From Weeksellaceae bacterium (GTDB lineage Bacteria > Bacteroidota > Bacteroidia > Flavobacteriales > Weeksellaceae), in contig JAKLPS010000032.1 in the NCBI GenBank assembly GCA_022013695.1, forward strand, positions 1 through 64,000: 64,000 nucleotides of DNA. The letters are read 5' to 3'. Shown in pieces: positions 1-64,000 of the stretch. Below the pieces are notes generated by a model that did not search any database, was not told the origin of the DNA, and saw nothing but the letters and a program-made list of their open reading frames with translations. The translations under genes and the position numbers were made by a program. How positions within the stretch are numbered: the stretch's first letter is position 1; every line of letters starts with the position of its first letter.

Positions 1-1
1 A

Positions 2-226
2 ACGCCCGTGATTTATCCTGCTTCGAGCCTGAAAGGTGTTTTTAGAACGCTTTCCTATTACAATCCCTTGACCGGGATTTTCGAATGTTTCAAATACGCT
101 TGGCTGGGTGTTGGCGACTTCAGTCCGGTGATGTTGGGCATTAGCACGGTAATTATTTTGGTCATCTTAGGCTTGGGAACGGTGATTTTCAACAAGGTGG
201 AGAAAGGCTTTATGGATACGGTTTAA
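2..226 (+). CDS. ABC-2 type polysaccharide export permease (Wzm-like), C-terminal part
   Basis: Only the last 74 codons are in the window; the reading frame is open to the left edge, so the gene begins upstream. The visible part has a short loop and then one strong membrane segment (about LGISTVIILVILGLGTVIF) ending in a charged tail, as in the last helix of ABC-2 permeases. The next gene, 23 bases downstream, is a Wzt-type ATPase, so the pair probably forms the inner-membrane exporter for a lipid-linked polysaccharide. The family call rests mostly on that neighbour and on the C-terminal pattern. Confidence 0.75.
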   Translation, partial: TPVIYPASSLKGVFRTLSYYNPLTGIFECFKYAWLGVGDFSPVMLGISTVIILVILGLGTVIFNKVEKGFMDTV

Positions 227-249
227 AATTAATAGTAAGAAAAAGAAAA

Positions 250-1506
250 ATGGCGTTAGCACTCAAGGCAGAAGATATCTCAAAACAATACCGGCTGGGG
301 CAAGTGGGAACAGGCACTTTGTCCCACGATCTCAACCGTTTTTGGCACCGAATACGAGGGAAGGAAGATCCTTACCTCAAGATTGGCGAATCCAATGACA
401 GATCGAAGAAGGGCGAAAGCGAATATGTGTGGTCGCTGAGGGACATCAACTTCGAGATAGAGCAAGGCGATGCCGTCGGCATCATCGGGCGCAACGGCGC
501 GGGAAAATCTACCCTTCTGAAACTGCTTAGCAAGGTGACCAAGCCTACTACCGGACAAATCTATACCAAGGGCAGAATTGCCTCGTTGTTGGAAGTTGGT
601 ACGGGTTTCCATCCGGAGATGACGGGGCGGGAAAATATTTTTTTAAACGGTGCCATTCTGGGGATGACGCGCAAGGAGATCAGTCGGAAGTTTGATGAAA
701 TCGTAGATTTCTCGGGCGTAGAAAGGTATATCGATACGCCTGTGAAGCGCTACAGTTCCGGGATGTACGTTCGGCTGGCCTTTGCGGTGGCGGCGCATTT
801 GGAATCAGAAATTCTAATTGTGGACGAAGTGTTGGCAGTAGGCGATGCAGAGTTCCAAAAAAAATGCCTCGGCAAAATGGGCGATGTCTCCAAAGGCGAA
901 GGCAGAACCGTGCTGTTTGTGAGCCATAATATGGCAGCAGTCCAGAATTTGTGTCATAACGGCATTATGCTGGAGCAAGGATTGGTAAAAGCAACGGGAA
1001 AAATTGATAAGGTGTTGCAGCATTACCTGCAACCGCCATCCCAAGAAAAAGTCAAACTTGCGGATGTGGCAGATAGAACCGGAAATGGGCAATTAAAATT
1101 CATAGATGGCCATGTAAAATCGGGAACTTCAAATGATTTAATTGAAACATTTGATTCTCTCATCATCGAGTTGGAATACGAATTACAAAATCCAACCAAA
1201 ATAAACCAGTTCAAAATTGACATAGGAATCAATAATTATATGGGCGATAGGATTGCTTGGCTGTCTTCGGATGTGGTCGAAAGTAATTTTAATATCCTAG
1301 ATCGAAAAATCACCTTCGAAGTAAAAGATCTCCCTATTGCACCCGGTGATTACACCATCAATATTTATTCCCAAATTAATAACGAAGTAGCCGATTGGAT
1401 TAGCCAAGTGCTTCCCTTCAGTATTATAGAAAAAGATTATTACAATACCGGAAAAATAGTTCCTGAAAATCAGGGTTCAATGCTTCTAAATTTTTATGTA
1501 AAATAA
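250..1506 (+). CDS. Polysaccharide ABC transporter ATP-binding protein (Wzt-like) with C-terminal carbohydrate-binding-type domain
   Basis: This 418-residue protein is an ABC ATPase followed by an extra domain. The Walker A motif GRNGAGKST lies at about 80-88, the signature YSSGM at 168-172, Walker B ILIVDEVL at 188-195 and the H-loop SHN at 225-227. An N-terminal extension before the core and a 150-residue beta-rich C-terminal region (about 270-418) match O-antigen exporters, where the extra domain recognises the capped glycan. It should energise the permease upstream for export across the inner membrane. The start at 250 gives the usual N-terminus with KAEDISKQYRLG. Confidence 0.92.
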   Translation: MALALKAEDISKQYRLGQVGTGTLSHDLNRFWHRIRGKEDPYLKIGESNDRSKKGESEYVWSLRDINFEIEQGDAVGIIGRNGAGKSTLLKLLSKVTKPTTGQIYTKGRIASLLEVGTGFHPEMTGRENIFLNGAILGMTRKEISRKFDEIVDFSGVERYIDTPVKRYSSGMYVRLAFAVAAHLESEILIVDEVLAVGDAEFQKKCLGKMGDVSKGEGRTVLFVSHNMAAVQNLCHNGIMLEQGLVKATGKIDKVLQHYLQPPSQEKVKLADVADRTGNGQLKFIDGHVKSGTSNDLIETFDSLIIELEYELQNPTKINQFKIDIGINNYMGDRIAWLSSDVVESNFNILDRKITFEVKDLPIAPGDYTINIYSQINNEVADWISQVLPFSIIEKDYYNTGKIVPENQGSMLLNFYVK

Positions 1507-1509
1507 ATC

Positions 1510-2253
1510 ATGATAAATAAAATACGCGCTGCAATCAATGAAGTACGAGATAACAGCAGAAAAAGTGTTTATCTGCAGCAACTCAACAAACTTCACGTGC
1601 AAGAATTAGAATGGGCGCATATCTTCCACGACAGCATTCGCGGTAAAAAATACATCGAAGAATTGTCTCTTAACATAGGAAGATGGGCGGGCAACTACAG
1701 CTTTTTTTATGTCTTGAACAGAATACTGTCCGACTACAAACCGGAGAAAATATTAGATCTCGGATTGGGAGAATCTTCCAAATTGATTTCTACCTACTTA
1801 GAGCATTATTTGCCACATAGCAATCATACCATCGTAGAACAGGACGAAAAATGGGCATTGGCTTTTAGCAATCGGTTTCAGCTTTCCGAACGGTCAAAAA
1901 TAGTTCATTGTCCTCTGCAAGTAGTAGAAATTAAAGGTTTCCAGTCGCAATCCTACACGCATTTTAAAGAAAATATAACCGGGAAATTTGACCTTTATAT
2001 CGTCGATGGACCATTTGGGAGCGAGCGGTACTCGCGCTATGACATCATCTCATTGGTCGAAAACTTTGATGCAAGCGACGAATTTATAATTATGATGGAC
2101 GATACCAATAGACCGGGAGAACGCGACACCAGGAATGACATCGTCAGCTTATTGAAATCAAAAAATATTTTGCACCACTTGGGTGATTATCAAGGGAATA
2201 AGACCGTTTCGGTGATTTGTTCAGACCAATTCAAATTTGCAACTAGTTTTTAG
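1510..2253 (+). CDS. Putative class I methyltransferase-like protein of the polysaccharide locus
   Basis: The protein has 247 residues. A glycine-rich motif [12 protein letters not shown] at about 81-92 resembles the SAM-binding loop of Rossmann-fold methyltransferases. It is followed by an acidic position (VEQDEKW, about 108-114) and by [11 protein letters not shown] at about 160-170, which resembles motif IV. It begins 3 bases after the Wzt-like gene and overlaps the region before the next glycosyltransferase, so it belongs to the same operon. A role in methylating or capping the glycan is an inference; the substrate is unknown. Confidence 0.6.
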
Positions 2254-2257
2254 AAAA

Positions 2258-3841
2258 ATGCAAAATCTTGCCCCCATCGTACTCTTTTGCTACAACCGCC
2301 CAGACCATGCGGCGAAAACGTTGGAAGCCCTGTCCCAAAACGACTTGGCAGCAGAGAGTATTCTGTACATTTTCTGCGATGGCGCCAAGCCCGACGCCAC
2401 AGCAGAACAAATAGAAAAAATACAAAAGACCAGAGCCGTAGCCAAATCTAAACAGTGGTGCAAGGAAGTATATATTAAAGAAAGAGATACCAATATCGGA
2501 CTGGCAGATTCCATCATAGAAGGGGTTACCTCCATTGTGAATCAATATGGTAAAGTTATTGTTTTAGAAGATGACATTGTGACCTCCCGCGGATTTTTAA
2601 AATATATGAACGATGCTTTAGATTTATATGAGAATAATGAAAAAGTAATGCATATTTCCGGATATATGTATCCGCACCAAGAGAAACTTCCCGAAACATT
2701 TTTTTTTAATGTAACCTTGTGTTGGGGATGGGCAACTTGGAAAAGAGCGTGGAACTTTTTTGAGAGCAATCCAGTTGTTTTATGGAACCGAGTACTTAAT
2801 GAATCTTCTTGGCACGATTTCAACAGATTGGGATATGATTATTTGCAGATTCAATTAGCACATAATATTTTGGGAATCAAAAAAACTTGGTTTATCAAAT
2901 GGCACGCATCACTTTTATTACAAAAAGGATTTTCTTTGTTTCCAAACCAAAGTTTGGTTCAAAATATCGGATTCGATACCACAGGGGAACATAGGGAAAG
3001 TAATGAAGGATCATATAAGGTTGATGTTGCCCATTCCATTGACGTGCAGCCTATCAATGTTAAAGAATCTGAAATCGCAGAAAGAGCGATTAAATCATTT
3101 TACCACGAACTTTACTACACGGGAAAATCGCGACAAACAATTGGACGATCTCAACTCTTCCGCATAAAAAAAATAATTCCTCTGGCGTTAAAAGTTAGAC
3201 TTAGAAAATTGTACAATATTTATCAATCTGAGAATATACGTGGCAAGGAAAACGTGACATTACGACAAGTATATCAAGGAAAACACACAAAATTATATCC
3301 TGGCTCACAGATTCACAACTCTATTATTGGAAATTACACTTATGTCGCCCATAATGCTTTTGTAAATAACACAATTATTGGTCGTTTCTGTTCTATTGGA
3401 CCCAATTTTATGTGTGGTAGAGGAATACATCCCACCAATGGTTTATCAACTGCGCCCATGTTTTATTCAACATCGAAACAAAATGGAATCACGCTTTCGG
3501 AAACCAACAAGATAAACGAACATCTCAATATTACCATCGGAAATGATGTCTTTATAGGTGCAAATGTCACGGTATTAGATGGAGTAACGATTGGTGATGG
3601 AGCTGTAATAGGAGCAGGTTCTGTCGTTAGCAAAAATATACCTCCTTATTCTGTTGCAGTAGGTAGTCCGATAGTCATTAAAAAGCTGCGATTCTCCGAA
3701 GACATAGTCGAAAACTTGCTTAGAATTAAATGGTGGAATTTTTCCGACGATCAATTGAAACTCGTTGAACAATATTTTTTTGACATCGAAGGTTTTATAA
3801 ATAAAATGATTAATAATGAAAAAGATGGGCTTCAATCTTAG
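2258..3841 (+). CDS. Glycosyltransferase fused to a left-handed beta-helix acetyltransferase
   Basis: This is a two-domain protein of 527 residues. Residues about 1-270 form a GT-A-like glycosyltransferase: [14 protein letters not shown] at the start, the acidic VLEDDI metal-binding-type motif near 102-107 and a [10 protein letters not shown] stretch. Residues about 330-500 are a hexapeptide-repeat (LbH) acetyltransferase of the CatB type, with [20 protein letters not shown] repeats and a WWNFSDDQ tail. The ATG at 2258 is preferred to a TTG at 2237 because it starts the GT fold directly. The fusion would couple sugar addition and O- or N-acetylation. Confidence 0.85.
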
Positions 3842-4430
3842 ATCTTTTGTGCGTAACCTAATGGAAAAAACTGAAAGTATTTCCACTTTCAAGGAAAGGC
3901 TTATCCATCAAGGAATTATTGAGAATGATCTCAATATAAAGACCATTCCATATATCTATCTTAAGAAAGATTCATTGTTAAAAATCGGTAAGAATTGCAC
4001 CATTCTAAACTGTTCGGAAGAAAATATTGCGGGCATTGCTCATCGCACGTCTATTGCCACGGCAACCTCTTCTGCCAAATTGGTGATTGGTGACTACTGT
4101 GGCTTTTCCGGCAATTTTATATGTTGTGTCGATGAGATTACGATTGGCAACTACGTCAATTTTGGGACGGGAGCCTCGGTGTATGATACGGATTTTCATC
4201 CTATTGATTATCTGCAACGCAGGAGCAATCCAGGTTTTGATTTAACAAAAATTCCTCACGCACCTGTGAAAATTGGAAACGATGTTTGGGTCGGCGCCAA
4301 TGCAATCATCCTCAAAGGAGTAGAGATTGGCGATCGTACGATTATAGCAGCAAATAGTGTGGTAACCAAAAGTTTTCCCCCAGATTGTATCATTGGTGGC
4401 AACCCTGCCAAAATAATGAAAATGCTTTAA
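3816..4430 (+). CDS. Hexapeptide-repeat acyltransferase (maltose/NodL-type LbH fold)
   Basis: This 204-residue protein has left-handed beta-helix repeats from about residue 50 onward and ends with [20 protein letters not shown], then VVTKSFPP and GGNPAKIMK, the classical C-terminus of sugar O-acetyltransferases. It overlaps the preceding gene by 26 bases, which suggests coupled translation; an internal ATG at 3825 could also be the start. It probably acetylates a sugar of the exported glycan. A strong intrinsic terminator follows at 4470-4493, so this gene closes the first transcription unit. Confidence 0.85.
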
Positions 4431-4469
4431 ACCCGGCATCTCCCCGGCCTCCCGACATCCGTAAAGAGC

Positions 4470-4493
4470 ATTCCCCCGAAAGGGGGATTTTTT
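4470..4493 (+). terminator. Rho-independent terminator after the acetyltransferase gene
   Basis: A perfect TCCCCC/GGGGGA stem with a GAAA tetraloop is followed by six T residues. It lies 40 bases after the stop of the preceding acetyltransferase gene. Confidence 0.85.
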
Positions 4494-4552
4494 GTCCCAC
4501 TTTTTGCAGAAACAGCACGGGCCTTTGGAAGCGCCCGTCGAACCACTGCCGC

Positions 4553-4831
4553 CTAAGACTTTGGTAATTTTAAGGGTATGGCTATAAAATTCTTCGGATA
4601 ATAGATCTTGCCCCCAATCGTGGTAAACCGAAGGATGCCTTTTTTCCTGTAGCGCATCAGGGTTCGGTAGCTCACTTTTAGCAGCTGCATCATATCGAAA
4701 TTGTCGTACCGGAGCATATCCGCATGGGAGCTTTCCGTTTCCAGCGCCTCAGCCCTTGTTGAAGGATCCAAGATTTCTGCGATGGCCTGCAATGCTTGTT
4801 GCAGGATTGTGTTGTCTTTAGAATTATTCAT
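4553..4831 (-). CDS. Small helix-turn-helix (excisionase/MerR-like) DNA-binding protein
   Basis: The product has 92 residues. The C-terminal half reads MMQLLKVSYRTLMRYRKKG followed by a beta-wing (ILRFTTIGGKIYYP), the layout of HTH_17 or excisionase-type winged helix domains found widely in Bacteroidota. The N-terminal half is a short helical segment. It faces against the polysaccharide genes, alone, between a terminator and a long AT-rich repeat region. No integrase, transposase or att site was recognised nearby, so an excisionase role is not supported; it may be an orphan regulator or a relic of a mobile element. Confidence 0.7.
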   Translation of the reverse strand: MNNSKDNTILQQALQAIAEILDPSTRAEALETESSHADMLRYDNFDMMQLLKVSYRTLMRYRKKGILRFTTIGGKIYYPKNFIAIPLKLPKS

Positions 4832-5213
4832 TGCATTTCATATTTTATCATCTTTTCAATAATCGGAAGCGGCTGTCCTTTAAAACTTAGGCGGCCCAAC
4901 CTTCCTAATTATTTTTCAAATGTAAGGAAGTGTTTTTTATTATGCAAATAGAAATTATGATAAAATCAAAAAATTTGGCTTTTTAGTCAAAAAATTACTA
5001 ACTATGAACATTTTTGCAATGGTTGCAAATAAGTTACTATGTACAAATTTGTATATATGATAATAGCGCATCATTTGCTTTTAGATGTATTATTTTGGTT
5101 CATATATAAAGAATCAGCGTTTATTTTGCGAAAATGATAGTTGGTGTGGTTTGCCCTTTTTGCTGATTTTTTTCGAGATTTGTTCGAGTCCGCTTGCAGG
5201 TTTCTTCGAGAGC

Positions 5214-5243
5214 GCTTCGAAAAAAGCAACCTTTTTTCGAAGC
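5214..5243. repeat. Perfect 13-bp inverted repeat
   Basis: GCTTCGAAAAAAG and its exact complement are separated by a 4-base CAAC loop. Degenerate TTCGAG/TTCGAA blocks flank it between about 5170 and 5265 and again near 5395-5410. In either direction it could fold as a stable RNA hairpin, but the T-run lies inside the stem, so it is not a standard terminator. Confidence 0.8.
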
Positions 5244-5436
5244 AGAGTCGAAGGTCTTTCGAACAAGTCTGCAACAAAACCCCTTTTTTAGCCCTCCAAA
5301 TAGACTTAAAACGTGCTTAAGAATTTTAAACCACAAAAAATGAAATATTTAAAAAAAAGTGGAAATCTTTTCAAGAAATGCAAAACTGCCATATTCGAGT
5401 CTTTTTTCGAACTTTTGATAAACTTAGAAAACTCAT

Positions 5437-5963
5437 AGCTTTTGTGACTTTGTGGTTAATGAAACTGATTTTGAACCACAAAAGTCACAAAAGTTAAAAT
5501 TCACAAGACTGTATTTACAAAATGCCAGAAAGTTCTACTTTTCTGCTTTTTAAACCAGCAAAGTCTTATTTTAAACCACAAAAGTCACAAAAGTTAAAAT
5601 TGAGCCTTAGCTTTTGTGACTTTGTGGTTAATGAAACTGATTTTGAACCACAAAAGTCACAAAGTTTAAAATCTACCACACCGTTCTTTTTTACTTTTTG
5701 ATACGCATAAGAAACTCATAGCTTTTTGTGACTTTGTGGTTAATGAAACTGATTTTGAACCACAAAAGTCACAAAGTTTAAAATCTACCACACGGTTCTT
5801 TTTTACTTTTTGATACGACGTAAGAAGCTCCTAGCTTTTGTGACTTTGTGGTTAATGAAACTGATTTTGAACCACAAAAGGCGCAATAGTTAAAATTGAG
5901 CCTTAGCTTTTTGTGACTTTGTGGTTTGTGAAACTGATTTTGAACCACAAAAGTCACAAAATA
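5437..5963. repeat. Array of imperfect palindromes (TTTGTGACTTTGTGGTT / AACCACAAAAGTCACAAA)
   Basis: Five copies of a unit of about 62-65 bp begin at about 5437, 5609, 5720, 5833 and 5905, plus a right half-copy at about 5574-5600. Each unit pairs a TTTGTGACTTTGTGGTT arm with an AACCACAAAAGTCACAAA arm across a conserved spacer of about 16 bases (AATGAAACTGATTTTG). Units three and four lie in a tandem duplication of about 112 bp: the segment from about 5662 recurs from about 5774. Motifs of this type are scattered in flavobacterial intergenic DNA; their function is not known to me. Confidence 0.85.
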
Positions 5964-6137
5964 AAAATTAAACTTTGGGGTTTTTAAACGCCCTTTAAAC
6001 AGGCTTTAATGGTAATAAATCCCCTTTGCCCAAAAAACAGTGTGAACCAAGAGCCAATCGGCTCTGTGACACCAAAGGACAACGGGCGACAATGCATACC
6101 TCCATTCGGAAAAGAGGCGTTATATACGGACAAGGTG

Positions 6138-6168
6138 TTGATTTTCAGTATTTTATACTTTATCTTTG
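6138..6168 (+). promoter_or_regulatory. Bacteroidota-type promoter for the DUF6266 gene
   Basis: TTG at 6138-6140 and TATCTTTG at 6161-6168 are separated by exactly 20 bases, which matches the TTG-N19/21-TAnnTTTG consensus of Bacteroidota housekeeping promoters. Transcription would start near 6175 and give a leader of about 55 bases before the ATG at 6230. Confidence 0.65.
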
Positions 6169-6229
6169 TTGTCGTAATAGAGCTGCAGCCTATACATTAA
6201 TTAATTTTTAACCGCCTAAAATTTTAACA

Positions 6230-6865
6230 ATGGCAACAATTAAAAGCGGAATCCTCGGAGGATTCCAAGGCAAAGTGGGAACCGTAGTAGGATCCACTTG
6301 GAGAGGTAGAGACATCATCAGATCTCTACCGAAGAGTTCGGGTAAAAACCCGACTGAATTGCAACAGCTTCAGCGCGTGAAGTTCAAAGCTGTCACCTCC
6401 TTCCTCAATCCCCTGCGGACGCCCTTGGGGGTGTACTTCGGGAGCGCGTCGGGCGTTAGGAGCCGGTTCAATCTGGCAACCGCCTATCACCTGACCGATG
6501 CGGTGGAAGTGACGGATGGTGTGGCCAAGATCCTCTACCCGAGGGTTTTGGTCGCGAAGGGAACGCTCTTTGGGTTCCAGAATTTGACGGTGTCGCACGC
6601 CGGCACCGACATTACCTTGGAATGGGAAGACAACATCGTGTTGGGCAATGCCAAGGCAGAAGACGCGGTAAACGTGGTCTGCTACAGCGAAGTGTACAAC
6701 ACCTTTTTGGTCTTCCAGAATGTGGCGATGAGAGAGGCGCTAAGTGCTACGGTCTCCCTGCCGCAGAATTTTACAGGGACCGCCGTAGAGCTCTATGCCT
6801 TTATCTACGACCCGGTTACCAAGACGGCGAGCACCTCTGTTTATCTCGGGAATATAGCTTTCTAA
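6230..6865 (+). CDS. DUF6266 family protein of unknown function
   Basis: The 211-residue protein opens with ATIKSGILGGFQGKVGTVVGSTWRGRDIIRSLP, followed by a KNPTELQQLQRVKF stretch; this N-terminal signature is typical of the DUF6266 family of Bacteroidota. The rest alternates hydrophobic and polar residues in short beta strands. No signal peptide or membrane segment is seen. The gene stands alone with its own promoter (6138-6168) and terminator (6891-6936), and it has higher GC and more regular codon use than the flanking DNA. The function is unknown; the beta-rich repeats suggest a structural or binding protein, which is a guess. Confidence 0.85.
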   Translation: MATIKSGILGGFQGKVGTVVGSTWRGRDIIRSLPKSSGKNPTELQQLQRVKFKAVTSFLNPLRTPLGVYFGSASGVRSRFNLATAYHLTDAVEVTDGVAKILYPRVLVAKGTLFGFQNLTVSHAGTDITLEWEDNIVLGNAKAEDAVNVVCYSEVYNTFLVFQNVAMREALSATVSLPQNFTGTAVELYAFIYDPVTKTASTSVYLGNIAF

Positions 6866-6890
6866 GAGATTAGCAGCCGAGCGTTTAACA

Positions 6891-6936
6891 AAAGCAACCC
6901 TCAATGAGCCGGTCTCGAGGGTTGCTTTTATTTTTG
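6891..6936 (+). terminator. Rho-independent terminator of the DUF6266 gene
   Basis: A perfect 13-bp stem AAAAGCAACCCTC / GAGGGTTGCTTTT with a 14-base loop is followed by a T-rich tract. It starts 26 bases after the stop codon. Confidence 0.85.
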
Positions 6937-7149
6937 ATAAAGCAGGATATGGCGAACTGCGAACCTGTTCTAAGACGGAGAATGCCACTGTTTCTGCCCG
7001 GTGGGTAGTATTTTTAGCAACTTAGCAGAAATGCGTTTAATAGAAAACACTCCAAGAGCCGTTTTTATCTATTAATGAACCGGTAAAATTAGAAAAATAA
7101 GCGACAAAAAAGCTTGCGGATGATCCGGATGAATGTCAATAAAAATGGT

Positions 7150-7157
7150 TATTTTTG
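7150..7157 (+). promoter_or_regulatory. Possible -7 element upstream of the glycosyltransferase run
   Basis: TATTTTTG fits the Bacteroidota TAnnTTTG element and lies 16 bases before the ATG at 7173. No TTG is found at the right distance upstream, so the call is weak. The position is sensible because a terminator precedes it and a co-directional gene run follows. Confidence 0.3.
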
Positions 7158-7172
7158 ACAAAATTTTTGAGG

Positions 7173-7913
7173 ATGCCTTTTTACTCGATCATCATACCCA
7201 CCTACAATTCTGAAAAGACCTTGGCAGCAGCGCTGGAAAGCGTTCTGCAGCAGAGGTTTTCCGATTTCGAAGTGTTGATTATGGATGGCTTGTCCTCGGA
7301 TCGTACCGTCGAGATTGCCCAATCCTTTGGCGATGAGAGAATAAAGATTTTTTCCGAAAAAGACGGGGGCGTTTATGAGGCAATGAACAAAGGGATCGAC
7401 CGAGCCCAAGGAGAATGGCTTTATTTTCTGGGAAGTGATGATACTTTGTATGATGATGGTGTCTTAGAAAAATTTGCGAAAGAGGTTGAGGACCAAGACT
7501 TGGTATATGGGAACGCTTGGTTTATAAAAATTGAACGCAGCCATGCGGGAGAAATAAATAGAGAAATATTAATGACTCAAACTAATATTTGTCATCAAGC
7601 TATCTTTTATAATAAAAATCTCTTCACGAAACTTGGTGGTTATAATTTGATTTTTCCTATATGGGCAGATTGGGATTTTAATGTTCGATGTTTTTCTTTA
7701 CCCGAAATTAAGATAAAATATGTCGATTTGCTGGTCGCAAATTATAATGACTTTGGAGGTATCAGTGTCGTACAAGATCAGGAGTACCTTAAATATCTTC
7801 CGCTGAAATATAAAGAAAAAGTAGTAATAGAAAACTTTAAGGCGCTATCCACAGATTACAAGTTGGGCAATAAAATTTTAAAACCGATACGGTGGATAAA
7901 ACATAGAATTTAA
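7173..7913 (+). CDS. GT2 family glycosyltransferase (WfgS/WcaE-like)
   Basis: The protein has 246 residues from the ATG at 7173; a TTG at 7155 would add six residues that do not belong to the fold. YSIIIPTYNSEKTL begins the nucleotide-binding GT-A domain, MDGLSSDRT gives the first acidic motif and YFLGSDDTLYDDGVL the metal-binding DxD-like motif. EKDGGVYEAMNKGIDRAQGE between them is typical of the WfgS-like subgroup. It probably adds one sugar to the lipid-linked repeat unit on the cytoplasmic face. The next gene starts directly after the stop codon. Confidence 0.88.
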   Translation: MPFYSIIIPTYNSEKTLAAALESVLQQRFSDFEVLIMDGLSSDRTVEIAQSFGDERIKIFSEKDGGVYEAMNKGIDRAQGEWLYFLGSDDTLYDDGVLEKFAKEVEDQDLVYGNAWFIKIERSHAGEINREILMTQTNICHQAIFYNKNLFTKLGGYNLIFPIWADWDFNVRCFSLPEIKIKYVDLLVANYNDFGGISVVQDQEYLKYLPLKYKEKVVIENFKALSTDYKLGNKILKPIRWIKHRI

Positions 7914-8759
7914 ATGAATTTTTTAGTCTCAATATGCATTCCAACCTTCAACGGTGAAAGATATTTGCAGGAAGCTTTGAATTCTGTAAAAGCACAAACG
8001 TACAAAAATTTTGAGGTCATTATTTCTGATGATGATTCAAAGGACAAAACGCTTGATATTTGCAGAAAGTTTCAGTCGGAAGTAGATTTTCCCGTGTTCA
8101 TCTATCATCACACCCCGGCCGGCATCGGTGCTAATTGGAACAACTGTGTGCAACATGCCAATGGTGAATACATTAAATTTCTTTTTCAGGATGATATTTT
8201 GGATGAAAGATGTTTAGAAATGATGTTGCAGAAATTAGAAGAGTCAAATTTGAAAATTTGTATATGCAAAAGAAATATCATCTATGAAAAGTTGGATCCG
8301 CAAACAGAAAAGTGGATAGAAGATTTCGGAGATTTACAAATGAAACTTAGCACGTTCGATTACCCTATTTTAACATCAAAAATATTTAGTGATAAAGAGT
8401 TTTTAAGTGCGCCTTATAATAAAATTGGAGAACCAATAGTGGGACTTCTACATAAAGATGTTTATGAAAAGGTAGGTTTATATAATACCCATTTTAGACA
8501 ATTTCTAGATTACGAATTTTGGTATCGTGCGCTAAAGAAATATGATATTATTTTGATAGAAGAACCGTTAGTTTCCTTTAGATTCCATGATTTGCAGACT
8601 ACCAATGTGAATAAATTAGCTCAAATAAATGAGAAGCATTTATATTTTATGTTTGTGAATAAATATTTAAAAAGACATCTTCATAAAGAAGTCAGGAAAA
8701 AGCATTTTCCGACAATTCTTGAACGACTAATTAGAAAAGCAAAATCGATAATAGGATGA
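7914..8759 (+). CDS. GT2 family glycosyltransferase
   Basis: This 281-residue protein starts with VSICIPTFNGERYL, has ISDDDSKDKT as the first acidic motif and FLFQDDILDERC as the DxD-type motif. It begins at the base after the previous stop and overlaps the next gene by four bases (ATGA), so it is in one operon. Its first 60 residues are strongly similar to those of the truncated gene at 12855-13127, including the shared SVKAQTYKN and FQSEVDFP blocks, which indicates duplication. The acceptor and donor sugars cannot be read from the sequence. Confidence 0.88.
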   Translation: MNFLVSICIPTFNGERYLQEALNSVKAQTYKNFEVIISDDDSKDKTLDICRKFQSEVDFPVFIYHHTPAGIGANWNNCVQHANGEYIKFLFQDDILDERCLEMMLQKLEESNLKICICKRNIIYEKLDPQTEKWIEDFGDLQMKLSTFDYPILTSKIFSDKEFLSAPYNKIGEPIVGLLHKDVYEKVGLYNTHFRQFLDYEFWYRALKKYDIILIEEPLVSFRFHDLQTTNVNKLAQINEKHLYFMFVNKYLKRHLHKEVRKKHFPTILERLIRKAKSIIG

Positions 8760-9685
8760 AGGTCTTTGCCATCATAGTTATTTACAACGGTATGCAGAAC
8801 AGCTGGATTCAGAAATGTTTTGATTCGGTTATTAATTCTACTATTGCGGTACAGATTATAGCCATCGATAATGGATCCGATGATGGAAGCGTAGCGTTTA
8901 TTCAAGAAAATTACCCTGATATTGAGTTCATTATTTCGCAAGAAAATCTCGGATTTGGGAAAGCCAATAATGTGGGATTACGAAAAGCCTTGGATCTTGG
9001 GGGCGATTATTTTTTTCTGCTCAATCAGGATGCGACAGTAGATCCGGATACGATAGAAAAATTGGTGCAGCAATCAAAGCTCAATCCGGAATATGGCGTT
9101 TTGAGTCCTTTGCATCTCAATGGAACGGGCGATGCGTTGGATTATAATTTTTCGCTATATATTACGCCAAGTCATTGTCCGCATCTCTATTCAGATTTTG
9201 TCTTAAACCGCGTAGCGGATAGGGTGTACGAATGTGATTTTGTCTGTGCGGCGGCGTGGCTGATAACTAAAGAAAGCTTAAGAATTGTGGGAGGATTTAG
9301 CCCGGTTTTTTATCACTACGGCGAGGATGACAACTACGTCCACCGGCTGAAATACCACCGGCTGAAAATAGGCGTGTATCCCAAGGTGTGCATCTATCAT
9401 GACAGAGCACAGCGGGTAGGAGGTCCTTTGAAAGATAAAGTATTTAACCACACAAAATCGGTTCTTTTGGCAAGTAGCGATCCTGCAAAAAAGCAAGATA
9501 TTGCAAAAAGAATTGAAACCTTGTCCTTTAAAATTATGCTGCGAAAAATATTCTTCCCGGGAACTGTCCTAGAAGAGATGCAACTGGAAAAAAAAGTGCT
9601 GAGCAAATTTAAAGAGCAGATTGAAAAAAACAATAAGATTTCTGTTGCCACCGACGAATATAAATTTTTGGATATTAACTATTAA
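8756..9685 (+). CDS. GT2 family glycosyltransferase (rhamnosyltransferase-like)
   Basis: The 309-residue protein has VFAIIVIYNG at the N-terminus, IAIDNGSDDGS as the acidic motif, NLGFGKANNVGLR and LLNQDATVDPDTI as the DxD region, and HYGEDDNYVHRLK in the C-terminal half. This ordering is typical of GT2 rhamnosyltransferase-like enzymes of O-antigen clusters. It overlaps the previous gene by ATGA, which indicates translational coupling. The rhamnose assignment is only a family tendency. Confidence 0.88.
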   Translation: MKVFAIIVIYNGMQNSWIQKCFDSVINSTIAVQIIAIDNGSDDGSVAFIQENYPDIEFIISQENLGFGKANNVGLRKALDLGGDYFFLLNQDATVDPDTIEKLVQQSKLNPEYGVLSPLHLNGTGDALDYNFSLYITPSHCPHLYSDFVLNRVADRVYECDFVCAAAWLITKESLRIVGGFSPVFYHYGEDDNYVHRLKYHRLKIGVYPKVCIYHDRAQRVGGPLKDKVFNHTKSVLLASSDPAKKQDIAKRIETLSFKIMLRKIFFPGTVLEEMQLEKKVLSKFKEQIEKNNKISVATDEYKFLDINY

Positions 9686-9691
9686 TGCTGC

Positions 9692-10051
9692 ATGGAAAAT
9701 CCCAAAGTCACCATCTATATTCCCACCAAAAACAGATTGGCTCTTTTGAAGAAAGCCGTGGATTCTGTGTTGCGGCAGACGTACACCAACTGGGAACTGA
9801 TTGTTGTAAATGATGCCTCCACAGACGGGACTAAGGACTATCTGGATGACCTGAGCAAGAGCAATCCGAAGGTAAAAGTCATCCACCACCACGAGTCGCT
9901 GGGCGCCTGTGTCTCCAGAAATGATGCCATTTTTTCTGCCACGGGAACGTTTATTACGGGTTTGGATGATGATTATATTCATTCCGAACTTTTAAGAAAT
10001 AGTGCAGGCCGCTTAATTTATAATAAAGCATACCACTACAAAAAATTATAA
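9692..10051 (+). pseudogene. Truncated GT2 glycosyltransferase
   Basis: Only 119 codons remain. Residues 1-90 are a good GT2 start: KVTIYIPTKNRLALLKKAVDS, then VNDASTDGT, then FITGLDDDYI. The frame then runs into about 25 residues without family character and stops, whereas intact relatives have 250-330 residues. The catalytic DDD motif is kept but the acceptor-binding half is gone, so activity is unlikely. It lies between two intact GT2 genes in the same direction with short gaps. Confidence 0.75.
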
Positions 10052-10055
10052 AAAT

Positions 10056-10907
10056 ATGTCGCACCCCCTCTTTTCGATTCTTATTGCCCAATACAATAAT
10101 GGCAAATACTTCGAAGATTGTTATAACAGTATTTTAGCGCAAACTTATCCAAACTGGGAAGTGATTATTGTCGATGATTGCTCTAGCGATGATTCTTGGA
10201 ATATTATGAGCAAAATCATTGGAAAAGACCAGCGTTTTAAGATCTATAAAAATGAAACTAATGGCGGTTGTGGTTTTACAAAAAGAAGATGTGTAGAACT
10301 CGCGAATGGTTCTATATGTGGATTCTTAGATCCCGATGATGCAATATTGCCACAAGCCATAGACGTTATGGTTCAAGTACACCTTTCCAATGAAAAGGTG
10401 GCATTGGCATATTCTAATTATTATATATGTAACGAAAATTTAACAACTAAATCTGTTAAAAAAAGTCATCAAGTAGAAAATGTGCGAAAAAACTTTTTTA
10501 ATTTTAACGGTATTATTTCCCATTTCGCATCCTTCAAAAAAGATTATTATAATCAAACAGCAGGCATCCATCCCTTTTTGCGGAGAGCGGTGGATCAAGA
10601 CCTTTATTTGAAATTATATGAAGTAGGATCGGTCTTTTACATAGATGAAGATTTGTACAAGTATAGAATACACGCCGATGGTATTTCAACGAACCAAAAT
10701 GTCGAAAAAGCTTTTTTTTGGCATTGGAAAGTTATTTTGGATGCTGCCGAAAGACGAAATGTAAATGTTGAAGATTTGTTCCTCCAAAAATTTGTAAGGA
10801 AGGATCAATATATCAATTTATACAATGAATTGGCAAGCATTAAAAACAATAAAATCTTCAAAGTCCTAAAAAAGTTAAAAATCACAGAGTTCGTCAAATA
10901 TTTTTGA
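10056..10907 (+). CDS. GT2 family glycosyltransferase
   Basis: The protein has 283 residues. FSILIAQYNNGKYFEDCYNSIL starts the fold, VDDCSSDDSW is the first acidic motif and CGFLDPDDAILP the metal-binding motif. The C-terminal half contains RRAVDQDLYLKLYEVG and YRIHADGIS, which are common in GT2 enzymes that use acceptor sugars in O-antigen assembly. It starts 4 bases after the truncated gene and ends one base before the next gene. Confidence 0.88.
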   Translation: MSHPLFSILIAQYNNGKYFEDCYNSILAQTYPNWEVIIVDDCSSDDSWNIMSKIIGKDQRFKIYKNETNGGCGFTKRRCVELANGSICGFLDPDDAILPQAIDVMVQVHLSNEKVALAYSNYYICNENLTTKSVKKSHQVENVRKNFFNFNGIISHFASFKKDYYNQTAGIHPFLRRAVDQDLYLKLYEVGSVFYIDEDLYKYRIHADGISTNQNVEKAFFWHWKVILDAAERRNVNVEDLFLQKFVRKDQYINLYNELASIKNNKIFKVLKKLKITEFVKYF

Positions 10908-10908
10908 A

Positions 10909-11757
10909 ATGTCTTTAATATCCATCATAGTTCCTTGCTACAATCAAGCGCAATACTTAGACGAGTGTTTGCAATCGGTTCTGAATCAAACTTTTCGCGA
11001 TTGGGAATGCATTGTCGTGAATGACGGAAGCCCGGACAGTACAGAAGAAATTGTAAAAAAATGGATGCAGCGAGATGAAAGAATTAATTATATAATCCAA
11101 AAAAATCAGGGCGTATCTGCTGCAAGGAATAGTGGTATTAAAGCAGCTAAAGGTAAATATATTCAATTTTTGGATGCAGATGATCTCTTGGAGAAAAATA
11201 AAATTGCCTATCAAGTAAAAATATTGGAACAAAATCCAGAGATAGCTATCGTTTACGGCGGATCCCGGTATTTTTTTGACGGCGAAATAAAATTATTCAG
11301 TATCCATCCTTCGGGAATGATTCCTACGCTGGAAATGCAGTTTTATGATGAGAACCAATTAGATGCTATTTTGTTGCACAATGTATGTACAATATGTGCG
11401 CCGTTATACAGGAGTTCTATTTTTGAACATCTTAAGTTTAAAAATGTGGTATTTGAAGATTATTTATTAAATATAGAATGCATTTATAACGGTAGCTTTT
11501 TTCACTTTGAAAAAGAAATCGATGGTAATTGTTTAATAAGGATAACAGCAAACAGCCAAATGGAAAGCCATAAACAACGTAATAATGCTTCGAATGAATT
11601 TAAAAAATATGTAGCAGTAGCAACAGATAATTATATGTCAGTACTGCAGCCACTGTCTGATAATAATAGTTCTAAAAAAACACAAAAGACTTTCACCATT
11701 AAAAATATTTTAAGACTGATAACGCCACCTATTTTTATAAAACTATTAAAAAAATAA
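10909..11757 (+). CDS. GT2 family glycosyltransferase
   Basis: The protein has 282 residues with SIIVPCYNQAQYLDECLQS at the start, VNDGSPDSTEEIV as the first acidic motif, NQGVSAARNSGIKAAKGKY and the strong FLDADDLLEKNK motif. This is an ordinary GT2 pattern. It lies one base after the previous gene in the same operon. The DNA of the second half is very AT-rich compared with the first 300 bases. Confidence 0.88.
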   Translation: MSLISIIVPCYNQAQYLDECLQSVLNQTFRDWECIVVNDGSPDSTEEIVKKWMQRDERINYIIQKNQGVSAARNSGIKAAKGKYIQFLDADDLLEKNKIAYQVKILEQNPEIAIVYGGSRYFFDGEIKLFSIHPSGMIPTLEMQFYDENQLDAILLHNVCTICAPLYRSSIFEHLKFKNVVFEDYLLNIECIYNGSFFHFEKEIDGNCLIRITANSQMESHKQRNNASNEFKKYVAVATDNYMSVLQPLSDNNSSKKTQKTFTIKNILRLITPPIFIKLLKK

Positions 11758-11767
11758 TTGCATATTA

Positions 11768-12850
11768 ATGAATAAAATCCGCCCAATAGCCATCCACCTT
11801 CCCCAGTTTCATCCATTCCCCGAAAATGACGAATGGTGGGGCAAGGGTTTTACAGAATGGACCAACGTGACCAAAGCGAAACCTCTTTTCGAAGGCCATT
11901 ACCAGCCGCATCTGCCGGCCGACTTGGGTTTCTACGATTTAAGATTGGAAGAAGCGAGACTGGCACAAGAAGCGTTGGCCAAAGAGTACGGCATCTATGG
12001 TTTCTGCTATTACCATTATTGGTTCAATGGCAAAAGGCTAATGAACGAACCCATAGACCGAAAACTGAAAAATCCCAAAGAAGATTTCCCCTTTATGCTC
12101 TGCTGGGCAAATGAAAACTGGACCAGAGCTTGGGACGGTAGCGACAAAGAAATTTTGATTGCTCAAAATTACAGTGAGGAAGATGATGTGGAGCACATCA
12201 AATTTTTGTTACCCATATTTAAGGACGAAAGATATATCAAAGTGGACGGCAAGCCGGTCTTTCTAATATATAGAACCAATCTCCTTCCCGATATTAAAAA
12301 GACGGTAGAAATATGGAATAATATGGCAGTGGATGCAGGATTAAAAGGACTATATTTAATAACAGTGGAAGCACTGGGAAGCATTATTGATCCTGCAAAG
12401 ATAAATTTTGATGCTGCAATGCGTTTTCAGCCGAACCGTAGATATAGACCCGTGCGAGAACTAGGAGGAATGGTATCCCGAATATTAAACAAATTGCAAA
12501 TACGTAAATCTTTCTATTACAACGGCGAAATATATGAGTATAATAAGTTCGTAGATAAGGCTATTGAAATGAAAACCGTACAATACAAAATTTATGAAAG
12601 TGTAACGCCAATGTGGGACAATAGTGCGAGGAGAAAAAAACATGCCACTATTTATCAAGGGTCAACGCCTGAAAAGTATGGTTATTGGTTAGATCATACC
12701 GTTAAAAATTTTAATCCATTTTCTACAGAAGAAAACTTTGTGTTTATCAATGCATGGAACGAATGGGCAGAAGGTAATCATTTGGAACCCTGCCAAAAAT
12801 GGGGCAGAAAATATTTAGAAATTACAAAGGAAGTATTAGAAAAATATTAA
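11768..12850 (+). CDS. WbsX-like protein (glycoside hydrolase family 99-like domain)
   Basis: The 360-residue protein begins RPIAIHLPQFHPFPENDEWW and continues with GKGFTEWTNVTKAKPLF, FCYYHYWFNGKRLM, LCWANENWTRAWDG and, near the end, INAWNEWAEGNHLEP. This is the hallmark pattern of WbsX proteins (Glyco_tran_WbsX), which occur in O-antigen clusters and share a fold with GH99 endo-mannosidases. Annotations vary between glycosyltransferase and hydrolase and the reaction is not settled. It sits between GT2 genes with gaps of 4-11 bases. Confidence 0.9.
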   Translation: MNKIRPIAIHLPQFHPFPENDEWWGKGFTEWTNVTKAKPLFEGHYQPHLPADLGFYDLRLEEARLAQEALAKEYGIYGFCYYHYWFNGKRLMNEPIDRKLKNPKEDFPFMLCWANENWTRAWDGSDKEILIAQNYSEEDDVEHIKFLLPIFKDERYIKVDGKPVFLIYRTNLLPDIKKTVEIWNNMAVDAGLKGLYLITVEALGSIIDPAKINFDAAMRFQPNRRYRPVRELGGMVSRILNKLQIRKSFYYNGEIYEYNKFVDKAIEMKTVQYKIYESVTPMWDNSARRKKHATIYQGSTPEKYGYWLDHTVKNFNPFSTEENFVFINAWNEWAEGNHLEPCQKWGRKYLEITKEVLEKY

Positions 12851-12854
12851 TATT

Positions 12855-13127
12855 ATGCCTTTGATTTCAGTATGCATCCCGACCTACAATGGTGCCAAAT
12901 ATTTGCAGGTAGTTTTGGATTCTGTAAAAGCGCAGACGTACAAAAATATTGAAGTCATTATTTCTGATGATGATTCTCAGGATCAAACGCTTGACATTTA
13001 TAGAGAGTTCCAGTCAGAAGTTGATTTTCCAGTTTATATATATTATCATGACCCAAATTACTTAAAATTAAAGTCAATTCCTAATCAAGAGTTTTTAGTA
13101 AATTCAAAATTACAAAATTTTTATTAA
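12855..13127 (+). pseudogene. Truncated GT2 glycosyltransferase, partial copy of the gene at 7914
   Basis: Only 90 codons remain. ISVCIPTYNGAKYL, SVKAQTYKN, EVIISDDDSQDQTLDI and FQSEVDFPVYIYYH match the first 65 residues of the gene at 7914-8759 almost position by position. After that the similarity stops, and 25 unrelated residues lead to a stop. The second acidic motif and the whole acceptor domain are missing. It is best read as a degraded duplicate or the scar of a recombination event. Confidence 0.8.
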
Positions 13128-13128
13128 A

Positions 13129-14106
13129 ATGCCAGCAGTTTCAGTTATTATCCCGAACTACAATCATGCGTCCTTTCTGCGGCAGCGGATCGATGCTGTG
13201 TTGGAGCAGACTTTTCAGGATTTTGAGGTCATCATTCTGGACGACTGTTCTACAGATCATAGCAGAACAATCATCGATGGTTATCAAGATAACGCCAAAA
13301 TATCTACGGTAGTCTATAACGAGAGCAACTCTGGCTCCGTTTTCAGACAATGGGTCAAGGGAATAAAAATGGCAAAGGGAGAATATATTTGGATTGCCGA
13401 AAGTGACGATTATGCAGACGCCGCCTTCCTCTCGGAGACCCTCGCACTGTTGAATAGAAATAGTAGCTGCGGTGCCGCATTTACTAATAGCTACATCGTA
13501 GATGAGGCATCGCACATTCTCGATCAAACCGACAAGAGACTTTCATTATCATCTCTCCTAAAAGACAGGCTTATTACTATAAAGGATATTGAAACATCTT
13601 TTATCAATAATATGCTTATTTCTAATGTCAGCTCTTGCCTGTTCCGGACAAGCAGCCTGCTGAATGTAGATCTGGAAGAACTTCAAAATTATAAAAGTTC
13701 CGGAGACCGCTTTGCGTTCATCGCTATCGCGCTTAATAATGATATCTGCTATCATCCCTCTCCTCTCAATTTTTTTAGGATTCATCATCATAATACCACG
13801 AAAAGCAATATGAAGGATGGGACCACCTTCTCCGAAAGATTTGATGTGCTGAACTTTTATCTCGATAGATTGGCATTAGCAGCTGATGGCAAGCGAGCAA
13901 TAGTGAAGTTTATCAAATTTCATTTTATCATTTTTTTAAATGTCGTGAATAAGCAAAAGATCCATGTGCTTCTGGATCGGCTTCATAACAAATCAATAAT
14001 AAATACTCCTCAACATTTTCTACTGACGATCTATACCAAAGTTTCTAAAGAATTACGAAACAAACAGATTGATCGCCTATTTAACTTCATTTTACATAAA
14101 ATCTAA
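13129..14106 (+). CDS. GT2 family glycosyltransferase
   Basis: The protein has 325 residues and opens with VSVIIPNYNHASFLRQRIDAVLEQTF. LDDCSTDHSRTII is the first acidic motif and WIAESDDYADA the metal-binding motif, with SNSGSVFRQWVKGI between them. FFRIHHHNTTKS in the C-terminal half is common in this subgroup. It starts one base after the truncated gene and ends one base before the ATG of the next. Confidence 0.88.
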   Translation: MPAVSVIIPNYNHASFLRQRIDAVLEQTFQDFEVIILDDCSTDHSRTIIDGYQDNAKISTVVYNESNSGSVFRQWVKGIKMAKGEYIWIAESDDYADAAFLSETLALLNRNSSCGAAFTNSYIVDEASHILDQTDKRLSLSSLLKDRLITIKDIETSFINNMLISNVSSCLFRTSSLLNVDLEELQNYKSSGDRFAFIAIALNNDICYHPSPLNFFRIHHHNTTKSNMKDGTTFSERFDVLNFYLDRLALAADGKRAIVKFIKFHFIIFLNVVNKQKIHVLLDRLHNKSIINTPQHFLLTIYTKVSKELRNKQIDRLFNFILHKI

Positions 14107-14107
14107 A

Positions 14108-15076
14108 ATGCGTCTCACCATCATCATAGCCGCCTACAATGTGGAAGCATTTTTAGAAAGATGCGTGCGCTCCTGCGATGCCATACGCTCGCGCGAACTG
14201 GTAGAAATCCTCATCGTAGATGACGGCTCTACGGATGCCACCCCAAAGATAGCAGCGCGCCTGCAAGCGCAACTGCCCAATCTAAAGGTAATCCGTCAGC
14301 AAAACCGCGGCTTAGGCGCCTCCCGCAATGTGGGCATCCAGAATGCTAAAGGAAAATATATTTGGATGATCGATGGCGACGATTATCTGGAGCCGGGTGC
14401 CTTGGATGTGGTTTTGGAACAGATGACGGAAGACTTGGACGTGTACTGCGTGAATTATAACGTTACAGACGCCGGAGGAAAGGTGCTCTACAAAGGCTAC
14501 CCCGAGCATTATATTGGCGAAGTACTGACGGGCGCTGCCTATTACGATTTGAATTACGAGAAAAATTATACCTGGCAATACATCTTTCGAAAAGATTTGT
14601 TTGTAGAAAACCGCCTTGGGTTCAAAGAGCGGATCAATATGCAGGATTCCGAGATCTTGCCGCAGGTACTGTTGTACGCAAAGTCGGTAAAATATTTGGA
14701 TCTCGTGGGCTATAATTACGTGCAGTACGCCCATTCTTTTACCAACACGCACGATCCCCAGAAACGCTACGACTACTTCCGATCTATCATAGAAGTGCGC
14801 GACTCCCTGCAGAGTTTTGGCGCGCGTGTGCAGGCGCAACATCCGCTTCTATATTCCGGCATTCAGAAGAAACTCGGTGCGCTGGACCAGGTGGTCTTTA
14901 GCCATTTGGTTTTTTACCGCTACAAGTCATCGGATTTCAGAAAGAATCTGGCGCTCCTGAAGGGGGCGGGCTTTTATCCCCTCAAGGCCAAAGTGCGCGG
15001 TAGGATGAAGATTCTGCAATTTGCCCTCAATCGCTTTCCGATACTCACCAATCAGATTTTAAATCTTGTAAAATAG
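14108..15076 (+). CDS. GT2 family glycosyltransferase (capsule type)
   Basis: The protein has 322 residues from the ATG at 14108; a TTG at 14069 would overlap the previous gene and add a tail without family character. LTIIIAAYNVEAFLERC starts the fold, VDDGSTDATPKIA is the acidic motif, NRGLGASRNVG follows and WMIDGDDYLEPGALD is the metal-binding motif. The gene has clearly higher GC than the GT2 genes upstream, which suggests a separate origin. Confidence 0.88.
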   Translation: MRLTIIIAAYNVEAFLERCVRSCDAIRSRELVEILIVDDGSTDATPKIAARLQAQLPNLKVIRQQNRGLGASRNVGIQNAKGKYIWMIDGDDYLEPGALDVVLEQMTEDLDVYCVNYNVTDAGGKVLYKGYPEHYIGEVLTGAAYYDLNYEKNYTWQYIFRKDLFVENRLGFKERINMQDSEILPQVLLYAKSVKYLDLVGYNYVQYAHSFTNTHDPQKRYDYFRSIIEVRDSLQSFGARVQAQHPLLYSGIQKKLGALDQVVFSHLVFYRYKSSDFRKNLALLKGAGFYPLKAKVRGRMKILQFALNRFPILTNQILNLVK

Positions 15077-15087
15077 CAATTCATAAA

Positions 15088-15346
15088 ATGAAATTCCGCA
15101 CAGACATCAGTTTTCTTCGTGATCCCCTTGGTAATCATTTCTGCACGCTGGATGATGAATAATACTTCCAACTTCCAATACAATGAGGAAGAGATTGGAA
15201 ACATCGAGCTGTACAACAATCCGGTAATCAAAAAGACAGATTCCGCAGGACAGATTCCTTATATGTTTGATGGCAATCATTATTCTGCATTTGGAGCAGA
15301 GCAGGTGGCTCGCAAAATACTTTCGAAAATTGTACAAAAAATATGA
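15088..15346 (+). pseudogene. Remnant of an acyltransferase-3 (OafA-like) gene with SGNH C-terminus
   Basis: The ATG at 15088 begins MKFRTDISFLR, the usual first residues of OafA/YrhL-type membrane acyltransferases. After about 11 codons the expected membrane region is missing and the frame soon stops near 15160. In another frame, from about 15119 to 15346, the sequence ends with YMFDGNHYSAFGAEQVARKIL, which resembles the catalytic Asp-His block and C-terminus of the SGNH domain fused to such acyltransferases. The two ends of a gene of roughly 1.9 kb thus seem to be joined by an internal deletion. Confidence 0.65.
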
Positions 15347-15462
15347 CTACTCTGTTAGTAACATTTATAATGATGTTCTTATTGTTTTGTATTTTAATAA
15401 GCACTTATTTTGTACAAGAAAATATAATAGCTCCCTTGACAATAACTAATGCAAGACAATAA
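15343..15462 (+). CDS. Small hydrophobic peptide of unknown function (39 aa)
   Basis: An ATG overlaps the TGA of the acyltransferase remnant (ATATGA) and opens a 39-codon frame. Residues about 3-23 are hydrophobic (LLVTFIMMFLLFCILISTYF), so a single membrane segment is likely. Its end overlaps the start of the following GT32-like gene by 14 bases. It could be a real membrane peptide coupled to its neighbour or the start of a lost membrane protein. No homologue was recognised. Confidence 0.3.
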   Translation: MTTLLVTFIMMFLLFCILISTYFVQENIIAPLTITNARQ

Positions 15463-16237
15463 AATTCCCCGAGTGATTCACTATTGCTGGCTGAGCGGAG
15501 ATCCGTTTCCACCCAGAATTCAGCAATGTATTGATTCTTGGAAAAAAAATTTGCCGGGCTACGAGCTTAGGCTTTGGGATACCGATGCTTTTGACATAGA
15601 CTCAGTCCTATGGGTAAAGCAGGCCTACGAGCAGAGGAAATTTGCCTTTGCCGCAGACTATATCAGATTATATGCTTTATATAGCGAGGGGGGCATCTAT
15701 TTGGATTCGGATGTCGAAGTTGTTAAACCTTTTGACGATCTGTTGCAACTGCCCTACTTTGCTTGCACAGAAGGCGATAATATCATAGAAGCGGGCGCAA
15801 TGGGCGCCACAAAAGGCTTAGGCTGGCTTCGGGATTGTTTGGCATATTACGAGAATAGGTCTTTCATTAAAAACGACAACCGCTTAGATACTTGGCCTTT
15901 GCCACAGGTTATGATGGAACAAATAAAGGTTCACTATCTGCCGGAAGTTGTGCCAAAAGAAGATTTTATTAAAAATGTAAACCATTACGAAGCCGACAAC
16001 AAGTTCTATATGCTTCCCAAAGAATATTTTTGCGCCAAGGATATGGGTACAGGCATCATCCAAAAAACAGACGAGACCTATTGCATTCACCACTTCGAGA
16101 TGTCTTGGATGCCCAAAAGTCACACATTTTTACCCAATCTGAAAAGACGTATTATCCGAATCATTGGCGTTGATGCTGTGAATGCTCTGATCCACTTTTT
16201 TGCATTAAAGAAGATTAAAGATACAATAACAAAATGA
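15449..16237 (+). CDS. GT32-like glycosyltransferase (capsular polysaccharide synthesis, DXD sugar-binding type)
   Basis: The 262-residue protein starts IPRVIHYCWLSGDPFPPRIQ, then SWKKNLPGYELRLWD, then FAFAADYIRLYALYSEGGIYLDSDVEV. The LDSD motif (about 89-92) is the DXD metal and sugar-nucleotide site of the Gly_transf_sug (GT32-like) family. A late IHHFEMSW block is also common in the family. It overlaps the next gene by four bases (ATGA). It likely transfers a hexose or HexNAc in the cytoplasm. Confidence 0.9.
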   Translation: MQDNKIPRVIHYCWLSGDPFPPRIQQCIDSWKKNLPGYELRLWDTDAFDIDSVLWVKQAYEQRKFAFAADYIRLYALYSEGGIYLDSDVEVVKPFDDLLQLPYFACTEGDNIIEAGAMGATKGLGWLRDCLAYYENRSFIKNDNRLDTWPLPQVMMEQIKVHYLPEVVPKEDFIKNVNHYEADNKFYMLPKEYFCAKDMGTGIIQKTDETYCIHHFEMSWMPKSHTFLPNLKRRIIRIIGVDAVNALIHFFALKKIKDTITK

Positions 16238-17448
16238 AAGACGAAACAATTCGTACGATTTTACTAATAATACCTTACGGAAGCGTCGGAGGAATGGAAC
16301 GTTTAGCAGAGACATTTTATACAAATTATAATAAACAAGGCTACACTGTAAAAGCAGTCAAGATTATCGGGCTGGCAAATGATATCATCAACTTTGGTGA
16401 AGACGAAATCGTGCTTTCGGATAAGGATCTCTCCGGCTATTCGCCTGCAAAACGGCTTCTTTTTTATGCTAAAATTCCGTTGTTACTACGAACAATCATC
16501 AAAAAGTACAGCATAGATGCCAGCATCGCATTTGGTGATATGGCCAATTGCTTTAGTGCCATTACAGGAACAAAGGAAAAAAAGATCGCGAGTTTCCACG
16601 CAGTTAAAAGTATAGAATTTCAGAGAAGCAAAGGGATTTATAAATTTTTCCAATGGTCTATTCACCATACTTATAATAGGTTCGAAAAGGTGGTGGCCAT
16701 CAGCAACGCCATCAAAAAAGACCTCATCCAAAACTGTGGATATCAATTTAAAAATTTGCAAGTGATTTACAATCCGCACGACACAGCTGCGATTATACGG
16801 AAGGCCACGGATTTTTTTGAGGACGAAGAAATGCACTATCTTAGCAAAGATTTTTTGCTTTTCTTGGGACGGCTCAGTGTTCAGAAAGCGCCTTGGCACC
16901 TCATCAAAGCGTTTTCGCTCATCGAGAATGAATTTACCGATCTTAATTTATTGATGGTGGGGGATGGTGATGATCGGGTAGAATACTTCTGCAAAAAGCT
17001 CGCTGACCATTTGGGGTTACAAAACAAAATATTATTTGTGGGCAGGAAAAATAATCCGTACAAGTATCTTGTAAGAGCACGGGCTTTGGCACTTTCATCC
17101 TATTATGAAGGCACGCCAAACGTCATCGCCGAAGCCATGATTCTGAATGTGCCGGTAATTACAACAAATTGTACGGAGGGCATTTCGGAAATGATGGTCG
17201 ATAAAATCAAGATGTTAAAAGACGGTCTGTTGCTGACTGATGCGGGGATAATTTGCCCCGATATATTAAGGGGAACAGAGAGAAGCATACCATCTACTTA
17301 TGACATTAATGCTGCAGATGAAAAATATGCGGAAGGCCTGAGATTGCTTTTGAATCCGGAAATTAACAGTCGTATTAGAAATAATGATAAGCAATTACTG
17401 CTGGAAAAATATAAAATAGAAGATGTTTTAAAAAAATACCTGTCATAA
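16234..17448 (+). CDS. GT4 family glycosyltransferase
   Basis: This 404-residue GT-B enzyme has LIIPYGSVGGMERLAETF at the N-terminus, FLGRLSVQKAPWHLIKAF at the start of the second Rossmann domain (about 208-227) and SSYYEGTPNVIAEAMILNVPVITT with the family glutamates at about 288-311. It is directly followed by the GTG start of the EpsG-like gene. The donor is probably a UDP- or GDP-sugar; specificity is not readable. Confidence 0.9.
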   Translation: MKDETIRTILLIIPYGSVGGMERLAETFYTNYNKQGYTVKAVKIIGLANDIINFGEDEIVLSDKDLSGYSPAKRLLFYAKIPLLLRTIIKKYSIDASIAFGDMANCFSAITGTKEKKIASFHAVKSIEFQRSKGIYKFFQWSIHHTYNRFEKVVAISNAIKKDLIQNCGYQFKNLQVIYNPHDTAAIIRKATDFFEDEEMHYLSKDFLLFLGRLSVQKAPWHLIKAFSLIENEFTDLNLLMVGDGDDRVEYFCKKLADHLGLQNKILFVGRKNNPYKYLVRARALALSSYYEGTPNVIAEAMILNVPVITTNCTEGISEMMVDKIKMLKDGLLLTDAGIICPDILRGTERSIPSTYDINAADEKYAEGLRLLLNPEINSRIRNNDKQLLLEKYKIEDVLKKYLS

Positions 17449-18552
17449 GTGTTTGATTTCATCCCTTTAAGTTCTTATACGACGGTTTATTATGTGGTAA
17501 TGCTTATAATAGCCTTGCTCATTTTGGTGCATGCGCAGGCTTTTGATGTGCGGGACGCCGGCAGCTTGGCATTCTTTAATAATCTGGGGATTATTTTTCT
17601 AATTATTTTTATTCTTTATATTGGTTTGCGCCCCATCAGCGGAAGATATTTTGGGGATATGTCCACCTATGCTACAGGCTATCGCCTTCTCGAAAAAGGA
17701 GCCGCTGTGAGCATTGAGAAAGATTATGTCTTCAATTATTTCATGTGGTTTTGCGCCCGGATTATGCCCGTAAAGTACTTTTTTTTGCTCATCGATGTGC
17801 TTTATATTTTGCCGTGTTATTGGTTTTCGAAGATCTATTTCAAAAGGTATTGGTTTTTTGCATTCTTTATGTTTATAGGGTCGTTTTCTTTTTGGAGTTA
17901 TGGAACCAACGGCATCCGAAACGGCTTAGGAACCTCTTTGTTTATTCTGGGTTTGTGCTTTTACAACAGGAGGAAGTGGGCGATGTACTTTTTTTTCGTG
18001 CTGTCATTTTTTATGCATAGTTCTTTGATCATTCCTATCGCGGCATTTATCGTTTCGGGCATATATAAAAATCCAAGAATCTATCTTTATATTTGGCTCG
18101 CAACAATTCCATTATCTCTGGCCGGTGGCGGATTTTGGGAAAACTTTTTCAGCCGCTTGGGCTTTGAAGAACGCACAAAAGGCTATCTCACTGGCGGAGA
18201 AGAATATCTTTATCAGTTTTCGCAGACGGGATTCCGCTGGGATTTTGTCTTGTATAGCGCCTTTGGTATCGTGGCAGGATGGTATTTTATTTTTAAAAAG
18301 AATATCACGGATCGCTTTTATATCCATCTTTTTGGGATCTATTGTATTGCCAATGCGTTTTGGATCTTGGTCATCCGTGCGACTTTCAGCAACCGCTTTG
18401 CTTACCTCTCGTGGTTTCTGATGGCGCCTGTAATCGCCTATCCGATGTTCCGGTACAAGATATGGAACGATCAATATAAGATATTTGGCTTTATACTCTT
18501 TGTTTATTATATGTTTACATTTTTAATGTATTTTAAAGAACAAATATTGTGA
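17449..18552 (+). CDS. EpsG family protein, candidate polysaccharide polymerase
   Basis: The 367-residue protein is almost entirely membrane segments (about ten) with the Arg-rich loop LYIGLRPISGRYFGDMSTYATGY near residues 56-78 and a second conserved block FWSYGTNGIRNGLGTSLFILGL around 147-168. These are hallmarks of EpsG-family proteins, which act as Wzy-like polymerases in exopolysaccharide operons. The start is GTG at 17449, immediately after the previous stop. It is the only polymerase candidate in the window, and no Wzx flippase is present here. Confidence 0.85.
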   Translation: MFDFIPLSSYTTVYYVVMLIIALLILVHAQAFDVRDAGSLAFFNNLGIIFLIIFILYIGLRPISGRYFGDMSTYATGYRLLEKGAAVSIEKDYVFNYFMWFCARIMPVKYFFLLIDVLYILPCYWFSKIYFKRYWFFAFFMFIGSFSFWSYGTNGIRNGLGTSLFILGLCFYNRRKWAMYFFFVLSFFMHSSLIIPIAAFIVSGIYKNPRIYLYIWLATIPLSLAGGGFWENFFSRLGFEERTKGYLTGGEEYLYQFSQTGFRWDFVLYSAFGIVAGWYFIFKKNITDRFYIHLFGIYCIANAFWILVIRATFSNRFAYLSWFLMAPVIAYPMFRYKIWNDQYKIFGFILFVYYMFTFLMYFKEQIL

Positions 18553-18555
18553 GAG

Positions 18556-19584
18556 ATGGATAAAATAAGTGTAATAGTGGCCTGCTACAATGGTAGAGAA
18601 TATATTGAAAAATGTATAGAAAGCATTATCAATCAAACATATTTCAATTTGGAGATCATCATTATTAACGATGGTTCCACCGATGACTCATCCCAAATCC
18701 TGAGCAGATACAAAGCAATGGACGACAGAATTTCTATTATAGAACAATCCAACAGAGGTCTGTCCGAAACCAGAAATGTGGGAATCCGTTATGCTACGGG
18801 AGAATGGATAATGTTTGTAGATATTGACGACTGGCTGTCAAAAGATCTGGTAGAGGAAACCTTTCGTCTTGATCCAACTGTGGATCTTTACTGTTGTTCA
18901 TATAATAGAATATTTAAAAATATAAATGTACCGAGAGATCTGAAGCTGTCAGGAAAGTATAGGGCTGAAATTATTATGAGGAGGCTAGTGGGACTTACAG
19001 ACGAAGAACTTTCCGATCCAACGCAGGCAGATAGTCTGGTAACGGCTTGGGGCAAGATATACAGAAGACAAAAGATTATCGCTGCCGGTTTAAAGTTTGT
19101 TGATACAGCATCAATCGGAACAGAGGATGCGCTTTTTAATATTCAGTACCTTAATTATTGTCGTAATGTTTTTGTGGTAAATAAACCGCTGTATCAATAC
19201 CGCAAATATAATGAAAAGTCTCTCACAAACACGTATAAGGCTGATTTGATGACCAAGTGGGAAAACCTATACAAACTCATTCGCCAAGAAATCGAAGGAA
19301 AAGATCATACTTTTCAGACGGCGCTTAACAATAGAATTTCATTAGGTTTTTTGGGAGTCTCTTTGAATGAGACTCTTGCCAATATCTCCGAAAGACAAAA
19401 ATATATCAGACTGAAAAAAATTGTGAATTCTCAACTTTATATTGCCGCCTTCAGGAATTTTGATCTTCATTATATGCCACTTCATTGGAAAATCTTTTAC
19501 GGCTTAGCGAAAAAGAAATCTGTATTGGGTATTTATATACTTGCCACAATTATTCAAATTATTCAAAAACGTAAAAATTTATAA
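18556..19584 (+). CDS. GT2 family glycosyltransferase (EpsJ/capsule type)
   Basis: The 342-residue protein has ISVIVACYNGREYIEKCIESI, INDGSTDDSSQIL as acidic motif, NRGLSETRNVGI and MFVDIDDWLSKDLVEE as metal-binding motif. TEDALFNIQYL and a KPLYQYRKYNEKSLT block follow, as in GT2 enzymes of capsule clusters. It starts 3 bases after the EpsG-like gene. Downstream, the coding order is interrupted by a 260-base gap with gene fragments. Confidence 0.88.
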   Translation: MDKISVIVACYNGREYIEKCIESIINQTYFNLEIIIINDGSTDDSSQILSRYKAMDDRISIIEQSNRGLSETRNVGIRYATGEWIMFVDIDDWLSKDLVEETFRLDPTVDLYCCSYNRIFKNINVPRDLKLSGKYRAEIIMRRLVGLTDEELSDPTQADSLVTAWGKIYRRQKIIAAGLKFVDTASIGTEDALFNIQYLNYCRNVFVVNKPLYQYRKYNEKSLTNTYKADLMTKWENLYKLIRQEIEGKDHTFQTALNNRISLGFLGVSLNETLANISERQKYIRLKKIVNSQLYIAAFRNFDLHYMPLHWKIFYGLAKKKSVLGIYILATIIQIIQKRKNL

Positions 19585-19589
19585 ATCCA

Positions 19590-19664
19590 ATGGATATAAA
19601 TGTTATCATCCCGGTAGGGCGAACGTTTTTTTACAATGAAAATCCCTATAATGATATGTACTAA
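19590..19664 (+). pseudogene. Fragment of a glycosyltransferase start
   Basis: An ATG 5 bases after the previous stop opens MDINVIIPVGRTFFYN and ends after 24 codons. MDINVIIPV is a typical GT2 beginning, but the nucleotide-binding loop and everything after it are absent. The rest of the gap to 19767 has no recognisable coding content. This looks like the 5' scar of a deleted glycosyltransferase gene. Confidence 0.45.
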
Positions 19665-19767
19665 TAGGTATAATTTAGAGTATGAGAGATTATTTGACGC
19701 TATACTAATAAATATTTTTTGCCTCTAAAGAAAAATTTACGATGCCCATCCGGTGGAAAATCTTTTA

Positions 19768-19775
19768 TACTTTTG
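19768..19775 (+). promoter_or_regulatory. Possible -7 element for the GT4 unit
   Basis: TACTTTTG fits TAnnTTTG and lies in the only sizeable gap in this part of the run, 73 bases before the ATG at 19848 and 11 bases before a small ORF at 19786. No TTG at the expected distance is visible, so this is a tentative internal promoter. Confidence 0.3.
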
Positions 19776-19785
19776 CACAGCATAG

Positions 19786-19848
19786 ATGAGTCTTAGTGTT
19801 TTTCTCTGGTCGGTCACAATTCTTTTATTAATCAATCGAAAAAACTAA
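19786..19848 (+). CDS. Tiny hydrophobic ORF (20 aa) overlapping the next gene start
   Basis: The 20-residue frame MSLSVFLWSVTILLLINRKN is hydrophobic and its stop overlaps the ATG of the next gene as TAATG. A -7-like element is just upstream. It may be a leader peptide for coupled translation or the remnant of a membrane protein. Coding status is uncertain because of its length. Confidence 0.2.
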   Translation: MSLSVFLWSVTILLLINRKN

Positions 19849-20963
19849 TGGAACCATTGCGTATTTTGCAGATTTTCACAATTCTCAATCGAGGAGGTGC
19901 AGAAATGAATATCATGAATTATTACAGAAATATCGACCGAGACCGCATTCAGTTCGATTTTTTGGTTCACAGACCGGAGGAAGGTGTTTTCGAAAAAGAG
20001 ATTATAGAGCTGGGTGGCCGGATCTTCAGATTACCTCCTATCAACCCTCTGAAACTACGAGAATATAAAAATGACGTAAAGAAGTTCTTTGAAGACCATC
20101 CGGATTACCAAATTATCCACGGACAACTGTCTGAACTGGGTGTTTTCATCTATGAAGAGGCCAAAAAAAGAAGAATCCCGGTCATCATTGCCCATGCCCA
20201 CAATTCTAAAATGGATTGGGACATCAAAGCACCTTTTAGAATTTGGTGGAAAAATAGAATGAAAACGTCTGTCACTACTTATTTTGCCTGCGGAACTGAT
20301 GCTGCCCAATGGCTTGTAGGGCATAAACTCGCCGGCAGAGCCTATACAATGACTAATGCAATTTCAGTAGATAAATTCAAGTACAATCCGCCAATCCGAA
20401 AAAAAATAAGAGATGACTTACAATCCGGAGATAGTATTAACATCATAAATGTTGCGCGGTTTGACAAGCAAAAGAATCATCTTTTTCTTTTGGAAGTGTT
20501 CGCAGAACTTTTGAAACTGAGTGCCAATTATCACCTCTATTTGGTGGGCGATGGAGATTTAAAACCCGATATTAGGGACAAAATTAAGCAATTGGGGATA
20601 AGCGCTCAGGTAACGCTATTAGGGATTCGGGAAGATATCGAAGAGTTACTCCAAGCGATGGACTTATTTTGCTTCCCCTCTTTGTACGAGGGTTTAGGCG
20701 TTGCATTTATTGAGGCTCAAGCGTCCGGAATAAGATGCGTCATCTCAGACGGCGTCCCCAAAGAAGCCATCTTGGTGGAAGACAATGTCAAAGTCATTCC
20801 ATTGAAGAAATCGGCGGCCGATTGGGCAGCGGAAATCAAAGAATTTTCGGTGTATGATAGGAAAGATGTGTCCGAAGTCATTAAGGCCAAAGGCTATGAC
20901 ATCGTAGAAAATGCCCGCTCATTGGAACGCAAATATCTCGAACTTTTACAAAAAAACTCATGA
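19848..20963 (+). CDS. GT4 family glycosyltransferase (EpsF-like)
   Basis: The 371-residue GT-B protein starts LRILQIFTILNRGGAEMNIMNYYR, the glycine-rich opening of EpsF-like enzymes. NVARFDKQKNHLFLLEVF begins the second domain at about 198-215 and FPSLYEGLGVAFIEAQASGIRCVIS carries the E-x7-E type motif at about 281-305. It overlaps the next gene by four bases. The likely role is adding a sugar to the lipid-linked repeat unit. Confidence 0.9.
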   Translation: MEPLRILQIFTILNRGGAEMNIMNYYRNIDRDRIQFDFLVHRPEEGVFEKEIIELGGRIFRLPPINPLKLREYKNDVKKFFEDHPDYQIIHGQLSELGVFIYEEAKKRRIPVIIAHAHNSKMDWDIKAPFRIWWKNRMKTSVTTYFACGTDAAQWLVGHKLAGRAYTMTNAISVDKFKYNPPIRKKIRDDLQSGDSINIINVARFDKQKNHLFLLEVFAELLKLSANYHLYLVGDGDLKPDIRDKIKQLGISAQVTLLGIREDIEELLQAMDLFCFPSLYEGLGVAFIEAQASGIRCVISDGVPKEAILVEDNVKVIPLKKSAADWAAEIKEFSVYDRKDVSEVIKAKGYDIVENARSLERKYLELLQKNS

Positions 20964-21862
20964 AATCCTTAACCGTTTTTACACCGGCTTACAACCGAGC
21001 CCATCTGCTGCCAAGACTCTATGAAAGCCTGACAAGGCAGACCGTTGCGGATTTTGTTTGGCTCGTCATTGATGACGGTTCTGCAGACCACACGAGGGCG
21101 CTCGTAGATTCTTACATCCAAGAGAAGCGTCTTGAAATCCAATACATTTATCAAGACAATCAGGGCATGCACGGCGCGCACAACACGGCCTACGAAAATA
21201 TCACGACAGAACTCAATACCTGTATCGATTCCGACGATTTTATGCCCGAGAACGCTGTTGAAATGATATTAAATAAATGGAACGCCATCCCGCAAGATGA
21301 CAGAAAGAAATACGCCGGAGTGGTGGGTTTGGATGCGGATATGAAAGGCAACATCATCGGCTCCAAGTTCACAACAGCCACCACCACCTTGGAGGATTTT
21401 TATCTGAACGGCGGCACCGGCGATAAAAAACTGGTTTACAGAACCGAGGTTATGAATCAATATCCGCCTTATCCACTTTTTGAAGGCGAAAAATATGTGG
21501 GACTGGGCTATAAATATCTGCTGGCAGATCAGGACTATCAGCTCGTCACCATGAATGAGGTGTTAGTCATCGTAGATTATCAGCAATCCGGATCGTCCAA
21601 CAATATGTTCCGCCAATATTATAAAAACCCCCGGGGATTTGCGTTCATCCGGAAGCAAGGCATGGTGCTGTCCAAATCTGCCAAGAAGCGATTTCAGGAA
21701 GCCATCCATTACGTATCCAGCAGTTTAATAAGCAAAAACAAAAACTTCGTGCGCGAATCGCCGCGCAAACTGATGACCATCCTTGCAATTCCTGCAGGAG
21801 TGCTTTTGTACGCTTTGGTGAAATACAAAAACAGGAAACAAAGCGACAGCAATGAATTATGA
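20960..21862 (+). CDS. GT2 family glycosyltransferase
   Basis: The 300-residue protein has LTVFTPAYNRAHLLPRLYESL at the start, IDDGSADHTRALV as acidic motif and TCIDSDDFMPENAVE as metal-binding motif. DQDYQLVTMNEVL and VDYQQSGSSNNM follow in the C-terminal part. A hydrophobic stretch near 268-282 could anchor it. ATGA overlap with the EpsF-like gene shows coupling. The stop is followed by the hairpin array at 21881-22690, which separates it from the last glycosyltransferase gene. Confidence 0.88.
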   Translation: MKSLTVFTPAYNRAHLLPRLYESLTRQTVADFVWLVIDDGSADHTRALVDSYIQEKRLEIQYIYQDNQGMHGAHNTAYENITTELNTCIDSDDFMPENAVEMILNKWNAIPQDDRKKYAGVVGLDADMKGNIIGSKFTTATTTLEDFYLNGGTGDKKLVYRTEVMNQYPPYPLFEGEKYVGLGYKYLLADQDYQLVTMNEVLVIVDYQQSGSSNNMFRQYYKNPRGFAFIRKQGMVLSKSAKKRFQEAIHYVSSSLISKNKNFVRESPRKLMTILAIPAGVLLYALVKYKNRKQSDSNEL

Positions 21863-21880
21863 ATTTTTCCGCCCCCATTG

Positions 21881-22690
21881 TCCTCCTGAGCTTGTCGAAG
21901 GACGGATGAGGTAAACTGACGGGGGCTTCGACGGGCTCAGCCTGAAAATGTTTACGGCTCAGCCACGAAGTGGCAAAATAACACAGCATCGGGTACAACC
22001 CGATGAAAAACAAATGGAATAATACAACATCGGGTGTAACCCCACGAAAAATAAATGGAATAACACGGCATCGGCTTCGACAGGCTCAGCCTGACAAGGT
22101 TTACGGCAGAGCCACGAAGTGGCGAAATAACACAGCATCGGGTACAACCCGATGAAAAATAAATAGAATAACACAACATCGGGTACAACCCGATGAAAAA
22201 CAACGGAATAATACAGCATCGGGTACAACCCGATGAAAAATAAATAGAATAACACAACATCGGGTACAACCCGATGAAAAACAAATGGAATAACACAATA
22301 TCGGTGTAACCCGATGAAAAATAAAGGGAATAACACAGCATCGGCTTCGACTTCGACGGGCTCAGCCGGACAAGGTTTACGGCAGAGCCACGAAGTGGCG
22401 AAATAATAGAGCATCGGGTACAACCCGATGAAAAACCAATGGAATAACACAATATCGGGTGTAACCCGATGAAAAACAAATGGAATAATACAGGATCGTG
22501 TACACCCCGATGAAAAATAACGGAATAATACAGCATCGGGTGTAACCCGATGAAAAAACAACGGCATAACAAAATATCGGGTACAACCCGATGAAAAACA
22601 AATGGAATAACACAATATCGGGTGTAACCCGATGAAAAATAAATAGAATAACACAGCATAGGGTACAACCGATGAAACAAAATAGAATCT
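21881..22690. repeat. Tandem array of about 14 hairpin units (CATCGGGTACAACCCGATG) with three composite REP-like modules
   Basis: The core palindrome CATCGGGTACAACCCGATG, or its variant with GGGTGTAACCC, recurs about 14 times, at roughly 21987, 22028, 22136, 22177, 22217, 22258, 22296, 22411, 22452, 22492, 22531, 22572, 22612 and 22655. The period is 40-41 bp. The linker AAAAAYAAATGGAATAAYAC is conserved and not unique. Three modules of about 60 bp break the array (about 21924-21980, 22070-22131, 22340-22405). They contain a CTTCGAC...GGCTCAGCC block and a GCCAC-GAA-GTGGC hairpin. The minus strand is open in several frames only because the repeat has few stops. Confidence 0.9.
21886..21940. 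repeat. REP-like inverted pair CTGAGCTTGTCGAAG / CTTCGACGGGCTCAG
   Basis: The two 15-base arms match at 13 of 15 positions as inverted repeats and are separated by 25 bases. The block CTTCGACaaGCTCAG is a motif that recurs in intergenic DNA of many bacteria. Here it marks the left edge of the hairpin array and could act as a transcription terminator-like structure after the GT2 gene. Confidence 0.7.
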
Positions 22691-22738
22691 ATTTTGAGAT
22701 AAATGCAAAATGATAGAAGCCCATCCATCAAAAACCGA

Positions 22739-22746
22739 TATCTTTG
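22739..22746 (+). promoter_or_regulatory. Possible -7 element for the last GT4 gene
   Basis: TATCTTTG fits TAnnTTTG and ends 16 bases before the ATG at 22763. No good TTG lies 19-21 bases upstream. Because the hairpin array separates this gene from the upstream run, a separate promoter is plausible. Confidence 0.35.
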
Positions 22747-22762
22747 AGTAGCCTATTTGATT

Positions 22763-23914
22763 ATGAAAAAACTGTTTCGGATCTCTACGGTACCTACTTC
22801 ACTCAATATCCTGTTGAAAGGTCAACTCAAGTATCTCAATCAGTATTTTGAAGTGACTGCCATTTCCGGGGCAGGCCGAGATCTGGAGGAGCTTGCGGAA
22901 AGAGAAGGGGTCAAAACCTATGCGATAGAGATGCAACGTCAGATTTCGCCCGCGAAAGATTTGATTACGCTGCTACAACTGTATAACTATTTCAGAAAAG
23001 AAAAACCCGATATCATCCATTCGATTACGCCAAAGGCGGGACTTCTGTCGATGATGGCGGGCAAACTGGCAGGCGTGCCGGTGAGAATCCACACCTTCAC
23101 GGGATTGGTTTTCCCCTACAAAAAAGCACCGATGCAAAAACTGCTTATAGCGATGGATCGACTGTTGTGTTGGTGTGCCACCAATATCTATCCCGAAGGG
23201 CAAGGCGTAAAGAAGGATCTCGAAAAATACAACATCACCAAAAAACCGTTGAAGATTATTGGGAATGGAAATGTCAACGGCATCGATGTGGAGTATTTTG
23301 ATCCGGCGAAATTCTCCGAGACGCAAAAGCTGGAATTCAAAAAGACATTAAATATTGCTGCCGGTGATTATATTTTTCTGTTTGTAGGTCGGCTGGTGAG
23401 AGATAAGGGCATTAATGAGTTAGTGGAAGCATTTGTGAAGCTTCATAGCGAGTTTCCTACTGCCCAATTGCTGTTGGTGGGTCCTTTCGAAGACCATCTG
23501 GATCCGCTGTCTCCGGAGACGAAAAGCACCATCGAAAGTCATCCTCATATTTTGTCCGTCGGCTTTCAAGAGGATGTCCGTCCGTTCTTGGCCATCGCCG
23601 ATATTTTTGTGTTTCCCAGTCATCGGGAGGGCTTCCCTAATGTTTTGTTGCAGGCCGGAGCGATGGGTCTGTTCAGCATAGTAACCGACATTAGCGGGAG
23701 TAATGAAATCGTGACCGACGGCATCAACGGCAAGATCATTCCCGTGAACGACACAAAAGAATTAGGCGCCGCAATACAAGACGCTTTAATGAAAAAAGAG
23801 GATTTGGCCACCGTGAAAAACACTTGTAGAATGTCGATCACCAATCGGTTTGAGCAAAGCGAAGTTTGGGAACATATTAAAAATGAATATTATTCCTTAA
23901 TTCGTATGAAATAA
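22763..23914 (+). CDS. GT4 family glycosyltransferase (PglA/WbpH-like)
   Basis: The 383-residue protein begins KKLFRISTVPTSLNILLKGQL and continues with IIHSITPKAGLLSMMAGKLAGVPVRIHTFTG, a pattern typical of the first transferases after the initiating phosphosugar transferase, such as PglA relatives. FLFVGRLVRDKGINELVEAF opens the second domain, and SHREGFPNVLLQAGAMGLFSIVTD holds the family motif. The ATG at 22763 is preferred to a TTG six bases upstream. It stands apart from the main run, downstream of the repeat array. Confidence 0.9.
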   Translation: MKKLFRISTVPTSLNILLKGQLKYLNQYFEVTAISGAGRDLEELAEREGVKTYAIEMQRQISPAKDLITLLQLYNYFRKEKPDIIHSITPKAGLLSMMAGKLAGVPVRIHTFTGLVFPYKKAPMQKLLIAMDRLLCWCATNIYPEGQGVKKDLEKYNITKKPLKIIGNGNVNGIDVEYFDPAKFSETQKLEFKKTLNIAAGDYIFLFVGRLVRDKGINELVEAFVKLHSEFPTAQLLLVGPFEDHLDPLSPETKSTIESHPHILSVGFQEDVRPFLAIADIFVFPSHREGFPNVLLQAGAMGLFSIVTDISGSNEIVTDGINGKIIPVNDTKELGAAIQDALMKKEDLATVKNTCRMSITNRFEQSEVWEHIKNEYYSLIRMK

Positions 23915-23919
23915 TTCAT

Positions 23920-23927
23920 TAATTTTG
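23920..23927 (+). promoter_or_regulatory. Possible -7 element for the T9SS cargo gene
   Basis: TAATTTTG matches TAnnTTTG and lies 24 bases before the ATG at 23951. The expected -33 position has TTC rather than TTG, so the site is plausible but imperfect. Confidence 0.4.
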
Positions 23928-23950
23928 CGGAAATATCCAATTAAAACACT

Positions 23951-26647
23951 ATGAAACTAAATGTATTTTTTAAGAATTGTGTGTTCGCGCTCCTTTTAGT
24001 CGCCTCGTTCGTTAAAGGGCAGGTAGTGGGGAATGATTTTACAGGTTGGATACCAAGAGGATCTTATGGTAACTATACTCAAATTACTGCGGCGGGTGTA
24101 TGGACTATAACGAGAGGACTTGTTTATCCTGCGGGCGGCAATGGGATGCCGCTACCGGGATACGTGGAACTTCAAAATAATACCTCTACACAGCCGGCCG
24201 GTACATTAACGACGCCCAGTATCGCAAAGGGTGGTGCCAAAGCCGTGACCATCCTCGCAGCCGTAAGACCTGCCAATATCAATTATACAGAGACCACAGG
24301 AGTGCTATTGGAGAAAAGCATAAACGGCGGCGCATGGACGGAAGTGGGAACCAAGAATATCATCACCCCCAAAACGTTAACGGTCGAGAATTTCACAATC
24401 CCTGTTACGGATTATAGCGATAATATGCGATTTAGAATTTCAAGAAACACAGGAAAATCTATTTTCTTGGACAGAGTAGTAGTGGAACATTCCTTCGTTC
24501 TTTCATCAGACAACGGTACGGTTTGTGCTAATACGCCGGTGGTGCTTACCGCTGAGAGTTCGGCACCATTTACCTACACCTGGACCAGCACTGCGGGCGG
24601 CAACCTGGTGCAGACCACAGGTTCCTCTGTGACCGCCACTCCAAGCCAAGATGCCACTTATACGGCTTTCGGTACTTATACCAATTCATTCGGCACATTC
24701 ACCGATACCAAAACAATCAGCGTCAGCACAATTCCGGGGCCAACGGCCACTTTATCTGGCGGCGGAACCATCGATACAGAACCGGGCTCTGTAAACCTAC
24801 AGGTAGATTTGACCGGCACTGCGCCGTGGTCCATTACCTATACGGCCAATGGCGCCAATCCACAAACCATCACCGGAATTACCAATTCCCCATACATCCT
24901 CACCGTCTCCCCGGAAGTGGAAACCAACTATGAGATCATTGCCGTATCTGATGCCAGTTGCAGCGGGACTGCAGTGGGTATTGCGACGGTATTGGTCAAC
25001 AAAACCGTATGGCGAACCAGAGATAACGTGATCGGATGGTCCAACGGCCTGCCGAACGTCACCAAAAACACTTACATTTTTGAACCTTACGTGACAGCTG
25101 ACAACGGATCTTTTATTGCGAAGAACCTAACCATAGACCATAATGGATCCTTAACCGTAAGCCCGAACACGGTCATCACGGCCAATCAATATGTGAACAT
25201 CAATACCGCAGACAAATTTGTGGTAGAAAGCGATGCCAACCTGATGCAAAGTTCGGATTTGGCCAACATTGGCGCCATAACCGTGAGACGAATCGCGAAC
25301 ATGGCGAAGATGCACTACACCTACTGGAGTGCGCCGGTAACCGGTCAAAATCTATATGCTTTTTCGGATGGAGGACTCCCCGGAGGCACGCCGAAAAACA
25401 GATTTTATGTTTACAACGAATCCAACGATTATTTCACCAACACGGGTCTTAATGATACCTACAGTTTCAGAATTGGTCAAGGCTATGCCATCCGGGGTAA
25501 AGACAGCTACAGTACAGATTTCAACAATCCGGCCGCTTACACCTTCAGATTTGTGGGCGTGCCAAACAACGGCAATTTGGCTTATCAATCTTTGAAATGG
25601 ACCAATGCCGATCATGGCTACAACTTGGTAGGCAATCCTTATCCTTCGAATCTGGATTTTGATGCATTGTATGATGCCAACAGTGCTTTGATCTACGGAA
25701 CTGCCTATTTCTGGACCAATCAGCAGTATGTTCCGACGCAGCAGGGTAGCAACTACTCCGGCTCCAACTATGCCATCTACAACCGCAGCGGCGGTGTGCC
25801 GGCCACCTTCCAAGACGGAGTAGCGTCTCCAACGCCTACGCAATACATCAAAGTAGGACAGGGATTCTTGGTACAAACGATGAACGGCGCCCAAAATCAG
25901 CCATTGCAATTTATGAATGCCATGAGGAGCTACAGCGCATCCAGCATCTTCTTCAACAAGCAGCAGGCGGGAAGATCAAAAGACCGATACTGGCTAAATC
26001 TAAAATCGCCGTCCAATATCAACAATACGATCCTGATCTCCTATGTACCGGGCGCCACTGATGGCTACGAAAGACTCTATGATGCCGACCTTCTGTTTGT
26101 GGGTTCAGACGCTTTCTATACCATCAACGGCTCGGCTAAGCTGGCCATCCAAGGCAGACGATATCCACTGAATGCAGCCGATATCGTAACACTGGGAGCT
26201 AAATATTTTGAGACCGGCACTTACACGATCACTTTGAGCGCAAGAGAAGGTATTTTCGATACCAACCAAGCGGTCTATCTGAGAGATAAAAAATTGAATA
26301 AGCTCGTCAATCTTACTGCTGAACGTGCTTACACATTTGCCGCCAGCAAAGGCACAGACGAGACCCGCTTCGAAGTGATCTACCAAGATGTTTCTTCTTT
26401 TGATTCCGCCAATAAACCGGGAGGCAGCATCAGCGTCGTAAAAGAGGAAGTGGATGTTCTCATCACGAATACAACAGACCACATCACGGCGGTAGATGTT
26501 TTTGACGCGTCGGGAAAACTGGTTTCCGCAGTGTCCGGCAAATACGATAAAGAAATCAGAATAGATACCACCGGATTGATAAGAGGCGTTTACATCCTGA
26601 AAATCACTTCCGAGAAAGGTGTAGCGACCAAAAAAATAGTGCTGTAA
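23951..26647 (+). CDS. Large secreted protein with type IX secretion C-terminal sorting domain
   Basis: This 898-residue protein has a signal peptide (NCVFALLLVASFVKG, cleavage near residue 23). A beta-rich region follows, with Ig/PKD-like stretches (about 190-350), then a long domain typical of flavobacterial cell-surface proteins with WTNADHGYNLVGNPYPSNLDF around 550-570. The last 70 residues, with VDVFDASGKLVSAVSG and TTGLIRGVYILKITSEKG, are a type A T9SS sorting domain ending in KKIVL. The protein should cross the outer membrane by T9SS and may be attached to the cell surface. The ligand or enzymatic activity is not evident. A terminator follows. Confidence 0.88.
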   Translation: MKLNVFFKNCVFALLLVASFVKGQVVGNDFTGWIPRGSYGNYTQITAAGVWTITRGLVYPAGGNGMPLPGYVELQNNTSTQPAGTLTTPSIAKGGAKAVTILAAVRPANINYTETTGVLLEKSINGGAWTEVGTKNIITPKTLTVENFTIPVTDYSDNMRFRISRNTGKSIFLDRVVVEHSFVLSSDNGTVCANTPVVLTAESSAPFTYTWTSTAGGNLVQTTGSSVTATPSQDATYTAFGTYTNSFGTFTDTKTISVSTIPGPTATLSGGGTIDTEPGSVNLQVDLTGTAPWSITYTANGANPQTITGITNSPYILTVSPEVETNYEIIAVSDASCSGTAVGIATVLVNKTVWRTRDNVIGWSNGLPNVTKNTYIFEPYVTADNGSFIAKNLTIDHNGSLTVSPNTVITANQYVNINTADKFVVESDANLMQSSDLANIGAITVRRIANMAKMHYTYWSAPVTGQNLYAFSDGGLPGGTPKNRFYVYNESNDYFTNTGLNDTYSFRIGQGYAIRGKDSYSTDFNNPAAYTFRFVGVPNNGNLAYQSLKWTNADHGYNLVGNPYPSNLDFDALYDANSALIYGTAYFWTNQQYVPTQQGSNYSGSNYAIYNRSGGVPATFQDGVASPTPTQYIKVGQGFLVQTMNGAQNQPLQFMNAMRSYSASSIFFNKQQAGRSKDRYWLNLKSPSNINNTILISYVPGATDGYERLYDADLLFVGSDAFYTINGSAKLAIQGRRYPLNAADIVTLGAKYFETGTYTITLSAREGIFDTNQAVYLRDKKLNKLVNLTAERAYTFAASKGTDETRFEVIYQDVSSFDSANKPGGSISVVKEEVDVLITNTTDHITAVDVFDASGKLVSAVSGKYDKEIRIDTTGLIRGVYILKITSEKGVATKKIVL

Positions 26648-26667
26648 GCATTTTGTTTTCATAGTGG

Positions 26668-26699
26668 AAAAGCCAATCTCTCCGGAGCTTGGCTTTTTT
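26668..26699 (+). terminator. Rho-independent terminator of the T9SS cargo gene
   Basis: AAAGCCAA and TTGGCTTT form a perfect 8-bp stem around a 12-base loop and run into six T residues, about 20 bases after the stop codon. Confidence 0.8.
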
Positions 26700-26855
26700 C
26701 ATTTTTAACATTCAAAATGATATTTTTCATTCAAAACGATATTTTGATTCCTCTTGATTTATATAGGGATTCCCTGTAAATTTCTTAAGGCCACGTGGAT
26801 ATGGCACAGCCTTTGTAAATTGAGAAGTGTATTAATATTAACCAAAATTTAAAAA

Positions 26856-27446
26856 ATGAAAAAATTATTATTAGGTGCATTCGTGGTTGGAACTGGTTTG
26901 GTTTCTACGGCCAATGCACAAATCCAGGAAGGCAATTGGCTGGTGGGGAGTACCATTATCGCGAGTAATTTTGGACTAAATACGGGAGCAGGCTACAATA
27001 TCGCACTGCAACCTAAGGGAGCCTATTTCATAAAGGATAATGTAGCTTTAGGAGCTTATATCGATCTTGGAATCAGTAAAGCAACTAAAGGCAGTCCTAC
27101 AGGTTTTGATTACGGTGTGGGGGCTTTGGGACGTTATTACGTCTCTCCAGGTCAGGCTGGCATAGACAATCTCCTGAATCACGGTCGTTGGTTCTTCGAG
27201 GGCAATTTAGGTATTGGCGGATATTCGGTGGAGGATGGTCCCTCAACCACAGGTCTTGATTTCGGCGTTGGACCGGGATATACCTACTTCGTGACACCTA
27301 ATATCGGAATCGAAGGATTGGTAAAATACAAAGGTAGAGCCGGCTTTGGCAATGAGGGCTTAAATTCAAACATCACTTTCAATGTAGGTCTTAGTATCTA
27401 CTTGCCAACTTCTCACGCTAAACGAATTGCTAACGAAGCTAAATAG
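26856..27446 (+). CDS. Outer membrane beta-barrel protein
   Basis: The 196-residue protein starts with a signal peptide (KKLLLGAFVVGTGLVSTANAQ, cleavage after ANA at about residue 21). The mature part alternates short beta strands with glycine and aromatic residues, and the pattern GVGPGYTYFVTPNIGIEGLVKYK is typical of small OmpA/OmpW-like barrels of flavobacteria. It is monocistronic, with a 200-base upstream gap and a terminator just after it. The role is probably structural or porin-like in the outer membrane. Confidence 0.8.
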   Translation: MKKLLLGAFVVGTGLVSTANAQIQEGNWLVGSTIIASNFGLNTGAGYNIALQPKGAYFIKDNVALGAYIDLGISKATKGSPTGFDYGVGALGRYYVSPGQAGIDNLLNHGRWFFEGNLGIGGYSVEDGPSTTGLDFGVGPGYTYFVTPNIGIEGLVKYKGRAGFGNEGLNSNITFNVGLSIYLPTSHAKRIANEAK

Positions 27447-27467
27447 TTTTTAGTTTCTTTATACAAT

Positions 27468-27493
27468 AAAACCGGCTTTTGTCGGTTTTTTTT
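27468..27493 (+). terminator. Rho-independent terminator of the outer membrane protein gene
   Basis: AAAACCGGC and GTCGGTTTT pair with one G-U around a TTTT loop and are followed by further T residues. It lies about 20 bases after the stop and just before the MscS gene. Confidence 0.8.
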
Positions 27494-27507
27494 ATTAATA
27501 TCACATT

Positions 27508-28368
27508 ATGGAATATTTAAACACTGTTTACGCTGTCCTTCACAAATGGTACATCAGCTTTGCCGAGCTTACCCCAAGACTGGTAGTTGGGATTTTGGTC
27601 TTTTTATTTTTCTCAATGACGAGCACCTTTCTTAGCAGATGGGCAGTCAGATTATTTCACAAATTGTTCCCCAAAACCAAAAGCGACTCCGTTGTCACCT
27701 TGATTTCGGTTTTCAAATTTTTGATTATTTTGCTGGGTGCTTTTATTTCTTTAGAAATAATGGGTTTCAGCGGATTTTTCATCAAGTTTTTGGGAAGTTT
27801 GGGAGTCGCCGGGGTTATCGCCGGGGTTGCGCTCAAAGACTTGGTCTCCAGTTTGTTTTCAGGGATGCTGGTGGGCGCCGACAAAGCTTTTAAAATTGGC
27901 GACTATGTCACTATCGGCGGCAATTCGGGAACGGTTCAGGACATCGGATTGCTGACGACGAAAATGATTACCGATGATGGTAAGAAAGTGTATATCCCGA
28001 ATCAGATTATCTTCAATGCACCGTTTGTCAACGTCACGGCGTCGCCGCAACGCAGAATTATTCTGGATTTCGAAATTCCGGTGGGCGAAGATATAGAAAA
28101 AGCAAAAGCTGCCATTCTGGACGAGGTCAATACCCTCGAACACGTGGACAAAACGGATGCAACAGAAGTATTATTTACCAACGTGAAGCAAGGCGTTTTC
28201 AATCTCCAAATCAGATTCTGGTTGGAGCAAGGTAATAATTTTGCGTATCTGAAAAGCGAGGCCATTATGAAAATTAATGAAAGATTAATGAAAGAAAAAG
28301 TAAATCTGGTAACGCCAACAAGCATTAATGTGGTACAGCCATCCACCGGAGAAGCCGGTAAAATATAA
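27508..28368 (+). CDS. MscS-family mechanosensitive ion channel
   Basis: The 286-residue protein has membrane segments near residues 20-40, 62-82 and 87-110. The pore helix and beta domain signature GVAGVIAGVALKDLVSSLFSGMLVG, followed by FKIGDYVTIGGNSGTVQDIGLLTTKM, is the classic MscS core. The length equals that of small-conductance MscS channels. It would open under membrane tension after osmotic downshock. It starts 15 bases after the preceding terminator and so has its own unit. Confidence 0.93.
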   Translation: MEYLNTVYAVLHKWYISFAELTPRLVVGILVFLFFSMTSTFLSRWAVRLFHKLFPKTKSDSVVTLISVFKFLIILLGAFISLEIMGFSGFFIKFLGSLGVAGVIAGVALKDLVSSLFSGMLVGADKAFKIGDYVTIGGNSGTVQDIGLLTTKMITDDGKKVYIPNQIIFNAPFVNVTASPQRRIILDFEIPVGEDIEKAKAAILDEVNTLEHVDKTDATEVLFTNVKQGVFNLQIRFWLEQGNNFAYLKSEAIMKINERLMKEKVNLVTPTSINVVQPSTGEAGKI

Positions 28369-28419
28369 CGTAAGAGAGCAGCCTGTCGTTTTTCTCGTTT
28401 AGGCTTTTAACTTCTTCTA

Positions 28420-29178
28420 TTAATCAACTTCATATTCCAATTTAATAGTAATAGTCGCTTCTTTCTCTTTGGATGCCGTGTTATAAGTTCCGCCGTAGGA
28501 ATAATCTTCATTAGAATTAGGTGCCGTTATTTGGATCACACCCATTGTTGCTTTCTTAAGATTTCCAAGACTGCTTCCCGCATTTTCAGCGATTTTCTCG
28601 GCTCGTTCTTTGGCGTCTTTGGTGGCATTGGCAATCATTTGTAGTTTTACATTTGCCAATTTTGTGTAGAAATATTGAGGAGAGGAAGAGGTGAACTCAA
28701 TTCCACGATTTATAATTTCCGTAATATTTCTCGAGATATTTTCTATTTTGGAAACTTCTTTGGATTGGATAGAAACACTTTGGGTAAGGTTGTATCCGGC
28801 AAATTCACCTTGCTGATAATTCCCACTGGCATCGGTAAAACTCCTAAATTGTTTCTGAATATCAACAGCAGAAAAAACCATTTCATTTTCCTTTACGCCT
28901 TTGGATTTCAGATAATCATAAATGATCTTTCTATCAACTGCCAAAGCATCGTAAGCCGTTTTGAGTTCGAAACTGTTTTTTGAAAAACTTCCAGACCACG
29001 AAATGAGGTCAGAGGTAAAAGTCTTGGAACCAAGTCCGGTTACAGAAATGGTGTTTTCAGATTTGTTTCGGTTTTTGATGGCGTTTCCAAGGAGCGCCGC
29101 AGCAATCATAATGCCTAATGCAGCAATTGCAACTGCAATGTATGTTCTCATAAAATTTTGTATTTGAATCTTTTGCAT
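28420..29178 (-). CDS. SIMPL domain-containing protein (DUF541)
   Basis: The 252-residue protein starts with one membrane segment or signal anchor (YIAVAIAALGIMIAAALLGNAI) and then NTISVTGLGSKTFTSDLISWSGSF, the opening of the SIMPL/DUF541 domain. The conserved block YFYTKLANVKLQMIANATKDAKERAEKIAENAGSSLG lies in the second half. The domain is periplasmic or extracytoplasmic and its biochemical role is unclear. The ATG at 29178 is used; an internal ATG at 29151, just before the membrane segment, is equally possible. It converges with the MscS gene. Confidence 0.85.
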   Translation of the reverse strand: MQKIQIQNFMRTYIAVAIAALGIMIAAALLGNAIKNRNKSENTISVTGLGSKTFTSDLISWSGSFSKNSFELKTAYDALAVDRKIIYDYLKSKGVKENEMVFSAVDIQKQFRSFTDASGNYQQGEFAGYNLTQSVSIQSKEVSKIENISRNITEIINRGIEFTSSSPQYFYTKLANVKLQMIANATKDAKERAEKIAENAGSSLGNLKKATMGVIQITAPNSNEDYSYGGTYNTASKEKEATITIKLEYEVD

Positions 29179-29300
29179 CAAACGCAATACCAGATTTAAG
29201 ATTTCTTAACATTTTAAGGTTCTTTTTGAATGTCTGGGCGATATAAAAAATGAAAGGTTTTTGCAGTACTTTGGGGCAAGGCTCAGGACACTTTTTATGA

Positions 29301-29663
29301 TTATTGAATTTCCTTCTCGAATTCCAGACTCACGCCTTTCATTTCGCCCCGCATGGGCGGAATTGTCTTGGTTAATTTTATTTTGATAAATGTAATTTGA
29401 GGAAACTGATTCTCAATTTTATTAATGATCCTGCCAATCACGTGCTCCAAAAGTTTTGATCGGATTCCCATCTCCTGATGGATGATTTCATTAATTTCCG
29501 CATAATTAATGGTGTCATTGAGATCATCAGACTGCGAAGCCTTCTCCAAATCAGAATGCACTTCCAGATTCACAACGTAATGATTTCCAATGACGGCTTC
29601 TTCCTGCAAAACGCCGTGGTAAGCGTAGATCTTGATATCTTCTAAGATGATTTTTGATTTCAT
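29301..29663 (-). CDS. folB: Dihydroneopterin aldolase
   Basis: The 120-residue protein has the size and motifs of FolB. KIILEDIKIYAYHGVLQEEAVIG contains the YHGV block, then NYAEINEIIHQEM, LLEHVIGRII and the KLTKTIPPM end that binds pterin. The enzyme cleaves dihydroneopterin to 6-hydroxymethyl-dihydropterin and glycolaldehyde in folate synthesis. It follows a small TPR-like gene with a 6-base gap, so the two may be co-transcribed. No other folate gene is in the window. Confidence 0.93.
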   Translation of the reverse strand: MKSKIILEDIKIYAYHGVLQEEAVIGNHYVVNLEVHSDLEKASQSDDLNDTINYAEINEIIHQEMGIRSKLLEHVIGRIINKIENQFPQITFIKIKLTKTIPPMRGEMKGVSLEFEKEIQ

Positions 29664-29669
29664 TTATTT

Positions 29670-30101
29670 TTAAATTTCAACATTATTCTTTTTTGCTAAA
29701 TATAAAATTTTATTTGCGAATTTTATATCAATTGTATTTCTTTCAATGTCTTCCAAAAGTTCTTCCAGTGTAATTTTGTAAAGATTTGCTGGATATGCAT
29801 TCAAAAAATTAATAATTTCCAAAATAGCATCATCAACTCTATCTAACTTTACAAGACTAAGATATTTAAGTTGAGAAGCCATTTCGCTTGATGTTTTTTT
29901 ATTTGATAAAAGATTTGCATAATACAAAGATTTTTCAAAATTATCAGTTGAAAAATAAGAATAAGCGAGGAACAACATTTGAAATTTTTGCTGTCTTGGG
30001 TTTAAATTTTCTATTGATAAAAATAAATCTATGGCTTCAATATATTTTTCATCATCACACAATTTTTTTGCTTCGTTTAATCTTTCATCAATTGTATTCA
30101 T
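29670..30101 (-). CDS. Hypothetical TPR-like protein
   Basis: This 143-residue protein is helical, with two or three degenerate tetratricopeptide-like helix pairs (ERLNEAKKLCDDEKYIEAIDLFLSIE, then YFSTDNFEKSLYYANLLS). There is no signal peptide or catalytic motif. It lies 6 bases upstream of folB in the same direction. It may mediate protein contacts; the function is unknown. Confidence 0.6.
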   Translation of the reverse strand: MNTIDERLNEAKKLCDDEKYIEAIDLFLSIENLNPRQQKFQMLFLAYSYFSTDNFEKSLYYANLLSNKKTSSEMASQLKYLSLVKLDRVDDAILEIINFLNAYPANLYKITLEELLEDIERNTIDIKFANKILYLAKKNNVEI

Positions 30102-30150
30102 GTTTTAAAAATAAACAAACTTTGGCTAAGTTTTCAATTTTGAAAAAATT

Positions 30151-30265
30151 TCTTTCGTGCGAAGCTGCAATAGGGATAGTAGTGGAAATCCTTTTTTGCA
30201 TTGGGAAAAGTCTTGGCAAAAAAGATTGCAACGGATAGCCCGACCCGCGCAGCTGCTGAGCTTTG
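30151..30265. repeat. Flavobacterial REP-like intergenic element with hairpin
   Basis: The block contains GCTGCAATAGGGATAGTAGT, a stem TCCTTTTTTGC / GCAAAAAAGA around a 20-base loop, and then CGGATAGCCCGACCCGCGC. I recognise this arrangement as a dispersed intergenic repeat of flavobacteria. A related layout (CCCGACC, a T/A-rich hairpin, GGAACGGAGG) occurs at 50975-51064. It sits between a TPR-like gene and nadA, both on the minus strand. Confidence 0.6.
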
Positions 30266-30327
30266 GCGAGGGAATTGCCCAAACAATGGTACAAAAAAAC
30301 CCCATCGTTTAAGATAAGGTTTGTAAT

Positions 30328-31344
30328 TTATTTGATGCTTTTGGAAAGTTCCAGCATCGCCTCGATTGGCTTCAAAGCTTTCAGTCGGATTTCTTCATCC
30401 ATTTTGATCTCGGGAAGTTCGTACTTCATGCACAGATAAAGTTTTTGCAGCGTGTTCCGTTTCATATAAAAACACTCGGAGCAGTTGCAGCTTTCGTCAA
30501 AAACCAAAGCCGGTATCAGCTCTTTATGCGGTGCGCGTTTTCTCATTTCGTGCAGGATTCCTTCTTCTGTTGCAATGATAAATTGCTGACAATCATCCTG
30601 TTCTACAAAATTAAGAAGCGCAGAAGTTGATCCGATAAAATGCGCCAATTCCAAAACCGGTGCTTCACTTTCCGGATGTGCAATCAGTTTTGCATGGGGA
30701 TGATCTGCCATTTGTTTCGCGATCCGTTCCATAGAAAACGCTTCGTGTACGATGCAGCTTCCGTCCCAAAGGATCATATCGCGTCCTGTCTTTTTGCTGA
30801 GATAGCGACCCAGATTTTTGTCCGGCGCGAAGATAATTGGTCGGTCTTTCGGCAAAGCATTGATGATCTGCTCGGCGTTGGAACTTGTAACAATAATGTC
30901 GGAAGCGGCTTTGGTTTCTGCATTGCAGTTGATGTAGGTGGCAACAATGGCATTGGGGTACTGTTCACGCATTTTGTTGAGACCTTCCGCGGAACAGCCG
31001 TCTGCCAACGAGCAACCTGCAAGCGTATCGGGCAGCACCACCTTCTTCGTTGGATTAAGGATCTTCGCTGCTTCTGCCATAAAGTGGACGCCGCAAAATG
31101 CGATCATGTCGGCATCGGTATCCTTGGCCTGTCTTGCCAATTGCAAAGAGTCGCCGAGAAAATCTGCTATATCTTGGATGGGAGCCGGCTGATAGTAATG
31201 TGCCAGAATCACGGCATTTTTCTCTTTTTTGAGATCCAAAATCGCTTTTACCAAGTCGTCGCCGGTTGGGATGGCAAATTCTTTAAGATCAAGAAAACCT
31301 TTTACAGGCATATTATCGATCGCCGTTTCTAATGTATTTTTCAT
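30328..31344 (-). CDS. nadA: Quinolinate synthase
   Basis: The 338-residue protein matches NadA. AVILAHYYQPAPIQDIADFLGDSLQLARQA is the N-terminal substrate motif. The three cysteine positions for the [4Fe-4S] cluster are in FCGVHFMAEAA, TYINCNAETKAASD and the CNCSECFYMKRNTL block near the end. The enzyme condenses iminoaspartate and dihydroxyacetone phosphate to quinolinate in NAD synthesis. nadB and nadC are not in the window, so it is a single-gene unit here. The length is normal for the family. Confidence 0.95.
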   Translation of the reverse strand: MKNTLETAIDNMPVKGFLDLKEFAIPTGDDLVKAILDLKKEKNAVILAHYYQPAPIQDIADFLGDSLQLARQAKDTDADMIAFCGVHFMAEAAKILNPTKKVVLPDTLAGCSLADGCSAEGLNKMREQYPNAIVATYINCNAETKAASDIIVTSSNAEQIINALPKDRPIIFAPDKNLGRYLSKKTGRDMILWDGSCIVHEAFSMERIAKQMADHPHAKLIAHPESEAPVLELAHFIGSTSALLNFVEQDDCQQFIIATEEGILHEMRKRAPHKELIPALVFDESCNCSECFYMKRNTLQKLYLCMKYELPEIKMDEEIRLKALKPIEAMLELSKSIK

Positions 31345-31399
31345 TTGTAAATTTAATTTTTAATGGCAAGATGTCACGCCGAGTGTTTTCATCTGCATA

Positions 31400-31963
31400 T
31401 CAGTGGTTTATAAAGTCTTGGATTACTTTCTCGACTTCTGTTTTTGCCGCGTCCAGATCGGTATTGATGATGATCTTGTCAAAATGTTTTTGATAGCTCA
31501 TTTCTTCCTCGGCTTTTTCAATGCGGGTTTTGATAGTTTCGGCTTTATCGGTATTTCTTTTGATCAATCTCTGTTCCAACTCGGCAATGCTGGGCGGCAT
31601 GACGAAAATGGATAAAGCCTTGTCTCCAAAGATTTCCTTTAGCCGGATTCCGCCTTTGACATCGACATCGAAGATCACCACTTTGCCTTCGTTCCAGATT
31701 CTTTCGACCTCGGATTTCAAAGTTCCGTAATATTTATCCGTGTAAACTTCCTCGAATTCCACAAATTCGTTTTGAGAAATTTTGCTTCGGAACTCTTCCG
31801 GGGTCAGGAAATAGTAGTCTTTCGCATTCTTTTCGTCGCCCCGAGGCGGTCTGGTGGTGGCAGAAACAGAAAAGCTCAACAGCGGAAACTGCGACAAAGA
31901 ATGCCGAACCAATGTGGTTTTTCCGCTTCCGGAAGGTGCGGAGAATATGATGACTTTTCCCAT
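31400..31963 (-). CDS. gmk: Guanylate kinase
   Basis: The protein has 187 residues from the ATG at 31963; a TTG upstream would add eight residues before MGKVIIFSAPSGSGKTTLV. The P-loop SGSGKT is at about 11-16, FSVSATTRPPRGDE is the GMP-binding segment, YYFLTPEEF follows and VIFDVDVKGGIRLKE completes the nucleoside-binding core. It phosphorylates GMP to GDP. It follows the yicC-like gene with a gap of 65 bases in the same direction, an association seen in many bacteria. Confidence 0.95.
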   Translation of the reverse strand: MGKVIIFSAPSGSGKTTLVRHSLSQFPLLSFSVSATTRPPRGDEKNAKDYYFLTPEEFRSKISQNEFVEFEEVYTDKYYGTLKSEVERIWNEGKVVIFDVDVKGGIRLKEIFGDKALSIFVMPPSIAELEQRLIKRNTDKAETIKTRIEKAEEEMSYQKHFDKIIINTDLDAAKTEVEKVIQDFINH

Positions 31964-32028
31964 AATTAAACAATGAATTGAAAACAAAGAAACGCAGGAT
32001 CGATCCTTTACCCATTTTAATTTATCCT

Positions 32029-32889
32029 TTATAGAACGTTCAGCGTTTGCTCTTTGATTTTCTCAAGATCGTCCTTCATCTCCACCACCAGTTTCTGGAT
32101 TTCGGAATGATTGGCTTTCGATCCCAGAGTATTGATTTCGCGTCCCATTTCCTGAGCGATGAAGCCTAATTTCTTTCCATTGAAATCTTCGTTTCTCATC
32201 ACTTCCAGGTAATATTTGATGTGCTGGGAAAGACGAACTTTCTCTTCAGAAATATCGAGTTTCTCGACAAAATAAACCATTTCCTGATAAAACCTTGTCT
32301 CATCGATATTGTCAAAATTCTTAAGGGCGGACTGATAACGGTCTTTGATGGGCTGGATTCTTTCTTCTTCATATTGCGCCACTTTATTCAGGTTACTTTC
32401 AATATTTAGAATGATTTTTTCGATTTCCTCGGCCAGATTATTACCTTCAGTTTGACGGAATTCGTTGAATTTGGAAACAGATTCCTGCACAACTGCAAGA
32501 AGAGTGTTCCATTCGTTTTCATCAAGGTCAGAATTCTTGGTGGAGAGCACATCAGGCATTCTTACGGCCATTTTTAGGTATTCAAAATCTGGAGCGTCGG
32601 AAGCAACTGCTTTTAACTGCTCGATGTAATTTTTGACCACTTCCTGATTGATTTTGACATCATTGCTGTCCTCAAGATTTTCACAATTGATGTAGCAGTC
32701 AACCTTTCCTCGCAGGATCTTGTCGTTCAAAAGTTTCCTGATTTCGAACTCCTTTTCTTTGTATCGGAGGGGAATTTTTACATTCAGATCAAAGCTTTTG
32801 CTGTTCAGAGATTTGATGTCCACCGTTATTTTGGTACTTTCATAAACAGTTTCGGCTCTTCCAAAACCTGTCATCGATAATATCATCAT
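32029..32889 (-). CDS. YicC-family endoribonuclease/stress protein
   Basis: The 286-residue protein begins ILSMTGFGRAE, the family hallmark, then DIKSLNSKSFDLNVKIPLRYKEKE. The C-terminal DUF1732 block is FIAQEMGREINTLGSKANHSEIQKLVVEMKDDLEKIKEQTLNVL. YicC relatives are RNases that affect small RNA turnover and stationary-phase survival. A -7 element lies 20 bases upstream, and gmk follows in the same direction, as often in other genomes. Confidence 0.92.
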   Translation of the reverse strand: MMILSMTGFGRAETVYESTKITVDIKSLNSKSFDLNVKIPLRYKEKEFEIRKLLNDKILRGKVDCYINCENLEDSNDVKINQEVVKNYIEQLKAVASDAPDFEYLKMAVRMPDVLSTKNSDLDENEWNTLLAVVQESVSKFNEFRQTEGNNLAEEIEKIILNIESNLNKVAQYEEERIQPIKDRYQSALKNFDNIDETRFYQEMVYFVEKLDISEEKVRLSQHIKYYLEVMRNEDFNGKKLGFIAQEMGREINTLGSKANHSEIQKLVVEMKDDLEKIKEQTLNVL

Positions 32890-32908
32890 GTTGCATATTT
32901 ATAGAGCA

Positions 32909-32916
32909 CAAAGATA
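32909..32916 (-). promoter_or_regulatory. Possible -7 element for the yicC-gmk unit
   Basis: On the minus strand TATCTTTG fits TAnnTTTG and ends 20 bases before the ATG at 32889. The nearest TTG is about 27 bases further upstream, which is longer than usual. Confidence 0.35.
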
Positions 32917-32972
32917 AGGTTTATATCGATTTATTATAAAGTTCAATTTTAACATTTTACTTTGTAATATTC

Positions 32973-33003
32973 TTGGTATTAGAAATTTGAAATCGTATTT
33001 TTG
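32973..33003 (+). promoter_or_regulatory. Promoter for lpxK, possibly giving a leaderless transcript
   Basis: TTG at 32973-32975 and TATTTTTG at 32996-33003 are separated by 20 bases, matching the Bacteroidota consensus. The last G is only 7 bases before the ATG at 33010, so transcription would begin at or very near the start codon. Confidence 0.45.
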
Positions 33004-33009
33004 CAAGCT

Positions 33010-34035
33010 ATGAAAAGATGGTATCTCTACCCCTTTTCCCTGGGTTATCATCTCGGCACTTCTATCAGAAATCGCCTTTTTGACTGGGGATTATTTTCTT
33101 CCGCGACTTTTAGAACTCCAATTATTGGCGTCGGAAACCTGTCGGTTGGCGGCAGCGGAAAATCGCCGATGGTGATGTATCTGGCAGAGTATCTCTCCAA
33201 ATATTACAGAACCGGAGTGCTGTCAAGAGGCTACGGAAGGGTTACCAAAGGATACAGCATCGTAAACTACAATAGCAATTATAAACTGGTGGGCGACGAG
33301 CCCATGCAACTGTTCGAGCGATTCCGCAATCGGTTCGTAATCGGTGTGTGCGAAGACCGCGTTTTCGGGGCGAAGAAAATGATTGCAGACATGGATTTGG
33401 AAGTCTTGATTCTGGACGACAGTTATCAACACCGCGCCATCCAGCCGGGTATGAATCTTCTTTTGACCGATTATAATGATCCTTATTTCAAAGATTTCAT
33501 CTTGCCTGCTGGCGATCTGAGGGAAAGCCGTCACGGGATGAGGAGAGCACAAATCATTGTCGTGACCAAATGCCCGGATGATCTTACTGAAGAAAAAAAA
33601 CAGTATTACCTCTCCAGAATCAAACCTTTGCATTACCAGCACGTTTTCTTCTCGGCTATTTCTTACGACGACAATGTTATCGGACTCGACAGCACGATGC
33701 CCGTGAAAAACCTTGATTATTACGATGTTTTATTAGTAACAGGCATTGCAAATCCGGCGCAGCTGCTGAAAGAAATTGCCAAATACAACAAGAAAGTCAA
33801 GCATCTGAGGTACAAAGATCACCACAATTTTACCGATGATGACATCAAAAAAATAACAGTGGAGTTCAAAAAACTGAGCGAATATGCCGTGATTTTGACG
33901 ACCGAAAAAGACTATGTTCGCCTAAAATCTTATGATTATCTGCGGAACAAGCTTTTTTATTGGCCGATCAATGTCGAGATTGATAATCGGGAAGCGTTTA
34001 ACAAGCTTATTCAAAATTATGTTAGAAAAGTATAA
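33010..34035 (+). CDS. lpxK: Tetraacyldisaccharide 4'-kinase
   Basis: The protein has 341 residues from the ATG at 33010. It starts RWYLYPFSLGYHLGTSIRNRLFDWG, then PIIGVGNLSVGGSGKSPMVMYLAEYL containing the modified P-loop GGSGKSP at about 49-55. LDDSYQHRAIQPGMNLLLTDYNDP is the conserved DDxxQHR block. It phosphorylates the lipid A disaccharide at the inner-membrane face. Its 3' end overlaps the purine nucleoside phosphorylase gene by 17 bases, so the two are likely co-expressed. Confidence 0.95.
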   Translation: MKRWYLYPFSLGYHLGTSIRNRLFDWGLFSSATFRTPIIGVGNLSVGGSGKSPMVMYLAEYLSKYYRTGVLSRGYGRVTKGYSIVNYNSNYKLVGDEPMQLFERFRNRFVIGVCEDRVFGAKKMIADMDLEVLILDDSYQHRAIQPGMNLLLTDYNDPYFKDFILPAGDLRESRHGMRRAQIIVVTKCPDDLTEEKKQYYLSRIKPLHYQHVFFSAISYDDNVIGLDSTMPVKNLDYYDVLLVTGIANPAQLLKEIAKYNKKVKHLRYKDHHNFTDDDIKKITVEFKKLSEYAVILTTEKDYVRLKSYDYLRNKLFYWPINVEIDNREAFNKLIQNYVRKV

Positions 34036-34837
34036 AGAAACTGCTGAGTTTATCACAAATATTATCGGAGAAACACCTGATTTTGCAATTGTGTTAGGTT
34101 CTGGTTTAGGAAAACTTCAGTACGAGGTGCAGGCTATTCATACTTTAGATTATAAGGCTGTTCCGCATTTTCCTCAGACTACAGTTGTTGGTCATGGCGG
34201 AAAATTAATTTACGGAATTTTGGAAGGCAAAAAAGTTTTGATGATGAGCGGCCGTTTTCATTATTACGAAGGTCATTCCATTGAAACGGTTACGTTCCCT
34301 TTCAGAGTTTTCCATTTGTTGGGCATTAAAAATCTAATTCTTTCTAATGCTTGTGGCGGCGTGAATCCGAATTTCAGAGTAGCCGATATTATGATTGTGA
34401 CAGATCATATTAATATGTTGCCCGAACATCCATTGAGAGGGAACAACATCGACGAATTCGGGCCACGTTTCGTAGATATGAGCGAACCTTACAGCCGGAA
34501 AATGATTGCGCTGGCCAAGTCCATCGCGGCAGAAGAAAATATTGATGTCAAAGAAGGTGTTTATGTGGCTTTGTCAGGACCAACTTTCGAAACGCCAGCG
34601 GAATATGGAATGATAAAAGCCATTGGTGGCGACGCTGTCGGGATGAGCACTGTTCCGGAAGTCATCGTTGCAAAACATCAGGGAATGGATTGCTTTTGTT
34701 TGTCGATCATTACCGATCTTGGCGGACCGGATATTGCTTTTTCTGTTTCTCACGAAGAAGTTCTGGAAGCAGCAAACAAAGCAATGCCGAATGTGATCAA
34801 GCTTGTAAAAGGTTTGGTGAAGAATTACAGTAACTAA
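34019..34837 (+). CDS. Purine nucleoside phosphorylase
   Basis: The 272-residue protein starts at the ATG at 34019, inside the end of lpxK; an upstream frame extension is only lpxK shadow. PDFAIVLGSGLGKL binds phosphate, VVGHGGKLIYGILEGKKVLMMSGRFHYYEGHS is the family block, LILSNACGGVNPNF follows, and GPTFETPAEYGMIKAIGGDAVGMSTVPEV is the PNP signature. It cleaves guanosine and inosine to base and ribose-1-phosphate in salvage. The trimeric PNP type fits this length. Confidence 0.94.
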   Translation: MLEKYKETAEFITNIIGETPDFAIVLGSGLGKLQYEVQAIHTLDYKAVPHFPQTTVVGHGGKLIYGILEGKKVLMMSGRFHYYEGHSIETVTFPFRVFHLLGIKNLILSNACGGVNPNFRVADIMIVTDHINMLPEHPLRGNNIDEFGPRFVDMSEPYSRKMIALAKSIAAEENIDVKEGVYVALSGPTFETPAEYGMIKAIGGDAVGMSTVPEVIVAKHQGMDCFCLSIITDLGGPDIAFSVSHEEVLEAANKAMPNVIKLVKGLVKNYSN

Positions 34838-34903
34838 CAAGTAGAGTGTAGCAAAGAGAGTTTAACTTAAAATTGTAATATCCTCTGAATTCAATTTAAA
34901 AAA

Positions 34904-35668
34904 ATGATGTCAAAAACTAAAATCGCGCTCGTAACGGGCGGAAGCCGAGGTCTCGGGAAAAATATGGCAATAGCGCTTGCCAAAAAAGGAATCGATGTTG
35001 TGCTGACTTATCACAGCAAGAATGATGAAGCAGACAAAGTAGTTACGGCGATACAATCTATCGGTCAGCGGGCTTTGGCACTGCAATTGGACGCAGGGAA
35101 TGTAAAATCTTTTGATGGATTTGTGCAAGAGCTCAGTTCCAATTTGCGAGATAAAACTGGAAATGCACAATTTGATTTTTTGATTAATAATGCTGGAACT
35201 GCTTTGTACGCAGCATTTGCAGATACAACAGAAGAGCAATTTGATGCTGCAGTCAACATTCATTACAAAGGTGTTTTCTTCCTCACCCAGAAACTTTTAC
35301 CCTTCCTGAATGACGGCGGCCGCATCATCAATATTTCATCTGGTTTAGCGAGATTTTCTTTCCCCGGTTCATCCGCTTATGGCTCTATGAAAGGCGCTGT
35401 AGAAGTTTTGACCAGATATTTGGCAAAAGAATTAGCACCTCGTGGCATCTCTTCGAATGTGGTAGCGCCGGGCGCAATAGCAACGGATTTTGGAGGTGGA
35501 CAAACCCGAGACAACAAGGAAGTTAATGAGAGATTATCAGATCTTACAGCTTTGGGCAGAGTGGGTTTGCCCGATGATATCGGCGGCGTAGTTGCTTTCC
35601 TGTGCGGTGAGGATGCAAAATGGATCAACGGACAAAGAATTGAAGTTAGCGGTGGAATTTTCCTGTAA
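34904..35668 (+). CDS. SDR family NAD(P)-dependent oxidoreductase
   Basis: The 254-residue protein has the short-chain dehydrogenase order: ALVTGGSRGLGKNMA (TGxxxGxG at about 10-17), DFLINNAGTALY, RIINISSGLARF with the catalytic serine, and YGSMKGAVEVL with the YxxxK pair. WINGQRIEVSGGIFL is the usual end. The substrate is unknown. It lies alone between the PNP gene and a terminator at 35694-35729 and is not clearly part of the tyrosine operon. Confidence 0.9.
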   Translation: MMSKTKIALVTGGSRGLGKNMAIALAKKGIDVVLTYHSKNDEADKVVTAIQSIGQRALALQLDAGNVKSFDGFVQELSSNLRDKTGNAQFDFLINNAGTALYAAFADTTEEQFDAAVNIHYKGVFFLTQKLLPFLNDGGRIINISSGLARFSFPGSSAYGSMKGAVEVLTRYLAKELAPRGISSNVVAPGAIATDFGGGQTRDNKEVNERLSDLTALGRVGLPDDIGGVVAFLCGEDAKWINGQRIEVSGGIFL

Positions 35669-35693
35669 TAAATTATAAACTTAAATCTATTTT

Positions 35694-35729
35694 AAAACCT
35701 TTCGGATTAATTTTCGGAAGGATTTTTTG
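35694..35729 (+). terminator. Rho-independent terminator of the SDR gene
   Basis: CCTTTCGG and TCGGAAGG pair, with two G-U pairs, around a 7- or 8-base loop, and the hairpin is followed by ATTTTTT. It starts about 30 bases after the stop codon. Confidence 0.65.
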
Positions 35730-35835
35730 TGACAATCCTGCTAAACCTGTGAATTTTTTTAATTTTTAAAAACCAATAAAATCCCAGAAAAAATTGCGCT
35801 TTCCATCAATAAATCCAAGTGTCATAAAAAAATAT

Positions 35836-35843
35836 TACATTTG
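35836..35843 (+). promoter_or_regulatory. Possible -7 element for hmgA
   Basis: TACATTTG fits TAnnTTTG and lies 22 bases before the ATG at 35865. No TTG is seen 19-21 bases upstream. Confidence 0.4.
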
Positions 35844-35864
35844 AGAAAAGCCAAAGCCAACAAA

Positions 35865-37022
35865 ATGAGATACGTTCAGCTGGGTAAGATTCCGCCAAAA
35901 AGACATACGATTTTCAAATCCGAAGACGGCCAATTTTATTACGAGCAACTCTTTGGAACAGAAGGTTTTCACGGGATTTCGTCATTGCTTTATCACACGC
36001 ATCGCCCGACTCAGATTAAATCTATCGGCGAAGCCAAAGACGTGACACCGAAAATTGCAGTTGAGAAAAACGTAACGCCAAGAATGATAAAAGGCGCAAA
36101 AGTGACCGCCGAAGACGATTTTTTGGACAGCCGAAAGGTTTTGATGCTAAACAACGATTTGAAAATGGGTTTGGCAAAACCAAGAAAATCTACCGACTAT
36201 TTCTATAAAAATGCAGAATGCGACGAGTTGCTTTTCGTCCACGCCGGAAAAGGAATCCTGAAAACAATGCTCGGAAACATCGAGTTTTCTGTCGGCGATT
36301 ATCTCATCATTCCGCGGGGAACAATTTATCAACTTCAATTGGAATCTGAAGACAATGTTTTCCTTTTTATAGAAGCGCATTCCCCGATCTACACGCCAAA
36401 ACGTTACCGAAATGAGTTCGGACAACTGCTGGAACATTCGCCGTTTTGCGAGAGAGATATTGTTCCGCCCACTTTCGTAGAACCTACAAACGAGAAAGGA
36501 GATTTTCTCATCAAAGTCAAAAAAGAAAATCAAATTACAGATTTCATTTACGCCACGCATCCGTTTGATGTCGTGGGTTGGGACGGTTATTTTTATCCTT
36601 ACAAATTCAATATCAAAAACTTCGAACCGATTACGGGAAGAATCCACCAGCCGCCTCCGGTTCATCAGAACTTTGAAGCGCATAATTTTGTAGTTTGCTC
36701 TTTCTGTGCGAGGATGTACGATTATCATCCTCAGGCCATTCCGGCGCCTTACAACCATTCAAACATCGATTCAGACGAGGTTTTGTTTTATACGGAAGGT
36801 GATTTTATGAGCAGAAACCACGTGGATCTGATGGATCTTTCACTTCACCCAGGTGGAATTGTTCACGGCCCGCATCCGGGTGCAATGGAACGCAGCATCG
36901 GAAAAAAATCTACCGATGAATACGCGGTGATGGTTGACCCATTCCGACCTTTGAAACTGACGGAAGAAGCTATAAAAGTAGAAGATCCGAGTTATAAGAC
37001 GAGTTGGTTGGAGTCAAATTAG
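35865..37022 (+). CDS. hmgA: Homogentisate 1,2-dioxygenase
   Basis: The protein has 385 residues from ATG 35865. GRIHQPPPVHQNFEAHNFVVCSFCARMYDYHP is followed by PAPYNHSNIDSDEVLFYTEGDF and LSLHPGGIVHGPHPGAMERS, which hold the iron-binding His and Glu residues of the family. The enzyme opens homogentisate to maleylacetoacetate. It heads the tyrosine-degradation cluster with hppD and fahA downstream. The N-terminal part is shorter than in the human enzyme, as is usual for this bacterial branch. Confidence 0.93.
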   Translation: MRYVQLGKIPPKRHTIFKSEDGQFYYEQLFGTEGFHGISSLLYHTHRPTQIKSIGEAKDVTPKIAVEKNVTPRMIKGAKVTAEDDFLDSRKVLMLNNDLKMGLAKPRKSTDYFYKNAECDELLFVHAGKGILKTMLGNIEFSVGDYLIIPRGTIYQLQLESEDNVFLFIEAHSPIYTPKRYRNEFGQLLEHSPFCERDIVPPTFVEPTNEKGDFLIKVKKENQITDFIYATHPFDVVGWDGYFYPYKFNIKNFEPITGRIHQPPPVHQNFEAHNFVVCSFCARMYDYHPQAIPAPYNHSNIDSDEVLFYTEGDFMSRNHVDLMDLSLHPGGIVHGPHPGAMERSIGKKSTDEYAVMVDPFRPLKLTEEAIKVEDPSYKTSWLESN

Positions 37023-37117
37023 TTGTGTTCTAAATTATAATATAGCGACCGGAATATTTTAAAATATGACTTTTTACCAAACTGATAACGCTCATTTTTT
37101 AATGATGTTCTAAGGTC

Positions 37118-37125
37118 TAATTTTG
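37118..37125 (+). promoter_or_regulatory. Possible -7 element for the CoA-transferase gene
   Basis: TAATTTTG fits TAnnTTTG and lies 18 bases before the ATG at 37143. The -33 region has no TTG. Confidence 0.4.
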
Positions 37126-37142
37126 CTTAAAAATTAAAAATA

Positions 37143-38414
37143 ATGATCAATTACGTAAGCGCAGAAGAAGCAGTTTCAATCATTAAAAGCGGTGACCGAA
37201 TTTTCGGACACGGAAGCGCCTGTACGCCCAATTTGTTATACAATGAATTGGCAAAGCAAGCCTCCAGATTGCAAAATGTCGAAATGGTTTCCATCACGCA
37301 ACAGGGAAATGTAGAAATTGCCAAACCTCAGTATAAAGACAGTTTTTATATTAATTCCTTATTCACTTCAGGGTCGGTTCGTGAGGCTGTAAACGGTGAA
37401 AATGGCGATTACGTTCCGATTTTCCTAAGCGAAATTCCCATTCTTTTCAAAAACGGAATTCTGCCAATTGATGTCGCTTTGATCACGGTTTCGCCACCAG
37501 ACGCTCACGGCTATTGCACGCTTGGAACTTCAGTAGATGTTGCTCGCAGTGCAATTGATACTGCAAAAAGAATCATCGCCATCGTCAACCCAAAAATGCC
37601 GAGAACCCACGGCGACGGGATGATCCACGTGAAAAGAATTGAAAAAATGGTTTGGAGCGAGGAAGAACTTTTGACCATCAATTACGGCGAAAAAGTAGGC
37701 GAAGAAGAAATGAAAATCGGAAGGAATGTGGCTGAATTAATCGATGACAAAGCGACGATCCAAATGGGAATCGGGACTATCCCTGATGCCGTTTTGCGAT
37801 GTCTTAATAATCACAAAGATCTGGGAGTTCATACCGAAATGCTGAGCGACGGCGTCATCGACTTAATTGAAAATGAGGTTGTTAATAACAAATACAAAGG
37901 CACGCACGCCAACAGAACGATCACGAGTTTCTGCTTCGGAACCAGACGATTGTATGATTTTGTAGATGATAATCCGGCCGTCTCGTTTATGGATGTTCAG
38001 CACGTTAATTTCCCGATTAATATTATGAAAAACAAGAAAATGCACGCCATCAATTCGGCTATCGAAATCGATTTGACCGGTCAGGTTTGTGCAGATTCTA
38101 TCGGAACCTATCAATTCAGCGGTATTGGCGGGCAGATGGATTTTATGCGTGGTGCTGCTCTCAGCGAAGGCGGAAAACCCATTATGGCTTTGTCTTCCCG
38201 AACCAAAAAAGGTGTTCCGAGAATCGTTCCTTTCTTGAAGCAAGGTGCAGGCGTTGTGACGACGAGAGGTCATATTCATTATGTCGTGACGGAGTACGGC
38301 ACGGCTTATCTCTATGGCAAAAATCTTCGTCAGAGAGCAAAAGCGTTGATCGAAATTTCTCATCCCGACGACAGAGAAATGCTGGAAAAAGCTGCTTTTG
38401 AGAGGTTCAAATAA
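37143..38414 (+). CDS. Acetyl-CoA hydrolase/transferase family CoA-transferase
   Basis: The 423-residue protein belongs to the 4-hydroxybutyrate/acetyl-CoA transferase family. IKSGDRIFGHGSACTPNLL is the N-terminal loop, QMGIGTIPDAVL the glycine-rich block, and NSAIEIDLTGQVCADSIG carries the catalytic glutamate that forms the acyl-CoA adduct. GIGGQMDFMRGA follows. It lies between hmgA and hppD. Because the pathway ends in acetoacetate, transfer of CoA to acetoacetate or a related acid is an attractive but untested role; a general acetate or succinyl-CoA transferase is the alternative. Confidence 0.88.
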   Translation: MINYVSAEEAVSIIKSGDRIFGHGSACTPNLLYNELAKQASRLQNVEMVSITQQGNVEIAKPQYKDSFYINSLFTSGSVREAVNGENGDYVPIFLSEIPILFKNGILPIDVALITVSPPDAHGYCTLGTSVDVARSAIDTAKRIIAIVNPKMPRTHGDGMIHVKRIEKMVWSEEELLTINYGEKVGEEEMKIGRNVAELIDDKATIQMGIGTIPDAVLRCLNNHKDLGVHTEMLSDGVIDLIENEVVNNKYKGTHANRTITSFCFGTRRLYDFVDDNPAVSFMDVQHVNFPINIMKNKKMHAINSAIEIDLTGQVCADSIGTYQFSGIGGQMDFMRGAALSEGGKPIMALSSRTKKGVPRIVPFLKQGAGVVTTRGHIHYVVTEYGTAYLYGKNLRQRAKALIEISHPDDREMLEKAAFERFK

Positions 38415-38489
38415 GAAAATTAATCCTTCTTAGCTTCTCACCGAAAAATTCTTATCTTGGTCTCGCCAGATATTAAATTTAAAAGAAAA

Positions 38490-39620
38490 ATGTCAACACT
38501 CACTTTTGCCGAAAAAATCGCACAAGCCGAGAATTTTCTCCCGATCAACGGAACAGATTATTTAGAATTTTATGTGGGAAATGCCAAGCAAGCGGCTCAT
38601 TTTTACAAAACAGCTTTCGGCTTTCAATCCGTGGCGTATGCAGGTCCGGAAACCGGCATCCGGGATCGGGCGTCCTACGTTCTACAGCAGGGAAAGATCA
38701 GATTGGTTCTCACCTCCGGACTCCAATCCGATTCTCCAATTTGTGAACACCAAAAAAAACACGGCGACGGTGTGAAAATTCTTGCCCTTTGGGTAGATGA
38801 TGCCGAAAAAGCCTTTGAAGAAACCACCAAACGGGGCGGCAAACCTTATCTGGAGCCACAAACTTTAACGGACGACTTTGGCGAAGTCAAAATGTCCGGC
38901 ATCTATACCTACGGCGAAACCGTTCATATGTTCGTCGAACGTAAGAATTACAGCGGCGCTTTTATGCCAGGCTACGAACCTTGGGAAAGCAATTATAATC
39001 CCTCTGAGGTTGGTCTTCTGTACGTCGATCATTGCGTCGGAAACGTCGGCTGGGACAGGATGATTCCTACAGTGGAATGGTACGAGAAAGTGATGGGATT
39101 TGTGAATATTCTGTCCTTTGACGACAAACAAATCAACACAGAATATTCCGCTTTGATGAGCAAAGTGATGTCCAACGGAAATGGTTTTGCCAAGTTTCCC
39201 ATCAACGAACCCGCTGAAGGCAAAAGAAAATCTCAGGTCGAGGAATATCTGGATTTCTACGAAGGCGAAGGTGTGCAGCACATTGCCGTCGCCACAAAAG
39301 ATATCGTAAAAACTGTGACAGAACTCAAAAATAGAGGTGTAGAATTTCTCTCAGCACCGCCAGAAGCTTATTACAATATGATACCAGACAGAGTGGGGAA
39401 CATCGATGAAGACATCAAAAAGCTTCAGGATCTGGGCATTCTCGTAGATTGCGATGAAGAAGGATATCTGCTGCAGATTTTCACCAAACCCGTGGAGGAC
39501 CGGCCAACACTTTTCTATGAAATCATCCAAAGACACGGTGCGCAAAGTTTTGGAGCAGGAAATTTCAAAGCACTTTTCGAAGCCTTGGAGCGCGAACAGG
39601 AAAAACGCGGCAATTTGTAA
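38490..39620 (+). CDS. hppD: 4-hydroxyphenylpyruvate dioxygenase
   Basis: The protein has 376 residues from the ATG at 38490; a TTG at 38457 adds residues without similarity. It has two VOC-fold halves. The metal ligands are the His of VDHCVGNVG, the His of VQHIAVATKDI and the Glu of EGYLLQIFTKPV. The enzyme converts 4-hydroxyphenylpyruvate to homogentisate, the substrate of HmgA upstream. A terminator follows at 39641-39673, so fahA may have its own promoter. Confidence 0.94.
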   Translation: MSTLTFAEKIAQAENFLPINGTDYLEFYVGNAKQAAHFYKTAFGFQSVAYAGPETGIRDRASYVLQQGKIRLVLTSGLQSDSPICEHQKKHGDGVKILALWVDDAEKAFEETTKRGGKPYLEPQTLTDDFGEVKMSGIYTYGETVHMFVERKNYSGAFMPGYEPWESNYNPSEVGLLYVDHCVGNVGWDRMIPTVEWYEKVMGFVNILSFDDKQINTEYSALMSKVMSNGNGFAKFPINEPAEGKRKSQVEEYLDFYEGEGVQHIAVATKDIVKTVTELKNRGVEFLSAPPEAYYNMIPDRVGNIDEDIKKLQDLGILVDCDEEGYLLQIFTKPVEDRPTLFYEIIQRHGAQSFGAGNFKALFEALEREQEKRGNL

Positions 39621-39640
39621 AGCAATCATTCATTATAGAG

Positions 39641-39673
39641 TTAAAGCATTATTTTTTAATGCTTTAATTTTTT
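39641..39673 (+). terminator. Rho-independent terminator after hppD
   Basis: TTAAAGCATT and AATGCTTTAA form a perfect 10-bp stem with a short T-rich loop and are followed by six T residues. Confidence 0.85.
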
Positions 39674-39707
39674 ATCTAAATTCTAACATCTAAACTCTAA
39701 ATTCTTA

Positions 39708-40961
39708 ATGAAATCTTTCATCGAATATCCCGCAGACTCCGACTTTTCCATTCACAATATACCTTTTGGTGTTTGTGTTTTCAACAAAGAATTTATCGCC
39801 TGCGCCACAAGAATTGGCGACATCGTGATCGATCTGGCCACGCTGTACGACCTTGGTTTTTTTGATGACATCAAAGGCTTGGAAGAAAACGTTTTCGAAG
39901 CTTATACGCTCAACGAATTTATCGAACTCGGAAAACCGATTACAAACGCAGTCCGTGAAAAAATACAGCAGCTTTTGCTCGAAGATTCGCTCTTGTCCAA
40001 AGACGAAAGATCAATTGAGGATTGTTTTTATGATCTGGATGAGGTTCAAATGATGATGCCTTTGCACATCCCCAATTACACCGATTTTTATAGCAGCATC
40101 CAGCACGCGACCAATGTCGGGATGATGTTTCGAGATCCTGCGAATGCGCTGCTTCCCAATTGGAAACATCTTCCGGTGGCATATCACGGTCGCGCTTCGT
40201 CAATCGTTTTATCCGGAATAGACATTGTTAGACCGTGCGGACAAATCAAACCAACGGATTCTGACAAACCGATTTTCAGTCCGTCGAAACAACTCGATTT
40301 TGAGTTGGAAATGGCATTCGTTGTTAACAAAAATACCGATTTGGGCGAAAGAATTTCGGTTGCGGAAGCCGAAGATGCGATTTTTGGAATGGTGATTTTC
40401 AATGATTGGTCGGCAAGAGATATTCAGAGTTGGGAATATGTGCCGCTTGGGCCATTTTTAGGAAAGAATTTTGGGTCGTCTATTTCGCCTTGGATCGTGA
40501 CTTTGGAAGCTTTAAACCCATTCAAGACTGAATCTCCGAAGCAAGAGCCGGAAGTTTTGGATTATCTGAAATTTGACGGTGACAACAATTACGACATCCA
40601 TCTTGAAGTTTATTTGAAACCGGAAAATTCTGAAGAAAACCTAATTTCGCAAAGCAATTACAAATCGATGTACTGGAATATGTGCCAGCAATTGGCACAT
40701 CACACCGTGAACGGTTGCAATGTGGAAGTGGGCGACGTTTACGCCAGCGGAACGATCTCCGGAGACGACGAAGAATCCTACGGATCCTTGCTGGAATTGG
40801 CTTGGAAAGGAACGAAACCGTTGCAACTGAAAAACGGAATCGAAAGAAAATTTTTGGAAGATGGCGATACGGTAACGATGAGAGCGTGGTCTGAAAAAGA
40901 CGGAATCCGCGTTGGTTTTGGAGAAGTTTCCGGAAAAATTTTGCCTGCCATTTTACCATAA
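39708..40961 (+). CDS. fahA: Fumarylacetoacetase
   Basis: The 417-residue protein has the SH3-like N-terminal part (HNIPFGVCVFNKEFIACATRIGD) and the FAH domain with YTDFYSSIQHATNVGMMFRD, LPVAYHGRASSIVLSG and NDWSARDIQSWEYVPLGPFLGKNF. These hold the metal and catalytic His-Glu residues. It cleaves fumarylacetoacetate into fumarate and acetoacetate, the last step of tyrosine degradation. No maleylacetoacetate isomerase is in the cluster. Confidence 0.95.
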   Translation: MKSFIEYPADSDFSIHNIPFGVCVFNKEFIACATRIGDIVIDLATLYDLGFFDDIKGLEENVFEAYTLNEFIELGKPITNAVREKIQQLLLEDSLLSKDERSIEDCFYDLDEVQMMMPLHIPNYTDFYSSIQHATNVGMMFRDPANALLPNWKHLPVAYHGRASSIVLSGIDIVRPCGQIKPTDSDKPIFSPSKQLDFELEMAFVVNKNTDLGERISVAEAEDAIFGMVIFNDWSARDIQSWEYVPLGPFLGKNFGSSISPWIVTLEALNPFKTESPKQEPEVLDYLKFDGDNNYDIHLEVYLKPENSEENLISQSNYKSMYWNMCQQLAHHTVNGCNVEVGDVYASGTISGDDEESYGSLLELAWKGTKPLQLKNGIERKFLEDGDTVTMRAWSEKDGIRVGFGEVSGKILPAILP

Positions 40962-40984
40962 AATAGAATCAAATTAATAAGTCA

Positions 40985-41809
40985 TTGAAAACAATCATCC
41001 CTTCCGATATTTCCGCATTGCAGCTCCAGCAAGTGATGCAGACAGCCATCGCGCCCCGACCGATTGCCTTGGCAAGTACCATTAATGCAAAAGGAGAAGT
41101 CAATCTTTCGCCTTTCAGTTTTTTCAATATGTTTAGCACGGTTCCGCCGGTGGTCATCATTTCACCTTCTACCCGAGTCCGTGATAATACGACAAAGCAC
41201 ACATTAGAAAATTTGAAAGAAGTTCCGGAATTGGTCATCGGAAATGTGAATTTCGAGATCGTGCAGCAGGTTTCCTTAGCCAGTACAGAATACGAAAAAG
41301 GCGTAAATGAATTCATCAAATCGGGATTGACGATGAGACCGGCAGAACTTGTAAAACCGCCTTTGATTGCAGAATCGCCGGTTAATTTTGAGTGCAAAGT
41401 GATGGAAATTAAATCTTTGGGGAATCTGGGAGGCGCTGGAAATCTCGTAATTGCAGAGATCTTCAAAATTCATATTAATGAAAAATATTTAGATGAAGCT
41501 GGAAATCTGAACCAGAAAAAATTGGATTTGGTTGCGAGATTGGGAAGTAATTTCTATTCCCGAAACAACGAAAGTAATATCTTCGAAGTTCCAAAACCGC
41601 TGGTTACAAAAGGAATTGGCTACGAACGGCTTCCCGAGCCGATCAGGAAAAGCGATGTTTTTACAGGCAACGATTTGGGAATGCTTGCCAATATTGAAAT
41701 TTTACCAACCGGAAGTTTTTCTTCGGAAAAAGAGGTACATTTATTAGCTCAGAATTATTTAAAAAACAATGAAATCGAAAATGCATGGAAGGTTTTAAAA
41801 TCTGATTGA
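40985..41809 (+). CDS. Flavin reductase-like FMN-binding protein
   Basis: The 274-residue protein starts at a TTG (40985), because KTIIPSDISALQLQQVMQ directly precedes the fold. APRPIALASTINAKGEVNLSPFSFFNMFSTVPPVVIISPSTR is the conserved split-barrel FMN-binding block. It lies 23 bases after fahA in the same direction. The family includes flavin reductases and pyridine-nucleotide dependent oxidoreductases; a link to aromatic degradation is suggested only by position. Confidence 0.88.
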   Translation: MKTIIPSDISALQLQQVMQTAIAPRPIALASTINAKGEVNLSPFSFFNMFSTVPPVVIISPSTRVRDNTTKHTLENLKEVPELVIGNVNFEIVQQVSLASTEYEKGVNEFIKSGLTMRPAELVKPPLIAESPVNFECKVMEIKSLGNLGGAGNLVIAEIFKIHINEKYLDEAGNLNQKKLDLVARLGSNFYSRNNESNIFEVPKPLVTKGIGYERLPEPIRKSDVFTGNDLGMLANIEILPTGSFSSEKEVHLLAQNYLKNNEIENAWKVLKSD

Positions 41810-42014
41810 AAGGCTATTAAAAACTAAAACCGTCAAATGAACTATGAGAACGGAATGCTGAGTTTTAAAGGCAAAATTGTGAAGAATTGAATCTAATTTC
41901 GCATCATAAAAGCCTAAAAAAAATCCTATTTTTCTCGTTTCGATATTCTTTTTTAAAAGGTTTAAATCAAAATTACAAATATTTTCAACTAAAATAATAA
42001 AGCAGATTCAATGA

Positions 42015-43763
42015 TTAAATCAGCGTATCTCCATCCGGAGAAACCACCTGAGCCTTGTAAAGCACAGAATAATACCCATTTTTCGCAAGCAATTCCTGAT
42101 GTGTGCCTTCTTCCACAATCAATCCGTGATCCATCACGATGATTTTATCTGCTTTTTCAATAGTCGAAAGTCGGTGCGCAATGAGAATTGAAGTTCTGTT
42201 TTTCGTGATTTTTTCCGTCGCTCTTTGGATTAATTTTTCACTTTCGTGATCGATGGAAGAAGTGGCTTCGTCTAAAATTAAAATTTTCGGGTCAGAAAGA
42301 TAAGCTCTCAAAAACGATAATAATTGTCTTTGTCCTAGGGAAATTGACGATCCTCTTTCGCTCACCACATAATCGTAACCGCCAGGCAGTTGCTCGATAA
42401 ATTCGTCCACCTCGATTTCTTTTGCCGCTTTTTTTATTTGTTCCAAAGTGATGTTTTCGTCGCCCAAAGTCAGGTTTTCAAAAATACTGCCGTGGAACAG
42501 GAAAACATCCTGCAGCACCACGCCGATGTGACTTCTGAGATTATACAGTTCGTAATCTCGAATATCGATCCCGTCCAGCAATATTTTGCCCGAGTTAATA
42601 TCATATAGTCTGGTAATCAAGCTGATAATAGTAGATTTTCCAGCGCCCGTTGCGCCCACAATCGCTACCGTTTCTCCTGGATTCACTTGGAAATTGATGC
42701 CTTTCAAAACCAATTGCTTTTCGTCATAAGCAAAATGGACGTTTTGAAATTCGATCTTTCCGTCAAAATGATTTCGTACCACCGTCCCGTTATTCGGCAT
42801 TGCCTGATCTTCGTCCATGATTCCAAAAACCCGCTCTGCACCCACGATCCCGCGCTGTATATTATTAAATCGGTCCGCAATCTGCCTCAGTGGCCGGATC
42901 AGCATATTGATAAACTGGATAAAAGCAATGATGACGCCCGGCGAAGAGTGGATAAAACCGCCATAGAAAAGGATAAATCCAATGAAAAGTGAAGAAATCA
43001 GCTCTACTACCGGAAAAAACAATGAGAAGATGAAAACCGTTCTCAGCAAAGCTTTTTTCAGCTCGATATTGATCTTATCAAATTTTTTAAACTCCGCTTC
43101 CTGTCTGTTGAAGACCTGTATCAGTGTCATCCCCGCCAAGCGTTCCTGCACAAAACTGTTTTGGGTAGAAGTCCAGCTTCGCTCCAGTCCGAACGCTGTT
43201 TTCAGTCTTTTTTGAAAAATCCGCGTGATGATGACCATCAAAGGAAGAATGGCCAAAGAAATCATACTGAGATGAGTATCAACCTGGAACATCATAAAAA
43301 GAACAAAACCAATCCTCAAAATATCCCCGAAAACCATTAGAAAACCATCTGTGTAAACAGTGGCAATCGTTTCTACATCGCCAACAGCTCTTGTCACCAA
43401 GCTTCCAATGGGCGTTTTGTCAAAAAAAGCGGTGCGGAAATAGATGAGCTTATGATACAAGCGTTCTCGGATATCTCGGATTACATTCTGCGAAATGAAA
43501 TTGGAAAAATAAACCAGAAAAAAATTGAGAACCGTCTCACAGATGACGAGTCCGATGAAGATATAGATGTGCCTCATCAAGAGCGCTTTGTCGCGGAATT
43601 TGATGATGTCGTTATCCACCATTTGCATCGACAGATAAGGCCGATATGTAGAAACCATCGCAAGAAGAATCGAAATGAGCAGTGTGATAATAAACCACAC
43701 CCGGAACTTCATCCCAATCAAAAAAAGCCTTTTAATAATTTCCCAGGTCGTTTGTTTCTTCAT
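42015..43763 (-). CDS. ABC transporter, fused permease and ATPase (MsbA/exporter type)
   Basis: The protein has 582 residues from ATG 43763, chosen because MKKQTTWEIIKRLF leads into the first membrane helix. Six membrane helices occupy about 1-310 in the ABC_membrane fold. The ATPase has Walker A GATGAGKST near 374-382, the Q-loop, signature SLGQRQLLSFLRA, Walker B ILILDEATSSIDHES and H-loop IAHRLSTI. It is a homodimer-type exporter; lipid A, lipids or drugs are possible substrates. It is probably in one unit after truA, 98 bases upstream. Confidence 0.93.
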   Translation of the reverse strand: MKKQTTWEIIKRLFLIGMKFRVWFIITLLISILLAMVSTYRPYLSMQMVDNDIIKFRDKALLMRHIYIFIGLVICETVLNFFLVYFSNFISQNVIRDIRERLYHKLIYFRTAFFDKTPIGSLVTRAVGDVETIATVYTDGFLMVFGDILRIGFVLFMMFQVDTHLSMISLAILPLMVIITRIFQKRLKTAFGLERSWTSTQNSFVQERLAGMTLIQVFNRQEAEFKKFDKINIELKKALLRTVFIFSLFFPVVELISSLFIGFILFYGGFIHSSPGVIIAFIQFINMLIRPLRQIADRFNNIQRGIVGAERVFGIMDEDQAMPNNGTVVRNHFDGKIEFQNVHFAYDEKQLVLKGINFQVNPGETVAIVGATGAGKSTIISLITRLYDINSGKILLDGIDIRDYELYNLRSHIGVVLQDVFLFHGSIFENLTLGDENITLEQIKKAAKEIEVDEFIEQLPGGYDYVVSERGSSISLGQRQLLSFLRAYLSDPKILILDEATSSIDHESEKLIQRATEKITKNRTSILIAHRLSTIEKADKIIVMDHGLIVEEGTHQELLAKNGYYSVLYKAQVVSPDGDTLI

Positions 43764-43860
43764 ACTTAATTTTAGTTCCAATAGATTTTCACTGTCAGAA
43801 AATCTCAGCAAAAATAGGACTTTAAAATTTTAAACTTTCAGATCTTCATCGAAATCTGTA

Positions 43861-44595
43861 TTAAAAATCATAGCCAACATCTACCAAAAATAAGCCTTGC
43901 GCCGGCGCAGAAACACCAGCAGAGGTTCGGGATTGGTCTTCAATTATTTTGCGGAGATCGTTGGGCTGCAGTTTTCCCGTTCCAATCTCGACCATTGTTC
44001 CTACGATAGCCCTTACCATATTTCTCAAAAATCGGTCAGCAGAAATTGTGAATTGCAGTTGATTTCCCGCTTGTTCCCATTCTGCTTTGTATATTTTGCA
44101 AATATTGGTTTTGTTGTCCGAATGGAGTTTGGCAAAACTGCTGAAATCCTCGTATTCCAGCAGGATTTTGCTGGCATAGTTCATTGCGTCGATATTCAAT
44201 GGTTTCTGACGCCAAGCTTGCCACGACGAATGCGCCGAAAATGGATCTTTTTTTTGAGAAATATAATATTCGTATGTCCGGCAAGTGGCGCTGAATCTGG
44301 CGTGCATATCACCGGCCACGGGGAAAATCCGCTTGATCGCGATGCTTTCAGGCAAAAAAGAATTGAGCTGATAAACCAAATTTTCTCCAAAATTTTGATC
44401 GGTCTCGAAATGGGCAAACATTTTCTTGGCGTGTACGCCCGTATCCGTTCGGCCGGCTCCTGTGGTTTTTATCGGTTCACGAAGAATGGTTGACAATGCT
44501 TTTTCCAATTCTTCCTGTACAGAAATCTGATTGGGCTGGATTTGGTAGCCAAAAAAAGAAGAACCATCGTAAGCAAATTCTATAAAATATCTCAT
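43861..44595 (-). CDS. truA: tRNA pseudouridine(38-40) synthase
   Basis: The 244-residue protein opens RYFIEFAYDGSSFFGYQIQPN and contains TGAGRTDTGVHAKKM with the catalytic aspartate at residue 51. Later motifs ARFSATCRTYEYYI and DRFLRNMVRAIVGTMVEIG are also typical. It makes pseudouridine at positions 38-40 of the tRNA anticodon arm. The length and motif order are normal for TruA. Confidence 0.95.
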   Translation of the reverse strand: MRYFIEFAYDGSSFFGYQIQPNQISVQEELEKALSTILREPIKTTGAGRTDTGVHAKKMFAHFETDQNFGENLVYQLNSFLPESIAIKRIFPVAGDMHARFSATCRTYEYYISQKKDPFSAHSSWQAWRQKPLNIDAMNYASKILLEYEDFSSFAKLHSDNKTNICKIYKAEWEQAGNQLQFTISADRFLRNMVRAIVGTMVEIGTGKLQPNDLRKIIEDQSRTSAGVSAPAQGLFLVDVGYDF

Positions 44596-44676
44596 CTCGG
44601 GTGTAAATTTCCTGCTTTTTTTTTAATTATCAAGAAATTCTTAATTCGTAAATTCGTGGTTCTAAAATCGTGATAA

Positions 44677-44979
44677 ATGAAACCGATCAAACGCAACAAA
44701 CTATCCGACCCAACAGAATTCGTCAAACTGATGGTCATTATCTTTGTGTTGGTTTCTGTTTTTCTCTTCAGCCAAGACAGATCGGATGGGCAGATAATCA
44801 TCAATTTTTTTGTTTTGCTCATTTTATTTTTTATTTTACAATTCGTTTTTGTCATGATGTACAAAAAGGGCGTCAAAACGTTGGCTTTTTGGTTGTTGAT
44901 TTTGATAGCAGTGATCGGCATTTTGTCTGCCATTGCCGTGTGGTATTTTTTAAAATATGGCGTGCGCTTTCGGCTTTAA
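44677..44979 (+). CDS. Small membrane protein of unknown function
   Basis: This 100-residue protein has three predicted membrane segments, near residues 16-31, 40-62 and 68-91, and a basic N-terminus (KPIKRNKLSD). There is no catalytic motif. It lies between divergent truA and a metallophosphoesterase gene with a 20-base gap to the latter. I recognise no named family. Confidence 0.65.
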   Translation: MKPIKRNKLSDPTEFVKLMVIIFVLVSVFLFSQDRSDGQIIINFFVLLILFFILQFVFVMMYKKGVKTLAFWLLILIAVIGILSAIAVWYFLKYGVRFRL

Positions 44980-44999
44980 CAGATTTCTATTTTTTCTAA

Positions 45000-45494
45000 A
45001 TGAAACGCATTCTACTTTTATCGGACACGCATTCTTACCTCGATGACAGGATTCTCGATTATACGGCTGATGCCGATGAAATCTGGCATTGCGGAGATTT
45101 TGGAAGTATGGAAGTTGTTGAAGCTCTGGAAAAAAACAAACCATTGCTGGGCGTTTTCGGAAATATTGATGAAGCCAAAATCAGAACCATTTTTCCGGAA
45201 ATTCTCAGTTTCCAATGCGAAGAGGTGGCAGTTTTGATGATTCATATTGGCGGCTATCCCGGCCGGTATTCGGCTTTAGCAAGGCAGGAAATAGCGGACA
45301 AGAAGCCGAAATTGTTCATTTCCGGTCATTCCCACATTCTGAAAGCGATGTACGACAAGAAGAATGATCTCCTGCATCTCAATCCGGGCGCTTGCGGCAA
45401 AGTGGGCTGGCACCAGGTACGAACGATGATGCGGTTTACGATTTATAAAAATGAGATCAGAGATCTGGAAGTTATAGAATTAGGAGCAAAATAA
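45000..45494 (+). CDS. YfcE/MJ0936-type metallophosphoesterase
   Basis: The 164-residue protein has the metallophosphatase motifs in order: LLSDTHSYLDDRI (DxH), IWHCGDFGS (GD), GVFGNID (GNxD), MIHIGGYPG and FISGHSHIL (GHxH). This small class hydrolyses phosphodiesters or phosphomonoesters in vitro. It is followed 2 bases later by the Smr-domain gene, so the two share a transcript. Confidence 0.92.
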   Translation: MKRILLLSDTHSYLDDRILDYTADADEIWHCGDFGSMEVVEALEKNKPLLGVFGNIDEAKIRTIFPEILSFQCEEVAVLMIHIGGYPGRYSALARQEIADKKPKLFISGHSHILKAMYDKKNDLLHLNPGACGKVGWHQVRTMMRFTIYKNEIRDLEVIELGAK

Positions 45495-45496
45495 AC

Positions 45497-45991
45497 ATGA
45501 AAATAGGAGACAAAGTATCTGTCGTCGATGATGTTTTGAAAGGAACTGTGTTGAAAATGAGGGCCAATCTGGTGACAATTGAGGATGAACACGGCTTTAA
45601 GTATGATTTTCCGAAAAATCAGTTATCGGTGCTCGATTCCGCATTTTATGAGAATTCTGCTGTCATCAGAAAAAGCGAGACCTCCAAAGCTATTTCAAAA
45701 AAGCACAACAAAAAGCCTTTAAAATTGGATCTTCATTTTCAATCGATAGTTAAAAATCCTTCGGATTACGATGCTTTCGAAAGATTGACGATCCAAAAAG
45801 AAAAACTGCTGGAAACCATTGATTTCTGCAGAAAAAATAACGTCAAAAATTTGGAAATCATCCACGGCATCGGCGATGGCGTTTTGCAGAAGATGGTCTA
45901 TGGTATTTTGGAAGGATTATCAAATGTTGAATATGATGAACACGGCTTTTTCTATCACGAATCGGGCAAAGTGGAACTCCGATTTTTATAA
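45497..45991 (+). CDS. Smr domain protein with N-terminal DUF2027-like region
   Basis: The 164-residue protein begins GDKVSVVDDVLKGTVLKMRANLVTIEDEHGFKYDF, a beta-barrel-type region seen at the start of Bacteroidota Smr proteins. The Smr nuclease domain follows, with LKLDLHFQSIV and the core LEIIHGIGDGVLQKMVYGIL. Smr domains bind or nick nucleic acids and some act in ribosome rescue. The gene lies 2 bases after the phosphoesterase gene. The exact role is not known. Confidence 0.88.
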   Translation: MKIGDKVSVVDDVLKGTVLKMRANLVTIEDEHGFKYDFPKNQLSVLDSAFYENSAVIRKSETSKAISKKHNKKPLKLDLHFQSIVKNPSDYDAFERLTIQKEKLLETIDFCRKNNVKNLEIIHGIGDGVLQKMVYGILEGLSNVEYDEHGFFYHESGKVELRFL

Positions 45992-46040
45992 TCCGATTTG
46001 GCAGGAATATTGAACGTTAAAAAAAAAACACCGACACAAA

Positions 46041-46442
46041 ATGGCAGAAAACATGTTTACATTAGCCCAAATAGAAGCCGCCCATTCCAATGTCCAAAGC
46101 GGAAAAGACTTCCCAGAATTTGCAAAAAAGATCAAAGAAATGGGCGTTTCCAGCGTGGAGACCTTCGTGGAGGATGGCTCAACAACTTATTATGGAATGG
46201 ACGGTTCACAAGTGACTTCCGCGCAGCAATATGCGCCGTTGCTGATTTTTGGACTTGTAAATCCAGAAAAGTTTTTAGCAGATCTCCGACATCACCAGCA
46301 GGGATATTCAGACTTTTTCCAGTTTTGCAAAGACTGCTCAGATAGCGGCATTTACAAGTGGGTAGTAGATCTTGGAGCAAAAACCTGCACTTATTTCGAT
46401 TCCCAAGGAAATCATATTTTTGAAGAAAAAATCCCGGATTAA
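46041..46442 (+). CDS. DUF1398 family protein
   Basis: The 133-residue protein has FTLAQIEAAHSNVQSGKDFPEFAKKIKEMGVSSVETFVEDGSTTYYG followed by YSDFFQFCKDCSDSGIYKWVVDLGAKTCTYFD. This layout matches DUF1398 (phage envelope protein-like). It is a small cytosolic protein of unknown function. A weak terminator overlaps its stop. Confidence 0.85.
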   Translation: MAENMFTLAQIEAAHSNVQSGKDFPEFAKKIKEMGVSSVETFVEDGSTTYYGMDGSQVTSAQQYAPLLIFGLVNPEKFLADLRHHQQGYSDFFQFCKDCSDSGIYKWVVDLGAKTCTYFDSQGNHIFEEKIPD

Positions 46443-46458
46443 TTTGGGATTTTATTTG
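46426..46458 (+). terminator. Weak terminator overlapping the DUF1398 stop codon
   Basis: AAATCCC and GGGATTT pair around a 10-base loop and are followed by TTATTTG. The T-run is short, so efficiency is doubtful. Confidence 0.35.
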
Positions 46459-46505
46459 ATAATGACATAAAAAAGTCGAATGCGTTTTGTGGAGAATTTC
46501 TTACT

Positions 46506-47054
46506 CTAATTGAGCGAGACATCTTCTGGCGCATTGGCCCAAAGCAAAAATTCGCCGCCCAAATTCTGCATAATATTTTTCCAAAGCCCCTGGTCATTAG
46601 GCAAGGTGTAATCCAAATTATAAACATCGACCACTGTCCACATTTTCCTTTGCAGCTCGCCCTCCAGCTGCATACTCGCCCAGCCAGAATATCCAGAGAA
46701 AACCTTCATTTCCGCCGTATCTACTTCCCCGTTGATGATCGCAGAAACCACCGAATCAATGTCCTCCGTGAGATAATATTCTTGGTTGATTTCGACAAAT
46801 TCCCCCGTTATTTTGGCACCTTTCAGGATGAAATATATTCTTTCCTGCTCCACGGGTCCGCCTTCGTAGAGCTCCACAGGGAAACCGAGAATATTCAGCA
46901 GTTTGGAACTCTTATTCTGGTTTTTCTTATTGAGGATCAGACCAAACGCGCCATTCTCGTTGTGATCGACGATCAGAACAACCGAACGGGAAAATATATC
47001 GCCCGAAATGTCCGGAGTCGATATCAAAACTTTACCTTTATAAAAGTAATTCAT
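46506..47054 (-). CDS. YqgE/AlgH family protein
   Basis: The 182-residue protein starts YFYKGKVLISTPDISGDIFSRSVVLIVDHNENGAFGLILNK, the family signature. FSGYSGWASMQLEGEL is the second conserved block. The function of YqgE proteins is not settled. The start codon is 4 bases after a TAGATTTG element on the minus strand, which may give a leaderless transcript. Confidence 0.92.
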   Translation of the reverse strand: MNYFYKGKVLISTPDISGDIFSRSVVLIVDHNENGAFGLILNKKNQNKSSKLLNILGFPVELYEGGPVEQERIYFILKGAKITGEFVEINQEYYLTEDIDSVVSAIINGEVDTAEMKVFSGYSGWASMQLEGELQRKMWTVVDVYNLDYTLPNDQGLWKNIMQNLGGEFLLWANAPEDVSLN

Positions 47055-47474
47055 CTATCAAATCTATAAAAAAATATTTTTTTTGAAAAGAATTTGAATT
47101 GAAATTTACGTTAAATTTACACTGATTAAAATTATTTTGGCAGCTTGATTAGTCTTCCGCTCCCCATCTTTTCTGCCGACGGTTTAGTTGAGCTGAGCGT
47201 CATCACAAGCAAAAAAAGATTTCCCTTCAAACCTAACAAAGTGGTTCATCGATTCAAATATAAAAATAGAAAGGATGAGATCTGCCTGGCTGCAGCTGCG
47301 CAAAGCTCAAGATTTGTCTTTCAGTTTAAACATTGATTAAAATTTTAGTTTTTTCTTGGATAAGTTATAGTTTATGCTGAGCTTACAGAAGTAACTTTGT
47401 GAATATAAAGTGGCTAGTATCAAAAAAACTTTGCGAACTTTGCGGTTACATAAATTTCAGAATTTTCAAATGAA
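47055..47474. other. Intergenic region without credible gene
   Basis: This gap of about 420 bases between divergent yqgE and pdxH genes holds a possible -7 element on the minus strand (47059-47066). Near 47430 it has CTTTGCGAACTTTGCGGTT, which resembles one arm of the palindromes at 5437-5963. A frame at 47145-47336 has no recognisable domain. Confidence 0.6.
47059..47066 (-). promoter_or_regulatory. Possible -7 element immediately before the yqgE start
   Basis: On the minus strand TAGATTTG is followed by ATAG and then the ATG at 47054. The expected start of transcription would fall at the start codon. The -33 position has only a T-rich run. Confidence 0.35.
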
Positions 47475-48128
47475 ATGAACAACTCAGAAAACCTCCACAG
47501 TAAAAGAAGAATCTACGAAAAATCCCAACTCATAGAATCGGAGATAAAGGAAACCCCCATCGAGCAATTCCGAGATTGGTTTTTGGATGCGGAAAATGCG
47601 CCGGAAGTCTCCGAAGCCAACGCAATGGCTATCTCAACCGTGGAAAAAGATGGCTGTCCAAGAACAAGAATGGTTTTGCTCAAATCCTACAATGGCGAGG
47701 GCTTTATTTTTTACACCAATTACGACAGCCGAAAAGGAAAATCAATCGAAAATACGCACCAAGCCTGTCTCAATTTTTTTTGGCCAAGTCTGGAAAGGCA
47801 AATCATCATCAAAGCCCACGTCGAAAAAATTGCCGAGCATCTCAGCGATGGCTATTTCCATTCTCGTCCGAAAGGCAGCCAGCTGGGCGCAGTTGTTTCT
47901 CCTCAAAGTCAAGAAATTCCGAATCGCGATTTTCTCGAAAATAAACTGAAAGACCTCGAAAAAGAATACGAAAACAAAGACGTTCCAAGACCAGAGAATT
48001 GGGGTGGTTACATCGCAAAACCCTACGAAATGGAATTCTGGCAAGGCCGACCAAACCGGCTCCACGATAGAGTTCTTTACACTTTAGAAGATCACATCGA
48101 TTGGAAAATCTCAAGATTGGCGCCTTAA
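47475..48128 (+). CDS. pdxH: Pyridoxamine 5'-phosphate oxidase
   Basis: The 217-residue protein carries the PNPOx motifs: EANAMAISTVEKDGCPRTRMVLLKSYNGEGFIFYTNYDSRKG, then LERQIIIKAHVEKI, SDGYFHSRPKGSQLGAVVSPQSQ with the substrate-binding arginine, and WGGYIAKPYEMEFWQGRPNRLHDR at the C-terminus. It oxidises pyridoxamine or pyridoxine phosphate to PLP with FMN. Two PLP-fold proteins are encoded just downstream on the other strand. Confidence 0.95.
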   Translation: MNNSENLHSKRRIYEKSQLIESEIKETPIEQFRDWFLDAENAPEVSEANAMAISTVEKDGCPRTRMVLLKSYNGEGFIFYTNYDSRKGKSIENTHQACLNFFWPSLERQIIIKAHVEKIAEHLSDGYFHSRPKGSQLGAVVSPQSQEIPNRDFLENKLKDLEKEYENKDVPRPENWGGYIAKPYEMEFWQGRPNRLHDRVLYTLEDHIDWKISRLAP

Positions 48129-48157
48129 ATTGTCAGTAATTTAGCCGAAATCTGATT

Positions 48158-48973
48158 TTATTTCGCTGGGTCAAAGGATTCAGCCCACTTCTGAACCATC
48201 TCAGAAAACCGCTTATTGTCGAAGGTTTTGTTCCGGATTTTGGAAACTGAATGCACGCCTTTTTCGTCTGAAATTCTTAAGATTTCGTCTGCTTTTTGCG
48301 ATTCGAAAGCGATGATTTCTGCTTCTTCTATTTCACCCAGTTTATTTTTATGGATGAAAGTGATGAAATTTTCCATCAAAGGCGAAATGTACGCGCCTTC
48401 CGTTTGTTTTGGAATTTTGATGACATTATCCTGAAGAAATAAAAGGTTTCCGAAGATACTTCTGGCGATTTTTTTGTTTGGATTGAGGAGAATTACGTCG
48501 TCCAAATCATTTTCTTTTGCGTAGATTTGGGCATAAATATTTTCTGGAGAATGAAGTCTGATATTACTTAGGAGATTAGCATTCACATTGATTTCCTTTA
48601 TCAAATCCAACTCCACATGGCCTTGGATTTTCAAAACATCCTGCATTTCGTCCACTTCAAAAAAGAAAGCCGTCTCCGATTTTGCCAAAGGCTTTTCGTC
48701 CTGCTTTCTGTAAGCCAGCAATTGGACGATTCCGTTCGGAATGCCATTCGATAACACTTCACTTTGAAAAAGTTCCTGGAAAAATTCCAAAGTGTAAGTC
48801 AAAGGAATGTTCAATCTCATCTTTCGCATCGAAGCCATCAAGAAGAAATAAGATTCCTCGGCCATTATGATTTGCCCATTTCGGATAAAAAATGAGACCC
48901 AAACCGAATCGCCAAAAAGGAAAGACCGATTCAGTAATTGTAACTGGTCTGATGTGTAAACTATCTTATGCAT
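48158..48973 (-). CDS. Class IV aminotransferase-like protein, possibly inactive
   Basis: The protein has 271 residues from the ATG at 48973. The fold is seen in LLNRSFLFGDSVWVSFFIRNGQII, the FFLMASMRKMRLNIP segment, and IYAKENDLDDVILLNPNKK in the C-terminal domain. Where active members have the PLP lysine (LLSxLKTTN type), this protein reads LLSNIRLHS with Arg at about 139. The usual Glu in the VxEAxxGNLF segment seems replaced (IARSIFGNLLFL). It may be a pseudoenzyme. It sits 48 bases downstream of the START-like gene in the same direction. Confidence 0.8.
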   Translation of the reverse strand: MHKIVYTSDQLQLLNRSFLFGDSVWVSFFIRNGQIIMAEESYFFLMASMRKMRLNIPLTYTLEFFQELFQSEVLSNGIPNGIVQLLAYRKQDEKPLAKSETAFFFEVDEMQDVLKIQGHVELDLIKEINVNANLLSNIRLHSPENIYAQIYAKENDLDDVILLNPNKKIARSIFGNLLFLQDNVIKIPKQTEGAYISPLMENFITFIHKNKLGEIEEAEIIAFESQKADEILRISDEKGVHSVSKIRNKTFDNKRFSEMVQKWAESFDPAK

Positions 48974-49020
48974 CGTTGAATATAAAAAAATAATGAACGA
49001 TAAATCGTCCATCCATTATT

Positions 49021-49407
49021 TTAAGAAGCACCTAATTTAAGTTGTAGATTTTCTATCAGATTTTCCCAATAGAGTCTGTTTTCTTCTTCGTCGCCAGGCT
49101 CGCAAAAGTCGGTAATGTTCAGAGAAAGATCCTCTGTAATCTCGTCTATAACGATGGAAAGTTCGAAGAAATATTTGGTGCCTTCGTCTTCTTCCCAGCG
49201 GAATCGGACAAAGCTCTCTGGCTTGTATCGGATGAGCGTTGCCTTCTCAGCAGGACCACTTCCCCAACTGAAGAAAAAATCATCGCCCCGCTCTACTACA
49301 TCTTCCGCAAACCATTCTGATAATCCTTCTGCACTTGCCAAATACTCGTACAAAATCTCGGAGAGACAATGCATATTGTATTCGTACTGAACTTTCGTTT
49401 TCGCCAT
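49021..49407 (-). CDS. START-like (SRPBCC) domain protein
   Basis: The protein has 128 residues from the ATG at 49407. CLSEILYEYLASAEGLSEWFAEDV, then FFFSWGSGPAEKATLIRYKPESFVRFRWEEDE, is the pattern of the START-like family of Bacteroidota, related to AHSA1 proteins. A hydrophobic ligand cavity is expected, but the ligand is unknown. The gene is followed by the class IV aminotransferase-like gene. Confidence 0.85.
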   Translation of the reverse strand: MAKTKVQYEYNMHCLSEILYEYLASAEGLSEWFAEDVVERGDDFFFSWGSGPAEKATLIRYKPESFVRFRWEEDEGTKYFFELSIVIDEITEDLSLNITDFCEPGDEEENRLYWENLIENLQLKLGAS

Positions 49408-49668
49408 ATTCAAATTCTAATTGTGGCGCAATATATAAATTAATTTTTTATTTGCAAATCAAAAGGTCTATGGAAATTGAAAATTTATAGAGAAATAATG
49501 TATGATTGTTATTAGCCGATTTCAAACGCGATAGAAAGGCAGCTAATAACTATTATTTGGGCAAGTTAATCCGCCAAGTTTTTGCTGAAGCGTTTCCAAT
49601 CCTGATACCCAAGATTTCACTTTTATAAATTTTAAGCACAAGCAAAAAAGGAGCTAAGGCAAATCAAT

Positions 49669-50847
49669 TTATTCTACTTCGTCCAAAGATTCCAGGATGA
49701 TTTTGCATCCTTTTCGGATTTCATCTTCTGAGATCGTCAAAGGTGGCGAGATGCGCATATATTCATTGCGATACATTTGCCAAAAGACAATCAAGCCTTT
49801 TTCCATGCATCTGGCGGCGACTTTCAAAGAATATTCTGCTGAGCCAAGATTGACGGCCAACATCAAACCTTTTCCGTTCACATTTTTGATTTTTGGATGT
49901 GCCAGCAGTTCGCGGAAGAGCTTTTCTTTTTGATCAATTTCTTGCATCAATCCGCTTTCCAAAACTTCCTTCAAAGTCGCAAGCGAAGCTGCTGCAATCA
50001 ACGGATTTCCGCCAAAAGTCGTAACGTGCCCTAACTTTGGCGAATGTGAAAGGCTACTCATTATTTCTGCCGAACTCATAAAAGCGCCGACTGGCACGCC
50101 GCCGCCCATTCCTTTGCCCATCACCAGAATATCAGGCACGATTCCGTAATGCTCGAAGGCAAACAGGTTTCCCGTACGTCCAAAACCCGGCTGGATCTCA
50201 TCGAGAATGAGCAACGCGCCTACTTCCTCGCAACGTTTTTTCAGGTGGAGAAAATAATTTTCATTTGGCACTATAAATCCCGCTGCACCTTGGATGGTTT
50301 CTACAATCACGCAGGCTGTTTTCTCTGTAATTCTATCCAAATGGTTCTCATTATTGAACTCAATAAAATTGACCATCGGTAACAAGGGACGAAATTCTCG
50401 TTTATGAACTTCGTTTCCTGCAACCGAAAGCGCGCCGTGCGTGTTCCCGTGATAGGCTTCTTTGAAGGCGATGATTTCTTCTCTTCCTGTATAACGTTTT
50501 GCTAATTTCAAACTGCCGTCAACGGCTTCTGCGCCAGAGTTGACGAGATATGTGACTTCCAAAGGTTCAGGTGTAGCTTCTGCCAAAAGCTTGCAAAGCG
50601 CAACGGGTTTTTCCTGAGCATATTCGCCGTAAACCATCACGTGTAGATACTTATCCGCCTGTTCTTTGATCGCGTTCACGATTTTCGGATGCGAATGTCC
50701 CAACGTGTTTGCAGAAACGCCGGCTACAAAATCCAGATAGGCTTTTCCGTCTTTTCCGTAGATGTAGCTTCCTTCTGCTTTTTCCACTTCGAAACCTGCG
50801 GCGTAAGGTGTGGTTTGGGCTTGGTATTTGAAAAAATCGGTCTTCAT
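49669..50847 (-). CDS. Class III pyridoxal-phosphate aminotransferase (acetylornithine/aspartate aminotransferase family)
   Basis: The 392-residue protein has VNSGAEAVDGSLKLAKRYTGREEIIAFKEAYHGNTHGALS, the DEIQPGFGRTGNLFAFE motif with the PLP-binding aspartate, and LVMGKGMGGGVPVGAF with the catalytic lysine. HVTTFGGNPLIAAAS follows. This is the fold of acetylornithine and ornithine aminotransferases, but arg genes are not nearby, so the substrate is uncertain. The gene stands alone, with a REP-like element upstream. Confidence 0.9.
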   Translation of the reverse strand: MKTDFFKYQAQTTPYAAGFEVEKAEGSYIYGKDGKAYLDFVAGVSANTLGHSHPKIVNAIKEQADKYLHVMVYGEYAQEKPVALCKLLAEATPEPLEVTYLVNSGAEAVDGSLKLAKRYTGREEIIAFKEAYHGNTHGALSVAGNEVHKREFRPLLPMVNFIEFNNENHLDRITEKTACVIVETIQGAAGFIVPNENYFLHLKKRCEEVGALLILDEIQPGFGRTGNLFAFEHYGIVPDILVMGKGMGGGVPVGAFMSSAEIMSSLSHSPKLGHVTTFGGNPLIAAASLATLKEVLESGLMQEIDQKEKLFRELLAHPKIKNVNGKGLMLAVNLGSAEYSLKVAARCMEKGLIVFWQMYRNEYMRISPPLTISEDEIRKGCKIILESLDEVE

Positions 50848-50974
50848 TTTTTTGAGTAGATGTTAGAAATTAGATTTAAAATCAAATGATTTTGCTTATA
50901 GATGAGCTTCTAAACTTGTGCGAAGTTCGTCATTTTTGAGATGTCGATTTCACTAAATGAAAAAAATTTCAATC

Positions 50975-51064
50975 TCGGCGAAGCGCGCCCCGACCTGAGT
51001 GGAGCTCTTTTTCTTTTTTGAGAAAAAAGAAAAAAGCGGGAACGGAGGGCGGATCAAGGCGCCC
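50975..51064. repeat. Flavobacterial REP-like intergenic element with T/A hairpin
   Basis: The block reads CGAAGCGCGCCCCGACC, then a near-perfect stem of CTTTTTCTTTTTT and AAAAAAGAAAAAAG around GAG, then GCGGGAACGGAGGGCGG and AAGGCGCCC. The outer GCGCC and GGCGC parts can also pair. It resembles dispersed intergenic repeats of Chryseobacterium-type genomes and shares its layout with 30151-30265. It lies upstream of the class III aminotransferase gene and just after the OstA-like gene. Confidence 0.65.
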
Positions 51065-51093
51065 AAATTTCGACTTTGCTCAATGCAGCAGAA

Positions 51094-52842
51094 TTACTTC
51101 TTAACCCGTATTGGTGTTTTTGGTTTATTTTTTTCTTCTAATTTTTTACGCTCGGCTTCGGCTCTTTCGTAGAGCAAATTGTCGGATAGATAAACGGTTT
51201 CCGGATAGTTGGGCGTATCCAGAGATATGTCGCTCCTTTTCTGCGGGCGGTCTTTTGTATTCCAATTGAAATCTTTGAAAAAACGTTCTTCCTTGGATAT
51301 TTTGCTCATCGGGTAGGTGTCCGTATTCGCGCCGATATTGCAGTCGACGACTTCCAGGCGACGTTCCAAAAATCGGGCGACAATTTCGCCGCAAGTCGAG
51401 AGCGCAACGCCAATTCTGGTAACTTGCTTGGTTTTTTCGTTCGTATCATCGGCATAAGTTATGGCTTGGGCATTGCCGACTGCCTTTGCCATATCGATGA
51501 CGTTATCCTTTAGATAGACGATCATATTTTTGCTTTTGATCTGGTTGAATTCGTCTTTCAGATTGAGAGAATCGGCTTTGCTGATGGCAAAGGCATTCCC
51601 AATAACTCGGATAGAATCGGTGATTTCCTTTTCGGGGTCGCTGTACACGCGAATCTCGTCGCCAGTGACCTGTTTTACGCCCATCCAAAGGATTGGTTTT
51701 CGCATCAGATGCATCTCGCCGTCTGTCTCGTTGAAGCTGAGAGAGTCTGCACGGCCTTGCATATCGGTTTTGAAAATCCGCACTTTTCTGAAAGCCCGCA
51801 AGAAGCTTTTTTTCTTGCGATTGTCGGCAGAATCCGGTTTTTGGTAACTTAGAAATTTATCTGCGGCAAAATAAACCGAATCTTTACTGAGAATCTTGAC
51901 GGCGTAGGGCTTATCGGTGACCATTGCAGAATCTTTTTTTTCGTAGATCTCGCCATAGCCACCTTTGATATAACGCTTTTGCTGCGGATCGTCCAAGGTC
52001 ACATTTCCGTTTCCTTTTCCGAATCCGGTGTTTCTGTTGTAGTATAATTTGTCGCCGCTGAGGATTTTGTCATTATAATATATTCTGGAATTTTTATTGA
52101 GGAAGGATTCGCCGGTTTTCGAATTGTAAGTTCCTAATTCTGTATAGACGTAATTTCTGGGGTTGGCTTTGTCCCTGATGGTTGTAGGGCCCGAGAAATC
52201 CGACGTTCCTGTGTTTTGATTCTGCTTGATATTGTCGCTGATGATCGTATATTTGTCAGTTTCAATATTGGATCTTCCTATGAAATCGATCATTTTGGAG
52301 TTGAGGTAGTAAGTTGCCGATTTGGTGTACATCACGCTTCCGTCATTGCTGTAGATGGTGCCACCGGAGTTGAAATAAGCGGTGTTTGGGATTTTGTCGT
52401 AGTAGAGTATTTCAGTTTTGATGGTCTGTTTGGGATCCGTGAGGACAACGTTTCTTCGGGCAATTCCGCGCTGGGTATTGCCGTCATATTCCATTTCTTC
52501 CGCCGTTATTCGGTTTCCATCTGCGGTCGTCAGAACCACATTACCGATGGCTCTTAGAAAATTCTCTTTCTGATAGAAAACCACCTCGTCTGCCGTGAGA
52601 ACTGATCCTTGATGCTCGAAAACGACGTGGCCAGAGAAGACGGGATTGCCTTCGTATTTGTCTGGTTTGACGCCAAAGGTGTCGGAATGCCTATGCTGAA
52701 CTTTTTTGGAAGTTTCGCCTTGCTGATTGGGACTGTTGAAAAAAGCATCCTTTACCAAACCTGTATTTTGGGTTGGCGTCACTTGTGAAAAGCTTCTTAC
52801 AACCATTAAAAGTAAAATAAAAAGAAGGATTTTCTTCATCAA
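51094..52842 (-). CDS. OstA-like protein (LptA-type LPS transport)
   Basis: The 582-residue protein begins with a signal peptide (KKILLFILLLMVVRSFSQ). The N-terminal OstA-like domain includes NPVFSGHVVFEHQGSVLTADEVVFYQKENFLRAIGNVVLTTADGNRITAEEMEYDGNTQRGIARRNVVL, a beta-jellyroll repeat pattern that continues through most of the protein. LPS transport OstA/LptA proteins carry LPS across the periplasm; Bacteroidota variants are longer. A basic tail (KKLEEKNKPKTPIRVKK) ends it. It overlaps the Fur-like gene upstream by 4 bases, so both are translated together. Confidence 0.88.
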   Translation of the reverse strand: MMKKILLFILLLMVVRSFSQVTPTQNTGLVKDAFFNSPNQQGETSKKVQHRHSDTFGVKPDKYEGNPVFSGHVVFEHQGSVLTADEVVFYQKENFLRAIGNVVLTTADGNRITAEEMEYDGNTQRGIARRNVVLTDPKQTIKTEILYYDKIPNTAYFNSGGTIYSNDGSVMYTKSATYYLNSKMIDFIGRSNIETDKYTIISDNIKQNQNTGTSDFSGPTTIRDKANPRNYVYTELGTYNSKTGESFLNKNSRIYYNDKILSGDKLYYNRNTGFGKGNGNVTLDDPQQKRYIKGGYGEIYEKKDSAMVTDKPYAVKILSKDSVYFAADKFLSYQKPDSADNRKKKSFLRAFRKVRIFKTDMQGRADSLSFNETDGEMHLMRKPILWMGVKQVTGDEIRVYSDPEKEITDSIRVIGNAFAISKADSLNLKDEFNQIKSKNMIVYLKDNVIDMAKAVGNAQAITYADDTNEKTKQVTRIGVALSTCGEIVARFLERRLEVVDCNIGANTDTYPMSKISKEERFFKDFNWNTKDRPQKRSDISLDTPNYPETVYLSDNLLYERAEAERKKLEEKNKPKTPIRVKK

Positions 52843-53318
52843 TTTTCAGCCTTCTTGTGTCCGTAGAAGTACAGAGAATGCGTATCAATACTTACACCAA
52901 ATGCTTTTTCTATGGATTCTTTGATGCCTTGGATTCTGGGATCGCAGAATTCTATGATTTCCTCGATGACCTTGTCCGAATCTTCCTTGTAGATCACCAG
53001 ATGATCGTGCTGCTTGTCAAAATAGGATTTTTCGTAAGACGAGGTGCTCAATGTTTTTTCGCCAAACTGGTGCTTTCTGATCAAGCCTGCATCTAGGAAA
53101 ATCTCGATTGTATTGTAGATCGTAGCCTTGCTCACGTGGTATTTTTTGTGCATCATCAGAAGATAGAGATCATCCACGTTGAAATGATGCTCCATATTGT
53201 AGATCTCCTCCAAGATGGTGTAGCGCTCCGGGGTGTTGCGGAATCCTTTGTCCATCAGGTATTGTCTCAGAACATCTTTTATGGTAGCGATATTCAACTC
53301 TTTTTGTTTCGTATCCAT
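52839..53318 (-). CDS. Fur-family transcriptional regulator
   Basis: The 159-residue protein has a winged helix with RNTPERYTILEEIYNMEHHFNVDDLYLLMMHKKYHVSKATIYNTIEIF, the Fur fold. QHDHLVIYKEDSDKV has the HDH metal site, but the usual CxxC structural zinc pairs are missing; only one cysteine (EFCDPRI) is left. The gene overlaps the OstA-like start by four bases. A promoter 4 bases upstream of the ATG suggests a leaderless transcript. A link between metal status and LPS export is an inference from this pairing. Confidence 0.9.
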   Translation of the reverse strand: MDTKQKELNIATIKDVLRQYLMDKGFRNTPERYTILEEIYNMEHHFNVDDLYLLMMHKKYHVSKATIYNTIEIFLDAGLIRKHQFGEKTLSTSSYEKSYFDKQHDHLVIYKEDSDKVIEEIIEFCDPRIQGIKESIEKAFGVSIDTHSLYFYGHKKAEN

Positions 53319-53322
53319 CTTA

Positions 53323-53357
53323 CAAAATTAGCGAATTTTTTTCAGGATTAATCAAAA
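53323..53357 (-). promoter_or_regulatory. Promoter for the fur-like/ostA-like unit
   Basis: On the minus strand TTTTG at 53357-53353, 22 bases, and TAATTTTG at 53330-53323 match the Bacteroidota consensus. Only TAAG separates the element from the ATG at 53318, so transcription would begin at the start codon. Confidence 0.45.
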
Positions 53358-55327
53358 TGCTTTCCTTCGACTCTTTCTATTTTCTCGGTCTTTATTTTTT
53401 GATCGAGTAGGGGTGCAGATTCTACCACCACGTTGTGACTTGCAAAGCCGTAAGCCGTAAAATCGTTGCTGCCCAGTTTTTTTACAAAATTGTACATATT
53501 CAGCACGATTTTGTCTCGGATGGTCAGCAATAAGTCATTGATATACACATTATCGATAATCACAAATTTGAGATCCGGCGGGATGTTGTGCATTCTCAGC
53601 GATGGATGCGAACTTCTGGAGGGGATGGTTCCTTCGTCCATCATTTCTGCCAAAACTTGCTGGAAATAATCGTTGATACGCCTGTCCCGTTTGAAACCCA
53701 GCAGGAAGCTGATTTTGTAAATCGTACCGGGCAAAATCTCCTCGACGTTGTATTTGAAAGTATAAGGATCTTCCTGATTCACAATATTAAGAATGAAATA
53801 ATGATCTGCCCTTTTCGGCTGTGCTCGGATAATGGAATAGATGATCTTAGACTCCACCTCGTCATCTCTTTTGGCACGGCTGATGAAGGCCAGATTGGTC
53901 GCATATTTAGGGATGGTCTCATCCAGCTTCATATCTTTTATCGTGGAAATATATTTTTCCAGTTTTACGAATTTGATGAAAGTGGTTTTGATAATTCTAC
54001 CGTTGTACCAAGCATACATACACAAGCCTATGAAGCCTGCAAGGAAAACCGACATCCATCCGCCATCAAAGAATTTGATGATGTTTGCGCTGAAAAATCC
54101 ACCTTCGATGATGACGTAAACCAAGGCAAAAAGTGCAATCCAGATTTTGTTGGTGCGCGTTTTCAGAAACCAGAAAACCAACAATATCGTCGTCATCAGC
54201 ATTGTAACAGTGATAGAAAGCCCATAAGCAGCTTCCATTCTTCCAGATTCCTTGAAGTAGATTACCACAATGAAACAGAGGATCAAAAGCCCCCAATTGA
54301 TTTTCGGAATGTACATTTGCCCTTTGATGCCCGAAGGATATTCGATCTCCTGATTGGGCCAAAAGTTGAGCGACATCGCTTCCGAAAACATCGTAAAGGC
54401 GCCCGTGATTACGGCTTGGCTCGCAATGATGGCAGCCATCGTTGCGAGGATCACGCCAGGAATGATAAACCACTCGGGCATAATTCCGAAAAATGGATTT
54501 GTGCCTCGGAACACCTCGTGGTAGTTGTTCAGCAACCAAGCGCCTTGACCTAAGTAGTTCAAAATCAACATCAACTTCACAAATATCCAACTCACTTGTA
54601 TATTCTTCATGCCACAATGCCCAAGATCGGAATACAAAGCTTCCGCTCCAGTGGTACAAAGAAAAACGGCGCCTAAAATAATAATTGCGCTGGGCGAGTT
54701 ATAAATCAATTTCACGGCATAGTACGGATTGAAAGCTCGCAGGATAGATGGATGTTCTACAAGATGCACAAGACCAAAACCGCCCAACACTAAAAACCAA
54801 AGCACCATTACCGGCCCAAAAAATTTCCCAATGAAACTGGTTCCAAACTGTTGCACAATGAAAATGACGATCAAAATAGCCAGAGTTATCGGGACAACGG
54901 GCGGCTTGTGCGTCACCAATTCCAACCCTTCTATGGCAGACATTACCGTAAGAGATGGCGTGATGATGCTGTCCGCAACCAATGCTGCGCCACCGATGAT
55001 CGCTATCAAGTAAAGCCATTTTTTCTTGAATCTTTTGACAAGAGAGTATAGCGATAGAATTCCACCCTCACCTTTGTTGTCGGCTTGCAGGGCAATGATG
55101 ACATATTTGATGGTGGTCTGCAAAGTGAGGGTCCAAATGATGCAGGAAAGTGCCCCTTCAATATATTCTTCAGAAATGATTCCACCCGCTTTTCCAGCGT
55201 TGATGATGGCCTTCATCACGTACAACGGCGATGTTCCGATGTCTCCGAAAACAATCCCCAATGAAACCAAAACTCCAATCCAGGAAAGTTTTTTGAGGTC
55301 AAAATGACCAGTGCTACCTTGCGACAT
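53348..55327 (-). CDS. kup: KUP-family potassium uptake transporter
   Basis: The 659-residue protein starts LSWIGVLVSLGIVFGDIGTSPLYVMKAIINAG, the Kup signature, and has about twelve membrane segments to residue 440. A cytoplasmic C-terminal domain follows. ADSIITPSLTVMSAIEGLELV and TTGAEALYSDLGHCGM are also family motifs. It carries K+ with H+ symport. The gene is separated from the Fur-like gene by 29 bases on the same strand; it has its own -7 element. Confidence 0.94.
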   Translation of the reverse strand: MSQGSTGHFDLKKLSWIGVLVSLGIVFGDIGTSPLYVMKAIINAGKAGGIISEEYIEGALSCIIWTLTLQTTIKYVIIALQADNKGEGGILSLYSLVKRFKKKWLYLIAIIGGAALVADSIITPSLTVMSAIEGLELVTHKPPVVPITLAILIVIFIVQQFGTSFIGKFFGPVMVLWFLVLGGFGLVHLVEHPSILRAFNPYYAVKLIYNSPSAIIILGAVFLCTTGAEALYSDLGHCGMKNIQVSWIFVKLMLILNYLGQGAWLLNNYHEVFRGTNPFFGIMPEWFIIPGVILATMAAIIASQAVITGAFTMFSEAMSLNFWPNQEIEYPSGIKGQMYIPKINWGLLILCFIVVIYFKESGRMEAAYGLSITVTMLMTTILLVFWFLKTRTNKIWIALFALVYVIIEGGFFSANIIKFFDGGWMSVFLAGFIGLCMYAWYNGRIIKTTFIKFVKLEKYISTIKDMKLDETIPKYATNLAFISRAKRDDEVESKIIYSIIRAQPKRADHYFILNIVNQEDPYTFKYNVEEILPGTIYKISFLLGFKRDRRINDYFQQVLAEMMDEGTIPSRSSHPSLRMHNIPPDLKFVIIDNVYINDLLLTIRDKIVLNMYNFVKKLGSNDFTAYGFASHNVVVESAPLLDQKIKTEKIERVEGKHFD

Positions 55328-55356
55328 AATGTAAGAATAATTGAAAAATAATTTTG

Positions 55357-55364
55357 CAAATTTA
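55357..55364 (-). promoter_or_regulatory. Possible -7 element for kup
   Basis: On the minus strand TAAATTTG fits TAnnTTTG and ends 30 bases before the ATG at 55327. The nearest TTG is 29 bases away, too far for a standard -33. Confidence 0.4.
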
Positions 55365-55473
55365 GATTATTTTACAGTCTTAAGAATTTTTTTCAAGAAA
55401 ATGTAATATTAAAAAATTTTGGATGCCCAAAAAATTGATTTTCAAGAAATTGAAGGCTGCATTTCATCGGATT

Positions 55474-55800
55474 TTATAGATAGAAACGGAAACGCCATCG
55501 TTTTCTTTTTTTGAGATAATCAGGATTTTCTTCATTGGCAAAAGCCTCTCGCTCGAAGCTGATATTGCGATAAGCCATAGTCCAATCTTTATATTTAAGA
55601 TATTTGATGTAATATTCTGAAAGATACCAAATGTAAAAGGGAATAATCAAAAGTTCCAGTTGCTGCCGAAGATGAATTTTCTCGTGATCGATGAGTACTT
55701 TATTTTGCCGATCTTCCGTTTTTCTAAGAAAAATAAACGGAAACAAAGTAATCCCCGAAATTTTAGTATTTTTGAGTAATCTTTGGCAAACAATTATCAT
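55474..55800 (-). CDS. Small membrane protein with HEKIH zinc-protease-like motif
   Basis: The 108-residue protein has VLIDHEKIHLRQQLELL, where HEKIH fits the HExxH zinc-binding motif, then a hydrophobic segment (LIIPFYIWYLSEYYIKYLKY). The C-terminal part is basic. I recognise it as a conserved flavobacterial small protein without a named family. The motif resembles that of M56/M48-like peptidases, but a third zinc ligand is not evident, although FEREAFANEEN could supply a glutamate. Catalysis is speculative. Confidence 0.6.
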   Translation of the reverse strand: MIIVCQRLLKNTKISGITLFPFIFLRKTEDRQNKVLIDHEKIHLRQQLELLIIPFYIWYLSEYYIKYLKYKDWTMAYRNISFEREAFANEENPDYLKKRKRWRFRFYL

Positions 55801-55838
55801 CCATCAAAGATAAAAATTTTGGTATAGTTTTTTAACTT

Positions 55839-56015
55839 ATGCAGAGAGATGACATCAAAGAGAACGAAGACTTCTACTATAACGAGCAAGGTTATAAGGT
55901 TTTTACAGAGAAATTCCACTTGAAACGTGGCTATTGCTGCAAAAGCGGTTGCAAACATTGCCCGTACGGCTACGATAAAAAAACAGATACTTTTCTAAAA
56001 AAATCTAAAAATTAA
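55839..56015 (+). CDS. Small cysteine-rich protein, DUF5522 family
   Basis: A 58-codon gene reads MQRDDIKENEDFYYNEQG and continues with VFTEKFHLKRGYCCKSGCKHCPYGYD. The CC-x3-C-x2-CPYG motif is typical of DUF5522 proteins of Bacteroidota and suggests a bound metal. Starts at ATG 55839, ends at TAA 56013-56015. It precedes the DUF4136 lipoprotein gene by 62 bases. Confidence 0.8.
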   Translation: MQRDDIKENEDFYYNEQGYKVFTEKFHLKRGYCCKSGCKHCPYGYDKKTDTFLKKSKN

Positions 56016-56077
56016 ATAAAATGAAATCGATGTTCGGCTCCTCCATACTGACTTTAAAAACCCATAAAATTTACATT

Positions 56078-56611
56078 ATGAAAAAATATGCCTTCATATT
56101 ACTGGTCGCAGTTTCCCTTGGGGCAACTTCTTGCAGCCCATTCCAAGTGAAATCCGATTATTCTGCAACGGCCAATTTTGCCAATTATAAAACTTATCTT
56201 CTGAGAACCGACGACCTGAAACTGAATGATCTCGACAAAGACCGCGTTCTGAATGAACTATCCAAGCAATTGCAGGCAAAAACTTTGACTTCTGCCCCGA
56301 ATCCAGATTTGATCATCAACGTGAAAGCTTCCCATAAGAAGGTTCAAGACATTCAAACATCGTACGGCGGCGGCTTCGGCTGGGGAAATCCTTATGGCTG
56401 GGGCGGTGGCTTTGGAATGGGAAACACCTGGACCAACAATTACAACAGCGGAACAATCATCGTAGATATCATCGATGCAAAAACCCAAAAACTCGTTTGG
56501 CAAGGCGTTGGAAGCGGACTTTCTGTAGATTCGCCAAAGTCGAAACAAAGACAAATCCCGGAAGTTGTGGCCGAAATGATGAAAAATTATCCGCCGCAGA
56601 AAGGGAAGTAA
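56078..56611 (+). CDS. DUF4136 domain lipoprotein
   Basis: The protein has 177 residues from the ATG at 56078. An N-terminal lipoprotein signal (KKYAFILLVAVSLGATSCS) has the lipobox cysteine in ATSC. The DUF4136 domain follows: YSATANFANYKTYLL, NPDLIINVKA, a glycine-rich stretch (GGGFGWGNPYGWGGGFGMG) and GTIIVDIIDAKTQKLVWQGVGSG. It should be attached to the inner or outer membrane. The frame upstream of 56078 has no signal peptide in the correct place. Confidence 0.88.
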   Translation: MKKYAFILLVAVSLGATSCSPFQVKSDYSATANFANYKTYLLRTDDLKLNDLDKDRVLNELSKQLQAKTLTSAPNPDLIINVKASHKKVQDIQTSYGGGFGWGNPYGWGGGFGMGNTWTNNYNSGTIIVDIIDAKTQKLVWQGVGSGLSVDSPKSKQRQIPEVVAEMMKNYPPQKGK

Positions 56612-56945
56612 TCCGAAGCGATATTCGGATCATTTGCCAATTAACCAGCGATTAAAATCTTGTTTCAAAAATTATTGAAGCCGATTCGTTTCTAATGAAT
56701 CGGTTTTTTCTTGGCTTAATCTCAATTGAAATAAAAGTTAATGATGGAAAAAAAACTGAAAGACATAAACTGAAAATTCTACAAAAGATAGAATGGTTTC
56801 TGTGGTTAATTATGATTTTTTCCATCGCTTTAACGTAGAAATAAAGGGGCTACTTCGTTTCCCATGTCGAAAGCTTTTTTTGCAGATATTTTCTCGTTAT
56901 GTGCTCAAATTTCTTTAATTTGCACTGCTAAAAATAATTTAAACA
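56612..56945. other. Intergenic region before fabV
   Basis: The gap of 334 bases contains the terminator at 56677-56709. Near 56920 there is TTTAATTTGC, one base short of TAnnTTTG, which may be part of a fabV promoter. No coding sequence was seen. Confidence 0.6.
56677..56709 (+). terminator. Rho-independent terminator of the DUF4136 gene
   Basis: CCGATTC and GAATCGG form a perfect stem around a 9-base loop and are followed by six T residues. Confidence 0.85.
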
Positions 56946-58148
56946 ATGATTATTCAACCAAGAACAAGAGGATTTATATGTTTGACCGCACACCCAGACG
57001 GTGCCCTTCAAAACGTAAAAAATCAAATAGAATATGTGAAGTCCAAGGGCGCAATCAAAAACGGTCCCAAAAAAGTTTTGGTGATTGGCGCTTCAACAGG
57101 TTTTGGACTTTCTTCCAGAATCGCTGCTGCTTTTGGTTCCGGTGCCGCAACCATTGGTGTTTTCTTCGAAAAAACAGCGTCTGAAGGCAAGATGGGAACC
57201 GCAGGCTGGTACAACTCGGCCGCTTTTGAAAAAGAAGCACACGAGGCGGGACTGTATGCAAAAAGCATCAACGGCGACGCATTTTCTGATGAAGTGAAAA
57301 AGCAAACCATCGACCTCATCCAGAAAGACTTGGGACAAGTTGATTTGGTTGTTTACAGTTTGGCTTCTCCCAGAAGAACTCATCCCAAAACAGGTGTGGC
57401 GCACTCGTCCGTCCTGAAACCCATCGGGAAATCCTACACCAACAAAACCGTCGATTTCCACACAGGTGTTGTTTCTGAAGTCACAATTGCGCCGGTTGAA
57501 AATGATGAAGACATTTCCAATACCATCGCAGTGATGGGTGGCGAAGATTGGAAATTCTGGATAGAAGATATGAAAGCAGCAGGCGTGTTGGCAGATGGTG
57601 TCAAAACCGTAGCTTACTCGTACATCGGCCCAGAACTGACTTTCCCAATCTACCGAAACGGAACCATTGGGCAGGCCAAAAATGATCTGGAAGCAACGGT
57701 AACCGTCCTCAATAATTTGTTAAAAGACCTAAACGGAAGTTCCTACGTTTCTGTAAACAAAGCTTTGGTAACCCAATCCAGCTCGGCAATTCCGGTGGTG
57801 CCGCTGTATATTTCTTTGCTGTATAAAGTGATGAAAGCTAAAGGAACGCACGAAGGAACTATTGAACAGATGCAAAGGCTTTTCGCAGAACGATTGTACA
57901 GAGAAGATGGCCAGATTCCTTTGGATGATGCCAGCAGAATCCGAATTGATGACTGGGAAATGGCGAGCGACGTGCAGGCGGAAGTGGATAGATTATGGCA
58001 AGAAACGACGACGGAAAATCTTTCCAAAATCAGTGATATAGCAGGTTACAGGAAAGAATTCTTCAACCTTTTCGGTTTCGAAGTGGATGGAATCGATTAC
58101 GAAAAAGAGGCCAACGAGAACGTACCAATTCCGAGTATTGCATCGTAG
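56946..58148 (+). CDS. fabV: Trans-2-enoyl-CoA/enoyl-ACP reductase FabV
   Basis: The 400-residue protein matches FabV. IIQPRTRGFICLTAHPDGALQNV starts it, VLVIGASTGFGLSSRIAAAFGSGAATIGVFFEK is the nucleotide-binding part, and VYSLASPRRTHPKTG follows. YSYIGPELTFPIYRNGTIGQAK carries the family Y-x8-K pair (Tyr of IYRNG and the following Lys). It reduces enoyl-ACP with NADH in fatty acid synthesis and is usually insensitive to triclosan. It stands alone with a terminator after it. Confidence 0.95.
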   Translation: MIIQPRTRGFICLTAHPDGALQNVKNQIEYVKSKGAIKNGPKKVLVIGASTGFGLSSRIAAAFGSGAATIGVFFEKTASEGKMGTAGWYNSAAFEKEAHEAGLYAKSINGDAFSDEVKKQTIDLIQKDLGQVDLVVYSLASPRRTHPKTGVAHSSVLKPIGKSYTNKTVDFHTGVVSEVTIAPVENDEDISNTIAVMGGEDWKFWIEDMKAAGVLADGVKTVAYSYIGPELTFPIYRNGTIGQAKNDLEATVTVLNNLLKDLNGSSYVSVNKALVTQSSSAIPVVPLYISLLYKVMKAKGTHEGTIEQMQRLFAERLYREDGQIPLDDASRIRIDDWEMASDVQAEVDRLWQETTTENLSKISDIAGYRKEFFNLFGFEVDGIDYEKEANENVPIPSIAS

Positions 58149-58199
58149 CAATTAATAGTTAGACGAAGAATTTAGATTCAAAAAATAATTTAAACATAC

Positions 58200-58229
58200 A
58201 ACGGCTCTTTTTCAAGGAGCTGTTTTTTT
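58200..58229 (+). terminator. Rho-independent terminator of fabV
   Basis: AACGGCTC and GAGCTGTT pair (one G-U) around a 9-base loop and are followed by five or more T residues. It overlaps the stop codon of the convergent acyltransferase gene. Confidence 0.75.
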
Positions 58230-59019
58230 AGGACTCAGATTTAGATTCCTTCAGTTTTGTGTCGTACTCGTGGAGGAGATTGTGTTCTGGTGTTTGTTCG
58301 ATGGCGTGCATTATTTTATCCATGATTTGAGCCGCCGATTCATTATCATAATCAATATCCAAAACAGGCTTGAACTCCATTGTGGGTTTTACGCCAGTTA
58401 CTTTTATTTTCAGACCTTTCTTGTCGAATGCTCTTCGGAAACCATTAATTTTGATCGGAATCACGATTGGTCTTTGGTTTTTGATCAGTTTGGCAGTTCC
58501 TTTTCTGCCTTGTGCGAAAGCGGACGTTGTCCCTTGCGGAAACGTAATGACCCAGCCATTATCTAAGGCTTTCATAATATTTTCAATCTCGCCGAGATCC
58601 ACCATTCTATTCACATTTTTCCCCTCTGCTCGCCAAGTTCTTTTGACCGTGATGGCGCCCGCAATTTTAAAAAGTCGGGCTAATGCGCCTTTGTTCATCG
58701 TTTCTTCTGCTGCAACGTAGTAGAAATCAGTTTTTGGATTCAGAAGATAGACTGGATTTTTGATGGTGTTGTGATAGCCGTTATTCACAGCGCAAAAAAC
58801 GTGGTACATTGCCGCCACGTCGGCAAAATAGGTCTGGTGATTGGAGACGAAAAGCACATTGCTGTCTGGCAGATCGGTGAGATTGTCCGTGCCGGTTATT
58901 TTCAATTTGTTGAAACCGTTGAATCTTCTGTAAGAAACAATTCCCAGAATGAAAATAATGAGTCTTTTGAGAATGTAAATATTCCCAAAAGAATCGGTAA
59001 AAATGTTTTTTTTAGCCAT
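58228..59019 (-). CDS. 1-acyl-sn-glycerol-3-phosphate acyltransferase family protein
   Basis: The protein has 263 residues from the ATG at 59019 (a GTG precedes it by one codon). A membrane segment IYILKRLIIFILGIVSYRRF is followed by NHQTYFADVAAMY with the NHx4D acyltransferase motif and FPQGTTSAFAQGRKG, which replaces the usual FPEGTR. FRRAFDKKGLKIKVTGVKP is common in Bacteroidota members. It acylates a lysophospholipid in membrane lipid synthesis. It converges with fabV. Confidence 0.9.
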   Translation of the reverse strand: MAKKNIFTDSFGNIYILKRLIIFILGIVSYRRFNGFNKLKITGTDNLTDLPDSNVLFVSNHQTYFADVAAMYHVFCAVNNGYHNTIKNPVYLLNPKTDFYYVAAEETMNKGALARLFKIAGAITVKRTWRAEGKNVNRMVDLGEIENIMKALDNGWVITFPQGTTSAFAQGRKGTAKLIKNQRPIVIPIKINGFRRAFDKKGLKIKVTGVKPTMEFKPVLDIDYDNESAAQIMDKIMHAIEQTPEHNLLHEYDTKLKESKSES

Positions 59020-59065
59020 CACTCATTGTTATAATTTCAGAAGATCAGAAATTATGCCTACAAAA

Positions 59066-59695
59066 TTAAACATTTTTTAATAAGTTACTGAATTCGCTAA
59101 GGATCATCGATGTCGCGCCCCAAATAATATACCCATTGAAGTCTATCACCGGGACTTCGGCTCCTTTTGTCGAAGGGAGGATCATATTTTTTGGCTGGTC
59201 GGGAAGACTTAATAATGATGAGATAGGAAATTCTATTAATTCGACGGCTTCACTTTCCTGAAGGAAAAATGCTGGGTCTTTTTTGGTGTAGGAAATGAAA
59301 GAGTGTACGTAAAAATTACTCGGCGGGATATAAATTGGCGACATTTCCCGGATGATTCTCACATAATGCTCATCAATTCCCAGCTCCTCGGAAGTTTCTC
59401 GTTTGGCGGTGTGAGCAAAGTCCAAATCTTCTTTTTCATTTTTTCCGCCGGGCAAAGAGATTTGTCCGCTGTGGCGATCACGTTCATTTTGAGAACGCAC
59501 AATCAACGGAAAATGCCACTCGTTATTCTTTAAATAGAGTAAAATGTTGACAGCTGCAAATTTCGGATTTAGTGTCAGAACATCTTCATAACTGTAAACA
59601 GGTCGGTATGGCGGAGAATAGATTTTGTGGGCGTTTTCTCCCAATAATTCCGCGCTTCTTATATCTCTGAGTAAATCTTTTCCGAAGGTCTGCAT
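59066..59695 (-). CDS. NUDIX hydrolase (CoA pyrophosphatase-like)
   Basis: The 209-residue protein has the Nudix box GGKNEKEDLDFAHTAKRETSEELGI at about 79-103, preceded by RSQNERDRHSGQISLPGG, which is the UPF0035 motif of CoA pyrophosphatases. It likely hydrolyses CoA or related nucleoside diphosphates. A -7 element lies only 4 bases before the ATG. The acyltransferase gene is 46 bases downstream in the same direction. Confidence 0.92.
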   Translation of the reverse strand: MQTFGKDLLRDIRSAELLGENAHKIYSPPYRPVYSYEDVLTLNPKFAAVNILLYLKNNEWHFPLIVRSQNERDRHSGQISLPGGKNEKEDLDFAHTAKRETSEELGIDEHYVRIIREMSPIYIPPSNFYVHSFISYTKKDPAFFLQESEAVELIEFPISSLLSLPDQPKNMILPSTKGAEVPVIDFNGYIIWGATSMILSEFSNLLKNV

Positions 59696-59699
59696 CTCT

Positions 59700-59707
59700 C
59701 AAAGATA
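59700..59707 (-). promoter_or_regulatory. Possible -7 element adjacent to the NUDIX start
   Basis: On the minus strand TATCTTTG is followed by AGAG and the ATG at 59695. The -33 region has no proper TTG at 19-21 bases. Confidence 0.35.
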
Positions 59708-59725
59708 GCAAAAAATCTTCAAATT

Positions 59726-61090
59726 TTAAAGTGAAATCCCGCGACCTGCGTAGAAATCTAAAACTTTGATGCTAAACAGATAGTTGTATTTTGCCTGAGC
59801 CACAGATCCTTGCGCATTTGCATAATTATTTCTGGCCGTTGTCACATCATAGATCGTGGAGCGTCCGGCGTCATAACTTTTCGTAGCAAAATCAAGAGCC
59901 AGTTTTGTGCTTCTTTCCGCTTCCATCGCAGAAATATAAATTTCATAGTTAGAATCGGCGTTAAACTGCGCTTGCTGTATATCCTGCTTCAGCTGGAATT
60001 TTTGTTGTTCCAAATTATTTTTGGCCAGCAGCTCATTGATTTTGGTTTGTTCCACTTGCAACTTTGTAATTCCTTTATTAAAGACCGGAATATTGGCAGA
60101 TAGGCTCAATTGCTGTCCAAAATTGTCGCTGTATTGTTGGGTGAAGTTCCTTTCTTCAATGCCAGTTACGGCTCCAGTCAGCGGATCTATTTCATAACCA
60201 ATGGTGTTTTTATTCAGGAGGTTGTTGTAGAAGCTTCCCAATCCTGCCGTTGCCCTTATTGTTGGATAAAAATTGGTTTTCACGACTTCCGTTTGCGTTT
60301 CGGCCGCTTTGATTCTGATTTCGGCCGCTTTGATCACAGGCTGCGAAGCGTATGCGATGTTCAGAACTTCCTCCACAGTTTCTGTTTGCGGCATCAATTC
60401 GTCCGGAACCGGAATGTCTACCACATCAAAGGCTTTATAATCCTGAAGCTGAAGAAGTTGCGCCATTGCAAACAAGGCTTTTTCTACGTTGATCTGTGCT
60501 GCTTTTACATTTTGTTTTTCTCTTGCAAAAGAAGCGGTTGCTTCTGCCAACACCGTTTGAGCGGTGGTTCCGACTTCCGTGGTGATTTTGGCACGGTCGT
60601 AAAGTTTTTGTGCATTTTCCATTGCACTTTCAGAGATTTTTTTGATTTCTCTGTTGAGCATCACCGATAGATATTGCTGCGCAATTTGAAGTGAAATATT
60701 ATTCTTGATGGTTTCAATGTCCAGCAAGCTTGCGTCCACATCAAAACTTGTCTTTCTCACGGTTTTCTCCAGTCTTCCATTGTTGTAAACCAATACGCTG
60801 GCTCCGATGTTGGCCCCGTTGTAATAGCTGTCATTTCGAATACTTGTGGTGCCGATCAAGGTCTGTCCAAAATTGGCATTGTTTGTCAAGGTGCCAGAAA
60901 CTGCGGGTAAATATTCTCTTTTGGCCATTTCCAGATTTTTGGACTGCACATCTTTGTTGTAAGCCTGCGCCAGAACCTGCAGATTATTTTTAAGCGCATA
61001 ATCCACGCATTCCTGAATCGTCCATCTCTTCTGAGAAAATCCCAAAACACCTAAACACAGGAGCGAAATACAAAACACTTTTTTGAACAT
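59726..61090 (-). CDS. TolC family outer membrane efflux protein
   Basis: The 454-residue protein has a signal peptide (KKVFCISLLCLGVLGFSQ) and then the outer membrane efflux repeat: WTIQECVDYALKNNLQVLAQAYNKDVQSKNLEMAKREYLPAVSG in the first half, and RSTIYDVTTARNNYANAQGSVAQAKYNYLFSIKVLDFYAG at the end. The long coiled helices suit the periplasmic tunnel. It is divergent from the MacB-type operon starting at 61249; the two may work together with a periplasmic adaptor, which is not in the window. Confidence 0.93.
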   Translation of the reverse strand: MFKKVFCISLLCLGVLGFSQKRWTIQECVDYALKNNLQVLAQAYNKDVQSKNLEMAKREYLPAVSGTLTNNANFGQTLIGTTSIRNDSYYNGANIGASVLVYNNGRLEKTVRKTSFDVDASLLDIETIKNNISLQIAQQYLSVMLNREIKKISESAMENAQKLYDRAKITTEVGTTAQTVLAEATASFAREKQNVKAAQINVEKALFAMAQLLQLQDYKAFDVVDIPVPDELMPQTETVEEVLNIAYASQPVIKAAEIRIKAAETQTEVVKTNFYPTIRATAGLGSFYNNLLNKNTIGYEIDPLTGAVTGIEERNFTQQYSDNFGQQLSLSANIPVFNKGITKLQVEQTKINELLAKNNLEQQKFQLKQDIQQAQFNADSNYEIYISAMEAERSTKLALDFATKSYDAGRSTIYDVTTARNNYANAQGSVAQAKYNYLFSIKVLDFYAGRGISL

Positions 61091-61248
61091 AAAGGAAAAA
61101 TTATATACAATAAGACTTCGGAAATGCAGAAATGTTACGCCAACTGCGAATTTTTTTTCAAAGCTTATTTAATTTAAAAATTCAAAATAATTCTTTAGAG
61201 TTGTAACAATTCCGCTGTATGATTTACTTATAATGTAAATTCCCCATA

Positions 61249-61950
61249 ATGTCTCATCCGATTCTAAAAATAGAAGATCTCAACAAATCTTATGACATAG
61301 GCAAGAACAAACTGCACGTGCTGAAGGGTATTAATTTGACGATTAATGAAGGTGAGTTTGTGTCTATTATGGGAAGTTCCGGCTCTGGAAAATCGACTTT
61401 GCTCAACATCATCGGGATTTTGGACGAGGCGGATGACGGCATTTATGAGTTGGATGGCGTTCCCATCAAGCATCTTACAGAAATAAAAGCGGCCGAATAC
61501 CGAAGCCGGTTCATTGGATTTATCTTTCAGTCATTTAATTTGATTAATTACAAAACGGCTTTGGAGAATGTGGCGCTTCCGCTGTACTATCAAAATGTTG
61601 CCAGAAAAGAGAGAACAAAAAAAGCGTTGGAATATCTCGAGAAAGTAGGTCTCAAAGAATGGGCAGAGCACTTGCCCAGCGAACTTTCCGGCGGGCAAAA
61701 GCAAAGAGTGGCGATTGCAAGAGCCTTGATTTCGGAACCAAAATTGATCCTTGCCGACGAGCCGACTGGGGCGCTGGATTCGAAAACCACGTACGATATT
61801 ATGAAACTACTTCAGGACATTAATAATGAGGGAAAAACCCTTGTCGTCGTAACGCACGAGCCTGATGTGGCGGCGCAAACCAAAAGAAATGTTGTCCTGA
61901 AAGATGGCAAAATAGAAAGCGACACGTACATAAAGCAGATCATTCTATAA
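61249..61950 (+). CDS. MacB-type ABC transporter ATP-binding protein
   Basis: The 233-residue ATPase has Walker A GSSGSGKST near 43-51, signature LSGGQKQRVAIARAL near 143-157, Walker B LILADEPTGALDSKT and H-loop VVTHEPDVA. The FQSFNLINYKTALENVALPL motif is typical of the MacB/LolD group, in which ATPase and FtsX-type permease power transport through mechanotransmission. The permease genes follow after 37 bases. Confidence 0.94.
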   Translation: MSHPILKIEDLNKSYDIGKNKLHVLKGINLTINEGEFVSIMGSSGSGKSTLLNIIGILDEADDGIYELDGVPIKHLTEIKAAEYRSRFIGFIFQSFNLINYKTALENVALPLYYQNVARKERTKKALEYLEKVGLKEWAEHLPSELSGGQKQRVAIARALISEPKLILADEPTGALDSKTTYDIMKLLQDINNEGKTLVVVTHEPDVAAQTKRNVVLKDGKIESDTYIKQIIL

Positions 61951-61987
61951 CCCTCAACAATCATTAACCATTAACCCTTAAAAAAAG

Positions 61988-63217
61988 ATGTTTGATTTAG
62001 ACCGCTGGCAAGAAATCTTCAGTTCCATCCGCAGTAACGTATTGCGGACGGTACTCTCTGGGTTCACTGTGGCGCTCGGTCTGTTCATATTCATTGTTTT
62101 ATTTGGGATAGGAAATGGTCTTAATAATTCATTTGCCACGAGGTTCACAAGAGATGCTACCAATATTATTATGATTTGGGCAGGCAAGACGACTGTTCCC
62201 TACGCAGGATTGCAGTCGGAACGAAATATTACTTTTAACAATGACGACTTCGATGCGGTGGTGAAAGAAAGCGAAGGCAAGCTGGAGTATGCATCACCAC
62301 GATACCAAACCAATATGATGGTGAAATATGGCAAAGAAAGTGGTACATATCAGGTAAATGGCGTTTTGGACGAAGAAAAATTTCTGGAGAATCGCACGAT
62401 GATCGATGGGCGATATATCACAGAGCGGGATAATGAGCTAAAGCAAAACGTAGCCTCCATAGGAAGGATGGTCTGGCGCGATTTGATTAGAGATGGGAAT
62501 CCCATTGGGAAAGATCTAAACATCAATGGGACGATGTTCAAAGTTGTGGGCATTTTTGCAGATCCCGGCGGCGATATGGACGAAAGACACATTTCTGTTC
62601 CGCTTTCCACACTGCAACAGATGAAGAAAAGCTCGGACACCATTAGCACTATGATGCTTTCATACAACCCCAATATGACCCCCGATGAGGGTGTACAATA
62701 CGGCAATGAACTAGAGAAAAAAATTAAGGCAAAACACAAAATTTCGCCCGATGATCCGCAAGGCATCAGGCTTAATAACAATGCTGTAAACACACAGGAT
62801 TCTTTTGCTTTCTTGTTTGTGATTACTGCGGTTGTAGGCTTCATTGGACTTGGGACTTTGCTGGCAGGGGTAATAGGCATTAGCAATATTATGGTTTACA
62901 TTGTCAAGGAAAGAACGAAAGAACTGGGCGTGAGAAAGGCACTTGGCGCAAAACCGGCAGAAATTGTAGCGCTTATTTTGCAAGAGAGTATCGTGATTAC
63001 GGTCATTTCCGGCTTGGTAGGCGTGGGGCTCGGTGTTTTAGCGTTAAAGCTGATTGGGAACAATCTCGAGGACTACTTCATCACAGATCCAGCCGTCGGA
63101 TGGGGACTGATTGCGGCGGCGTTTTTCTGCCTCGTGTTTGCAGGCTCTGTTGCAGGGTTTGTACCAGCTTACAAAGCTTCCAAAATCAAACCCATAGAGG
63201 CCCTAAGAAACGATTAA
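61988..63217 (+). CDS. MacB-type ABC transporter permease
   Basis: The 409-residue protein has a first membrane helix (TVLSGFTVALGLFIFIVLFGIGNGL), a large periplasmic MacB-type domain (about 45-280) and three helices in the C-terminal FtsX domain: FAFLFVITAVVGFIGLGTLLAGVIGISNIM, VITVISGLVGVGLGVLALKLIGN and GWGLIAAAFFCLVFAGSVAGF. VKERTKELGVRKALGAKP is the FtsX-coupling motif. It couples to the ATPase upstream. The next gene starts 34 bases later. Confidence 0.93.
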   Translation: MFDLDRWQEIFSSIRSNVLRTVLSGFTVALGLFIFIVLFGIGNGLNNSFATRFTRDATNIIMIWAGKTTVPYAGLQSERNITFNNDDFDAVVKESEGKLEYASPRYQTNMMVKYGKESGTYQVNGVLDEEKFLENRTMIDGRYITERDNELKQNVASIGRMVWRDLIRDGNPIGKDLNINGTMFKVVGIFADPGGDMDERHISVPLSTLQQMKKSSDTISTMMLSYNPNMTPDEGVQYGNELEKKIKAKHKISPDDPQGIRLNNNAVNTQDSFAFLFVITAVVGFIGLGTLLAGVIGISNIMVYIVKERTKELGVRKALGAKPAEIVALILQESIVITVISGLVGVGLGVLALKLIGNNLEDYFITDPAVGWGLIAAAFFCLVFAGSVAGFVPAYKASKIKPIEALRND

Positions 63218-63251
63218 GAGATAAGATTAAAAATCATTCAGCCAAAAAAAA

Positions 63252-64000
63252 GTGAATATAATTTTCAAAAGAGATACCTGGCAAGAGATCTATTATTCCC
63301 TTCGGAACAATAGGCTTAGAACTTTTCTCACGATGATCGGGGTGGGATGGGGTATGTTTTTGTACGTCAGTCTGCTGGGTGCTGCCAACGGGATGGAGAA
63401 TGGTTTTAACAAATTATTTTCTGGATTTGCCACAAACTCGGTCTTTCTGTGGCCACAGACTACCAATATTCCGTATGACGGTTTTGCGAAAGGCAGAAAG
63501 ATGGACCTTCATCTGAAAGATATAGATTTTTTGCAGAGAAAAATCCCGGAAATCGATTACATATCGCCCCAAAGCTCTAGAGGGAACTTCGGGACCTCTG
63601 GAGAGCAAATTTCCCGGAACGGACTGAAAAATACTTATATGATCACCGGCGATTATCCTGTGGGTAACAAGATTTCTAAGAAGAAATTACTATTCGGAAG
63701 ATATATTAATGATGCGGATATTCGGGACAAAAAGAATGTCATCGTTATAGGAGAAGAGATTTACAAAAATCTTTTCGATGCCAAGAAAAATGAAGATCCA
63801 ATAGGCAAATCGGTCAATTTAAAAGGTGTTTTTTTCAAAGTCATCGGCGTTTTTCGCGTATCGAGAAACGGCGGAATGGAGAATGATCACTCGGCCTACA
63901 TTCCTTTTTCTACCTATGCCGGACTATATAATGAAGGTGATAAAGTCGGTTTTTTAGCCATCGTCGGCAAGCCCAATGCAGAAGCGGCGGTCATAGAAAC
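63252..64000 (+). CDS. MacB-type ABC transporter permease, partial (cut by window edge)
   Basis: A GTG at 63252 opens VNIIFKRDTWQEIYYSLRNNRLRTFLTMIGVGWGMFLYVSLLGAANG, a typical start of FtsX/MacB permeases, and stays open to the window end, about 249 codons. The periplasmic domain is visible (GRYINDADIRDKKNVIVIGEEIY and IGKSVNLKGVFFKVIGVFRVSRNGGMENDHSAYIPFSTYAG). It is a second permease beside the first, so a heterodimeric pair with the ATPase at 61249 is likely. Confidence 0.85.
   Translation, partial: MNIIFKRDTWQEIYYSLRNNRLRTFLTMIGVGWGMFLYVSLLGAANGMENGFNKLFSGFATNSVFLWPQTTNIPYDGFAKGRKMDLHLKDIDFLQRKIPEIDYISPQSSRGNFGTSGEQISRNGLKNTYMITGDYPVGNKISKKKLLFGRYINDADIRDKKNVIVIGEEIYKNLFDAKKNEDPIGKSVNLKGVFFKVIGVFRVSRNGGMENDHSAYIPFSTYAGLYNEGDKVGFLAIVGKPNAEAAVIE

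Follow-up and report, generated by a model that had tools for sequence, protein, structure and literature searches.

An array of palindromic elements next to a DUF6266 gene in the genome of a Weeksellaceae bacterium is probably a tandemly amplified dispersed repeat which has lodged in the control region shared by this gene and a small divergent HTH_17 gene. In this reading, which we favour, the array itself would be passive and the HTH_17 protein is predicted to bind 11-mers lying in the same region. The analysis started from a stretch of 64,000 nucleotides (the window), which belongs to contig 31 of a draft genome of 2.6 Mb (G000), a close relative of Chryseobacterium sp. SC28, and was extended to 23 genomes of the genus.

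Architecture of the array and its dispersed relatives

The array is real and its elements and linkers are listed in Table 1. The first-pass annotation had placed the cluster at 5437–5963; the cluster there stands, but the true start lies earlier, with an eroded element, and the whole array spans 5329–5960. The unit is an inverted-repeat element of 56–96 bp followed by a 16-nt linker, and the units are arranged head to tail. The left arm AACCACAAAAGTCACAAA is found on the plus strand exactly at 5474, 5574, 5646, 5758 and 5943 and with three mismatches at 5870, and the right arm TTTGTGACTTTGTGGTT starts at 5441, 5613, 5725, 5837 and 5910, six left and five right arms being packed into about 520 bases. 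By chance 0.17 left and 0.22 right arms are expected per window; six left arms were reached in 0 of 100 shuffles and five right arms in no shuffle. Together with the five 16-base spacers, four of them identical and the fifth with two changes, these arms bear out the clustering of palindromes and conserved spacers that had been described at first pass. The palindromic unit proposed there, arm–spacer–arm, is present in the sequence but is the joint between neighbouring units and not the unit itself. The inward pair AACC...GGTT is the natural unit, and it is in this form that the repeat is dispersed elsewhere in the genome. A tandem duplication of 112 bp, likewise reported, was confirmed by copies at 5612 and 5724 with 99% identity over 94 nt and by a TRF period of 112 (2.6 copies, 93%).

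Table 1. Features of the region between the HTH_17 gene and the end of the DUF6266 locus (positions in the window)
Feature	Position	Strand	Basis
Small HTH_17 gene, 92 aa, divergent from DUF6266	4553..4831	-	Pfam HTH_17 31.2 bits, cut-off 27
11-bp-phased iteron block: three TTCGAG, one degenerate TTGCAG, TTCGAA; palindromic centre TTCGAAAAAAGCAACCTTTTTTCGAA; TCGAA copies in inverted order	5166..5275		lag-11 test
Element 1, with eroded left arm; right arm at 5441-5457	5329..5457		sequence, arm scan
Linker AATGAAACTGATTTTG	5458..5473		spacer scan
Element 2, left arm intact, right end lost	5474..5573		arm scan
Element 3, short form of 56 bp, near-perfect hairpin	5574..5629		folding, alignment
Linker	5630..5645		spacer scan
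Element 4, 96 bp	5646..5741		folding, alignment
Linker	5742..5757		spacer scan
Element 5, 96 bp; together with one linker makes up copy two of the 112-bp tandem unit	5758..5853		91/95 aligned bases same as element 4; TRF period 112
Linker	5854..5869		spacer scan
Element 6, short form of 57 bp	5870..5926		folding, alignment
Linker with two changes	5927..5942		spacer scan
Terminal lone left arm	5943..5960	+	arm scan
Promoter-like motif (TTG ... TATCTTTG) upstream of DUF6266, presumably of Bacteroidota type	6138..6168	+	read by eye
DUF6266 gene, 211 aa; C-terminal half modelled with low confidence as FnIII-like beta-sandwich	6230..6865	+	Pfam PF19781 107.6 bits, cut-off 23.4
Terminator-like hairpin with T-rich tail, 3' of DUF6266	6894..6935	+	read by eye; consensus scan gives only a minus-strand match

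The stems had been noted as able to form strong RNA or cruciform structures, and three units of the array (z −3.6, −7.9 and −2.8) as well as one joint (z −5.0) do fold into more stable RNA than their shuffled versions. Rfam gave no match inside the array at gathering scores. On its upstream side the array stops short of the promoter-like motif (read by eye) by about 180 bp; neither a function as RNA leader nor a part for the hairpins in the DUF6266 mRNA is therefore supported. Elsewhere in the window we noticed a Flavo-1 RNA (Rfam RF01705) on the plus strand at 30165–30249, with 61.7 bits against a gathering score of 42, and an Acido-Lenti-1 RNA on the minus strand at 22110–22154, whose 37.7 bits lie just above the gathering score of 37. 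A lone arm-like sequence that had been noted near 47430 turned out to be a different variant, more than three mismatches away from either arm. What is found at 47428–47447 is an arm of the AACCGCAAAGTTCGCAAAGT type (ACTTTGCGAACTTTGCGGTT), another palindromic-repeat variant located shortly 5' of a start codon.

A search of the whole G000 genome with the arm gave 22 matches outside the array at up to two mismatches, and 0 in the control. Thirteen of these arms form seven inward pairs, AACCACAAAAGTCACAAA ... TTTGTGACTTTTGTGGTT, of 94–153 bp; nine are single and some of the nine are possibly chance matches. Compared with the open reading frames the dispersed elements are mostly intergenic. All five right arms of the array are one A shorter than the left arms, and this right-arm form has five matches in the genome at up to two mismatches, all inside the array. 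It is not wholly private to the array, since the dispersed element L014 carries the same shortened A-run at three mismatches. At up to one mismatch the arm is found in 23 of 23 genomes of the genus, in two of 13 other genomes of the family and in none of 23 other genomes of the order.

The repeat shares with REP- and MITE-type repeats that it is short, dispersed, mostly intergenic and bounded by inverted repeats, which we find at both ends of all seven complete dispersed elements, some with mismatches. The arms contain CCAC/GTGG; in REP sequences a GT[AG]G guide is located at the hairpin foot. Unlike these repeats our repeat is arrayed head to tail at one site, where its 16-nt linker is near-constant, and it has neither a clear target-site duplication nor an arm near the Y1_Tnp genes of the genome. 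Four of the seven complete elements have no target-site duplication and the other three have only A/T matches of 2–5 nt; a MITE insertion with target duplication was not seen among them. An orthologous intergenic site (L116–L135) was compared in 20 of the 22 other genomes of the genus, and no clean empty site was seen at it. The repeat is present there in G001, G004, G005 and G008 (4 of 20 genomes), and the other genomes have a GAACAC-type palindrome, unrelated sequence or another gene. In the sister genome SC28 (G013) this site carries another palindromic type than in the genome of the window.

It would be conceivable that the elements are REPs or REPINs mobilised by a RAYT (TnpA_REP) transposase and that the array is a REP cluster made by this enzyme. 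Palindromic intergenic elements are dispersed in the genome, two Y1_Tnp genes are present, and subclass 2.4 of TnpA_REP is abundant in Bacteroidetes according to PMC6006769. The same paper, however, gives 21–65 nt for REPs, and our complete elements with their 94–153 bp are longer. Furthermore neither Y1_Tnp gene (L009, L010) is flanked by an arm at up to four edits within 1.5 kb on each side, so a RAYT origin was rejected and we regard it as very improbable. The excerpts of PMC12306157, PMC13063519, PMC5771137, PMC6006769 and PMC3733652 contain no description of the repeat or of a module of HTH_17 and DUF6266; the palindromic repeats in the excerpt of PMC13063519 are CRISPR. No description of the repeat or the module was met in a partial literature search, which does not show that they are absent from print.

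Probable local growth of the array, and tandem arrays at other DUF6266 loci

The exact tandem joint, TTTGTGGTT-N4..30-AACCACAAA, occurs in only two of the 23 genomes of the genus and in both only at this locus, five times in the window and once in SC28. The flanks in SC28 are 96–97% identical to those of the window, the DUF6266 proteins are 99% identical, and one complete unit is situated between an eroded element and a lone arm. SC28 in fact has two joints, one of which carries a change and hence falls outside the count of exact joints. As the joint is found at this locus only and SC28 has one complete unit, the array most likely grew by local tandem duplication and represents the amplification of one copy of the dispersed non-coding repeat. 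The growth would have proceeded by slippage or unequal exchange between units.

The clustering next to the DUF6266 gene had been taken as a hint at a link between the two, a link that clusters beside unrelated genes would make a matter of chance. DUF6266 has 41 matches in 22 of the 23 genus genomes, two of them being fragments (L097, L098). When the 1.65 kb upstream of all 41 loci were searched for arms at up to two edits, only three loci were found: the window (10 exact arms), SC28 (L064, three exact arms) and L061 of G019. The arms of the latter are related ones, 1–2 edits away and all in one orientation, and are contained in a 130-bp unit repeated six times. For the exact repeat the link is consequently weak, with exact arms at 2 of 41 loci, and single elements do adjoin unrelated genes, although the exact tandem joint does not recur elsewhere.

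In a broader form the link is supported, since tandem arrays in general gather upstream of DUF6266. The non-coding DNA up to 1.6 kb upstream of the gene (41 regions, 42 kb) contains 15 tandem arrays, as against eight in the remaining 102 kb of non-coding DNA in these regions. Six of these eight have a period of 77 bp (one is given as 231, three times 77) and follow cas2, and because of this period and position they are read as CRISPR; the other two are in L071. Thus 15 arrays in 42 kb compare with 2 non-CRISPR arrays in 102 kb, a clear excess upstream of DUF6266 in this genus. Five of the 15 have a period of 11 or 22 bp and four of these were taken as iterons. Other DUF6266 loci have arrays unrelated to that of the window, with 197 bp × 3.6 in G022, 71 bp × 2.7 in G002 and 22 bp × 8.6 in G020. 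The long arrays of L088 (G022) and L061 (G019) consist of motifs of the dispersed type, TGAGCGGAGTCGAAG being an example. A long-period array is absent from most DUF6266 loci in this genus.

These data bear on the question whether the array could be a working variable-number tandem repeat, in which a change in unit number would shift the length or the shape of the DNA separating the 11-mers from the DUF6266 promoter and thereby adjust expression from one lineage to another. The number of units indeed differs between the two sister genomes, the unrelated 197-bp array of G022 (L088) also lies between 11-mers and gene, the array in front of DUF6266 in G019 is made of a repeat with related arms, and tandem arrays are enriched at this position. 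On the other hand the array of the window is present in only two genomes and a long-period array is missing from most DUF6266 loci of the genus, and we hold a tuning function to be unlikely. Most likely the array is passive. It would be a duplication-prone insertion into a long control region, without a dedicated function of its own, which by its position between the 11-mer block and the promoter-like motif may weaken or insulate control.

Phased iterons, the HTH_17 gene and DUF6266

Most DUF6266 loci of the genus have iterons with steps of 11 or 10 bp and an HTH_17-like gene nearby. The phasing was analyzed in the region reaching from the HTH gene, or from 1.6 kb upstream, to DUF6266. At lag 11 at most 2 of 200 shuffles reach the score in 30 of 41 loci and at lag 10 in 18 of 41, and lags 9, 12 and 13 give three, three and no loci in the same test. 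With fixed windows of 600 bp upstream of the gene (40 loci, L059 being dropped on account of its short upstream sequence) lag 11 exceeds 0.545 in 21 of 40 loci versus 4 of 72 controls taken mostly from intergenic DNA and 7 of the whole set of 333 controls; for lag 10 the corresponding numbers are 15 of 40 versus 1 of 72 and 4 of 333.

The 11-mers in many loci of one subtype are TTCGGNNNNNN around the centre TTCGGAAAAAA-NNNN-TTTTTTCCGAA, and at other loci GGATACAGAAC, GGATATAGAAC, AGCCTATAGAA, TATCCAAAGCC, CAGAAAAGGTA or others. A block of 10-mers such as GTCAAAACCA often comes next, near the promoter-like motif. The iteron word follows the subtype of DUF6266 (single-linkage clusters at 50% identity) more than the genome. 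For 35 of the 41 loci the median similarity of the iterons is 15 between loci of the same subtype in other genomes (n = 218) versus 6 between loci of another subtype in the same genome (n = 15), with a p-value of 2.5e-10 that overstates the independence of the comparisons because the loci are related by descent. The largest subtype holds several different words, and subtype 3 varies even within one genome (L081 and L083 of G018).

The iterons of the window are weaker than those at most loci. In the region 4832–5330, 300 shuffles were compared with the lag-11 score at each size of test window, and 0 reached it with 55 bases, 8 with 77 and 1 with 99. Over the whole region of 1.4 kb 7 of 200 shuffles did so, and this locus misses the threshold behind the 30 of 41. 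The block folds as one large palindrome (z −3.8). It lies 955–1064 bp upstream of the start codon of DUF6266, far away because the array sits between, and no 11-mer signal is seen in the last 600 bp before the gene since the array fills this stretch. In 12 other subtype-0 loci the best 11-mer stretch starts 157–242 bp upstream, and in SC28 at 726 bp. Outside the genus we inspected 12 loci, namely one from Pedobacter and the 11 that came out of a class-wide search, in which 11 of 198 genomes, the genome of the window included, were positive. Three of them have 11-mers: G201 strong ones (TGCTAACTATA), Pedobacter with additional 10-mers, and G152 weak ones; nine are without clear 11-mers.

An HTH_17-like gene is located within −3000 to +1500 of DUF6266 in 30 of 41 loci, upstream in 28 and downstream in two, and the model finds one further match elsewhere in 666 kb, a specificity which is partly circular as the model was built from DUF6266 neighbours. 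At 11 loci the gene was undetected, three of these having less than 1 kb of upstream sequence. Five of the proteins were checked with Pfam: four, that of the window included, are above the cut-off and that of L067 with 25.7 is just below. Four HTH proteins were scanned with BldC and excisionase models, and only L061 matched, below the cut-off; its score with the BldC subfamily model, 21.5 bits against a cut-off of 77, is the best obtained. The HTH protein of the window has no NCBIfam family.

By analogy with BldC and Xis the HTH_17 protein would bind the 11-mers as an oligomer. According to PMC5859096, the subunits of BldC sit head to tail on direct repeats, the bound sites being 9 bp long. 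PMC11963761 counts RdfS, BldC and an Xis among the HTH 17 proteins and describes BldC filaments with one DNA turn between subunits. In these known systems and in our module alike, a small HTH_17 protein goes together with sites that vary in number and are spaced by about one turn of the helix. Our module differs by its 11-bp steps in place of 9-bp sites and by DUF6266 as partner gene, and in the TTCGG/TTCGA type also by an inverted centre. By comparison with BldC at direct repeats (PMC5859096) and with RdfS as discussed in PMC11963761, the most economical model would have the HTH_17 protein oligomerise head to tail on the 11-mers, with about one subunit per helix turn; the oligomer would set how strongly its own gene and DUF6266 are expressed.

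The DUF6266 protein itself could be described only roughly. A model from the single sequence is poor (pLDDT 47.5) and one from three sequences moderate (59.3); both match FnIII domains best, with E-values of 0.01 and 4e-4, respectively. With low confidence the models suggest helices in the N-terminal half and an FnIII-like sandwich in the C-terminal half. A profile search of the PDB sequences with DUF6266 gave a best E-value of 0.29. A viral origin was rejected, as one pattern searched in viral contigs gave no confirmed relative, and so was the possibility that DUF6266 or HTH_17 of the window is a listed defence protein (0 families with PADLOC). In the literature searched we met no mention of DUF6266.

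Neighbouring genes, lone iteron blocks and implications

In seven loci (L060, L063, L067, L070, L072, L073, L074) cas9 directly follows DUF6266 and starts about 220–310 bp past its stop codon. One of the proteins was checked with Pfam and PADLOC, and all seven places agree with a Cas9 search, which gave matches in 15 genomes of the genus, so that seven of these 15 have cas9 after DUF6266. In six of the seven loci cas1 and cas2 come after cas9, and behind them stands the tandem array interpreted as CRISPR; in L067 the sequence stops at the edge of the contig. Six of the seven loci lie on the same side of one gene, which we take to be tex, so there are perhaps two independent contexts and not seven. 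DUF6266 is retained at one site with or without cas9 (L067 versus L065 and L068). Genes of the HsdM cluster are found within 5 kb in seven loci, three confirmed by PADLOC, and a gene of the glycosyltransferase cluster follows DUF6266 in seven loci, one checked with Pfam; both are raw counts. Other glycosyltransferase-like genes follow DUF6266 in SC28 and in the window.

A pattern search for the 11-mers at up to one mismatch gave 53 matches in 17 of the 23 genomes and 18 with the reversed control, eleven of these in G005; some matches look like chance, e.g., G000:C18 and G011:C74. Apart from promoters of DUF6266, the matches include good lone TTCGG 11-mer palindromes (L136–L146) with no DUF6266 gene recognised nearby in the available sequence. 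The gene downstream is presumably a SIR2-type deacetylase in G021, G017, G008, G014 and G010 and an amino acid permease in G008, G003 and G006. The G006 contig opens with a reversed promoter region of DUF6266 type, so that the gene may lie in an assembly gap, and a lone block in G005 retains 10-mers together with remnants that resemble a promoter. Such blocks could be relics, or they could act in trans.

ParR/parC-type centromeres consist of clusters of iterons of about 11 bp. Our module resembles them in its clusters of direct repeats of about 11 bp near a promoter, and is unlike them in being chromosomal and in having HTH_17 and DUF6266 as neighbours. One might suppose that variable loci are marked by the 11- and 10-mer blocks, which would be no operators but sequences of a centromere-like or recombination-hotspot kind, organised or protected by DUF6266 and HTH_17. 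The TTCGG palindromes that stand without a visible DUF6266 gene upstream of the putative deacetylase and permease genes agree with this, as do the four draft contig ends in or within about 100 bp of lone blocks and the variable operons adjoining several loci. But what is left in the lone block L145 includes remnants of 10-mers and of a promoter-like motif, as if a DUF6266 gene had been lost, and the position of the blocks in the 12 other subtype-0 loci, 157–242 bp upstream of the gene, also speaks against it. We judge a centromere or hotspot role quite improbable and prefer the reading as a control region into which the repeat was inserted.

A more far-reaching proposal, which we put forward only tentatively and consider doubtful, is that HTH_17, iterons and DUF6266 form an undescribed control module at hypervariable loci in some Bacteroidota (CRISPR-Cas9, type I restriction, capsule). 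HTH_17 would polymerise on 11-bp sites diversified by subtype, DUF6266 would act together with HTH_17, lone blocks would respond in trans, and the arrays would be insulators of variable length. Beyond the genus the 11-mers have limited generality (3 of 12 loci), and the array alone is ordinary. It points to DUF6266, a small DNA-binding protein and strongly phased, fast-changing sites, directly before cas9 in seven loci. If the HTH_17 protein does bind the iterons, this would offer a handle on the control or marking of some defence and surface-polysaccharide loci and would provide the first testable role for DUF6266.
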